Positions 1-52,313 of a stretch of DNA of 52,313 nucleotides are shown here, piece by piece. The DNA comes from Candidatus Anaerobiospirillum pullistercoris (GTDB lineage Bacteria; Pseudomonadota; Gammaproteobacteria; Enterobacterales; Succinivibrionaceae), in NCBI GenBank assembly GCA_019114785.1, contig DXEV01000032.1, positions 1-52,313 on the forward strand, given 5' to 3'. The position numbers and the translations under genes were made by a program. The notes under the pieces were generated by a model. The model did not search any database and was not told the origin of the DNA. It saw nothing but the letters and a program-made list of their open reading frames with translations. Within the stretch, counting starts at the first letter, position 1. Each line of letters starts with the position of its first letter.

Positions 1-1666
1 GCACATCTTTACGCAGTGCTTTTACGGTGCAACGAGCAATGATCTGACCACCAATGGCAGCTTGGATCGCAATATCGAACATCTGGCGTGGGATCAGCTC
101 TTTCATCTTTTCCACTAAGGCACGACCACGCGACTGGGCGATCGAGCGGTGCACAATAATGGCTAAGGCATCCACACGCTCTTGAGCAATGAGGATATCC
201 ACACGCACTAGATCGCCTCGCTCAAAGCGCTTGAAGCTGTAATCTAAGGAGGCATAACCACGCGAGACCGACTTTAGACGGTCAAAGAAGTCGAGCACCA
301 CCTCACTCATTGGCAGCTCATAGGTTAAAGCCACTTGATCAGCGTGATAGACCATAGAAGTCTGCACACCACGCTTTTCTTGGCACAGAGTCATGACTGC
401 ACCCACGTAATCGCTTGGCATTAACATACGGCACTCAGCAATTGGCTCACGGATCTCAGCGATATTACTGATTGGAGGCAAAGCCGATGGACTGTCGATA
501 TGAATGATCTCACCAGAGGTCAGTAAGATCTCATAAATCACAGTTGGTGCGGTAGTGATCAGATTTAAATTGTACTCACGCTCTAAACGCTCTTGGATGA
601 TCTCCATGTGGAGCATACCTAAGAAGCCGCAACGGAAGCCGAAGCCTAAAGCGGTCGAATTTTCAGGCTCGAAGAAGAGCGAAGCATCGTTTAACGAGAG
701 CTTATCTAAGGCATCACGGAAAGCATTGTAATCGTCGGTATCCACAGGGAACATACCGGCATAAACCTGAGGCTTAGCTTTCTTAAAGCCAGGCAGCGGC
801 TCAGCAGCTTCATTACGGGCATGGGTAATGGTATCGCCCACTGGTGCACCGTGAATGGTCTTAATGCCGCACACCACCCAGCCTACTTCACCACAGTTGA
901 GCACAGGCACATCCACACGCTTTGGTGTAGAAATACCTAAACGCTCCACTTCCCAAGTCTGGTTGGTGCTCATGACCTTGATCTTATCGCCCTTACGCAG
1001 CGTACCGTTTTTCACGCGCACTAAGGACACCACACCCAGATAGTCATCAAAATAGGAGTCGATGATCAGAGCCTGTAATGGAGCCTCAGGATCGCCTTGA
1101 GGAGCTGGAATGGTTTGCACTAAGCGCTCCAGCACGTCGATCACACCTACACCGGTCTTAGCCGAGCAACGGCAAGCATCATGAGCCTCTAAGCCCACAA
1201 TGTCTTCAATTTCAAAAATAACCTTTTCTGGATCGGCTGCTGGCAGATCAATCTTATTTAAGACAGGGATCACCTCAAGATTGAGGTCGATAGCTTGATA
1301 GCAATTAGCCAGAGTCTGGGCTTCTACGCCTTGACCGGCGTCCACCACCAGCAAAGCGCCCTCGCAAGCAAAGAGGGAGCGCGACACCTCATAGGAGAAG
1401 TCGACGTGGCCTGGGGTATCAATGAAGTTAAGCTCGTAGGTCTTACCGTCTTGGGCCTTGTACTTTAAGGTCACAGCCTGAGCTTTAATGGTGATACCAC
1501 GCTCGCGCTCAATATCCATGGAGTCGAGGACTTGAGCCTGCATCTCACGAGCGGTCAGACCGCCGCATTCTTGAATAAAGCGATCGGATAAGGTCGACTT
1601 ACCATGATCAATGTGAGCAATAATCGAGAAATTACGAACTAAAGTTTGGTCAAAAGAGTCTGCCAT
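1..1666 (-). CDS. lepA: Elongation factor 4 (LepA), partial; C-terminus lies beyond the window start
   Basis: Minus-strand translation from ATG at 1666 reads [32 protein letters not shown]...[19 protein letters not shown]...[14 protein letters not shown], a translational GTPase of LepA type. Missing from the ORF track because it runs off the edge. Confidence 0.95.
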
Positions 1667-1747
1667 ACCAATCCTAAAAACAAAGAAAATCCGAGCTAAG
1701 TAACCACCATCAGCAAATAGCCAAGGAGTTCCTTGGCCTAAACACAT

Positions 1748-2488
1748 CTAAGCACGAATTAAATTGTGCTCTCGTCCTGCACCAATAGTAGAAGGCACAT
1801 CCTTAAACCGCACATAGTGATCAAGTGGAAAAGCACGGAACATACGCAGCTCGTTGTAGCAAAGCAGGCCTAACAAATAATCAGATGGCAACCGCACTGG
1901 ATAGCCAAGCTCTAGTAAACGCTCACAAGCACGTCGTGTGACCACATACATAGTTGTATAAATCAGCACACGCCGCTGATTGTGGATAGCGTCTATGGTT
2001 GGGTTATGCATACCGAGGCGCTGGAAATAGTACCTTTTATCAGGGCCAAAGTAGTACTTATGCGAAAAAGGCAAATTCTTAATGCCTTTATGCGAAGAAA
2101 AATGCACAACATCCCACGGCTCAGTGATCTTGTCTAGATTTTCTAGAGCCAATATCGTATCTGGGTGAGGATCAACATCATCCTCTAAGATCACAGCACG
2201 ATCTAATCCAGAATCGAGAATGTGTTGATATAGGCGCAAATGGGAGAAGGCACAGCCAAACTCTCCAGGAGTCAAGCTATTTTTTACAATTACTTTACGC
2301 CCTGCACGCAAAGGCAACACCACCTCATCTTGATGCAGACATTGTTTCTCTTGGTCAGGGGTGAGCTCACGACCATTGGTAGCCTCAAAGAACTCAAAAC
2401 TTATCCCTAAATTATTTAGAGAAGTGGTCATGCTCTCACGTCGATCTTGAGCCGACGGCATATTAATCACAAAGCACTTTGGAATCAT
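1748..2488 (-). CDS. Glycosyltransferase family 25 (LPS/lipooligosaccharide biosynthesis type)
   Basis: ORF 246 aa; CFVINMPSAQDRRESMTTSL N-terminus and AVILEDDVDPHPD acidic motif typical of GT25. Confidence 0.85.
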   Translation of the reverse strand: MIPKCFVINMPSAQDRRESMTTSLNNLGISFEFFEATNGRELTPDQEKQCLHQDEVVLPLRAGRKVIVKNSLTPGEFGCAFSHLRLYQHILDSGLDRAVILEDDVDPHPDTILALENLDKITEPWDVVHFSSHKGIKNLPFSHKYYFGPDKRYYFQRLGMHNPTIDAIHNQRRVLIYTTMYVVTRRACERLLELGYPVRLPSDYLLGLLCYNELRMFRAFPLDHYVRFKDVPSTIGAGREHNLIRA

Positions 2489-2706
2489 TACCCTCTCCCA
2501 AGAGCAAACATACCTTTACTTACGCAATAGCGCTAACCACCAAAAGTTACATACCAGATGCTCTCACAAGACCCCTGATGTTCCTTTTGTCATCAGACTC
2601 TGACGCGAGGAATGGTTAGCAAGAAAACGTCATTTTCTGACGCTGTCTACCGCCTCACCTTGTTAAGCAAGCGCTTATTTTACCCGATTTAATGCGCTTT
2701 GATATG

Positions 2707-4101
2707 CTATTCGGCGATTTTGGTGAGCACAAACTCCGCCAAGGTCACTGGCACCTCACCAACCACGGCATACTCATGGCGCATGGTATTCTTGCGCACA
2801 ATACTGATCGAGCCATTGCTCAATACTGGGTAGAAAGTGGTGCTGCGCTGATTACGATAGACCCTAAAAGAAGTCAGGCCGTCCGTAAACTCTTGGTAAA
2901 AGCACTGAGTTCCACCTTGGTTAAACTGACCACTAGCAATGATGGTATAGACAGAAGGAATATTGAGCTCAGGCCATGCCTTTAATGGCTCGCCATCTTT
3001 CTTCTTAGCCGCTTGTGACTCAGAGGCAGAAACCGTAGCACCTGCACTTACTGTTGGGCTTGGTAGCACCAACTCTAACGCCGCCTGATCCTTACCAGCT
3101 TCAGCAGCACGTGCTGCCTCTTCTATAGCAGCAGGCTTAGCCGCACGAACATCATCCGATAATGCTGACCAACTGTGCGTATTTCCTGCAGCCATAACTG
3201 GATGCTCTTGCCCCAGCCATCCTTCCTGCTGACTTTGCTCTATACGATCAAAAATGGAATCACTGATTGGAAAGTCCACACCGACGACAATACGGCTATC
3301 CATCGTGGTCAAACGCGACACAATGCCACCCTTAGGATCAATCACCGAAAGCTCCACAGGGAAGTCAGACTCATCTTCTTTGGCTATCAAAAAGGAATAG
3401 CGCAGTCCCTCTTGAGGAATCAAACGCAGCAAACTCACACGCTTGCCCATCACACGGGTACGGCCGGTGAGCACACAAGAGTAATTCTTGAGCTCCTTAT
3501 CTGAGCCAAAGATGTGATCCCAAATTAAGGTTGGATGCCAAGCCAGAGGTAATGGGGTGTTGGCATTATTGGCATAATCAAAGCCCTTACCTTCACGTAA
3601 AGCATAGCCTTTGATATCACCATTCAGACTTTGCCACAGCACATAGTGGGAGCCATTCTCACCTATGCTTTGCAGTGCAATATAAGGGGCAATACCGTTG
3701 GCATTGGAGTGCAAGATCACTGATTGGGTATTGGCGTTCAGCACGCGCTCACGAGTCTCATTAAAAGAGCTAATGCACGAGGAAATAGCACTATCAGCTA
3801 CCCCTACAAGCGGAGCTCTTTCTGACTCCTGTCCTTGTTTTTGGCCCTGCCCCTGTCCAGAGGCATCGCCAGCCCCACTCTCTGTTGCAGTGCTGTTTTC
3901 TGTATCTGACTGAGCTGTCTGAGCTACCCCTTGATCAGCAGCAATATTCGACTCTGCTGCTCCCTGAGCAGTAGATGCAACTTGGTCATTGGCTGCCACT
4001 GGTGCGGCTTGTACGTCCAAGGACACCACAAAAGAGCCAAGACACAAAGTGCTAAAAGTAAAAGCTAGGGCAGAGCAAAGAGAAGTGCGCGAAAAAGCCA
4101 T
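2707..4101 (-). CDS. rseB: Sigma-E factor regulatory protein RseB/MucB family
   Basis: Signal peptide, position directly downstream of rseA, MucB/RseB-like domain (SVILHSNANG...LRLIPQEGLRYSFLIAKEDESDFPVELSVIDPKG). Confidence 0.85.
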   Translation of the reverse strand: MAFSRTSLCSALAFTFSTLCLGSFVVSLDVQAAPVAANDQVASTAQGAAESNIAADQGVAQTAQSDTENSTATESGAGDASGQGQGQKQGQESERAPLVGVADSAISSCISSFNETRERVLNANTQSVILHSNANGIAPYIALQSIGENGSHYVLWQSLNGDIKGYALREGKGFDYANNANTPLPLAWHPTLIWDHIFGSDKELKNYSCVLTGRTRVMGKRVSLLRLIPQEGLRYSFLIAKEDESDFPVELSVIDPKGGIVSRLTTMDSRIVVGVDFPISDSIFDRIEQSQQEGWLGQEHPVMAAGNTHSWSALSDDVRAAKPAAIEEAARAAEAGKDQAALELVLPSPTVSAGATVSASESQAAKKKDGEPLKAWPELNIPSVYTIIASGQFNQGGTQCFYQEFTDGLTSFRVYRNQRSTTFYPVLSNGSISIVRKNTMRHEYAVVGEVPVTLAEFVLTKIAE

Positions 4102-4141
4102 ACTTCGATCCCCTCGAAAAATTCTTTGCCCTAATAATACA

Positions 4142-4166
4142 AAAGGATCCCATAGGGGATCCTTTG
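4142..4166 (-). terminator. Hairpin with T-rich tail on the minus strand between rseA and rseB
   Basis: AAAGGATCCC-ATAG-GGGATCCTTT stem; minus strand continues TTTTGTATTATT. Confidence 0.5.
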
Positions 4167-4231
4167 TTGAAGCAAAATTAAGGAAGCAGCTGAGCCTCTT
4201 AAGGCTAACAGCTGGCAGCTAACAGCTATGA

Positions 4232-5113
4232 TTAGCGATTAGCGGCTGTGTCGAGCACATAACCTTGGACATACATGTTGATGCGCTCTAACTCCTCTTG
4301 CTGCTTGCGCTCTAAGTCGCTTTGATATGCCTCTTTGCCATTTAAGTTAGGCTCAGGCATCTGCTTTAAATTCATCAGCACTTCATTGTCGCTGTTCTGA
4401 TAGCTAGCCAACGACAGACCACTTACTGGGCCCACGTTAGTAGCAATAGTAGAAGCAGGCTCACTGATCACTGGATCAGCTGCATTGTAGGTCTGCAGAC
4501 CCACAATCGCTACCACAGCCACAGAAGCTGCAATGGCCACTTGTGAAGTGAACATCGCAAGACGCTTCATGGAGAAGAACTGGCGTAACTGTGACCCCAT
4601 ATGCTCACGCTGCGCACGACTCTGCACCATAACCGTTTCCTGAGCTGATGCAGCCTCATTGGCTACGCTCATGACGCGTTGCTTGCTGGCATTGCGCTTT
4701 TGCAGCAATGCAGGCAGCTCCTCATCATGCTGCTCAGCATATTGCTCGCATGGTGGTACCCATGCAAACTCACGCTCGTTACGGTAAGCGGCAGCAGATT
4801 TGTCAGCACCAGCTACTGCACTTACGCTCTGGGCATCTGAAGTAGCAAAAGCACATGGCTCCATCGTCTCGTGTTCAAGACGAGCCATAACCTTGTCTGC
4901 AAAGTTCAGATCGACCTTAGCAGGTAATTCGCCACGTAAAGCACTGCCGATCAACGACCAGTTCTTTAAGTGTGCTTTGACCTCATCAGAGGCGAGTAAG
5001 GCACGATCTCCTTCCGCTTGCTGATGGCTTTGTCCATCAAAAAGCTCCGAGACGTGCATAAGATGCTCGTATTTTTTTGATGACAGGTGTTGCATACAAT
5101 GCTCCAAACTCAA
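4232..5113 (-). CDS. rseA: Anti-sigma-E factor RseA
   Basis: N-terminal RseA domain (YEHLMHVSELFDGQ...LKNWSLIGSALRGELP), one TM segment (VAIAASVAVVAIVGL), overlaps the rpoE stop by 4 nt if the TTG at 5113 is the start (an ATG at 5095 is the alternative). Confidence 0.85.
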   Translation of the reverse strand: MSLEHCMQHLSSKKYEHLMHVSELFDGQSHQQAEGDRALLASDEVKAHLKNWSLIGSALRGELPAKVDLNFADKVMARLEHETMEPCAFATSDAQSVSAVAGADKSAAAYRNEREFAWVPPCEQYAEQHDEELPALLQKRNASKQRVMSVANEAASAQETVMVQSRAQREHMGSQLRQFFSMKRLAMFTSQVAIAASVAVVAIVGLQTYNAADPVISEPASTIATNVGPVSGLSLASYQNSDNEVLMNLKQMPEPNLNGKEAYQSDLERKQQEELERINMYVQGYVLDTAANR

Positions 5114-5718
5114 AGGCCTTTAGAAAACTGTGCCATTCTCTCCTCTATAAACTGTCTCGCTCTAAAGATACGAGAGCGCACGGTGCCGATCGGGGTGTGC
5201 ATCACCGCCGCGATCTCCTCATAGGACATCTCTTCGACCTCGCGCAAAATCATGGCACGTTTTAAGTCAGCTGGAAGCTCATCCAAAGCTTGCTCGATGA
5301 CCTGTTGCAACTCCTCGGACTCGATCAAGGCATCAGGCGTTTCATGGGTAACAAGTAGGCCCCTTACATCTTGCTGATTATCAAAATCGGGATCATCAAT
5401 ATCCACGGTATAACGCCGTTTCTGATTGTGCTCTAAGAACGACTTGGCAGTATTGCTGACAATTCTATACAGCCAAGTATAAAAAGAGCTATCACCCCGA
5501 AAGTTATTCAGCGCCCGATAAGCGCGGATGAACGCTTCCTGTGCTACGTCATTAGCATCTACGTAGTTACCTACGAATTTAAAGGCAAGATCACAAACCT
5601 TATGTTGGTAACGCAGCACTAAGATGTTGTAGGCTTCTTTGTCGCCTTGCTGCACCCGCTTGACGATCTCGTTATCGCTATCGCTAGCAGCAACTGTATC
5701 CTCTACAGGTGTACTCAT
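5110..5718 (-). CDS. rpoE: RNA polymerase sigma factor RpoE (sigma-E)
   Basis: ECF sigma sequence (DKEAYNILVLRYQHKVCDLAFKFVGNYVDANDVAQEAFIRAYRALNNFRGDSSFYTWLYRIVSNTAKSFLE...LPADLKRAMILREVEEMSYEEIA). Start set at ATG 5718; the ORF extends to 5733. Confidence 0.93.
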   Translation of the reverse strand: MSTPVEDTVAASDSDNEIVKRVQQGDKEAYNILVLRYQHKVCDLAFKFVGNYVDANDVAQEAFIRAYRALNNFRGDSSFYTWLYRIVSNTAKSFLEHNQKRRYTVDIDDPDFDNQQDVRGLLVTHETPDALIESEELQQVIEQALDELPADLKRAMILREVEEMSYEEIAAVMHTPIGTVRSRIFRARQFIEERMAQFSKGL

Positions 5719-5750
5719 ACTCAGATCCAACATCTCTTATGGTTTATCAG

Positions 5751-5778
5751 TTAGACGCCCCTTAAATTCTAAAGTTCC
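5751..5778 (-). promoter_or_regulatory. Putative sigma-E-dependent promoter of rpoE (autoregulation)
   Basis: Minus strand GGAACTT (5778-5772), 16-nt spacer, TCTAA (5755-5751), matching the sigma-E consensus. Confidence 0.75.
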
Positions 5779-6862
5779 GTAGTCACAGCTTATCAGGCTA
5801 CGTATGAACTCTCCCAAGAAGGCATCTTGTTCCACAATTTAGGGAACTCCCACACAGCGGCAAAGCGCTAAAAATCTAGATTTGCGGCACCACAGGCACC
5901 ACATTTTTCCAAGTTCACTTTCTCCCACCAGAAAAAGGCGCAAAACGTAACTATGATCACAATTTGCGCAAAAGGCAACACAAGGCAAGAGTAACGCTAA
6001 AGCCCGCTGTGACGCCAAATTACGCTGTTTGTAAGCCCCTCGCACCAAAACTGAGTTCGATACAAAATATTTTGCACACAAACTTGTCTGACAAGGCAGC
6101 AAGCTACGCCTATATTTAGGCTATTTCAGGACAATGCTCTAGCTATTACTTGTCTGACACTTGCAGCTTTTGCAAGACCTTAAACCGCGAATAGCAATAG
6201 CTCACATCGGACAGCTAAGGATAGGCCATAGTTAGGCCCAGAGATCTTAGCAGAGCACGCCACAAAAGCGAAAAGACCTTTGCACTGACATCAACCAATA
6301 TGACGCCGAGAGTAATCTAAATCAGATTCCATAGCACGAGCTTAGCTTAATCCGACTATTTAGAAATTACGCACCAAGATTGTGCATAAAATGTGGGCAA
6401 AAATGTGAAGTTTGATGGTGTATTTTCGGCATATGCTTGCAAGTTCTTGCAAATCTATCGCCATGGAGTACGATCAGATTTGTGCACTAAAAGACAGCAA
6501 TATGAGGTATCAAGGCATAAATTGGCTCACTACCAAATAAAACGCCCTAATCCGATAAATAAGCCTCACATCTTGCTTTGTCTTAAAAGTGCAAAGACGA
6601 ACAAACGCTGTGCGCGACGCTGAATACGCCCCATACGCGCTAAAATTTCTGTCTCTAGGCCTCAAAATAACCTCAGTTCATAGGCAAGTTATTAAGGCCT
6701 GTAGCCTACCTCTCTTACTTTTTGTACTTTTGCTGCTTGCCTTCTTCCTGCGAACAGCTTCATGTATTAAGGCAAAGATTTTGAGAGTAAGGACTTTAGA
6801 CTAGATCTCTGCTAAGAGCTGCACTTATCACAACTCTTAGGCTTCCATTTAGGGCTCGAATT

Positions 6863-8491
6863 ATGGATTACATCACAGACTGCTTGATCATCGGTAGTGG
6901 TGCGGCTGGCCTCACCTTGGCCTTAGGTATTGCAAAGAAGGCAAAAGTAATTGTGCTCTCCAAGGCCGATGCTTGTGCCGGTTCCACCAACTATGCCCAA
7001 GGTGGTATCGCAGGTGTATATAACATCAAAGACGATCAAGACTCCATTGAAGCCCACATTAAAGACACCTGCATTGCTGGTTCTTTCATCTGTGATGAGA
7101 AGGTCGTGCGTTATGTTGCTGAGCACGCTCACGACTCCATTCAGTGGCTGATCGATGCTGGTGTGCCTTTTGATATGAAAGAAGAGCCAGCTCAAGCTGA
7201 CCAGTCCCCTTACCATTTACACCGCGAAGGTGGTCACTCCCATCGCCGTATTTTCCACGCCGAAGATCACACCGGCCGTTCGATCCAAGAGACCTTAGTA
7301 GCTCGCGCTAAGGAAAATCCAAACATCACCATCTTAGAAGATCGTTACGCCATCGATCTCATCACCACCAAGAAGTTAGGTCTGCCAGGCAATCGCGTAC
7401 TAGGTGCATACGTCCTCAATGAAAAGAGCGATCACGTCGAAACCATCAAGGCTCGCTTTGTGGCTCTGTGCACTGGTGGTGCTTCTAAAGTCTACCAATA
7501 CACTTGCAACCCAGAGGTCAGCTCGGGTGACGGTATCGCTATGGCTTGGCGTGCAGGTTGCCGTGTGGCCAATATGGAGTTCAATCAATTCCACCCAACC
7601 ACTCTCTACAATGCAGCCGATCGTAACTTCCTCTTAACTGAGGCCTTACGTGGTGAGGGCGCAACCTTAGAGCGCAAGGATGGCACCAGATTCATGCCAG
7701 AGTATGACGAGCGCTGTGAATTGGCTCCTCGTGACATCGTTGCTCGTGCTATCGACCACGAGATGAAGAAGACTGGTGCTGACTGCATGTACCTCAATAT
7801 CAGCCACAAGCCAGCTGAGTTCGTGAAAAAGCACTTCCCTACTATTTACGAGCGCTGCTTAAAGGTTGGTATCGACATTACCAAGCAGCCAATCCCTATC
7901 GTGCCAGCCGCCCACTTCACCTGTGGTGGTGTGATGGTAGATAACAAGGCCCGTACAGACATCGATGGCCTCTACGCTATCGGCGAGGTAGCCTACACTG
8001 GTCTGCATGGTGCCAACCGTCTGGCTTCCAACTCCCTCTTAGAGTGCGTGGTCTACGGTCAAGCCGCTGCCAAGAATATCCTCAAGCACTTAGATGATGA
8101 CGATACCGAGGAGTTTGAGGCCCAAGCTATCCCAGCATGGGATGAAAGCCGCGTCACCGATGCCGATGAGGAAGTGGTGATCACCCACAACTGGCATGAG
8201 CTCCGCTTAATGATGTGGGACTATGTGGGTATCGTTCGTACCAACAAGCGCTTAGAGCGTGCTATGCACCGCATCAACCTCTTAAAGCGTGAGGTCAATG
8301 AGTTCTACTCCAACTTCAAGGTCAGCAAGAACCTGCTGGAGCTGCGTAACTTGCTGCAAGTAGCTGAGATCATTGTGCGCTCGGCCCAAGCCCGCCATGA
8401 GTCACGTGGTCTGCACTACTCTTTGGATTACCCAAAGACTCTTGAGCATAGCGGCCCAACTGTTCTGTCCAAGGACGACATCAAGGATTAA
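6863..8491 (+). CDS. nadB: L-aspartate oxidase
   Basis: FAD-binding N-terminus ([46 protein letters not shown]), [19 protein letters not shown], divergent to rpoE as in many gammaproteobacteria. Confidence 0.95.
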
Positions 8492-8596
8492 ATCCCTAAG
8501 ATATTAGCCCCATAGCCCACAGGGCTAAGAGCATCCAACGGAAGATCACAGGGCAGCCCCTGCGATCTTCCTTGGAGCATCTTAGAGCTCTACACA

Positions 8597-8649
8597 GGAG
8601 GCGGCGCTTCCTCCCTGAAGTGAGTTTGGGATCTCCGCGCCGATTTTAG
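8597..8649 (+). promoter_or_regulatory. Structured 53-nt leader of rfbA (see findings)
   Basis: GGAGG followed by CGGCGC...GCGCCG and ATTTTAG-ATG; no Shine-Dalgarno close to the ATG. Confidence 0.5.
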
Positions 8650-9537
8650 ATGAAAGGAATCCTACTCGCCGGAGGACGTGGTACACGCCTCTACCCTCTT
8701 ACCAAATCCACATCCAAACAGCTCTTACCGGTATACGACAAACCCATGATCTATTACCCCTTGTCGACCTTAATGCTGTTTGGCATTCGCGAGATCTTAG
8801 TGATCTCTACCCCTCATGATCTCCCTCACATTAAGCACCTGCTAGGCAGTGGTGCTCAGTTTGGTCTGTCTCTGAGCTACGCTATCCAAGAACAACCAGA
8901 GGGCATAGCCCAAGCTCTGGTCATTGGCGCGAACTTTATTGGCACGGACAATGTCTGCCTGATTTTAGGTGACAATATCTTCTACATGGGAGAGCAATAC
9001 CACCAATTCCTCTCTGCTGTTCATCGCGATGAGGGCTCTAAAGCCACCATCTTTGCCTACCACGTATCTAACCCTCAGCGTTTTGGTGTAATTGAATTTA
9101 ACGAGCACTTAGAGGCCATCTCCATTGAAGAAAAGCCGCAAAATCCTAAGTCTAACTTCGTGTCTGTAGGACTATATTTCTACCCTAGCGACGTAGTGGC
9201 TAAAGCCCGCACTTTAAAGAAATCTGCACGCGGCGAATATGAGATCACCGATCTCAACAACCTCTATCTGCAAGAGCAGCGCTTAAACGTGGTTCCTATG
9301 CGGCGCGGTAATGCGTGGCTAGACGCCGGAACACCTGACAGTCTGATGGACTCTAGTATCTTTGTGCAGATCATTGAAAAGCGCCAAGGACTTAAGATCG
9401 CCTGCTTAGAGGAGATCGCTTACTATCAGGGCTTTATCAGCCGTGAACAACTACAGCACCTCACGCAAGAACTCAGTGCTGGTGCCTACAAAGACTACCT
9501 ACAGAAGGTTTTGGACGATGCGCACGAGATTTACTAA
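8650..9537 (+). CDS. rfbA: Glucose-1-phosphate thymidylyltransferase
   Basis: MKGILLAGGRGTRLYPLTKSTSKQLLPVYDKPMIYYPLSTLMLFGIREILVIS, RfbA/RmlA signature. Confidence 0.96.
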   Translation: MKGILLAGGRGTRLYPLTKSTSKQLLPVYDKPMIYYPLSTLMLFGIREILVISTPHDLPHIKHLLGSGAQFGLSLSYAIQEQPEGIAQALVIGANFIGTDNVCLILGDNIFYMGEQYHQFLSAVHRDEGSKATIFAYHVSNPQRFGVIEFNEHLEAISIEEKPQNPKSNFVSVGLYFYPSDVVAKARTLKKSARGEYEITDLNNLYLQEQRLNVVPMRRGNAWLDAGTPDSLMDSSIFVQIIEKRQGLKIACLEEIAYYQGFISREQLQHLTQELSAGAYKDYLQKVLDDAHEIY

Positions 9538-10078
9538 TCTTGAGATCTCAGGGGTCATCTTAGTGGAGCCTCAGATCTTTGGTGACGAGCGTGGCTACTT
9601 CATGGAAAGCTACAATCAAGCCGAATTTCAGGCTCACGGCATTACCGCCAACTTCGTGCAAGATAATCAGTCCAGCTCCTGTTATGGTGTGATCCGTGGT
9701 CTTCACTGCCAAAAACCACCTTTTGCACAAGACAAGCTGATCCGTGTGCTCTGGGGCCAGATCCTCGATGTGGTCGTTGATGCGCGCCTTGACAGCCCTA
9801 CTTACGGCCAACACCTAACCGCAAAGCTATCCAGTGACAACCAACATCAGCTCTTTATTCCTAAAGGCTGCTTACACGGCTTTGCCGTGCTTTCTGAGCA
9901 TGCAGTAATTGCTTATAAATGCGATCAGTTCTATCACCCTGAGGCCGAGCTGACAGTGCGCTATGATGACCCTGCACTTAATATTGCTTGGCCTATTCCC
10001 GACTCCAAACGCATCCTCTCTACCAAGGATCGCAATGCCACCCTCACTCTCGAGGAACTCAACTTGTCTTCAGACTAA
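9518..10078 (+). CDS. rfbC: dTDP-4-dehydrorhamnose 3,5-epimerase
   Basis: From ATG 9518: MRTRFTNLEISGVILVEPQIFGDERGYFMESYNQAEF...GVIRGLHCQKPPFAQDKLIRVLWGQILDVVVD. Overlaps the rfbA end. Confidence 0.95.
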   Translation: MRTRFTNLEISGVILVEPQIFGDERGYFMESYNQAEFQAHGITANFVQDNQSSSCYGVIRGLHCQKPPFAQDKLIRVLWGQILDVVVDARLDSPTYGQHLTAKLSSDNQHQLFIPKGCLHGFAVLSEHAVIAYKCDQFYHPEAELTVRYDDPALNIAWPIPDSKRILSTKDRNATLTLEELNLSSD

Positions 10079-10188
10079 AGCCAAGGCTAAGACCAAGACT
10101 AGGACTTACTCCAGCCCCAAAATAACTACGGCGCAAGGCTGGTAAAGCTAATTAACGCCTCACCTGCACTTGCGCCGCAATTGCTAAA

Positions 10189-10210
10189 GAGTGCTAACAC
10201 TCTTTGCCCA
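10189..10210. terminator. Perfect 8-bp hairpin AAAGAGTG-CTAA-CACTCTTT between convergent rfbC and trxA
   Basis: Inverted repeat seen directly; convergent context. Confidence 0.5.
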
Positions 10211-10236
10211 TTTCACTTGCTATGGGTTAGCAAGTC

Positions 10237-10566
10237 TTAGCTATTAAGGGAGCTTTTAATAAAGGCCTTGAGATCATCCTTAGAGATGGCACCGATGTGT
10301 TGACCCACCATGTTGCCACCATTGAACACTAATAAAGTTGGGATGCTCATCACCTTCCACTGAGTAGCAACAGCCTGATGCTCATCAATGTTCAGCTTGC
10401 AGATCTTGACATCATCCTGTTCATCAGCCAGCTCGTCTAAGATTGGGCCGACCATACGGCAAGGGCCACACCAAGGGGCCCAGAAATCAAGCAGTACAGG
10501 CTTATCAGACTTGAGAACCTCAGACTCAAAAGTATCATCAGAAAGATGTACAATCTTGTCGCTCAT
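10237..10566 (-). CDS. trxA: Thioredoxin
   Basis: FWAPWCGPCRMVGPILDELADE and SIPTLLVFNGG, 109 aa. Confidence 0.95.
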   Translation of the reverse strand: MSDKIVHLSDDTFESEVLKSDKPVLLDFWAPWCGPCRMVGPILDELADEQDDVKICKLNIDEHQAVATQWKVMSIPTLLVFNGGNMVGQHIGAISKDDLKAFIKSSLNS

Positions 10567-10747
10567 ACAAAAATCTCCTCATGGGTATGTTTGCGCTATA
10601 TTAGCACACCGCAAGCAAAGGCAACTGAGTTTTAGTGTCATCAGGCCCTAAAACAGGGGCTCTGAAAGTTCCCCACCCCAAAACATGACTCTTTTTTGCA
10701 ATAGCCATAAAGCCTGACGGACAAGCTCTCAAGGCACTACTTACCCA

Positions 10748-11512
10748 TCAAACAGCTGGTAGAGGTTCTTCCCGCAAAACAGGCCCCCCGCCATCATCCA
10801 CATAGCAGTAGCTCAGCATATTGCCCCATGCGCCCAAAACCAAACGAGCCTTGAGATCCTTGCACTCGCCTTCATGGCGGCCAAACTCATGGATATGGCC
10901 ATGAACCACATAATCAATGCGCTGAGGAAACAAGGTTGCAGCATGTTGCTCCACATAGTAAGCACAGATCTCTGCCACCGTCGCTGGCACTACTCCATAA
11001 AGCTCGCGCTCTTCAGGACTACGTGTCATTTCCTGACTGCGCATCCGAATAGAGTGTCCAATCTGTCGCCGCTTCCACAAAGGGAGGAGCCGAAATAAGA
11101 ACTGGAGACAGCGATTACTGACCTTGCGTTTATAGCGCTGATAGGCGAGGTCGTTACTACAAAAATCATCGCCATGCGTCAGCAAGATATTGGTTCCGTT
11201 GTGCGATAACACCCAAGTGTCAGGCAAAAGCGTCATATGAAAACTATGAGCTTCACGCGAGGACAGCAAAAAATCACGGTTTCCGTGGACAAAAAAGCTA
11301 TCTACCCCACGCTCTTGGGCCTGCCCTAAGACCTGACGTACTACATTCTGCGCCTCATCCTGCGGATCAAGCCCAATAAAAAAGTTAAACAAATCCCCAA
11401 GGATAAAGAGGCGATCTCCTGCTTTTAAGGCCGCCACAAAAGAGCTAAAAGCCTGTAAAAGCTCAGGTCTTGATGCTTGTAAGTGCAGATCAGCAATGAT
11501 GTAACAGGCCAT
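10748..11512 (-). CDS. lpxH: UDP-2,3-diacylglucosamine diphosphatase
   Basis: Metallophosphoesterase with IIADLHL, FILGDLFNFFIG, FFVHGNRDFLL, LLTHGDDFC; next to ppiB. Confidence 0.92.
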   Translation of the reverse strand: MACYIIADLHLQASRPELLQAFSSFVAALKAGDRLFILGDLFNFFIGLDPQDEAQNVVRQVLGQAQERGVDSFFVHGNRDFLLSSREAHSFHMTLLPDTWVLSHNGTNILLTHGDDFCSNDLAYQRYKRKVSNRCLQFLFRLLPLWKRRQIGHSIRMRSQEMTRSPEERELYGVVPATVAEICAYYVEQHAATLFPQRIDYVVHGHIHEFGRHEGECKDLKARLVLGAWGNMLSYCYVDDGGGPVLREEPLPAV

Positions 11513-11667
11513 AGGTTCAACTCTAAGTGCAGGCAAAAAATAAGGTCTGCCCTCTACCTCTAGTGGAGAAAAGCAGACCTCTCAAAAAGCAAAGCTAAAG
11601 ATAGAGCTACAACTGAGTCTAAAGCACAGCTTATGACATAAGAGCAGGCTCTAACTTAGACTTAGAT

Positions 11668-12174
11668 CTATTCTAAGGAATCGATCTCGTAGCAATCCTC
11701 AATGATCACTGGATCCACAGGCACATCGCGGTGTGGGAAGAAAGACTTATTGTCAGTCTTCACTTCCTCGATCTTGGTGACCACATCTTGGCCCTTGACC
11801 ACTTTACCAAATACGCAATAGCCCCAGTTATGGGTTCTCTTGTCGTAATTTAAGAAAGCATTATCAACAGTGTTGATAAAGAACTGGCAAGTAGCAGAGT
11901 GTGGATCATTGGTACGAGCCATGGCAACAGTAAATGGCTCGTTTAAAAGACCATTATCAGCCTCGTTCTTGATAGGATCTAAGGTTGGCTTTTGTTGCAT
12001 GTCAGGAGTAAGGCCACCACCTTGGATCATGAAGCCAGGGATCACACGGTGGAAAATGGTGCCCTTATAGTGACCACTCTTCACGTACTTCAGGAAGTTC
12101 TCACAAGTGATTGGGGCTTTCTCTGTGTTCAGGTCGATAACAATATCGCCCATGTTTGTCTTAAAAATTACCAT
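11668..12174 (-). CDS. ppiB: Peptidyl-prolyl cis-trans isomerase B (cyclophilin)
   Basis: [31 protein letters not shown]...[16 protein letters not shown]. Confidence 0.93.
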
Positions 12175-12454
12175 CAACAAAACCTTGCTTGCTAAAATTA
12201 GCGCTTAACAACATCGGAAAATGGTTAAGCTCAGCTTAGAGTATCATACCAGCTGCACTAGATCAGCCCTATGCCAAAGCAACTAGCCATTAATCAGCTC
12301 TTACTAGAGCAAGGACTGAAAAAATGGTAGATGCGGTGTGCTTATTCCATCTAAGCTGCGAAAATTATATGGCTTTTAGCGCTGATGCAAAAGCCGAAAA
12401 TTAGGCAATTCATGCCTAAGCTGGCGTTTTCCCTTGGCAGCAAAGAGACAAAAA

Positions 12455-13846
12455 ATGCTACAGATCCACAATACCATCACACGTCAAAAAGAAGATTTCG
12501 TGCCTATTACCCCAGGCAAGATCGGCATGTACGTGTGTGGTGTCACCGTCTACGACCTGTGCCATATTGGCCATGCTCGTACCTTTGTCAACTTCGACAT
12601 GATTGTGCGTTACCTGCGCTACTGTGGCTACGACGTAAAGTACGTTCGCAACATTACGGATATCGATGACAAGATCATCAAGCGCGCACAGGAAAAGGGT
12701 GTTAGTGCCAAAGATCTGGCTGAGCACTTCATCCAAGAGATGTATGAGGACTTCGATAAGCTCAACATCAAGCGTCCTGACTTAGAGCCACGTGCTACCG
12801 ACAATATCGACGCCATCATCTCCTTAGTACAGCGCCTGATCGACAAAGGTCATGCCTATGTCGCCAGCAATGGTGATGTAATGTTTGCCATTGACAGCTT
12901 CAAGAACTATGGACGTCTCTCCGGCCAAAAGCTCGAAGAGCTCAATGCTGGTGCCCGTATTGAGGTAGAAAAAGCCAAGCACAATCCTTTTGACTTTGTT
13001 CTGTGGAAACAATCAAAGCCAAGTGAGCCAGCTTGGGAATCTCCATGGGGCATGGGCCGTCCAGGTTGGCACATCGAGTGCTCGGCTATGAACAGCAAGT
13101 ACTTAGGCGAGACCTTTGATATCCATGGTGGTGGTTCAGATCTGATCTTCCCTCACCACGAAAATGAGATCGCCCAAAGCTGCTGTGCTTTTGATAGCAA
13201 GTATGTGAACTACTGGATGCACTCTGGCATGGTGATGATCGATCACGAGAAGATGTCTAAGTCTCTCAACAACTTCTTCACCATTCGTGAAGTGCTCGAG
13301 CACTACGATGCCGAAACCATCCGCTTCTTCTTGCTCTCGGCTCAATATCGCAGCCCACTGAACTACACCCAAGATAACCTCAACAAAGCCAAGGCTTCGC
13401 TAGAGCGCCTCTACACCGCTTTACGTGACACCAAGATTGGCCCAGCTGTAGGTGGTGAGGAATACGTCGAGCGCTTCAAGGCCTTTATGGACGATGACTT
13501 CAACACCCCAGGTGCAATCTCGGTACTCTTTGATCTGGCCAAAGCCATCAATAGCTGCAAAGACGATCAGGCCAAGGCTGAAGGTCTTGCAGGTCGCTTA
13601 GTGGAATTAGGTGGCGTCTTAGGCATTCTCTATCAAGAGCCAACCAAGTTCTTACAAGGCTTAGGTGTTGGTGCTACTGCTGAGGCTAACGATGAAGTGG
13701 CTCAAATTGAGGCTTTAATCGAAGAGCGCAAGCAAGCACGTGCCCGCAAGGATTACGCCGCTGCTGATGCTGCTCGTAACAAGCTCACTGAGATGGGCAT
13801 TGTCCTTGAGGATGGCCCTCAAGGTACCACTTGGCGTCGTGCTTAA
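12455..13846 (+). CDS. cysS: Cysteinyl-tRNA synthetase
   Basis: [61 protein letters not shown]. Confidence 0.96.
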
Positions 13847-13942
13847 GCTTACTAGGCTTCAAGCCTAAACATAGGCTGAAGCCTACGCCTAAATCCCTCC
13901 TCTTGCAGGGGAGGGATGTTATCTATTCATGAATTAGGACAA

Positions 13943-13995
13943 GGAGGCGGCGCTCTATCTTTCAAGAATCTTGAGGAGCTGAGCACCGATTGTTG
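13943..13995 (+). promoter_or_regulatory. Structured 53-nt leader of the UDP-glucuronate decarboxylase-like gene (see findings)
   Basis: GGAGG, CGGCGCTC...GAGCACCG, then ATTGTTG-ATG; same length and layout as 8597-8649. Confidence 0.5.
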
Positions 13996-14988
13996 ATGAA
14001 TATTTTAGTGACCGGTGGTTCCGGTTTTATTGGCTCTAACCTCTGTCGTCGCTTGCTCGATGAGGGGCATTATGTGCTTTGTTTGGACAACAATTACACG
14101 GGACGGATGGAGAATATCCAAGAATTACTGACCAATGATCACTTTAGCTTCATCCTTGCAGATGTATGCGACAGTTTAAAAGATCGTCCTGAGCTCAAGA
14201 CGCAAGCCCTGCACTTAGATCAGATCTACAACTTAGCATGCCCAGCTAGCCCTCCTGCTTATCAGGGATTGCATGCCATTGAGACCACTAAGACTTGTGT
14301 CTTAGGGGCAATCAATGTGTTGGAGCTGGCTTTAGCCCATGGCGCTACTGTATTGCAAGCCTCTACCTCCGAGGTATATGGCGATCCTTTAGTGCATCCA
14401 CAGCATGAAGGCTATCGTGGCAACGTCAATCCTAATGGTATTCGTGCATGCTATGACGAGGGTAAGCGCTGTGCTGAGAGCTTGTTCTTCGACTATGCCC
14501 GCCATTTAGGAGCCAAAATTAAAGTCATTCGTATCTTCAACACCTATGGCCCATTTATGGATCCAAAAGATGGCCGTGTAGTTAGCAATTTCATATGCCA
14601 AGCCTTACGCGGTGAAGATCTTACGGTCTACGGTCAGGGTGAACAGACACGCTCGTTCTGTTTTGTCGATGACTTAATTGCGGGAATGGTGGCCATGATG
14701 AACTCAGATCCTGAATTTTTAGGCCCAGTAAATCTGGGAAATCCTCAGGAGTTCACCATTGCGCAATTAGCTCAGCAGGTGTTAGAGATGATTCCAAGTG
14801 GGGCCAAGCTGGTGTTTAAGGATTTACCACAGGATGATCCTCGTTGCCGTAAGCCAGATATCAGCCTAGCAAAAAGTAAATTAGGCTGGCAGCCTCACAT
14901 TAAGCTTACAGAAGGATTACAGCGCTCTATCCCTTACTTTGCTCAGCGCCTGCGTGATGATGGTGTGCAGTTGAAGGCCGTCTTCTAA
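13996..14988 (+). CDS. UDP-glucuronate decarboxylase / UDP-xylose synthase-like SDR epimerase
   Basis: [59 protein letters not shown]. Confidence 0.85.
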
Positions 14989-15236
14989 TTTTTCACGAAG
15001 TGGTGACTGTTATAAATAAACCAGATGCTTAAAATGCACCTCTCTAATGCGGCTTAAACCGCTACTTTGAGGCTATTGCTTTGTCTTGCAATGCTCCAAA
15101 ATTTAATTTGTAACAGCCATCTTAATCATTATTTTATGTTCCAAGCGCCCGCCCCTATTGGCTATGCTATTGGCTAACACCTGATATAAAGCTGATCCGA
15201 GAAAGGCCAAATATAGGAGGTGCGGGATTAACGATC

Positions 15237-16256
15237 ATGGCAAAAAATATCCTTTTAATTGCTGGTGGCGATAGCTCTGAACACGAGATATCACTGATTT
15301 CCGCCAAGTATGTAGCATCCCAACTCGAGCAAATCCCAGATTACAATGTGCTCAGCTGTGTCCTGCATGACTCCCAATTTCAATTCGCTGATGGTGCTGT
15401 GGGCTACTTCACCCTAGGCCCAAACTTTGTGGTACGAGCAGCAGACGGATCCGAGCAGTCTTATAAGATCGACTGTGCTGTACCTTGCCTGCATGGCTTC
15501 CCTGGCGAAACCGGAGATATCCAAGCCCTGCTCATGATGCACCAAGTGCCATTTATTGGTTGCGGCAAAGAGGCCAGCATCAACTGCTTTAACAAGGTCA
15601 CGACCAAACTGTACTTTACTGCTCTCAATATTGAGAACACCCCTTATATCTTTATCGCTGACGCTAGTGAAGCTGCTCTGAAACAAGCTCATAGTGCTTT
15701 TGCTAACTTTGGTCATGACGTCTATGTCAAAGCTGCTAGCCAAGGCTCTTCTATCGGCTGCTACCATGTCACCGATGAGAGTAAATTAGATGCTGCTATT
15801 AAAGAGGCTTTAAGCTACAGCCCATTGGTACTCGTAGAAAAGACCATTGTGCACCGTGAGCTGGAAGTAGCAGCCTATGAATACAATGGCGATCTGCACA
15901 TCACAGACCCCGGTGAGATCATCATTCCGCAAGATAAGTTCTATACTTTTGATGAAAAGTACAGTGCTGACAGCTCCTCTACCACCACCGTTGAGGTTAA
16001 AGATTTAAGCCCAGTACAAAAGGACATCATCAAGAGCATGGCTCGTCGTGCCTTTGTCGGCTTACATCTACGTCATCTTTCACGCATTGACTTCTTCTTA
16101 GGCGATGATGGTGTAGTCTATCTCAACGAGATCAACACTTTCCCTGGCATGACCCCAATCTCCATGTTCCCTAAGCTGGTAGAACATGCTGGACTGCCTA
16201 TGAGCAAGTTCTTCGCTGCCTGTGTAGAAGACGCTATCGCACATCAGGCTCAATAG
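15237..16256 (+). CDS. ddl: D-alanine--D-alanine ligase-like ATP-grasp protein
   Basis: ILLIAGGDSSEHEISLISAKYV, LHGFPGETGDIQALL, EINTFPGMTPISMFPKL. Confidence 0.87.
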   Translation: MAKNILLIAGGDSSEHEISLISAKYVASQLEQIPDYNVLSCVLHDSQFQFADGAVGYFTLGPNFVVRAADGSEQSYKIDCAVPCLHGFPGETGDIQALLMMHQVPFIGCGKEASINCFNKVTTKLYFTALNIENTPYIFIADASEAALKQAHSAFANFGHDVYVKAASQGSSIGCYHVTDESKLDAAIKEALSYSPLVLVEKTIVHRELEVAAYEYNGDLHITDPGEIIIPQDKFYTFDEKYSADSSSTTTVEVKDLSPVQKDIIKSMARRAFVGLHLRHLSRIDFFLGDDGVVYLNEINTFPGMTPISMFPKLVEHAGLPMSKFFAACVEDAIAHQAQ

Positions 16257-16447
16257 CCTAAAATCAGGCTTAGAAGCCTCACAGCTCAGAGTCGTAGCTA
16301 TATTAAAGTTGAGCCTTATTCACTTAACTTTAGGCTTGGCCCATACCGAATACTATTGCGGTCTAGGGACATATGAGCCATCGTGGTCTACCCCTCAACC
16401 TTGACTCTGAGCTGTTCCATTAACCAATTTTTCTGGAGCACCGTTTT

Positions 16448-18523
16448 ATGCAAGAAACTAAGCTCTCAGCTACCACCAATGCAAGCGACTCCCCAAACAA
16501 AACAGCGGATGTTGCTCTTGCAGAGGATCAAAGCAGCGCTGCTCCAGCGCCAGCACCTGCTCCATCACAAGCGCAAGTGCCCACACCAGCATCAGCTTCT
16601 GAGGCTAACGACACTATCTCTGTAGCCGAAGAGCTCCGCGAAAGTCAGCAAGCTGCAGCCGCTATTCGCGATAAGCAATACCATCCCATGATCTTAAGCG
16701 ACCTCTCAAATCAAGCCTCTACCTCATTCTGGCGTGGCTATCGTCGCTTTTGGCCATTTTTACGTCCTTACTGGGGTATTGCCTTATTAGGTATCATCCT
16801 CACTATTCCTGTTGGCGCTTTAGACGCCGTAATCGCCTTGTTCTTAAAACCTTTTACCGATCAGGTGATGGTGGAGCAAGAAAAGCAATTTGCTGATTAC
16901 GTGCCATTAGTCATCATTGGCTTTACTCTGATCCAAGGCATATTTATCTACCTATCATCCTTGGTCAATGGCTATGTCGGCGGTGCTGTTAACTTATTAA
17001 TGCGCTCCAAGCTGTACGAGAAACTCCTATCCTTTGATAGCCGCTTTTACGATGCCAACAACTCCGGCTCAGTGATTCTGCGCTTCTTTAACGATTCTGA
17101 GAGTGCCTCTAACGGCCTAATTCAAAACATCAGGCTCTTCCTGACCAAGTTTTTCTCTTCGATCTCACTTTTAGGTGTGCTGCTCTACAATTCATGGCAA
17201 CTAACCATTGTGGCAGTAGGAGTGGTGTGCTTCCTCATCATCCCGATGCGTATAGTGCGTCGTCGCGTGAAAAAGATCGTTAACCACACGGTCTCGGCCT
17301 CAACTGGCATGATCACGCTCTACAACGAGACCACTTTGGGCTCCAAGGTGATCAAGAGCTTTAACCTAAAAGAGTACATGTATCAGCGCTTCTACCAGCA
17401 AGCTAACTACCTCTTCCGTATGGGAGTCAAGCTGGTACGTGATACCAACTGGCTATCACCAGTCATGCACTTTGTGAGCTCGTTAGGTATCGCTGGTGTG
17501 CTCTACTTTGGCGTAACGCTGATCATCAATGGCACCCTGACCTCGGGTGAGTTCGTGTCGTTCCTTGCTGCTCTGATCATGCTCTATACCCCATTAAAGA
17601 GCATCGGTAACAACTATATTCAGGTACAGAGCGCTCTACTGGCCTTAGATCGTATCTACGACCTCTTAGACTATGAGAGCTACGAAAACGGCAAGCACGA
17701 AGGTAATACCGTTATCAAGGAGATCAAAAAAGACATCGAGTTCCAGCACGTATATTTCAGCTACGACGGCGTTCACGATGTGCTCAAGGATGTCTCCTTT
17801 AAGATCAATGTCGGTCAAAAGGTTGCCTTAGTCGGCAACTCAGGTGGTGGTAAGACCACTGTCTGCTCTCTGATCACGCGCCTCTACGAGATCAAATCAG
17901 GCAAGATCCTGATCGATGATATCGATATCCATGACTACACCTTGGAGTCCCTGCGACATCAGGTAGCCTTTGTCTTCCAAGACAACTTCCTCTTTGCTGG
18001 CACCATCCGGCAAAACATCTTGTTTGGTAAGGAGGACGCTACCGAAGAAGAGATCCAACTGGCGCTCAAGAGTGCCTATCTCGATGAGTTCGTGCAAAGC
18101 CTGCCAAATGGACTAGACACCGAAATTGGTGAGCGCGGTGTAACCCTCTCTGGAGGACAAAAGCAGCGTTTAGCTATCGCTCGTGCCATTATCCGCAACG
18201 CTCCGCTAGTGATCTTAGATGAGGCTACATCTGCCTTAGATAACCGCTCCGAGAAGGTGGTACAAAAGGCATTAGATGAGCTGATGAAAGGTCGTACCAC
18301 TCTGGTAATCGCCCACCGTCTGTCCACTGTTCGCGATGCTGACGTGATCATGGTGATCAACGACGGTCAGATTGTGGAGAAGGGTAGCCACGACGAACTG
18401 CTCCAACAAAACGGCGCTTATGCCATGCTCTACAACTCCCAATTTAAGATGCTGGAAGGCCAAGAGCACCAAGAGCAGGAACAAGAAAGCACGGCTGACA
18501 CTGACTCTAAAGCTGACGCTTAA
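16448..18523 (+). CDS. msbA: Lipid A export ABC transporter ATP-binding/permease MsbA-like
   Basis: Six-TM half transporter fused to ABC domain (VALVGNSGGGKTT, VTLSGGQKQRLAIARAI, LVILDEATSALD). About 80-aa Ala/Ser/Pro-rich N-terminal extension. Confidence 0.85.
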   Translation: MQETKLSATTNASDSPNKTADVALAEDQSSAAPAPAPAPSQAQVPTPASASEANDTISVAEELRESQQAAAAIRDKQYHPMILSDLSNQASTSFWRGYRRFWPFLRPYWGIALLGIILTIPVGALDAVIALFLKPFTDQVMVEQEKQFADYVPLVIIGFTLIQGIFIYLSSLVNGYVGGAVNLLMRSKLYEKLLSFDSRFYDANNSGSVILRFFNDSESASNGLIQNIRLFLTKFFSSISLLGVLLYNSWQLTIVAVGVVCFLIIPMRIVRRRVKKIVNHTVSASTGMITLYNETTLGSKVIKSFNLKEYMYQRFYQQANYLFRMGVKLVRDTNWLSPVMHFVSSLGIAGVLYFGVTLIINGTLTSGEFVSFLAALIMLYTPLKSIGNNYIQVQSALLALDRIYDLLDYESYENGKHEGNTVIKEIKKDIEFQHVYFSYDGVHDVLKDVSFKINVGQKVALVGNSGGGKTTVCSLITRLYEIKSGKILIDDIDIHDYTLESLRHQVAFVFQDNFLFAGTIRQNILFGKEDATEEEIQLALKSAYLDEFVQSLPNGLDTEIGERGVTLSGGQKQRLAIARAIIRNAPLVILDEATSALDNRSEKVVQKALDELMKGRTTLVIAHRLSTVRDADVIMVINDGQIVEKGSHDELLQQNGAYAMLYNSQFKMLEGQEHQEQEQESTADTDSKADA

Positions 18524-18686
18524 GCCCCCAACAAGTCATAGCAGGACTTAGCAAGCTATTACAGCTACCTCACAGATAGATCAAGGGCTCGTGACCTGAT
18601 TTGTTCTCCATAAAGCCAAAAGCTTAAGGCTTGAGGACAACAGGTGGCGAGCCCTGTGTTTTGCTCAAAAGCAAGGATAGACAACC

Positions 18687-19373
18687 ATGTCTCTTATTCT
18701 TCCACCAGACTTTGGTCAGACTCCTAAACAAAAGCTGGTACTGCCTGAAGGCTTTAAAAGCCTATTAGTGCAAGTGTGCTGTGCCCCTTGCTGCGGAGCT
18801 GTACTCGAGTGCTTTAAGTACCACAACATCAACCCGACGCTCTTCTTCTATAACCCTAACATCCACCCTCGTGCCGAATATGAAAAGCGTCGCGACGAGC
18901 TCATTGAGCTGTCCAAGCTGCTGGGCTTTGCTTATGTGATCCCAGAATACGAGACTAAATCATGGTTTGAGGCCGTAAAGGGCTTAGAACATGAGCCAGA
19001 AAGAGGCAAGCGCTGTACTGTGTGCTTTACCCGTCGGCTCACTGTAACAGCCCAATATGCCAAAAAGCACGGCTTCTCTCACTTTACGACAACGCTGGCC
19101 ACTTCTCGCTGGAAGGACAAGAAGCAAGTAGACGCTGCTGGCTTTGCGGCTCAAGAGGCCACCGGAGTACCTTACTGGAGCGAAGACTGGCGCAAAGGCG
19201 GTCTAGTCACACGTCGTTACCAGCTGGTCAAGGAGTTTAACTTCTACAACCAGCTCTACTGCGGCTGTGTCTACTCGCAGCAAAACAACACCCATGTCGC
19301 CCACGTTACCGACACGGCTATCGCCTGCACTAACTGTAAAACAAACATAGCCCCGAGTGACATAGGGGCATAA
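18687..19373 (+). CDS. queH: Epoxyqueuosine reductase QueH (DUF208 family)
   Basis: VCCAPCCGAVLE, FFYNPNIHPRAEYEKRRDEL, GKRCTVCFTRRL, LYCGCVYS cysteine motifs. Confidence 0.9.
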   Translation: MSLILPPDFGQTPKQKLVLPEGFKSLLVQVCCAPCCGAVLECFKYHNINPTLFFYNPNIHPRAEYEKRRDELIELSKLLGFAYVIPEYETKSWFEAVKGLEHEPERGKRCTVCFTRRLTVTAQYAKKHGFSHFTTTLATSRWKDKKQVDAAGFAAQEATGVPYWSEDWRKGGLVTRRYQLVKEFNFYNQLYCGCVYSQQNNTHVAHVTDTAIACTNCKTNIAPSDIGA

Positions 19374-19458
19374 TGTCCCATATTAGGCAGGGATAAGCTG
19401 GCAGACAAGCAAGCTACACCTGCCCTATCTGTCCTTAATCAGGTTCGCAAAACCCCAG

Positions 19459-20595
19459 TCAGGACTTGGAGGAATTTTTCCGCTCAGCAGCTTTAGCAGC
19501 TTTCTTAGCCTTAGCTTCTTCCTCTTTGGTGACTAACTCAACAATGTTAATAATTGCTGATAACTTACGCATTAAACTATAGAGCTTGTTGTTATATTTT
19601 AACCTTGCACGCAATTGCTGGAACTTCTGGGTGTTTGGTATAAAACGATATACAGGGAAAATATAACTAAAAGACAAATTATGGCCTTTTAGATCAATAC
19701 CATGCTGCTGGAAATAATCACGACTCAAGAGAGCTAATTGCTTCTGTAACGGTACAGCCAAGCGGTCGTATAGACTTAGGATGTGTTCTAAAGCATACAT
19801 TTGCCAACGAGTTAACAAAACAGAAGATACATCGGGCTCTTGGACGTGCTCTTTGATATATTGATAATCAAACTCTAATAGGTCAAACAGACTTTGTACT
19901 TGCTTCTCATTGCAACTAACACTCAAAGAGTTGTCCGACAGCTGGTGGTACAATATCTCATTGACAAACGATATTTTTCTGGCATTTAACACCAGTTGGA
20001 TTGACCAGCACTGATCTTGGCCAGAGTACAAAGCTGGATACTCAATACCGAATTGCTCAATGAAGTCACGAGCCACCAACTTATCCCAAGGAGCACTATT
20101 GAACTGAAAAGCTAATTTTTTGAGTTCAGTAATATCTGTGGCTTCCAATAGCTCTTTATCGATAGAATAATTACGAACAGTATTACCACAATGCGAGCTA
20201 TATCCACAATGGACAAAATCAGCCTGATCTTGTCGTAATTTACCCAGCATTTTTTCAACAAGATCCGGCTCGAGCTCATCATCGGCATCCATGAAGTACA
20301 CGGCAGAGCCAGAACTTAGAGCAACGCCACGATTACGAGTTGGCCCTATCCCTAAAATGCAGTCATTACGACAAATAACAATATTCTTATCAGAGTGCTC
20401 TTGCTTAAAAGCCTGAATTTTTTGCCAAGAGTCATCTTCTGAGCAATCATCAACCAACACTAATTCTAAATTAGTGTAAGTTTGATTGAACACAGCAGAT
20501 AATTTCTCTATAGAATCAGCGATATTATAACAAGGTATAATAACTGACACGAGCTCACTGAGCTCTCCTTGTTGTTCTTTCATAAGTAAAGACAA
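19459..20595 (-). CDS. Glycosyltransferase family 2 (copy a)
   Basis: VSVIIPCYNIADSIEKLSAVFNQTYTNLELVLVDDCSEDDSW, YFMDADDELEPD. Confidence 0.9.
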   Translation of the reverse strand: MSLLMKEQQGELSELVSVIIPCYNIADSIEKLSAVFNQTYTNLELVLVDDCSEDDSWQKIQAFKQEHSDKNIVICRNDCILGIGPTRNRGVALSSGSAVYFMDADDELEPDLVEKMLGKLRQDQADFVHCGYSSHCGNTVRNYSIDKELLEATDITELKKLAFQFNSAPWDKLVARDFIEQFGIEYPALYSGQDQCWSIQLVLNARKISFVNEILYHQLSDNSLSVSCNEKQVQSLFDLLEFDYQYIKEHVQEPDVSSVLLTRWQMYALEHILSLYDRLAVPLQKQLALLSRDYFQQHGIDLKGHNLSFSYIFPVYRFIPNTQKFQQLRARLKYNNKLYSLMRKLSAIINIVELVTKEEEAKAKKAAKAAERKNSSKS

Positions 20596-20667
20596 TCCTT
20601 AAATCACCTTATTTCAGTAGCACCTAATTAAAAATGACAGTATCTTTTTCTTTTACTGGTTATAAGG

Positions 20668-20821
20668 GACAAGAAGAAGAAGAAGAAGAAGGTGCAACTG
20701 GTTTTGCCGCCCAAGAGACCACCGTAGAGCCTTACTGGAACGAAGACTGGCGCAAAGGTTGTCTAGTATAGTCACGCATCATTACCAGCTGATCTGATCA
20801 AAGAGTTTAACTTCTACAACT
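20668..20821 (+). pseudogene. Decayed duplicate of the 3' part of queH
   Basis: GGACAAGAAG..GGTTTTGCCGCCCAAGAGACCACCGTAGAGCCTTACTGGAACGAAGACTGGCGCAAAGG..AGAGTTTAACTTCTACAAC closely matches 19116-19250, with 4-5 nt insertions breaking the frame. Confidence 0.9.
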
Positions 20822-20839
20822 AGGCAGCCAATGCAGCAA

Positions 20840-21907
20840 TTATTGCTGCTTAGAACGTTTTTGGGCAATATCTAAAATAGCGCCAAAGATATCATTATAA
20901 TTGCGCAAAGCTTTACAGCAATTATAACTACACTTTAACTTCCAGCGTAATTTCAGATTAAGCTTTTTTGACAACAAGCGATATAAAGGTGCTCTGACAT
21001 AAAAAGGATATTTCTGCCACACAAGCTCAATGTTTTGTTTTTGGCAAAAATCATAAAATCTCAAAGCAAACTGGCACTGCAAATCAGAGCCATTAGGAAA
21101 CTTAAACCACCATTTAGTGGCGTCATAGAGACAACGTAACTTCCATTCATCCACCAAATCGTCAAACATTCCCTTTTGGTGAAAGAGTTGCTCTGAAAAC
21201 TGCAATAGATATGATATACCATCAAGCACACGAATATTAGACCAGCTAGTCATGGAGTTTGGAAATCTAAAATAATGATATAGAGGCTCCTCGATAAAAG
21301 CTATATTGTTAGCATTCAAGACTAACTGCATCGTCCAAACACGCTCTTCACCATAAGCACTATCAGGAAAGCTTATATTATATTGCTCAATAAAGCTACG
21401 TCTTACAAGCTTATTCCATACAGCACACATAAAATTAAAGAAATGATGTTTAATCTCTAGAGTAGTCTTAGACTCTAGCAGTTCGTGTTCTACAGGCACA
21501 ACACTTACCTGTGCACCTTCATGAAAATAATAAGCGCAACAAACAAAATCAGCCTGTTTCTGATTTAACTGAGACAACATTTTCTCAATATAATCAGGTT
21601 CAATCTGATCATCAGCATCCCAAAAAACGACAAACTCACCTGAACTTAAAGCAAATCCTTTATTACGGGTAAGCCCAACGCCTAAATTTTGTTCATTGTG
21701 ATGAACGATAATACGCTTATCACTATGAGCTTGTTTAAACTCTTGCAATTTCTGCCAAGTATCATCACTTGAACAATCATCAACAAGAATCAGCTCTAGC
21801 TCTTTATAGCTCTGCTCGAATACACTTGACAAATTGCCAATAAAACTCGATACGTTATAGCAAGGCACAATTACCGATACAAGGCTCATAACAATACAAC
21901 AACCCAA
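20840..21907 (-). CDS. Glycosyltransferase family 2 (copy b)
   Basis: VSVIVPCYNVSSFIGNLSSVFEQSYKELELILVDDCSSDDTW, FWDADDQIEPDYIEKML. Confidence 0.9.
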   Translation of the reverse strand: MGCCIVMSLVSVIVPCYNVSSFIGNLSSVFEQSYKELELILVDDCSSDDTWQKLQEFKQAHSDKRIIVHHNEQNLGVGLTRNKGFALSSGEFVVFWDADDQIEPDYIEKMLSQLNQKQADFVCCAYYFHEGAQVSVVPVEHELLESKTTLEIKHHFFNFMCAVWNKLVRRSFIEQYNISFPDSAYGEERVWTMQLVLNANNIAFIEEPLYHYFRFPNSMTSWSNIRVLDGISYLLQFSEQLFHQKGMFDDLVDEWKLRCLYDATKWWFKFPNGSDLQCQFALRFYDFCQKQNIELVWQKYPFYVRAPLYRLLSKKLNLKLRWKLKCSYNCCKALRNYNDIFGAILDIAQKRSKQQ

Positions 21908-21967
21908 TCTTAGCTAATCACAAGTAAAGCACCATAATAGAGAGAAGTTCAAGTCAGAGCAGCAGCA

Positions 21968-22078
21968 TATAGACAGGGGTTAAGGGCAAAACAGGTGCTT
22001 GGTCTGCTCCGCAAGCCTGATAAAATCAGACTGCATCTTAACAGGATGTCAGGAAAATGAGCCTAACCTCTGTCTATA
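21968..22078. repeat. ~111-nt inverted-repeat element, copy A
   Basis: Ends TATAGACAGGGGTTA / TAACCTCTGTCTATA; left 54 nt aligns without gaps to the reverse complement of 41826-41879. Confidence 0.7.
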
Positions 22079-22106
22079 AACAAAATTACACCAACCAAGA
22101 ACAAGA

Positions 22107-23183
22107 TTAATTAGCTAAAGCTAAATAGCGTAATTTGTTACATAACTCATTACGCTTAATAATACTCTCTCCTTCAAGAAAGCGCTTTTTTAATCTAGCT
22201 CTAGTTTCTTTAAATATAAAAGGAGGAATTATTCTATATAAACGTTTTTTAGCAAAAGCAGATGCAGGCAATGCATGCTCACTGGTATCAATATTATACC
22301 GCTCGCAAAAATCTAAATATTGTTTCGCAAAATATTTTAATAATTCAGGCTCTTTGTCTAATACATTAAAAAAATAAGTTAGCTGTTTAACACGATATTC
22401 TTTCCAAGAACTTATTAACTCATTTTCAAGATGATACTTAATGATAGTTTTATATTCAAAAACTGTCATATCTAAAACACCTTGTACAAATCTTTTATCA
22501 TGGCCTGAAGATAGCGAGTTATCTCTTTTAATATAGTGGTACAATTGTTCCTTAACAAAAGAGATCTTATGGGCTTCTAAAGTTAACAACATTCCCCAAC
22601 AATGATCTTCACATACAAAAATATCAGGAAACTCTATTCCTTTATCAAGGATAAACTCACGCTTAACTAGCTTGTTACAAGGTGATGGAATAAAATCAAA
22701 AAATAGTTTCTGAATATCTTTTATATTTTTTGCTGCTAATAATGCAGGAGTTAACTCCAGCACACTCGACTTATTACCATTAACTAAATGTATATCACAA
22801 CATACAAAATCAGCATCTTCTTGCTTGATTTTAGATAGCATTTTTTCCACATACGTTGGCTCTACCTGATCATCTGCATCCCAAAAACATACAAACTTTC
22901 CAGTACTTAACTTAACACCTAAGTTACGGGTCTTACCAGCTCCTTGATTGTGTTCATTACGAGCAACAATCACTCTCTCGTTAACATGTTGCTGTTTAAA
23001 ATTTTGAATTTTTGCCCAAGTATCATCTGTAGAACAGTCATCAATAAGCACTAACTCTATAGCAGGATAAGTTTGCTTAAACACAAAGTGCAGATTATCT
23101 ACATAAGAAGACACGTTGTAACAAGGAATAATAACGGAAACCAAATCAGTATTAGTATTAGTATTAGTCATAATGGACTCCAA
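22107..23183 (-). CDS. Glycosyltransferase family 2 (copy c)
   Basis: VSVIIPCYNVSSYVDNLHFVFKQTYPAIELVLIDDCSTDDTW, FWDADDQVEPTYVEKML. Confidence 0.9.
   Translation of the reverse strand: MESIMTNTNTNTDLVSVIIPCYNVSSYVDNLHFVFKQTYPAIELVLIDDCSTDDTWAKIQNFKQQHVNERVIVARNEHNQGAGKTRNLGVKLSTGKFVCFWDADDQVEPTYVEKMLSKIKQEDADFVCCDIHLVNGNKSSVLELTPALLAAKNIKDIQKLFFDFIPSPCNKLVKREFILDKGIEFPDIFVCEDHCWGMLLTLEAHKISFVKEQLYHYIKRDNSLSSGHDKRFVQGVLDMTVFEYKTIIKYHLENELISSWKEYRVKQLTYFFNVLDKEPELLKYFAKQYLDFCERYNIDTSEHALPASAFAKKRLYRIIPPFIFKETRARLKKRFLEGESIIKRNELCNKLRYLALAN
23148..23168 (-). repeat. Hexanucleotide repeat at the start of GT2 copy c
   Basis: (AGTATT)x3 plus AGT on plus strand, encoding Thr-Asn dipeptides (MTNTNTNTD). 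Confidence 0.8.
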
Positions 23184-23793
23184 TTTATCTAAAATCGGCG
23201 CTACTTTACTTAAAGCAACTCAATTAGTGGCGGAAGCTCTGATTTTAATAAGCAAGCTATCACCTAATAACTGTCTCAAAATTATTCACAGTCAGTGTGA
23301 AGTTCCTACAGATCGAATGGGCTATTAGTCTGTAGTTTTTGGACAACAGTTATTATGTTATAGCTTCCTAACTGTCTGTACGGACGGGAATTTTTGGTTC
23401 TTTGGTAAATTTTGCTCCAATGCGGTTCGTGGCCAACCAGCAAAGCCAGTCCTTTTTCATATCGTCTTCAGAAGACAGCATTTGTAATGCTGCACCATAG
23501 ACGGCTGACTCAGAACAAGGCGAGTGGTTCAGCGCTACTACTATAAATAAGGGCTTACAGATCAAAATCTCCTAAAAACTAATTTTTTCAGCTCTTAGCT
23601 CGTGTGGCCATTGGACTGGGTATTCCGTCTCATAGGCAATTTTACACTACGATCATGCTTTAGCGGCGGCAATGCATTAAGGGTTCTTATGTAGTGCCCC
23701 TTCATATGACTCAAAACACATGCTAAGTACAGGATAATGATGACTCAAGCAGGATTGCAAGAACGCCATCTACTCTACTTAAAGTAGCTCTGA

Positions 23794-24477
<684 letters not shown>

Positions 24478-24494
24478 AGAGGGGGGAATTTACA

Positions 24495-25133
24495 ATGGCA
24501 ATCGGTTTAATTGGCCGCAAGCTTGGAATGACCCGCGTATTTAACGAGGATGGTAAGTCAGTTCCAGTAACCGTAATCCAGGTTGAAGCTAACCGCGTCA
24601 CTCAGATCAAGAATGCTGAGACCGACGGTTATTGCGCAATCCAAGTCACCACCGGTGAGCGCAAGGCCTCCCGTATGAACAAGCCTGAGACCGGCCACTT
24701 CGCCAAGACTGGCGTCGCCGCTGGCCGTGGTTTATGGGAGTTCCGCTTAGAGCCTTCTGAGCTCGAGTCTTACCAAGTCGGCTCTGAGATCAAGGTTGAT
24801 GCTTTTGAGGGCGTCAAGAAGGTTGATGTCACTGGCCAGTCTAAGGGCAAGGGCACTGCCGGTACCGTTAAGCGTCACAACTTCCGCACCCAAGACTTTA
24901 CCCACGGTAACTCTCGTTCCCACCGCGTTCCAGGTTCCACTGGTCAAAACCAGACCCCAGGTCGCGTGTTCAAGGGCAAGAAGATGGTTGGCCGTCTGGG
25001 CGGTGAGAAGGTCACTGTGATGTGCTTAGACCTCGTCCGTATCGACGCTGAGCGTAACCTGCTCCTCGTCAAGGGCGCTGTCCCAGGTGCCAACAACGGC
25101 GATCTCATCGTAAGGCCAAGTGTTAAAGCTTAA
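24495..25133 (+). CDS. rplC: 50S ribosomal protein L3
   Basis: [20 protein letters not shown]...[28 protein letters not shown]. Confidence 0.97.
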
Positions 25134-25150
25134 CCTGAGGTAAAGGAATC

Positions 25151-25765
25151 ATGGAATTAAAGATCATGGGCGCTGAGAAGCCACTAGAGGTATCTGAAAA
25201 TGCCTTTGGTCGCGAGTTCAATGAGGCGCTGGTACATCAGGTGGTAGTTGCTTACCTGAGTACTGCTCGCGCTGGAACTAAAGCGCAAAAGACCCGCTCT
25301 GAGGTGTCTGGCGGTGGCAAGAAGCCATTCCGTCAAAAGGGTACTGGCCGTGCCCGTGCTGGTTCGACCCGTTCTCCATTATGGCGTGCCGGTGGTACCA
25401 TCTTCGCTGCCAAGCCACAGGATTGGAGCCAGAAGGTCAACCGTAAGATGTATCGCGCTGCCATGAGCAGCATTCTCTCCGAGTTAGTCCGTCAAGATCG
25501 TTTAGTGATCGTTGAGGACTTAAAGCTTGAGAACCACAAGACCAAGACCTTAGTGAACAAGCTCAAGGAGCTCGACTTAAAGCAAGTCTTAATCGTGACT
25601 GAGGCTTTTGACGAGAACCTGTTCCTTGCCGCTCGCAACCTCTACAAGGTTGAAGTCTGCCAACCAGGTACCGCTTCGTTCAACCCAGTGAACTTAGTGG
25701 GCTTTGACAAGGTATTAATTACCGCAGCCGCTCTCAAGAAGGTTGAGGAGGATATCACCAAATGA
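25151..25765 (+). CDS. rplD: 50S ribosomal protein L4
   Basis: [45 protein letters not shown]. Confidence 0.97.
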
Positions 25766-26076
25766 TTAACTCTCGTTTAATGAACATCCTTCGCGCCCCA
25801 ATCATTACCGAGAAGTCTGCTTTAGCTTCTGAGAAGCACAATTGCTTTGTCTTCAAGGTTCTGCCTGATGCTACCAAGCTTGAGATCAAGCAGGCTGTTG
25901 AGAGCAACTTCAGCAACGTCAAAGTCGGTTCTGTGCACACCCTGAACGTTCAAGGCAAGAAGCGTCGTTCCGCTCACGGCATCGGTGTTCGTTCCAACTG
26001 GAAGAAGGCCTATGTCACCTTATCCGAGGGCACGATTGACTTCTCCGCTCAGAGCGCAGGCAAGGAGAGCAAGTAA
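25762..26076 (+). CDS. rplW: 50S ribosomal protein L23
   Basis: [39 protein letters not shown]. Confidence 0.96.
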
Positions 26077-26891
26077 TGGCTATCATTAAGACTAAGCCTA
26101 CCTCCGCTGGTCGCCGTCACGTTATCCAGATCAAGAATCCTGATTTATGGAAAGGTGGCCCATGCCGCTCTCTCGTGGTTGAGAAGCGCAAGACTGGCGG
26201 TCGTGACAACTACGGTCACATTTCCACCCGTCACATTGGCGGTGGCCACAAGCAACGTTATCGTTTAATTGATTTTAAGCGTCAAAAGGATGGTATCGAG
26301 GCACGCGTTGAGCGTCTTGAGTACGATCCAAACCGTTCTGCTCACATCGCTTTAGTGCTGTACGCAGACGGCGAGCGTCGCTACATCTTAGCCCCTAAGG
26401 GCCTGCAAGCTGGCGACAAGATCATAAGCGGTGATAGTGCTCCTATCAAGGTTGGTAACTCTTTACCACTGCGCAACATTCCTGTTGGTACCAACGTCCA
26501 CGCTGTGGAGTTAGTCCCAGGTCAGGGTGCTCAGTTTGCCCGCTCTGCCGGTTCTTTCTGCAAGATTCTGGCTCGTGAAGGTGACTACGTTACCTTAAGC
26601 ATGCGCTCCGGCGAAATGCGTCGCGTTCTCGCTAACGGCCGTGCAACTATCGGTGAAGTCGGTAACAGCGAACACATGTTACGTCAATTAGGTAAGGCTG
26701 GTGCTGCCCGTTGGCGCGGTGTCCGTCCTACCGTTCGTGGTATGTCCATGAACCCAATCGACCACCCACACGGTGGTGGTGAGGGCCGTAACAAGGGTAT
26801 TCAGCCTCGTTCTCCATGGGGTACCCCATGCAAGGGCTTCAAGACCCGCAAGAACAAGCGTACTGACAAGTACATTGTTCGTCACCGTTAA
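26076..26891 (+). CDS. rplB: 50S ribosomal protein L2
   Basis: [12 protein letters not shown]..., [52 protein letters not shown]. Confidence 0.97.
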
Positions 26892-26911
26892 TTGCTAGTT
26901 GAGGAAGCAAC

Positions 26912-27193
26912 ATGCCACGTTCTTTAAAGAAAGGCCCGTTTATTGACGCGCACTTATTGAAGAAGGTTGAACAAGCTGCCGCCAGCACTGATAAGAAGCC
27001 TATCAAGACCTGGTCGCGCCGTTCGATGATTATTCCTGCCATGATCGGTATGACGATCGCTGTCCACAACGGCCGTCAACACGTACCTGTGTATGTGTCC
27101 GATGAAATGGTGGGTCACAAGCTGGGTGAGTTTGCCCCAACCCGTACTTTCCGCGGTCACGCTGCTACTGCAGACAAGAAGGCTGGTAAGTAG
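26912..27193 (+). CDS. rpsS: 30S ribosomal protein S19
   Basis: [20 protein letters not shown]...[25 protein letters not shown]. Confidence 0.97.
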
Positions 27194-27204
27194 GAGTAAA
27201 GATC

Positions 27205-27540
27205 ATGACTGAAGTTAAAGCCGTACATCGCTTTGCTCGTACTTCCGCCCAAAAGGCTCGCTTAGTTGCTGACCAAGTACGCGGTATGCCTGTTGACAAG
27301 GCTATTGACCTGTTAAAGTTCAGCCCACGTAAGGCTGCTACTTTAATCTCCAAGGTCTTAGTATCTGCCGTAAGCAATGCCGAGAACAACAACGGCATGG
27401 ATAGCTCCAAGCTGTTCATTTCTCGCATCTTGATTGACGAGGGTCCATCATTAAAGCGTGTTATGCCACGAGCCAAAGGCCGTGCCGACCGTATTGTGAA
27501 GAGAACCTCTCACATTTCCATTTACGTTGCTGAGCGTTAA
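27205..27540 (+). CDS. rplV: 50S ribosomal protein L22
   Basis: [35 protein letters not shown]. Confidence 0.96.
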
Positions 27541-27552
27541 CAGGAGCTTAAG

Positions 27553-28362
27553 ATGGGTCAGAAGGTTAATCCGATCGGAATAAGACTTGGTATCACTAAG
27601 CCTTACTCTTCGGTCTGGTACGCATCTACCGCTAATTTCCCAGCCAATATCAAGAGCGATTTTGAGGTTCGTAAGTATTTAACCGCCGAGCTGAAGAACG
27701 CTTCTGTATCGAAGATTGTCATTGACCGTCCAGCTAAGAGCATCCGTGTGACCATTCACACCGCTCGTCCTGGTATCGTCATCGGCAAGAAGGGCGAGGA
27801 TGTCGAGAAGCTGCGTAAGAAGATCACCGCTATTGCCGGTGTTCCAGCTCAAGTTAACATCAGCGAGATCCGCAAGCCAGATCTCGACGCCAAGTTAGTC
27901 GCCGACTCTATTGCTTCGCAATTAGAGCGTCGTGTGATGTTCCGTCGTGCCATGAAGAAGGCCATCCAGAACGCTATGCGTGTGGGTGCCAAGGGCATCA
28001 AGGTCGAGGTTTCTGGTCGTTTAGGTGGTGCTGAAATCGCTCGTTCTGAGTGGTTACGTGAAGGCCGCGTGCCTCTGCACACCTTACGTGCAGACATCGA
28101 CTACGCCTTATCTGAGGCTGTCACTACTTATGGTGTGATCGGCGTTAAGGTCTGGATCTTCAAGGGTGAAGTGTTAGGTCAACTGCCACTGAACCAAGAG
28201 GAGACCGAGGAACGTAACGCTCCAGCCGATCGCAAGGGCCGTCGTCGTAACGACAATGGCGCTCGCAACAACCGCCGTGGCGGTCGTAATGACCGTGCTC
28301 AAGGCCAGAAGAAGCCAGCCGCTGCTGCAGCTGCTCCTGAGGCCCCAGCTGCTGCTGAGTAA
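27553..28362 (+). CDS. rpsC: 30S ribosomal protein S3
   Basis: [24 protein letters not shown]...[20 protein letters not shown]; Arg/Asn then Ala/Pro-rich C-terminal extension. Confidence 0.97.
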
Positions 28363-28377
28363 CGGAGGAGAGAGTAG

Positions 28378-28791
28378 ATGTTACAACCAAAGCGCACTAA
28401 GTACCGCAAGACCCAAAAGGGTCGTAATGAGGGCTTAGCATACTCTGGCAACGAGGTTTCTTTCGGCGAGTACGGTTTAAAGGCTACCTCCCGTGGTCAA
28501 ATCACCGCCCGTGAAATCGAAGCAGCCCGTCGTGCATTCACCCGTGAGATGAAGCGTGTTGGTAAGGTCTGGATCCGTGTGTTCCCAGACAAGCCAATCA
28601 CTCAGAAGGCTCTGGGTGTTCGTATGGGTAAAGGTAAGGGTACCGTTGAGTACTGGGTTTGCCCAATTCAACCTGGTAAGGTTCTCTTTGAAATCAGTGG
28701 TATTCCTGAGGATGTGGCTCGCGAGGCATTCCGTCTGGCTGCCGCTAAGTTATCGGTTACCACTACTTTCGTTCGCAAGGCGGTGCTCTAA
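28378..28791 (+). CDS. rplP: 50S ribosomal protein L16
   Basis: [21 protein letters not shown]...[22 protein letters not shown]. Confidence 0.97.
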
Positions 28792-28994
28792 TGAAGGCTA
28801 GCGAGTTACGTAACAAGTCCGTTGAAGAGCTTAAGAACGAGCTTAATGACCTTCAACGCGAGCAGTTCAACCTCCGTTTCCAGTTAAAGCTTAACCTGCT
28901 TCAACAGACTGACAATTTACGCAAGGTGCGTCGTGAGATCGCCCGTGTGAACACTGTTCTGTCCGAGAAGCTTCGCGCTGAGAGCGCTCAATAG
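28791..28994 (+). CDS. rpmC: 50S ribosomal protein L29
   Basis: [31 protein letters not shown]. Confidence 0.96.
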
Positions 28995-29006
28995 AGGTAG
29001 TGCTAA

Positions 29007-29276
29007 ATGTCTGAGACTCAGAACACTCAAAAAGTGGCCCGCACCCTCCGTGGTCGCGTTGTCAGCGATAAGATGCAAAAAGCTTGTGTGGTTGCTGTAG
29101 AGCGTCGCGTTAAGCACCCTCTCTATGGCAAGATCGTGAAGCGCACCACCAAGTTCCACGTGCAAGATGTCGAGAATGCCGCCCACACTGGCGACTTAGT
29201 CGAGATCAAGGAATGCCGTCCAGTGGCTAAGACCATTGCTTGGACCTTAGTCTCTGTGATTGAGAAGGCTGAATAA
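29007..29276 (+). CDS. rpsQ: 30S ribosomal protein S17
   Basis: [43 protein letters not shown]. Confidence 0.96.
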
Positions 29277-29322
29277 GTCGTAAGACTTAAGCTTCACTTG
29301 AGCTCAGGCCCTGCCTGAGCGC

Positions 29323-29373
29323 AAAAGGCCTATGGTGCTACCACTTCAGGTGGTAATACCACAGGCCTTTTTG
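29323..29373 (+). terminator. Rho-independent terminator at the end of the S10 operon
   Basis: AAAAGGCCTATGGT..ACCACTTCAGGTGGT..ACCACAGGCCTTTTT nested hairpin with T-run. Confidence 0.85.
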
Positions 29374-29534
29374 TCATTTCCTCGCTTCTTCTCCCCAAGC
29401 CCCTCCACCAGCAGATCTGGCAATACCACCTGATTTCTGCCACCAGATTCCCTATCTCTACTGCTTCACCTGCTCTGGTCTACCAGTTGTCTTGTAGAAA
29501 AAAGCGGAAAAAATGGGATATATCTCGCAAAAAC

Positions 29535-29563
29535 TTGCTCAAATTTTGTTTTCATGGTATGAT
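29535..29563 (+). promoter_or_regulatory. Putative promoter of the spc operon
   Basis: TTGCTC, 17-nt spacer, TATGAT, upstream of rplN and after the S10 terminator. Confidence 0.65.
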
Positions 29564-29629
29564 TCAGCGCCCTTTAGCTTATTGCTGAGGGCAAAGTTAA
29601 CTTGTTTTTAACCTTTGGAGCATTATTCA

Positions 29630-29998
29630 ATGATCCAGATGCAAACTATGCTCGACGTTGCTGACAACTCGGGTGCTCGTAGCGTAATGTGCATTAAGGT
29701 CCTCGGTGGATCTCATCGCCGTTATGCTGCCATTGGCGACATCATCAAGGTGTCCGTCAAGGAAGCTATCCCACGCGGCAAGGTCAAGAAGGGCGATGTT
29801 GTTGACGCTGTTGTCGTTCGCACCAAGAAGGGTGTGCGTCGCGCTGACGGTTCTGTCATTCGCTTTGACAGCAATGCTGCTGTTTTATTAAACGGCCAGC
29901 ATGAGCCAATTGGCACTCGTATTTTCGGGCCTGTTACCCGTGAGCTTCGCGGTGAGCAGTTCATGAAGATTGTGTCTTTAGCTCCAGAAGTACTCTAG
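29630..29998 (+). CDS. rplN: 50S ribosomal protein L14
   Basis: [33 protein letters not shown]. Confidence 0.97.
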
Positions 29999-30017
29999 TC
30001 TTAAGGGGTAAGAGAAC

Positions 30018-30344
30018 ATGGCAGCGAAAATCCGCCGCAATGATGAAGTTATCGTGATCGCTGGTAAGAACAAGAATAGCGTCGGTAAGGTGCTTTCCGT
30101 TCTGACCAAAGAGAACAAAGTGATTGTCGAGGGTGTTAACCTCGTCAAGAGACACACCAAGGCTAACGCCGCTACTGGTGCTGAGGGTGGCATCATCACC
30201 AAGGAAGCTCCTTTACACGTTTCCAATGTTGCTATCTACAACCCTAACACAAAGAAGGCTGATAAGGTTGGTTTCCGCATCGAAGATGGCAAGAAGGTTC
30301 GCTTCTTCAAATCCACCAACGAAATCATCAGCAACCAGGCTTAA
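30018..30344 (+). CDS. rplX: 50S ribosomal protein L24
   Basis: [23 protein letters not shown]...[14 protein letters not shown]. Confidence 0.96.
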
Positions 30345-30371
30345 TAGCAGTTTTTTTCAGGAGTAAAAACG

Positions 30372-30923
30372 ATGGCGAAACTGCATGATCAATACAAGCA
30401 GGAAGTAATCAATGCTTTGATGGAAAAGTTTGGTTACAAAACAGTCATGCAAGTCCCTCGGATTGTGAAGATCACCCTCAACATGGGTGTCGGTGAGGCT
30501 GTTGCAGATAAGAAAGTTTTAGAAAACGCTGCACGCGATATGGCCGCCATTTCTGGTCAGAAGCCATTGATCACCAAGGTTCGCAAGTCTGTAGCTGGCT
30601 TCCACATTCGTGAAGGCTACCCAATTGGCTGCAAAGTGACCCTGCGCGGTGAGCGCATGTGGGAGTTCTTAGAGCGTTTAATCGTGATCGCTATCCCACG
30701 TATCCGCGACTTCCGTGGTTTATCTTCCAAGTCTTTCGATGGCCGTGGCAACTATTCCATGGGTGTTCGTGAGCAGATCATCTTCCCAGAGATCGATTAC
30801 GACAAGGTCGACACCATCCGTGGTCTTGATATCACCATCACCACCACTGCCAAGACTGACGAAGAGGGTCGTGCCTTATTAGAGGCTTTCAAGTTCCCAT
30901 TCCGCAGCAACCAGGCTAAGTAA
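30372..30923 (+). CDS. rplE: 50S ribosomal protein L5
   Basis: [26 protein letters not shown]...[23 protein letters not shown]. Confidence 0.97.
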
Positions 30924-30941
30924 GAGTAGGACGAACCTATC

Positions 30942-31247
30942 ATGGCTAAGACTTCTATGAAGAACCGCGAGCTCAAAAGAGAGCGCCTTGCTGACAAGTA
31001 CTTTGCAAAGCGCCAAGAGCTCAAGCAAAAGATTTCCAACGTCTCTCTGTCTGAAGAAGAGCGTTTCGCTGCTGTGCAGGCCTTAGCTTCCCTGCCACGC
31101 GATTCTAGCCCATGCCGTCAACGCAATCGTTGCGCTGAGACTGGCCGTCCACATGGTTACCTGCGCAAGTTCGGCTTATGCCGTATCAAGCTCCGTGAGC
31201 ACATGATGCGCGGTGAGATTCCTGGCCTCCACAAGGCAAGCTGGTAA
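30942..31247 (+). CDS. rpsN: 30S ribosomal protein S14
   Basis: [28 protein letters not shown]...[41 protein letters not shown]. Confidence 0.97.
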
Positions 31248-31261
31248 GAGGAGAAAGACAG

Positions 31262-31654
31262 ATGAGCATGCAAGATCCTATCGCGGATTTGCTGACCCGT
31301 ATCCGCAATGGCCAAGCCTCCGGCAAAGTCATGGTGTCCATGCCTTCCTCCAAGCAAAAGCTGGCAATCGCCAACCTTTTGTTAAAAGAGGGTTACATCG
31401 CCTCCGTGAACGTCACTGGCGATACTAAGAAGGTCTTAGAGATTGGCCTCAAGTACTATGAGGGCAAGCCAGTCGTCGAGATGATTCAGCGCGTGTCTCG
31501 CCCAGGTCTGCGCATCTACAAGAAGTGCCGTGACCTGCCACGTATCATGAATGGTTTAGGCATCGCGGTGATCTCCACCTCGAAGGGCCTGATGACCGAC
31601 CGTGCCGCCCGTAAGGACGGTTTAGGCGGCGAAGTTATCTGCTACGTCGCATAA
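31262..31654 (+). CDS. rpsH: 30S ribosomal protein S8
   Basis: [22 protein letters not shown]...[33 protein letters not shown]. Confidence 0.97.
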
Positions 31655-31666
31655 TTAGGAGGGGAC

Positions 31667-32200
31667 ATGTCACGTATTGCTAAGGAACCAGTGTTAGTTC
31701 CTCAAGGCGTCGAGGTCTCCATCGACGGCCAGTTAGTTACTATTAAGTCTAAGAAAGGCCAGATGCAGTTAAACGTGCATCCATTAGTCAGCGTCGACTT
31801 CACCGACAACGCTTTACACGTTAAGGTCAATGACGACTCTGCTGATGCCAACATGCAATCTGGTACCACCCGTGCTTTACTGCACAACATGGTTGTGGGT
31901 CTGGATAAGGGCTATGAGAAGAAGTTAACCTTAGTGGGCGTGGGTTTCCGCGCTCAGGCTAAGGGCAAGGTCTTAAACTTAGCTTTAGGCTTCTCTCACC
32001 CAATCGAGCATGAGCTCCCAGAGGGTATCACCTGCGAGACTCCAAGCCAGACCGAAATCGTCCTGAAGGGCTTTGATAAGGCACTTTTAGGTCAGGTGGC
32101 TGCTGATATCCGCGCTTACCGCGCTCCTGAGCCTTATAAGGGCAAGGGTATCCGCTATGCTGACGAAGTTGTCCGCATCAAGGAAGCTAAGAAGAAGTAA
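31667..32200 (+). CDS. rplF: 50S ribosomal protein L6
   Basis: [31 protein letters not shown]...[26 protein letters not shown]. Confidence 0.97.
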
Positions 32201-32217
32201 GGATTGAGGTAATCACC

Positions 32218-32571
32218 ATGTTGGATAAGAAGCAATCGCGCATTCGTCGTGCTACGAAGTCCCGCGCAAAGATGCATGAGTTGGGAGTCACCCGCCTCGT
32301 CGTTACTCGTACTCCTCGCCACATCTACGCTCAGATCATTGACAAGGATAGCCATGTCTTAGCTTGCGCTAGCACCTTAGAGAAGGAGCTGGCCAAGGAT
32401 CTGAAGTACACCGGCAATATCGAAGCCGCTAAGGTGATCGGTAAGGCTGTTGCTGAGCGTGCTTTAGCCGCTCAGGTGGAGAGCGTCGCTTTTGACCGCT
32501 CTGGTTACAAGTATCACGGCCGCGTTGCAGCTTTAGCTGATGCTGCTCGCGAGGCTGGCCTTAAGTTCTAA
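32218..32571 (+). CDS. rplR: 50S ribosomal protein L18
   Basis: [27 protein letters not shown]...[26 protein letters not shown]. Confidence 0.96.
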
Positions 32572-32586
32572 CGGAGTGCTCCTTTC

Positions 32587-33093
32587 ATGCCACACAAAGA
32601 TGAAACTCAAGCAGGCGAGCTTCAAGAGAAGTTAGTCGCTGTCAACCGCGTTGCTAAGGTTGTTAAGGGTGGTCGTATTTTCTCCTTCACCGCTTTAACT
32701 GTAGTTGGTGATGGTAATGGCCGCGTTGGTTACGGTTATGGCAAGGCCTCCGAGGTTCCAGCTGCCATTCAAAAGGCAATTGAGCAAGCTCGCCGTAACA
32801 TCAACAAGAACATTTCGCTCAACGATGGCACCTTATTCCACGCCGTCAAGGGCGAGCACTCTGGCTCCATGGTTTACATGCAGCCTGCCTCCGAGGGTTC
32901 CGGTATTATCGCCGGTGGTGCTATGCGTGCCGTGTTAGAGGTTGCTGGTGTGCGTAACGTCTTAGCTAAGACCTACGGTTCCACCAACCCAATCAACGTG
33001 GTTCGTGCCACTGTCGCTGCTTTAGCTTCGCAGCGTACCCCAGAGCAGATCGCCGCTAAGCGTGGTCTGTCTGTTAAGGAAATCTTGGAGTAA
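32587..33093 (+). CDS. rpsE: 30S ribosomal protein S5
   Basis: [51 protein letters not shown]. Confidence 0.97.
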
Positions 33094-33096
33094 AAA

Positions 33097-33282
33097 ATGG
33101 CCGAGAAGAAAACCATCAAAGTTACCCAAGTACGTAGCATCATTGGCCGCAAGCCAGATCACGTTGCCACCATGCGTGGCTTGGGTTTACGTCGTATTCG
33201 CCACACTGTGGAGCTGGAAGACACTCCATCTGTGCGCGGTATGATCAACAAAGTCAGCTACATGATTAAGGTCGAGGAGTAA
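33097..33282 (+). CDS. rpmD: 50S ribosomal protein L30
   Basis: [55 protein letters not shown]. Confidence 0.96.
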
Positions 33283-33288
33283 TCGTCA

Positions 33289-33879
33289 ATGCATCTTTAT
33301 ACTCTTAAGCCTGCTGCTGGCTCGCGTCCAGCCCACGTCCGTGTTGGTCGTGGTATTGGCTCCGGTCTCGGCAAGACTTGCGGCCGTGGTATCAAGGGTT
33401 CTGGTGCTCGTAAGAGCCCAAATGTCCGCCCAGGTTTTGAAGGCGGCCAGATGCCTTTAAAGATCCGTCTGCCTAAGTTTGGCTTCTACTCGCCAAAGTC
33501 GGACGTGACCGCTGAGGTTTTACTCAACGACTTAAACCGCATCGAGGGTGATGTGGTTGATATGGCTAGCCTCTTAAAAGCCCGCTTAATCACCAAGAAG
33601 ATCAAGTACGTCAAGATCGTGCTCTCCAAGGTGCCTAACTTCACTCGTAAGGTTGAGGTTAAGGGTGTGGCCGTTACTCGTGGCGCTAAGGCTGCCATCG
33701 AGGCTGCTGGTGGCTCCGTTGAGGTTGCCTCCTACACCACCGAGGCCGCTAAGCGTCGTGAGCAATCCGCTGCTAAGCGTGCTGCTAAGCTGAAGTCCTT
33801 ACAGGACAAGCTGGCTGCAACTGGCATTCAAAAGCCAGCCAAGAAGGACAAGGCTGAAAAGGCTGCCAAGAAGAAGTAA
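33289..33879 (+). CDS. rplO: 50S ribosomal protein L15 with Lys/Ala-rich C-terminal extension
   Basis: [61 protein letters not shown]; tail [38 protein letters not shown]. Confidence 0.96.
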
Positions 33880-33928
33880 GACGAAATAATCGCCGTGCGC
33901 ACTATAGGTGCGCTCTTAGGAGATATGC

Positions 33929-35275
33929 ATGGCTAGAAAATCGCTCCTAGAAAAGGGGCGCGAGGCACAGGCTCAGGCCAAGGGTGGTAATCCAGAATTA
34001 CGCTCTCGCCTGCTTTTCGTAGTAATTGGTCTGATCATGTTCAGACTGGGTTCCTACATTCCAGTGCCAGGCGTAAATGCAGACGTCTTACAGCGCCTTT
34101 TTGATGATCAGAGCGGAACCATCATTGGCATGTTTAACATGTTCAGCGGTGGTGCACTTGAGCGTGCATCGGTGCTGGCATTAGGTATCATGCCTTACAT
34201 CTCTGCGTCGATTATCATTCAATTACTGGCAGTGATTAACCCTACCTTAGCTGAACTTCGTAAAGAAGGAGAGTCAGGTAGACGCAAGATCACTCAGTAC
34301 ACTCGTGTCTCCACACTATTCCTCGCGGCCTTACAGGCTGTAGGTATAGCCACCGGCATCCCGAATATGATGCCGGGACTTGTGGATAACCCAGGATTCG
34401 GTTTTTACTTTGTAACTACCGTGTCCTTGGTAACAGGCACAATGTTCCTGATGTGGCTCGGTGAGCAGATCACTGAGCGTGGTATCGGCAATGGTATCTC
34501 TCTGATCATCTTTGCCGGTATTGTGGCAGGACTTCCTGCTGCACTGGCTCAAACTTTTGAGCAAGCACGTCAAGGTGATTTATCCACCATCGCACTGCTG
34601 ATCATCGGCGTGGTAGTGGTCGTTGTTACCTTCTTCGTTGTGTTCATTGAGCGCGGTCAACGTCGAATCCCAATCGACTACGCTAAGCGCCAGATGGGCA
34701 ATCGTATTTATTCGCAACCACGTAGCAGCTTACCATTAAAGATCAACATGTCTGGTGTGATCCCAGCGATCTTCGCATCGTCGATCATCTTATTCCCAGG
34801 CACGATCGTCTCATGGTTTGGTCAAGGCGAGAACAGCGTGGCTAATGTGTTACAAGAGATCTCACTCTTCTTGCAACCAGGCCAACCACTCTATGAGCTG
34901 CTGTATGCTGCTGCTATTATCTTCTTCACATTCTTCTACACTGCATTAGTGTTTAACCCACGTGATGTGGCCGAGAATCTCAAGAAGAGTGGTGCTTTTA
35001 TTCCTGGTATCCGCCCAGGTGAGCAAACGGCTCGTTTCATCGACAAGGTGATGACTCGTTTAACGCTCTCCGGTGCGCTGTATATGGTGTTAGTGTGCTT
35101 AGTGCCACAGCTGTTAATGAACTGGTTCAACGTCCAGTTCTACTTCGGTGGTACTTCGCTGCTGATTATTGTGGTGGTCATTATGGACTTTGTGGCTCAG
35201 CTGCAAAGCCATCGTATGAACCAGCAATACGGTGACCTGATGCGTAAGGCCAATCTCAGGAATTACGGACGCTAA
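33929..35275 (+). CDS. secY: Preprotein translocase subunit SecY
   Basis: [52 protein letters not shown]. Confidence 0.97.
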
Positions 35276-35340
35276 ACAACTTAAGGCTGGGAGCACTGAG
35301 AAAGGCCTCCTCTCCCAGCTGTCCATAACGGAGTAGAATC

Positions 35341-35454
35341 ATGAAAGTAGGTGCTTCTGTTAAGAAGATCTGCCGCAACTGCAAAGTGGTTCGTCGCCAC
35401 GGTGTAGTGCGCATTATCTGCGACAATCCAAAGCACAAGCAACGTCAGGGCTAA
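35341..35454 (+). CDS. rpmJ: 50S ribosomal protein L36
   Basis: 37-aa ORF below the track cutoff: [37 protein letters not shown]. Confidence 0.96.
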
Positions 35455-35568
35455 TCCCCGACCGCCTAGCCAACTTGCTAGGCCCAGCTCCATACAGCCA
35501 ACGCGCAGCGACCAACGCGCAGCGTTGGCAGATAAAACCACTCATCTGGTTGCGAGCGACGCTTGTGA

Positions 35569-35606
35569 AAAAAGACACGATCTTAGATCGTGTCTTTTTG
35601 TTTTTA
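35569..35606 (+). terminator. Strong rho-independent terminator after rpmJ
   Basis: AAGACACGATC-TTA-GATCGTGTCTT followed by TTTGTTTTT. Confidence 0.92.
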
Positions 35607-35790
35607 GGCTAGAATAAATGTGATTGGTGCGTAAATTGGAGAATGATGCTGAACGAGCCAAAGCATCACTAGAACACGGGACTCTCAAACGTCTACTCGA
35701 TGCTCTCTTCTTTTCCTATCTAATTTATGCCTCAGTTGCTCTACATGTAATTTAGCAGCACTCAAATACCTTGATACGAGATAGTATCCT

Positions 35791-37065
35791 ATGGCCTCCC
35801 CAGACAACAACCAACGAGTACTTTTTAATAAACTAGGTTTAAAAATTACCGAAAGCGAAAGCGGTCGCAGACGTTTATACCTTGGACAGGTTAAACTGTT
35901 GTCTTGGAAATCACAAGATTATGTCAAGCAACTGAACACTACAATTCAGGAGCTGACCCAGCAATCTCAGTACTTGGGAACCATCGATTCTATATTTAAT
36001 ACACAATTACAAGATCCTACTTTCGAGGCAGATATTCTATATCATAGTCAAAATGATAAGTTAGGCTTATGTAGTTGTATCGCTGTGTCTGATTTAAGTG
36101 CTGTTCTTGGTTCCACCAATATTACATCTGCTTATCAATACAGCCCTAACAAGATCCCTAACTATATTGTAGTACATGGACTGCGCTCTCCTATAGACTC
36201 TATAGTGGCCACTAATGTAGCCAAAAACTACAATATTCCTCTTTTTATTAGTGAAGATGGATTCCTGCGCAGTGCCACTACTTACGTAGCCAACTGTGCC
36301 CATATTTATACCCGCCCTGTATCCTTTAACTTTGATCCTTATGGTGCATATTTCGACTGCACACATCACAGTTTACTTAAGCAATACCTTAACGATCCAA
36401 ATCTAAACCTGAGCGCAGAACAGCTCTCCAGAGCTCGTCGTTGTATTGAGTTCTTAATTACAAATTATCTAACTAAATACAATCATCAACCAATTAATGA
36501 TCACTTATTAGATCACATTAAAGGTAAAAAAGTACTTGTAGTGGATCAAAGCTATGGAGATATGTCTATCTACCGTGGCGGAGCCAGCGACCTGACCTTT
36601 AAATTAATGCTGGAAAAAGCCTGCGACGAAAATCCTGACAGCACTATTCTTGTCAAGACACACCCTGACGTCATTGCCTCTAACAAGGTTAAAGCTTACT
36701 ACGCCAATCTTGTACAGACAGACAATCTCAAACGTCTTACTGACGCAATTAACCCTATCTCGCTTATTAAGCAATGCGATCGTGTATATGTGTGCACCTC
36801 ACAATTTGGCTTTGAAGCTTTAATGTGTGGCAAGGATGTCCAGATTTTTGGTCGACCATTCTATGCTGGGTATGGCGTTGGCACTAATCGCCAAACAATG
36901 CAGCGTCAACGTCAGCGCTCCCTAGAAGAAATCTTCTACCTCGCATACATCCAATACACACACTACATCAATCCTTTCACCCAAAAGCCTTGTGAGATCG
37001 AAGAGGCAATGGAAAGTCTGGTGAAACTACGCGAGCAATACTGGCGAGAGTATGGCTCCAAGTAA
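35791..37065 (+). CDS. Capsule polysaccharide biosynthesis protein, KpsC/KpsS-like
   Basis: ALMCGKDVQIFGRPFYAGYG, VLVVDQSYGDMSIYRGGASDLTFKLMLEKA, VKTHPDV motifs of the capsule synthesis family. Confidence 0.8.
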   Translation: MASPDNNQRVLFNKLGLKITESESGRRRLYLGQVKLLSWKSQDYVKQLNTTIQELTQQSQYLGTIDSIFNTQLQDPTFEADILYHSQNDKLGLCSCIAVSDLSAVLGSTNITSAYQYSPNKIPNYIVVHGLRSPIDSIVATNVAKNYNIPLFISEDGFLRSATTYVANCAHIYTRPVSFNFDPYGAYFDCTHHSLLKQYLNDPNLNLSAEQLSRARRCIEFLITNYLTKYNHQPINDHLLDHIKGKKVLVVDQSYGDMSIYRGGASDLTFKLMLEKACDENPDSTILVKTHPDVIASNKVKAYYANLVQTDNLKRLTDAINPISLIKQCDRVYVCTSQFGFEALMCGKDVQIFGRPFYAGYGVGTNRQTMQRQRQRSLEEIFYLAYIQYTHYINPFTQKPCEIEEAMESLVKLREQYWREYGSK

Positions 37066-37090
37066 ACCACCACTCATACCATAGTGCTGC

Positions 37091-38182
37091 CTATGACTTC
37101 TCTGCAAGGAACCACGCTACAGTCTTACGTAGACCGCTAGTAAAGGTCTCTTGAGGCTGCCAGCCCAGCTCTGTACGCAATTTGCTATCGTCGATAGCGT
37201 AGCGAAAATCATGTCCGGCCCGATCCTGCACAAAAGTGATCAGGTCGGCATAAGAGCTATTCATCTGCTCACCTGACTCACTCTTCCCATGCTGCTTTGG
37301 TCGTGGACACATCTCATCAAGCAGAGAGCAAATCTGATGCACTAGCGTCAGGTTATCGAGCTCTTGGTGTCCACCCACGTTATAGCTCTCACCTGCACGA
37401 CCATGGTGGAAGATCTCATCAACAGCAGTGCAATGATCTAGCACGTAAATCCAATCCCTCACATTCTTACCAGTGCCATAGATCGGAATAGGTTTACCCT
37501 CAAGACAGCAGCGGATCACCTTTGGAATCAGCTTTTCCACATGCTGCTTTGGGCCATAATTATTGGAGCAGTGAGATATAGTAGTATTAAGCCCATAAGT
37601 ACGGTTATAGGCACGCACAATCATATCAGCACTAGCTTTACTGGCAGAATAAGGTGAATTAGGGGCATAAGGTGAAGTTTCAGAAAAGAGTCCTGTGTCA
37701 CCCAACGAGCCATAGACCTCATCAGTAGAGATCTGATGAAAACGACAGCCCTCATAGCCTTGCTTTACTTGCTGCGGCCCTGACATCCATTGTAAATAAG
37801 CACATTGCAGCAAGTTAAAGGTACCCATAATATTGCTGTCCATAAAAGCCTGTGGGCCTTCAATGGAGTTATCTACATGGCTCTCGGCAGCAAAGTGGAT
37901 CACCCCTTTAAAATCGTACTGAGCAAAAAGAGCGCGCAATCGTGGCTGATCACAGATATCAGCCTGCACAAAGTTATAGTTAGGCAAAGCCTCACATTCT
38001 TGCAGATGCTCTAAATTACCAGCGTAAGTTAGCTTGTCGAGATTAACAACCAAATACTCAGGATGCTGCTGACAGAAGTATGGGACAAAGTTTGAGCCAA
38101 TAAAGCCAGCTCCTCCCGTCACCAAAATTGCAGCTCGTTTCTGTCCTTGCGTACTAGCACCAGCAAAACTCATAGTAGCCAT
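37091..38182 (-). CDS. rfbB: dTDP-glucose 4,6-dehydratase
   Basis: ILVTGGAGFIGSNFVPYF, HFAAESHVDNSIEGPQAF, STDEVYGSL, YSASKASADMIVRAY, NNYGPKQHVEKLIP. Confidence 0.95.
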   Translation of the reverse strand: MATMSFAGASTQGQKRAAILVTGGAGFIGSNFVPYFCQQHPEYLVVNLDKLTYAGNLEHLQECEALPNYNFVQADICDQPRLRALFAQYDFKGVIHFAAESHVDNSIEGPQAFMDSNIMGTFNLLQCAYLQWMSGPQQVKQGYEGCRFHQISTDEVYGSLGDTGLFSETSPYAPNSPYSASKASADMIVRAYNRTYGLNTTISHCSNNYGPKQHVEKLIPKVIRCCLEGKPIPIYGTGKNVRDWIYVLDHCTAVDEIFHHGRAGESYNVGGHQELDNLTLVHQICSLLDEMCPRPKQHGKSESGEQMNSSYADLITFVQDRAGHDFRYAIDDSKLRTELGWQPQETFTSGLRKTVAWFLAEKS

Positions 38183-38391
38183 ACCCCTAAAACACTCCCT
38201 AGGCCCCTAAAAACAATAAAGCCCAAGCTCAGTCTGCCAACCAAGCTTAGGCTCCATCTCCACATAGCACAGCACTACTGACTGACTGTGCTCAACACCG
38301 TCACGCTAACAGCAAGTTTTCTGTCTGGGAACAGCTAGTAACAGCTCAGATTCTTCTGGCTCTGCGTAACGGTATGGCTCAGCATGTAGCT

Positions 38392-39033
38392 TTAGGCACC
38401 ATACTGCTCACGATAAGCCAACATATCGTTTAAATGGGCCTTAAGCTCAGCTGAGTCTTGGATATAGGTGACTAAGTCATCAAAAGACACGATCGACACG
38501 ATCTCGATCCCTAAAGTGCGCTTGGCCTCATCAATAGCGCTCTCATTGCCTTGGCCCTTTTCTTTACGATTTAAAGCAATCAAGGCAGCCTTAAAGTGAG
38601 CACCATTGGCCTTAATGATGGCATCAGACTCACGAATGGCTGTACCGGCGGTGATCACATCATCGATCAGCATGATGTCGCCTTTCAGAGGAGCACCAAC
38701 CAAATTGCCACCCTCACCATGATCCTTAGCCTCCTTACGGTTAAAGCACCATGGAGTATTGATGTGGTGCTCAACGCTTAAGGCCATTGCAGTAGCGCAG
38801 GCGAGAGGAATGCCCTTATAGGCTGGGCCGAAGAGCACATCAAACTTGATGTTGCTATCGACTAAGGCATGAGCATAGCAAGAGCCTAAGGTATAGAGAT
38901 CTTCACCAGTGCAGAAGCCACCTGCATTGAAGAAATAAGGACTTTGACGTCCAGACTTCAGCGTAAAGCTACCAAATTTCAGCACCCCGCGTTGTAAAGC
39001 CAACTCAATAAAGCGACGTTGATAGTCCTGCAT
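38392..39033 (-). CDS. pyrE: Orotate phosphoribosyltransferase
   Basis: [76 protein letters not shown]. Confidence 0.95.
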
Positions 39034-39300
39034 GATCCTCTCCACACCTAAAGAACAAAATCGACCCTGAGCATACCTGCCCTGTACCTTAATTTCAGCT
39101 GCTAATAACACAGCTTCCAGCACCAAGACGCTCAAAATAGCTTAATTATAAGGCATTACTGCGCTCAGCGCGTCTTAACCACAAAATCAGCAGCATTACA
39201 TGCTATGGACTGCTAAAATCTAAGTGAAAGAAAAAGCTTGGAAACACTCCAACATTGTAGAGATCAGGAATCAGCTCGAGTAAGGAAAAGGAGAATCACA

Positions 39301-40305
39301 GTGAGTGCTCTGAAAAGTATGACTGGCTTTGCTGTAGCCCATTGTCAGACCGAAGCCGGAACCGTCGAAATAACAATCCGCTCGGTCAATAGTCGCTTTT
39401 TAGAGATCTCTCCTTCGCTTTCTGAGGGAGTACCTCAAATCAGTTACGAGTGCACCAAGCTGATTAAAGCCGTAGCTCAACGTGGCAAGATTGATTACAG
39501 CATCACTCTGACCCCGCAAATACAACCTCATCTCAGCCTCAATGAGCCACTGCTCGATGAGCTTATTGGCAAACTCCAACAAATCACTGCCAAGCTACAC
39601 ACCCCTGCGACAGTAGCAGAGCCTGAGGCTATCTCTATTCCGGTCGAAATTAAGGGGAGTGATTCGGGGGCCAGCATTAGCGCCACAGATCTCAGTCAGA
39701 TCAATGCCATGGAGCTCTTACAGTACCCTGGCGTGCTACAAGCAAGCCCAGTAGATCAAGAGCAGCTCAAGCAACAGATCCTAGAGCTCATGGGCCAAGC
39801 TGTGGCCAAATTTAATGCCTCGCGCTGCCACGAAGGAGAACAGCTGCGCGCAGTGCTACTTCATCGCCTAGACGCTGTTAGTGCTCAGCTACAGCTCATA
39901 GCCCCTATGCTGACTAGCTTAGTAACAAACGAACGCGAGCGCATTCAGAAACGCTTAGCATCGTTGAAATTAGAGCTCACTCCAGAGCGCTTTGAGACTG
40001 AAGTGGCCCTACAGGCTCAGAAATCGGATATTGCCGAGGAATACGATCGTCTTTGTTGCCATGTCAAAAGCATGCGCGCTCTACTGCAAGAGGCAGCACC
40101 AGCACCTAAGACTCAACCAGCTCATCCTGAACAATCCTCAGAGCACACCGTTTTTGGCAAACGCTTAGATTTCATCATCCAAGAGATGATGCGCGAGAGC
40201 AATACCTTAGCCTCTAAGGCTAGCACCAATGAGCTGTCCCAGATCGCTGTTGAGCTCAAGGTGTTGGTGGAGCAAATGCGCGAACAAGTGCAAAATGTCG
40301 AATAG
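39301..40305 (+). CDS. yicC: YicC family protein
   Basis: From GTG 39301: SALKSMTGFAVAHCQTEAGTVEITIRSVNSRFLEISPSL ... GKRLDFIIQEMMRESNTLASKAS; divergent to pyrE. Confidence 0.9.
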   Translation: MSALKSMTGFAVAHCQTEAGTVEITIRSVNSRFLEISPSLSEGVPQISYECTKLIKAVAQRGKIDYSITLTPQIQPHLSLNEPLLDELIGKLQQITAKLHTPATVAEPEAISIPVEIKGSDSGASISATDLSQINAMELLQYPGVLQASPVDQEQLKQQILELMGQAVAKFNASRCHEGEQLRAVLLHRLDAVSAQLQLIAPMLTSLVTNERERIQKRLASLKLELTPERFETEVALQAQKSDIAEEYDRLCCHVKSMRALLQEAAPAPKTQPAHPEQSSEHTVFGKRLDFIIQEMMRESNTLASKASTNELSQIAVELKVLVEQMREQVQNVE

Positions 40306-40324
40306 AACCGCCCCCCAAATGACG

Positions 40325-41431
40325 TTAGCCGATTATGTGTTTAGTAATAAACTCATCGCACTGACGCTGGAAACGTTCTAGATAAGAGGAATAAGATTCT
40401 TGAGAATCCTGCCATCCTTTTGGCAAAAATAAGACACTGACGTTATTAGGATTCCATGATTTATTATCATATTTGGCTGAAAGTTGATTCATGCCATTAG
40501 GAATCCAACGTTTACTGTCATAGAAAGGATATGCAGCACAAACATCTACACCTAAATTATCAGCAATATGAGCAGTACCTGTACTTGGACTAAGAACTAA
40601 AGAAGCAAAAGATACTAAGCAAGCCAGAGCAGATATTCCTGAGTTATTTTGCCACACACTTAAATTAGTGGAGTGTAGTTCAATATGATTGATATCATTT
40701 TGACCGTAATTAGGAATAACAAGAAACAATTCTGGATACTTCTGTGCTAAAAACTCAGCAATCTTAATCCAGTCAATGTGTTTGAAATTATACCCACAAC
40801 GTTCTGCTGTAGCACTCAACGGATTAACGATAACTAACTTAGATTGAGGATTCCAACCAATATTAATTAACTCTTGTTTTACTTGCTCCAAGAGCTCAGT
40901 AGAAAAAGTAAGTTGAGCCTGCTTAAGATCTACTGTTTTTATAACTTGATCATAGAGCTTTGGATTGATACTACGAACAAGATGTTGATAATGAAAAATC
41001 TCATGAATTTTCCACCGTCTTATGTATGAAACAAAAGGCAGTCGAGGAGTCCATAGTGAAGGGAAATAACTGAAAGTAACAACTTGTGCACAAGAAGACT
41101 TTAATGCTAAACGAATAGAATCTTTACGACGATCTGCCAAGATTATAAGATCAGCAGGTAATCCTTCTTCACCAAAGCCATTTTCTACACATTCAAGAAA
41201 TTTTTCATTAAAATCCTTCTCTGACAAACCAATATAATGTAATAAAGTACAATAATCTGGTTTGACATTAATACAAGGAAGCAAGTCAGAGAAAGTTCTA
41301 TTACAAACACAATGAATTTGGGCTTGTGGAAACATAGCTCTCAGCATCAAAATCATTGTTTGATATTGAATGTTATCACCGAGACTAGAATGCAGATCTA
41401 AAATAATCCGTTGTGGCATCAAATTCATCAT
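40325..41431 (-). CDS. Glycosyltransferase family 9 (heptosyltransferase-like)
   Basis: ILDLHSSLGDNIQYQTMILMLRAMFPQAQIHCVCN; VIVNPLSATAERCGYNF; SLVLSPSTGTAHIADNLGVDVCAAYP. Confidence 0.8.
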   Translation of the reverse strand: MMNLMPQRIILDLHSSLGDNIQYQTMILMLRAMFPQAQIHCVCNRTFSDLLPCINVKPDYCTLLHYIGLSEKDFNEKFLECVENGFGEEGLPADLIILADRRKDSIRLALKSSCAQVVTFSYFPSLWTPRLPFVSYIRRWKIHEIFHYQHLVRSINPKLYDQVIKTVDLKQAQLTFSTELLEQVKQELINIGWNPQSKLVIVNPLSATAERCGYNFKHIDWIKIAEFLAQKYPELFLVIPNYGQNDINHIELHSTNLSVWQNNSGISALACLVSFASLVLSPSTGTAHIADNLGVDVCAAYPFYDSKRWIPNGMNQLSAKYDNKSWNPNNVSVLFLPKGWQDSQESYSSYLERFQRQCDEFITKHIIG

Positions 41432-41561
41432 AGTTTATGTTACTCAAAATCGCAGAATTTAACCCAAAATTACCATGAGTTCTGTTTGTTAAATCAGTTA
41501 CACCTTTGAGGCATATTAAAACTCACAGTAACATGAGATGAGCATTATAGAAAGGTTGTCT

Positions 41562-41658
41562 TGTATACATAGGGATAATGGAATTTCCCAGACATAGAGC
41601 CTGAGCAAGGCTCGATTTTATCGGGGCAGGCTAAGACGCCCAATTTATAGCTCAACTC
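41562..41658. repeat. Possible degenerate partial copy of the ~111-nt element
   Basis: TGTATACATAGGGATAATGG resembles the element end TGTAAACATGGGGATAAAGG; internal GATTTTATC..GGC also similar. Confidence 0.35.
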
Positions 41659-41767
41659 GCTTAAATTTGAAAACATAGCAGATCCGGTATCAAGGCAAAT
41701 ATTCTTAAGAGCGACAAAATCCAGATTGCTATAATGGTGTAATAGCCATATACCATGGCTTAGAGCA

Positions 41768-41879
41768 TGTAAACATGGGGATAAAGGTGTTTCTCAGTAA
41801 TACAACCAGCTCAAATCTGGACTCTATCAGGCTTGCTAAAACGCCTCAATGCTCGTTTTGCCATTAGCCCCTGTCTACA
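41768..41879. repeat. ~112-nt inverted-repeat element, copy B (opposite orientation to copy A)
   Basis: Ends TGTAAACATGGGGATAAAGG / GCCATTAGCCCCTGTCTACA; its reverse complement is colinear with copy A. Confidence 0.7.
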
Positions 41880-42019
41880 CGGCACAGACCTAACTCATAG
41901 TATACCCTAGCGCTAGCTCTTAAGTACCACACAACTTCATCTCTAAAGTGTCACACTTAGAGCACAAAATATCTGCTGGGACGAACTCTGTTTTCTGCCT
42001 TTTTTCGGGAGTGAATTGC

Positions 42020-45013
42020 ATGGCCAATCCAAATGAGCTGATCCTTGTAGACGGCTCGTCTTTTCTGTATCGGGCCTACTTTGCCGTGAAGAAAAGCTTC
42101 ACGACCAAGGACGGCTTCCCAACAGGCGCTATCTTTGTGATCACCCGTATGCTGCAAAATCTGTTAGAGCAGTTTGAAGGCAACAAGATCGTGCTGGTCT
42201 TTGATGCTAAAGGCGGCAGCTTCCGTAATCAGATCTATCCTGAGTACAAAGCTACGCGCCCACCTATGCCGGACGAGCTAGTCAAGCAGATCGAGATGGT
42301 GCATCAAGTGGCTAAGGCTATGGGATTTCCGATACTCAGCGTCCCAGGAGTTGAGGCCGATGACGTTTTAGGCTCCTACACCAAAGCTGCCCTTGCTAAA
42401 GGAATGCAAGTGGTGATCTGTACTGGTGATAAGGACTTAGCTCAATTGGTGGATCCTAATGTCACCTTGCTCGACACCATGAAAAACATCCGCTACGACG
42501 AAGCTACAGTCTTGGAAAAGTATGGTGTTAAGCCAGAGCACATCATCGATTTCTTGGCCTTAAAAGGCGATAGCTCTGACAACATTCCTGGCATGACAGG
42601 AGTCGGCGATAAGACCGCCTGCGCAGTGATCCAAGGCCTTGGTGGTATTTACGACATCAAAGCTCACGTCAACGAGATTGCAAAGCTCAAATTCCGTGGT
42701 TCCGCCACCTTCGGCGAAAAGTTCCTCGCTCAGTGGCCACAGATCGAACTGAGCTATCGTCTTGCCACCATTAAATGCGATGTGCCACTACCAATAGCTA
42801 TTGAGGATCTGCCTCTGCCACAAACAGATCACGATACCTTGATCAGCTTGTTTGAACGCTTAGAGTTCTTCCGCTTTGCGGCCGAGCAACGTGCTAAGAA
42901 AGCCAACTTTAACAAGATGGTGGACACCATGCGTGGCAAAGAGTCAGCCACAGAAGCTCAAGAGCAAAGTGAGGATACGCTTGGACTAACGCAAGACCAA
43001 AAGACTAAGGCTGATAAGACCAAATCTATGAGCGATCAGGAGTTAGTCTCTGCTGCTATCTTGAGACCTCAAGCCCAGCGTAAATTTGAGCCTTCTTATG
43101 CCGAGCGTTTAGAGCTATTCCAGCAACACCAACAACAAACAGCTGGCACCGATGCAGAAGCCCTTAAATTTAGCGAAAACTTCCAAGACGTTTTCTCTTA
43201 TCGCGATGGCTTTAAGCTCGTAACCTCGAGCGATACACTGCGCCAAATGGTCAGAGCTATTAAGCAGGCAGGTCGTTTTTCACTATTCCTAGAGGAAAGC
43301 TCTCACCATACAACTGATAGTCTTCTCTTAGGTGTAGCTTGCTGCTGTGGTGAGCATGATGCCTACTATGTGCCACTAAAGCACAACTATCTTGAAGCTC
43401 CAGAGCAATTACCTCAAACCCAATTGCTAACGGCTCTACGTCCTATCTTGGTTAATCCTGAGATCAAAAAGATCATGTACGATCTCAAGCAAGGTCGCTT
43501 GTATCTCCATTTCTTAGGAATCGACATGCAGGGTTACTTAGAGGATCCTATGCTGATTGCCCATCTGCTGGACTCCTCTCGTAATGTATCCTTGGCCAAT
43601 TTAGCCAATGATTTCCTGCAATACATGCCACTGGATGTGAAGAACTTGGTACCGGATCATGCTAATGAGACCTCCGGTATTGATGTAGAGATCTTTAAAG
43701 ACTATGCCTGTGAGCAAGCTCAAGTGGCTTTGCGCCTCTACGATCACTGCTTAGCTGAATTGCAAAAGCTCCCAGAGGGTATGGATTTACTAGGCCATGA
43801 GATGCAGGTCTTAGATGTGCTGTACTCCATGGAAGAATGCGGTGCCTTGGTCGATGGTAAACAGCTACAAGAGCTGACTCGCACTCTGCAACAAGAGCTC
43901 TTTGTCGTACAGGAAAAGATCTATGATGCAGCTGGTGATAAGTTTAATATCGCCTCTCCTAAGCAGCTGGGTCGAGTCTTGTTCGATGTGCTGAAGTTGC
44001 CATACCCTAAGAGCAGCGTTAAAGTCGATAAAAAAGGCGGTAATGTCTATTCCACCTCTGATGAGATCTTAAGTGAGTTAGGTGAGTATGAGGTCGTGCG
44101 CAATGTGCAGCAATACCGTATGCTAGCCAAGCTGATCTCCACTTACGCAGATAAGCTGCCATTCCTGATCTCTAAACGAACAGGGCGTGTCCATACCTGC
44201 TTTAATTTGGCTGGCACAGTTACAGGCCGTCTGTCGTCCTCTGATCCTAATCTGCAGAATATCCCAGCACGTACCGCTGAGGGCATGAAGATCCGCTGTG
44301 CCTTCGTTGCGCCTAAAGGCTATAAGATCGTGTCAGCTGATTACTCTCAAATTGAGTTGCGTTTGATCGCTCATTTTTCTGAGGATCAAAACCTCATCAA
44401 TGCTTTCCAGCACCATCAAGACATCCATCGCGTGACCGCCTCTGAGGTCTTAGGAAAGCCATTGGAGGAGGTAACTGACACTGAGCGTAAGCACGCTAAG
44501 GCCACCAACTTTGGACTAATGTACGGTATGGGACCTCATGGTCTGGCTCGTCAAACGGGTATGACTCACAACGAGGCCAAACAGTACATTGAGCGTTACT
44601 TCATGAAGTACCCTCAAATCCAATCCTTAATGGATAAGATCATCACTGAGGCTCGTAGCAATGGCTATATACGGACATTGCTGCACAATCGTGTCTTCAT
44701 TAAGAACATCCAAAGTGAAGGCATGAGTAAGCGTGCTGCTGAGCGCGCTGCTATTAATGCCCCAATGCAAGGCAGTGCAGCTGACATCATCAAAAAGGCA
44801 ATGGTGGAGCTCGCTGCATACATTAAGACCCTACCTGCCAATAGCGTGCACATGACTTTGCAGGTGCACGACGAGCTGGTCTTTGAGGTCAAAGAGGACT
44901 TGGTACAAGAGTTCTGCGACCATATTAAGGAGATCCTCGAGCAGGTGGTGACTTTGAAAGTGCCACTCGAGGTTGGCATTGGTGTAGGCGATTCATGGGC
45001 AGACGCTCACTAA
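42020..45013 (+). CDS. polA: DNA polymerase I
   Basis: From ATG 42020: MANPNELILVDGSSFLYRAYFAVK; motif A VSADYSQIELRLIAHFSED; motif B RKHAKATNFGLMYGMGPHGLARQ; motif C QVHDELVFEV. Confidence 0.96.
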   Translation: MANPNELILVDGSSFLYRAYFAVKKSFTTKDGFPTGAIFVITRMLQNLLEQFEGNKIVLVFDAKGGSFRNQIYPEYKATRPPMPDELVKQIEMVHQVAKAMGFPILSVPGVEADDVLGSYTKAALAKGMQVVICTGDKDLAQLVDPNVTLLDTMKNIRYDEATVLEKYGVKPEHIIDFLALKGDSSDNIPGMTGVGDKTACAVIQGLGGIYDIKAHVNEIAKLKFRGSATFGEKFLAQWPQIELSYRLATIKCDVPLPIAIEDLPLPQTDHDTLISLFERLEFFRFAAEQRAKKANFNKMVDTMRGKESATEAQEQSEDTLGLTQDQKTKADKTKSMSDQELVSAAILRPQAQRKFEPSYAERLELFQQHQQQTAGTDAEALKFSENFQDVFSYRDGFKLVTSSDTLRQMVRAIKQAGRFSLFLEESSHHTTDSLLLGVACCCGEHDAYYVPLKHNYLEAPEQLPQTQLLTALRPILVNPEIKKIMYDLKQGRLYLHFLGIDMQGYLEDPMLIAHLLDSSRNVSLANLANDFLQYMPLDVKNLVPDHANETSGIDVEIFKDYACEQAQVALRLYDHCLAELQKLPEGMDLLGHEMQVLDVLYSMEECGALVDGKQLQELTRTLQQELFVVQEKIYDAAGDKFNIASPKQLGRVLFDVLKLPYPKSSVKVDKKGGNVYSTSDEILSELGEYEVVRNVQQYRMLAKLISTYADKLPFLISKRTGRVHTCFNLAGTVTGRLSSSDPNLQNIPARTAEGMKIRCAFVAPKGYKIVSADYSQIELRLIAHFSEDQNLINAFQHHQDIHRVTASEVLGKPLEEVTDTERKHAKATNFGLMYGMGPHGLARQTGMTHNEAKQYIERYFMKYPQIQSLMDKIITEARSNGYIRTLLHNRVFIKNIQSEGMSKRAAERAAINAPMQGSAADIIKKAMVELAAYIKTLPANSVHMTLQVHDELVFEVKEDLVQEFCDHIKEILEQVVTLKVPLEVGIGVGDSWADAH

Positions 45014-45119
45014 AGAGCTGTCCATGCAAGGCTGAGTGAGGCTAACGCAGCCTTCTCAATGGTATTTTGCTGGGGCGCTTTGCGCCCCTTGCTGTCCTTA
45101 TCGGGTAGGAGTTAGAGCC

Positions 45120-48100
45120 ATGGCTATTTCTGCACAAACTAATGTTCCTCAACTGCCACCTTTTAAAGTCGTGACAGTAGGTAAGAACTATACCTACCTG
45201 TGGCCTACTGTCCGCAAAAAGTACCAAGGACGTATCATTGACGCCAAAGGCACAAGCTCGGTTGGAAAGATCAAAGGGGGAGGTCAAACAGGTCTGGTGG
45301 TGTGGAAAGATGAGTTTATCGCCGAACATCCAGAGCTGCTTGCTTACAACGTTTACCGTGAAGAAGTGACCACAGGTGAGCACTCGACCACTGTCGAATA
45401 CCGCTTTGTCTTCCGTCCCAAGGAAGGTGTGGCTACAGCCAACTCGATGCAAGTACAGCAATACTATCAGGCTGGTGCCACCTGGTTATGTGACCAACTA
45501 CTCCAATCCTCTCCGCTGTTAGTAGCCATGAACCGCTGCTTCATGGACGATAACCGCAATCTCAAACTACTTGCCTTAAGCTATTACACCTTACTGCATC
45601 ACACTATCGACTTTAGTGAGTATCTGCACTTTTGTGCTGACACCCGTCTGGCTTGGCAAAGTAGCATGACTGAGCATGACATTAATGCCTTATTACAGGA
45701 CATTAGCGATGTCGAGCTCAACCACTTCTTTGCTACCTTGCAATCTCTGTGTGCACGTCGACAGAATCGCAACTCTCGTTACTATGCTCTGGATCTTGTC
45801 TATCCACACAACTTAACCACCCAACTGCGTACTGGACAATTAACTTTAACCACCAATTTCAGTGCCCTTGACCGTGAGTTGCGCAAGCTACTGAAGGATC
45901 CAGCCTTAAACTCTACGCAAAAACAGAATCTTTTGCGTCGCTGGGTGCAGACACAAGAAGATAGTGGTGCATTATTAATCTTCAATGCCCAAAGCGGCAT
46001 GCCACATCTTTTTAATACTTTCCAAACAGATCTGTACTCGCTGGAAGAGCTGTGCTCATTTTTGCGCTATCAATCTTTACCGCAAGAACAAGCTAAGCAG
46101 CAGGTACTGAGCCTAGCGCTGGACAGTAAAAATGAGCTCGAAGGCACTAAGTATGCGCGTACCTATGGCCTCTCACCACGCGAGAATTTTTTCGTCAAAG
46201 CCGCATCTGAAGATGAAGGTGATACAAGTTCACGTCTGCGTGAAAAGAGCTCAACCGTCGCGGCAGCTGAAAAAGTACAACTTAGCCTTAACAGCTTAGG
46301 CAGCAATAGTGGTCTTGGTAGTATTCAGGGGCTCACAGATCAAAAAACTGAGCTCAACAATCATAATTCTGACCAAGCGGCAAAGCGTCTCAATCGTGAT
46401 AGCTCTAGCTTATCTCACAGCGTTGATCTAAATGACAGTGGATTAGCCCAATCCACATTGCGTACTTTAAGTGCTAGTGAGGCTTTAAAGCAAAACCAAG
46501 GCGGTGTGAGCTCCATAGTTAGCTCCCGCGTAAATAGCTTAGGCCTATCTTTCGGCGATGAAGATGCAAAAACAGCCACTGAGACCATCTTGGTAACAGC
46601 TCGTAACCAGCAGATGATCAACACTCTGCGTTACCTCTTGCAGCAAAAACAAAGCTTTCTTTGGACTATTCCTGCAGAGCATCAGATCTTTAAGCACCTG
46701 CTACAACGTCATGAGAGGCAAATGCTCTTGCTTAATAACTACAACGCGGAGCAACAGTGCTTTTGCCTGACCTTTGACCTCAATCAGCACTATCCTGAAT
46801 ACGATGTAAGTTCCGAACGTGTTGCTGGAACTACTGGTGGCTTATTTACAGGTCAATCACGTTTCCTGCCACGTAAAATGCTGGCATCACTGCACGTGCA
46901 CCTTATTTTTGACCTTAAGCCATTACTGGCACTCAAGGAGCAACAAGAGAGCTTAAGTGAAGATTATGCTGTAGACGGAGAGCTCAACTCCAGCCCAGAT
47001 GAGGACATCATGGACTTTATCGGTTCAGAAGATAGTCCTACCTCTCATTTCTGGAATAGCAGTCAAGTGCTGCGAGCTTCTACTCAGGGCACTATAGATC
47101 TCAATGACGAGCAATGCGCTGCTTTAGATAGCATTATGGAGCTGTTAGAGCGCCATGTTACACGCAGTAGCAACACCGCACTTGCTACCTATATGGCAAG
47201 TACTGCCGCCTATGATAAGGAAATGGAGGCCAAGCAAGCTCATAGCTGGGGTGATAGTAATGTTGCACCAGCAATGGAGCATTTAGCTGATGATTCTGAC
47301 TCTTTCCTTGATGTCCCTGATGACAGTGAGGAAGACTTCTTTTCTGTCCCTGATGACGATGATGCGCCAACAGCAGATATGGATAACAGTGCTGATGTGG
47401 CCAAAGCTGATGACACGGATGCTGACGACTCTTCCTTCTTGGACATCGCTAATGATGACGATAATGAGCCACTAGAGCCAAGCTCCTATTATTTGAGCAC
47501 CGGCGAAATAGACCTGCAGTCTTTAAGCGCTCGTGTTGATGCCAATCATTACGATAGTGAGATCTTGGATTTTGAGGATGAAGACGAACCTCAATTTATC
47601 GGTCTCTCAGCACAAGAGTCAGCCCGCATCCAGCGTTACCTCATGCAGCTGCTTCACTCCAAGGAAGCCGTAAAAAGCGGAAGCTTGCAGATCTTAGTGA
47701 CAGATCAGCTAGCAAATCCGCAAGAAGCTTTGCAGGCAGCCAACTACCTCAAAATTGGTACCAGTGCTTTCGACCTGATGAGCTTCGATGTGTTTAAGAC
47801 CGAGCAGGCTCAGCTTAACCCACTGACCATGGAGTTTAAGCCAATCCTCAAGCAACTGTTGCGTGGTAAGAACTTTGTGATCTTCTTGGCTTTAAGCCTA
47901 CACATCATGTTGCAGGCATCTTTAAATGAGCGCGATCGCCAATATGGCAGTAGCATCCTACGGCAACGCCTCAACATTAAGAACGTACCGCAATACTTGC
48001 AGTCACTACAGAAGATCGTGGCAGAGCGCAAAGACAATGGCTTTACTTATAAGGAATTGCCACAGGAACTGCGCTCTCTGCTGGGCTATCTCAATGTGGC

Positions 48101-48170
48101 GACACCATCACACGAAGTCTTTTCCGATAGCGCCAGCGATACAGAAATACGCTTAGCTCGTGACAAATGA
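45120..48170 (+). CDS. 1016-aa acidic protein, probably derived from an IS1634/IS4-type transposase, catalytic residues apparently lost
   Basis: Ordered transposase-like blocks: VGKIKGGGQTGLVVWKDEFIAEHPEL; YYALDLVYPHNLTTQ; SGALLIFNAQSGMPHLFNTFQTDLYSLEELCSFL; SLQILVTDQLANPQEALQAANYLKIGTSAFDLMSFDVFK; RGKNFVIFLALSLHIMLQ. Interrupted by Ser-rich and Asp/Glu-rich insertions. Confidence 0.5.
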   Translation: MAISAQTNVPQLPPFKVVTVGKNYTYLWPTVRKKYQGRIIDAKGTSSVGKIKGGGQTGLVVWKDEFIAEHPELLAYNVYREEVTTGEHSTTVEYRFVFRPKEGVATANSMQVQQYYQAGATWLCDQLLQSSPLLVAMNRCFMDDNRNLKLLALSYYTLLHHTIDFSEYLHFCADTRLAWQSSMTEHDINALLQDISDVELNHFFATLQSLCARRQNRNSRYYALDLVYPHNLTTQLRTGQLTLTTNFSALDRELRKLLKDPALNSTQKQNLLRRWVQTQEDSGALLIFNAQSGMPHLFNTFQTDLYSLEELCSFLRYQSLPQEQAKQQVLSLALDSKNELEGTKYARTYGLSPRENFFVKAASEDEGDTSSRLREKSSTVAAAEKVQLSLNSLGSNSGLGSIQGLTDQKTELNNHNSDQAAKRLNRDSSSLSHSVDLNDSGLAQSTLRTLSASEALKQNQGGVSSIVSSRVNSLGLSFGDEDAKTATETILVTARNQQMINTLRYLLQQKQSFLWTIPAEHQIFKHLLQRHERQMLLLNNYNAEQQCFCLTFDLNQHYPEYDVSSERVAGTTGGLFTGQSRFLPRKMLASLHVHLIFDLKPLLALKEQQESLSEDYAVDGELNSSPDEDIMDFIGSEDSPTSHFWNSSQVLRASTQGTIDLNDEQCAALDSIMELLERHVTRSSNTALATYMASTAAYDKEMEAKQAHSWGDSNVAPAMEHLADDSDSFLDVPDDSEEDFFSVPDDDDAPTADMDNSADVAKADDTDADDSSFLDIANDDDNEPLEPSSYYLSTGEIDLQSLSARVDANHYDSEILDFEDEDEPQFIGLSAQESARIQRYLMQLLHSKEAVKSGSLQILVTDQLANPQEALQAANYLKIGTSAFDLMSFDVFKTEQAQLNPLTMEFKPILKQLLRGKNFVIFLALSLHIMLQASLNERDRQYGSSILRQRLNIKNVPQYLQSLQKIVAERKDNGFTYKELPQELRSLLGYLNVATPSHEVFSDSASDTEIRLARDK

Positions 48171-48674
48171 CCAACCACCATCAGCATTAGCAAGGCAAAG
48201 CATAGCAAAAGAACAACCGGGCTCCGATTTACGGGATTTTGGTGGCATCGATACTGCCCTTGTTGTTGTAGATCCACGGGCAACGGTGTAAAATTGGCCC
48301 CGATTACAACAAAGCTAAGCTGAGCTTTTGCTGGTACAGCTGTGGAGCAAATCCATAGCATCTTGGGTGGCAGACGAGAGTACCGGCCTCAACCTCAAAT
48401 CTTACTTTACCGCAGCAATACAAAAGGCATCGGTAAGGACTAGAGAACAGGTGGAGGCAGGCAAAGACAACTTAGACCGATTACCTCTATCTCCGTTAGA
48501 GGTACTAGGTTTAGTGTCTTTGTACTCTAAGTAGTACGCGTCCAATTTACACCATAATCCGAGCGCCGCCCTCCTCCCTATTTCACCTACTTCTTAATGT
48601 CGAGAAGTTGCTGCAACTTCGTTGAGAGTGCTCCCTTAGCGACAACCTATAGACCTCCAACCGAGATTGCTTGT

Positions 48675-49319
48675 ATGCCAAAAGATTTCCCATTACGCCG
48701 CCTTTTCCTGCTGCACATCTTCATTATTGTGCTCAGCAACTATGCTGTGCAGATCCCTATCACGGTCTTAGGCATTGAGACCACTGTAGGCACCTTCACT
48801 TTCCCTTTTGTCTTTGTGACCACTGATCTAACGGTGCGACTCTACGGAGCCCATAAAGCACGCAAGGTCATTTTCTGCGCCATGCTTCCGGCCTTAGTGA
48901 TCTCTTACTTTGTCGGAACTCTCTTTGCTTTTGGGCAATTCCAAGGCTTTGCAGCCTTAGGCACGTTCTCTATCTTTGTGTTCCGTATCGCCGCCGCATC
49001 CTTTGGCGCTTACATCTTTGGACAGCTCGCAGACATCTTAGTGTTCCAGCGTTTGCGTAAATTACCTCGTTGGTGGCCAGCCCCTGCTGCATCCTCCATT
49101 TTCGGTAATCTATTGGATACCTTTGCTTTCTTCTCCATCGCCTTCTACCAATGCGTGGATCCATACATGGCAGCAAACTGGGTATCCTTAGCTTGGGTAG
49201 ACTATGCGGTAAAACTGATCGTATGCTTGGCTATCTTTGTGCCGATCTACGGTGCTTTCCTCGCAGTCTTAGCCAAGTACGTGTTCCATAGACCACTTAA
49301 TAGCATCGCTATTAGCTAG
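48675..49319 (+). CDS. yhhQ: YhhQ/VUT family queuosine precursor transporter
   Basis: From ATG 48675: MPKDFPLRRLFLLHIFIIVLSNYAVQIPI..., FPFVFVTTDLTVRLYGAHKARKVIF, GNLLDTFAFFSIAFY. Confidence 0.85.
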   Translation: MPKDFPLRRLFLLHIFIIVLSNYAVQIPITVLGIETTVGTFTFPFVFVTTDLTVRLYGAHKARKVIFCAMLPALVISYFVGTLFAFGQFQGFAALGTFSIFVFRIAAASFGAYIFGQLADILVFQRLRKLPRWWPAPAASSIFGNLLDTFAFFSIAFYQCVDPYMAANWVSLAWVDYAVKLIVCLAIFVPIYGAFLAVLAKYVFHRPLNSIAIS

Positions 49320-49325
49320 CAGCTA

Positions 49326-49377
49326 TATAGATAAGGGTTAAGGACAAAACAACTGGGGCTTGGCCTTAACCCTTGTC
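49326..49377. repeat. Short related copy C of the inverted-repeat element
   Basis: TATAGATAAGGGTTAAGGACAAAAC...GGCCTTAACCCTTGTC resembles the copy A end and forms its own hairpin. Confidence 0.5.
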
Positions 49378-49408
49378 ACAATGTGTCAATTCCATTTGAG
49401 TTATTGTT

Positions 49409-51706
49409 ATGAGACAAATAATCAAAGGAAATTTTGTTGGTGTAGTATTACTACTCGCTATCTTTACTATTATTTCCTATTTCTTATATAAGATTAGTGG
49501 TAGAGCTACGCCTGCAGATGGAGTTAGACCATTTATCGCGCTGCTTCTGTGGTGGCTAGCGACAATGTTCGTTTATCGCTTACGCCTACGGATCTATGCA
49601 CGCCTACTCAACTTAATAGCTATATTAGCTATTTTCTTTGTTGTAATATTTTTTGCCTATTATCGCCGCATTAACTCTTTTATCACCGGTGATGATATGG
49701 TGGCAATACTACAATCTAACGTTGAAGAGCAATTTGATTTTATCCTCTTCAACATCCTTACCTTCTCAGGCATAGGCTCTGCCTTACTAGTAAGCGGCAT
49801 TACTTTAGTTGTAGTAGAGATCTTGTTTTATTTTGCCAAAGCAAAACAAGCGCCTCGCCATAGTAAAGTAGTCTTAGTAACGGCATTAATCTTCCAAGTA
49901 GCTGCAATTATCATTGTTACCCAGCTCCGCCCAGTGAAGTTCTACTTCATCATGAAAGAACAGTATTATCAACAGATTGCTGTCTTTAATGAGCTTAATT
50001 CACAAGTACAAAATACCTCTCAAACACCTGCTGTAAAAGAGCGTACAGGTGAGCTTTACGTGTTAGTGATTGGCGAGTCCTTAAACCGCGATCTAATGGG
50101 CTGCTATAATCACTTTATAGATAATACTCCATTCTTAGACACGCTCACCCAGCAGCAAAATACGGTAATGTTTAGTAATGCTTATGCTACTTTCGTTAAT
50201 ACCGTACCGGCAATCACCAATGCTTTCTCTCAAGGCAATATTGACAAAGGCCTGACCTTCCCTTACGGCGAAAACCTATTCTCTGTTCTCCGCTCAGCAA
50301 ATGTAAAGAGCGCGTGGATCAGCAATCAAGTACGGCAAAGCCGCTTTGACACTCCAATTGCAGCTATAGCAGATAAAACTGATTTCCAATACTTCTCTAT
50401 TCACATGTCGGAAGGAAGCAGTAAACAGCAGCGTCCTGACGAATATATTCTGCCGCAAATAAAATCATATTTAGAGCAAATACCAACGGAAGAAAATCAT
50501 CTTTTAGTGATTCATCTTATGGGCAACCACTCTCCTTACGACAATCGCTATCCAGATGATTTTAAGGAATATAGCTTTAGTAAAGAAAGCACGATAGGTG
50601 TTTGTGCACAAAGTTTCAACTATAAGTCAGAGATCAACGAATACCTCACATCAATTCGCTACAATGATCAGATCCTCTCACAGATCTATGATCTATTATC
50701 AGCACGCCCTGATTTTAGCGCCTACGTGTATCTCTCAGATCACGCTGAAGAAGTTACCCCTCCAGGCGGTCGCCACAACATGGGGCAATTCTCGTTCAAT
50801 ATGACGCGCATTCCACTTATTGTTAACCTCAGCGACAGTTACGCTCAGCTCTATCCTGAGACCGTGCAAGCTCTACAAGACAATAAGCACCAGCCATTTA
50901 CTAATGACACTCTCTATGAGCTCATGCTTTCTCTGATGCAAATCAAGACCGAAGCATATGATCCAGAGTTTTCCTTAGCAAATAACAATTACAGTAAAAC
51001 GTTTGAGCAAACTAAAATTGTCGAAGAAAAACATATCATAAATGATCCGTTTTTACGCGGCAGTTTAAATATTCAAGACACAGAACAGACTCAGAAACAG
51101 AGTCCTAGTTTCATGCTCAACGATGTCCAGAGCCTTTTCCAAACTGGCTTGGCGCTTAATAACGGCGTTAAGCAACTGCGCATCAAAACAACCCTAGAAG
51201 GAAATAAATCTTTAGTTCTGCGCACTGACAAAGAAGTTAGTATTAGCGATTTTATTGAACAGTTACCATGCCAGCCAGAAACAATATTATTGCAAATAGC
51301 AGAACAACACGATACACAGGAAGTGCTCGCCGCTGCTGAAATTTTAGCTACTACTTATCCTCAAGTAGAATTTATTCTATCAAGCAACGCTTTTAATGCT
51401 GAATCTAAAGTAGATATAGATTCTACCAATCTTATAGTAGCAACTGATTTAAGTGCTCTCGAGCCAGAGCAAGCTATTACCGCATTAAACAAACAGATTG
51501 ATACTGATAGCAGGGCTTATATATTGATTAACTTTGCTACTGTTGCAAAGCTCACGGAAATACCAGACAGCCTGACTCTAATTGGACTAGATAGTCCTAT
51601 AGATCTAAGTTCTCCTACCTACTCTAAGGAGCTTGAAGCTTATAGCAAGTTAGACATTGTTTGCGGTAGCTTTAAAACTCCGTTTGACTACGATGACAAG
51701 GACTAA
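49409..51706 (+). CDS. Phosphoethanolamine transferase-like (sulfatase superfamily) membrane protein with ~230-aa C-terminal extension
   Basis: N-terminal TM helices; LYVLVIGESLNRDLMGCYNH; HLMGNHSPYDNRYP; YLSDHAEEV; PGGRHNMGQFSFNMTRIPLIV. Confidence 0.8.
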   Translation: MRQIIKGNFVGVVLLLAIFTIISYFLYKISGRATPADGVRPFIALLLWWLATMFVYRLRLRIYARLLNLIAILAIFFVVIFFAYYRRINSFITGDDMVAILQSNVEEQFDFILFNILTFSGIGSALLVSGITLVVVEILFYFAKAKQAPRHSKVVLVTALIFQVAAIIIVTQLRPVKFYFIMKEQYYQQIAVFNELNSQVQNTSQTPAVKERTGELYVLVIGESLNRDLMGCYNHFIDNTPFLDTLTQQQNTVMFSNAYATFVNTVPAITNAFSQGNIDKGLTFPYGENLFSVLRSANVKSAWISNQVRQSRFDTPIAAIADKTDFQYFSIHMSEGSSKQQRPDEYILPQIKSYLEQIPTEENHLLVIHLMGNHSPYDNRYPDDFKEYSFSKESTIGVCAQSFNYKSEINEYLTSIRYNDQILSQIYDLLSARPDFSAYVYLSDHAEEVTPPGGRHNMGQFSFNMTRIPLIVNLSDSYAQLYPETVQALQDNKHQPFTNDTLYELMLSLMQIKTEAYDPEFSLANNNYSKTFEQTKIVEEKHIINDPFLRGSLNIQDTEQTQKQSPSFMLNDVQSLFQTGLALNNGVKQLRIKTTLEGNKSLVLRTDKEVSISDFIEQLPCQPETILLQIAEQHDTQEVLAAAEILATTYPQVEFILSSNAFNAESKVDIDSTNLIVATDLSALEPEQAITALNKQIDTDSRAYILINFATVAKLTEIPDSLTLIGLDSPIDLSSPTYSKELEAYSKLDIVCGSFKTPFDYDDKD

Positions 51707-51838
51707 ACTCGGCACGGGCGCAGCTTAGCAGCCTGATAAAAACAAGATTTACTCCAGCCGCAAGGCGGCAGTGTGGCATGGCTAAAAATGACCCTACTAC
51801 CTGTCTCAGGATACTAAACTAATTCAAGTCAAAAGTTT

Positions 51839-52159
51839 ATGGCCAAAAATCTTCGACAAGACATTACCGGTCTACGTGCCATTGCCGTACTAGCAGTAAC
51901 GATGTTTCACATTGATCATGTGATGCTACCCCAAATCGACCTATTTAAAGGCGGTTTTTTAGGAGTAGACATCTTCTTTGTGATCTCTGGCTTCCTTATG
52001 ACCATGCTCATTATGCGCAAAGGAGTAGGCCTGCAAAGTGGTGACTTTAGCCTGTTGAAGTTCTATCAGCGCCGCGCTAAGCGTATCTGCCCAGCGCTCA
52101 TAGCAACGATTGTTTTTTTCCTAGCCTTAGGCTACCTAATACTTCCTAAAAGTAAATAA
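51839..52159 (+). pseudogene. Acyltransferase 3 (OafA-like), truncated after 106 aa
   Basis: LRQDITGLRAIAVLAVTMFHID...FKGGFLGVDIFFVISGFLMT...FYQRRAKRICPAL is the N-terminus of a multi-TM acyltransferase, then a stop. Confidence 0.75.
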
Positions 52160-52162
52160 AAA

Positions 52163-52237
52163 GGTGATACGGTTTAGTGCTCATTGAGCCAAAATCCCAT
52201 AAACAAGCTGAATTTTGGCTCCAGTGAATATATCACC
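52163..52237. repeat. 75-nt nested inverted repeat just after the truncated acyltransferase
   Basis: Outer GGTGATA/TATCACC and inner GAGCCAAAAT/ATTTTGGCTC perfect arms. Confidence 0.7.
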
Positions 52238-52313
52238 CAAATTTAACGGGAGAATAGTTGATTTTTTACACTAATGGTTAGTTTGTGCCTTATATAAGCC
52301 ATTTGTTAGATGC

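Follow-up and report, generated by a model that had tools for sequence, protein, structure and literature searches.

Two genes in the window, the 52,313-nt stretch of Candidatus Anaerobiospirillum pullistercoris DNA analysed here, are preceded by short leaders of the same layout. The first is a glucose-1-phosphate thymidylyltransferase-like gene, rfbA (8650-9537, forward strand; Pfam NTP_transferase, 3e-69), and the second is an NAD-dependent epimerase gene resembling UDP-xylose synthase (UXS; 13996-14988, forward strand; Pfam Epimerase, 9e-47, and GDP_Man_Dehyd, 1e-44). Both start with ATG followed by A. The best named match of the UXS protein is from A. succiniciproducens (71%), and the source organism is Anaerobiospirillum-like. 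Sister-species orthologues of the UXS-like gene begin at the same methionine, and the longest-ORF call in the window begins at a TTG within the spacer that precedes it.

The UXS leader occupies positions 13943-13995 of the forward strand and matches the covariance models described below with E values of 2e-7 and 1.5e-7. It opens with the Shine–Dalgarno (SD) core GGAGG (13943-13947), which lies at a linear distance of 48 nt from the start codon. The 5' strand of an outer stem follows (CGGCGCTC, 13948-13955) and pairs with a 3' strand (GAGCACCG, 13981-13988), as indicated by the sequence, the predicted fold and covariation. Between the two strands lies a predicted inner hairpin, TTTCAAG-AAT-CTTGAGG (13960-13976). 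The last 7 nt, ATTGTTG (13989-13995), contain no SD of their own and would constitute the effective SD-to-start spacing when the hairpin is folded. The rfbA leader (8597-8649, forward strand), the first copy in the window, is recognized by sequence and by covariance-model matches and consists of GGAGG (8597-8601, assigned by sequence and spacing analysis), outer stem strands CGGCGC (8602-8607) and GCGCCG (8637-8642), and the 7-nt spacer ATTTTAG (8643-8649). It also contains CCTCC (8610-8614), which could pair with the SD in an alternative fold. The preliminary description of this DNA was accurate on the sequence features: both leaders are 53 nt long and share GGAGGCGGCGCT plus a pyrimidine, they end in GCGCCGATTTTAG-ATG and GCACCGATTGTTG-ATG before rfbA and UXS, respectively, the UXS stem has one mismatch, and its inner hairpin is present.

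A strong hairpin resembling an intrinsic terminator follows cysS at 13893-13917, just 5' of the UXS leader. The UXS gene is therefore likely to be transcribed from a promoter of its own, located between this hairpin and GGAGG; a sigma-70 promoter scan upstream of the leader gave no match. Elsewhere in the window, three adjacent reverse-strand genes (19459-23183) have stretches with 67–70% identity and form an apparent tandem gene family, and an 82-nt repeat is common to 19126-19207 and 20686-20767.

The two leaders belong to a larger family. The 3.63-Mb genome contains 15 exact matches to GGAGGCGGCGCT and 35 with at most one mismatch, compared with 2 for the reversed control. The 15 exact matches were picked by the 5' 12-mer alone, and 14 of them are followed by the 3' stem strand and by a start codon 53–58 nt downstream of the first G. 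Building a covariance model and searching the genome had been proposed as a check, and the search found more than the two known copies: models of 21 and 65 sequences, which are biased toward copies retaining the SD and the stem, detected 33 copies (E < 0.01) and 39 copies (E ≤ 0.001), respectively. Applied to 57 genomes of the same bacterial family, the second model also detected copies in 19, mainly in two genera. Rfam gave no match at the curated gathering score for the whole window and only chance-level matches for the region around the leader. Single-sequence folds of the two window leaders are not above those of shuffled sequence (z from −0.1 to −1.4), and the case for a conserved structure therefore rests on the family rather than on the two copies.

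The family layout consists of an SD core (GGAG or GAGG), the 5' stem strand, an interior with an inner helix, the 3' stem strand, about 7 nt, and the start codon. In the alignment of 65 distinct sequences, pairing in the outer helix reaches 97.9%, and 5 of the 6 base pairs show changes on both sides; the stems include CGGCGC/GCGCCG, CGGCAA/TTGCCG, CAGCGC/GCGCTG and CGCCGC/GCGGCG. Over the whole structure, 50 cells are changed on both sides compared with a mean of 20.6 in shuffled data, and none of 500 shuffles reached as high a count. Sliding the partner strand by 1–3 columns roughly halves the pairing, and the inner helices are 73–74% paired across the family. Measured along the sequence, the SD and the start are 49.1 ± 4.5 nt apart (range 31–68); with the hairpin folded out the distance falls to 7.6 ± 1.1 nt with a mode of 7, which is an ordinary SD spacing. 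This effective spacing is the same in leaders as short as 36 nt (L136) and as long as 73 nt (L028), and a second SD-like motif close to the ATG occurs in only 1 of the 65 leaders. These observations support the view that the leaders form an RNA structure that is under selection and linked to start codons.

The association with start codons extends well beyond what the frequency of the ATGA motif would give. About 17% of the ATGA sites outside genes in the window are located at gene starts. By comparison, a gene-like ORF abuts 28 of the 42 recent copies (binomial p = 2e-12), 21 of the 37 in genus g3 (p = 7e-8) and 46 of the 47 solo copies (p = 4e-34). An ORF was counted as gene-like from 60 aa upwards in the recent and solo sets and from 100 aa upwards in g3, and copies were sorted by hand into recent and solo according to their upstream sequence. 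At some apparently orthologous genes, different species have leaders whose interiors differ considerably (LacI-type, L127/L206; Gfo/Idh-type, L131/L199; HU, L144/L205).

Sister genomes reveal the source of the leaders. Near-identical leaders in these genomes are the 3' ends of elements carrying IscB, an OMEGA RNA-guided nuclease, and end exactly at ATGA. Many of them have the same sequence and are found at the ends of contigs, a sign of a high-copy repeat. The C-terminus of IscB is encoded directly 5' of the leader in G002, G003, G004, G009, G011, G023 and some copies in the window's own genome (G000); comparison with solved structures confirmed the protein as IscB (OgeuIscB, 7xht, among others; E values from 5e-11 to 2e-9), and Pfam identified an HNH domain in it. 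A complete element in G011 comprises a left end (GTCAACTACC), iscB, the right end (RE) and ATGA; its ends read GTCAACTACCCCC... on the left and GGAGGACGGCAATTCCTCCCCCGC...GCGGGGGTATCCTTGCCGTAAATTG on the right, followed by ATGAACACAG. Removal of the element brings TTAGAGGTACATAAC directly against ATGAAC, and the joined flanks (TTAGAGGTACATAAC^ATGAACACAG) read as a normal SD followed by a start codon. In G003, 34 RE matches precede unrelated genes and nearly all are complete to the start codon; their flanks nearly all continue through ATGA, with a single GTGA and a single ATGG. All 37 matched copies in G023, G041 and G042 run through ATGA. We considered whether the leader could be a pre-existing target rather than part of the element and rejected this, as about 20 G003 leaders located before different genes have the same sequence even in their interiors.

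Two arrangements in G003 are of separate interest. At L181 (G003:C18:17123-17188) two leader ends lie head to head (TTCATCTAATATCGGCGC...GCGCCGATATTAGATGAA) in a near-perfect palindrome with an ATG facing outward on each side. In other copies, for example L167:1454-1510 (reverse strand), the iscB frame crosses the whole right end and stops at a TAG directly before the next ATG, and translation of iscB could thus be coupled to that of the downstream gene.

A search for IscB in 369 genomes across the class yielded only one other strong match, and the breadth of the phenomenon was therefore looked at on plasmids. Plasmid IscB elements of Fusobacteria, Firmicutes and Shewanella have the same anatomy with different paired stems: GGGCGA/TCGCCC in an Anoxybacillus element located before a thioredoxin gene, CGGCAA/TTGCCG in Shewanella, and further paired stems in Finegoldia and Cetobacterium. 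In G011 and in the plasmid elements the left end carries GTCAAC/TTACC and the right end abuts ATGA, with no target duplication. Joining the Finegoldia flanks restores an overlapping gene junction with the SD AGGAG and a lipoprotein-like start, and an annotated gene start directly follows the element end in 6 of the 10 plasmid loci read. On the Cetobacterium somerae plasmid NZ_CP143322.1 (L319), the joined flanks give one continuous reading frame, and the element may have interrupted a gene at an ATGA inside it and provided the second half with a ribosome-binding site of its own. Since this copy is perhaps inside one frame, ATGA rather than the start codon itself is the common feature. Genes for Y1 (TnpA-like) transposases occur in 12 of 17 genomes, and none with the same ends was found with the patterns tried; the element is presumably moved by a transposase.

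The leader family is therefore structured and covarying, is located at start codons, keeps a constant spacing once the hairpin is folded out, and is the RE of IscB elements. The IscB origin of the family as a whole is well supported. The two window copies are solo copies, with no clear iscB or left end adjoining, and are called solo derivatives rather than elements; for them the same origin is suggested by family membership and by empty sites in related genomes. The UXS orthologues of G001, G002, G003, G005, G006, G007 and A. succiniciproducens have an ordinary 5' region with no leader. Most sisters likewise lack the leader at rfbA (G001 and G007 carry AAGGAGGCCAC-ATG), while G003 has a fresh IscB end at rfbA where the window genome has a diverged solo leader. 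The window leaders are thus lineage-specific insertions rather than an old shared regulatory element, given for UXS that six sister species have no leader at the same gene. Sisters already have GGAGG as the native SD of rfbA, and the SD of the rfbA copy could for this reason be native rather than supplied by the element.

G000 contains a decay series, in which iscB is near-complete, broken, reduced to an eroded tail, or absent. Resemblance to the iscB tail 5' of the leader is strong for several copies, borderline for UXS (p about 0.05–0.07) and not significant upstream of the rfbA leader; a search of the window for a left end found none. Both window copies probably arrived by the same route of insertion and IscB decay; their 5' flanks are no longer clearly iscB-like. 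Six solo copies in G000 (L111, L112, L113, L117, L120 and L127) have ACTGC..GAAGCAGAAAGTTTTTACCATTAACAA in common, about 35 nt 5' of the SD. This could be what is left of an iscB tail, or else the opposite end of a small non-autonomous element that moved independently. The rfbA gene was struck in three species, namely in G000 (window position 8650), in G003:C1 and in G041:C55 (L331). The G041 element is located 13 codons upstream of the usual rfbA methionine and would add an N-terminal extension.

These results lead us to propose, with a probability of roughly 0.78, that the leader is the solo RE of an IscB element kept as a hairpin-bridged ribosome-binding site of the host gene. An IscB-carrying IS200/IS605-like element would insert immediately before ATGA, very often a start codon, and so separate the start codon from its native SD. 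Its RE (the 3' end in iscB orientation) would bring an SD core of its own (GGAG or GAGG), a hairpin and then about 7 nt to the ATG, and the folded hairpin would place the SD about 7 nt from the AUG, such that the host gene is still translated. The iscB gene and the left end would later decay or be deleted. Selection would retain the SD, the outer stem, the spacer and the ATG as the only ribosome-binding site of the gene, and the interior would drift. Anatomy and covariation suggest this function in translation, in which the hairpin would form in the mRNA and bridge the SD to the start. The predicted probability of the outer stem averages 0.84 in solo copies. The predicted mean unpaired probability of the SD speaks against the proposal, as it is modest, 0.33 in solo and 0.44 in linked copies.

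Another scenario is a switch in which CCUCC pairs with GGAGG and blocks translation, formation of the outer stem frees the SD, and the element thereby silences or regulates its neighbour gene. Such a switch would fit the occurrence of both GGAGG and CCTCC in IscB-linked ends of several phyla, and the SD-hiding fold is predicted to be favoured in the rfbA leader, where the predicted probability of the outer stem is only 0.26. The CCTCC motif is however less common among solo copies (18 of 48) than among linked ones (13 of 17; p = 0.01), and the UXS leader lacks it but has kept the SD and the stem. Genes that are essential in relatives (argS, lepB, der and coaD) also stand behind leaders. We consider an SD-hiding switch unlikely as the role of the leaders.

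Subterminal hairpins are expected of IS200/IS605-like ends, and the leaders could be mere transposon footprints in which the hairpin is kept by youth or by the needs of the transposase, with no role in translation. Many copies are indeed near-identical and recent, and model searches favour intact copies, for which reason we also searched with the 3' half of the leader alone. Twenty of the 23 exact matches so obtained are leaders, and the SD core, which is located on the side of the hairpin away from the element end, is kept in all 20 although it was not used to find them. Solo copies with diverged interiors, 36–73 nt long, retain the SD, the stem and the folded spacing, with no other SD close to the ATG. 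Moreover, solo copies are more strictly gene-bound than recent ones (46/47 versus 28/42, p = 9e-5), as expected if only ends turned into ribosome-binding sites survive. A footprint with no function in translation is accordingly improbable.

The preliminary description had interpreted the two leaders as a sign of a co-regulated surface-glycan regulon, which would make the family a host cis-regulatory RNA, riboswitch-like or bound by a protein. The conserved structure at start codons would fit such an RNA, both window copies precede nucleotide-sugar genes, and a UDP-glucose-dehydrogenase-like gene (L165) and envelope genes are found behind other copies. The matches are not confined to glycan or nucleotide-sugar genes, however, but precede a mixture of functionally unrelated ones, including housekeeping genes: besides rfbA, leaders precede the genes for signal peptidase I (lepB), arginyl-tRNA synthetase (argS), Der, CoaD and RuvA, which together with regulators are among those behind solo or decayed copies, and further for an Asd-like protein, an ABC-F protein, a LacI-type regulator and an amino-acid-binding protein. 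Leaders are missing from sister-species orthologues, the copies are mobile and linked to IscB, and the interior lacks the conservation expected of a ligand pocket. A glycan-specific regulatory RNA is thus highly improbable, and the earlier interpretation is half right, with the selected structure upheld and the regulon abandoned. An intrinsic terminator or attenuator, suggested by the G+C-rich stem followed by a T-rich spacer before the gene (CGGCGC...GCGCCGATTTTT in G000), can practically be discounted, as the T run is missing from other members (TTGCCGTAACTTG, GCGCTACTAATATT, GCCGATATTAG) and the terminator scan did not call the leader, its sole strong call being the hairpin after cysS.

If the reading of the leaders as retained IscB right ends is correct, a transposon with an RNA-guided nuclease can enter a gene at its most vulnerable point and leave it functional, and insertions of this kind turn into permanent features of the host. 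The leaders would then be a candidate genome-wide class of hairpin-bridged ribosome-binding sites, the NTGA motif of the IscB/IsrB nuclease superfamily would be linked to start codons, and gene finders that expect a local SD may misplace the starts of leader genes. More broadly, we lean slightly towards the notion that an IscB clade spanning several phyla prefers start codons by way of its ATGA motif, carries a portable ribosome-binding site that keeps insertion from silencing the gene, and seeds host genomes with leaders that end up as the sole ribosome-binding sites of ordinary as well as essential genes. Split ribosome-binding sites and IscB transposons are each known, and their union as a recurrent start-codon leader was not found in the literature searched. 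Neither insertion at start codons nor SD-bearing IscB ends were described there, which is weak evidence of absence, as most subscription papers lay outside the search.

Among mobile elements, the closest relatives are the IscB elements (OMEGA, ISC) of the IS200/IS605 superfamily, such as that of OgeuIscB (PMC9640706). They encode the same nuclease family, have their left end upstream of iscB, and have a hairpin and a fixed ATGA-type flank at the end downstream of iscB. The members of the leader family that are joined to iscB encode a RuvC/HNH IscB protein; the two window copies are not so joined. The point of difference here is that the iscB-distal end bears an SD, probably provides the ribosome-binding site of the adjoining gene, and remains in the genome as a solo leader of host genes, of which the papers searched make no mention. 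A target-adjacent motif of NTGA, NTG or NTGG has been measured for IsrB (PMC9581776), and the flank observed here, ATGA and rarely GTGA or ATGG, is of the same class, although that motif was measured for IsrB nucleases rather than the present IscBs and the link to start codons is drawn in our analysis. Non-autonomous IS200/IS605 derivatives, such as palindrome-associated elements and MITEs, are likewise short, structured, genome-wide remnants, but the window copies have no recognizable left end and have kept translation features rather than both ends.

With respect to translation, the nearest parallel is found in phage T4, whose genes 25 and 38 have split ribosome-binding sites in which RNA structure shortens the distance between the SD and the AUG, from 27 to 11 nt and from 22 to 5 nt (PMC3014915). 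The leaders share the anatomy of a split site, with an SD that is linearly too distant, no nearer SD, and a covarying helix that would restore the spacing. By analogy, RNA structure between the SD and the AUG would shorten the distance from about 49 to about 7 nt. The T4 sites are single, experimentally tested phage sites (PMC3014915), whereas the leaders described here are known from sequence and form a mobile family, derived from a transposon end and present in up to tens of copies per genome before unrelated bacterial genes.
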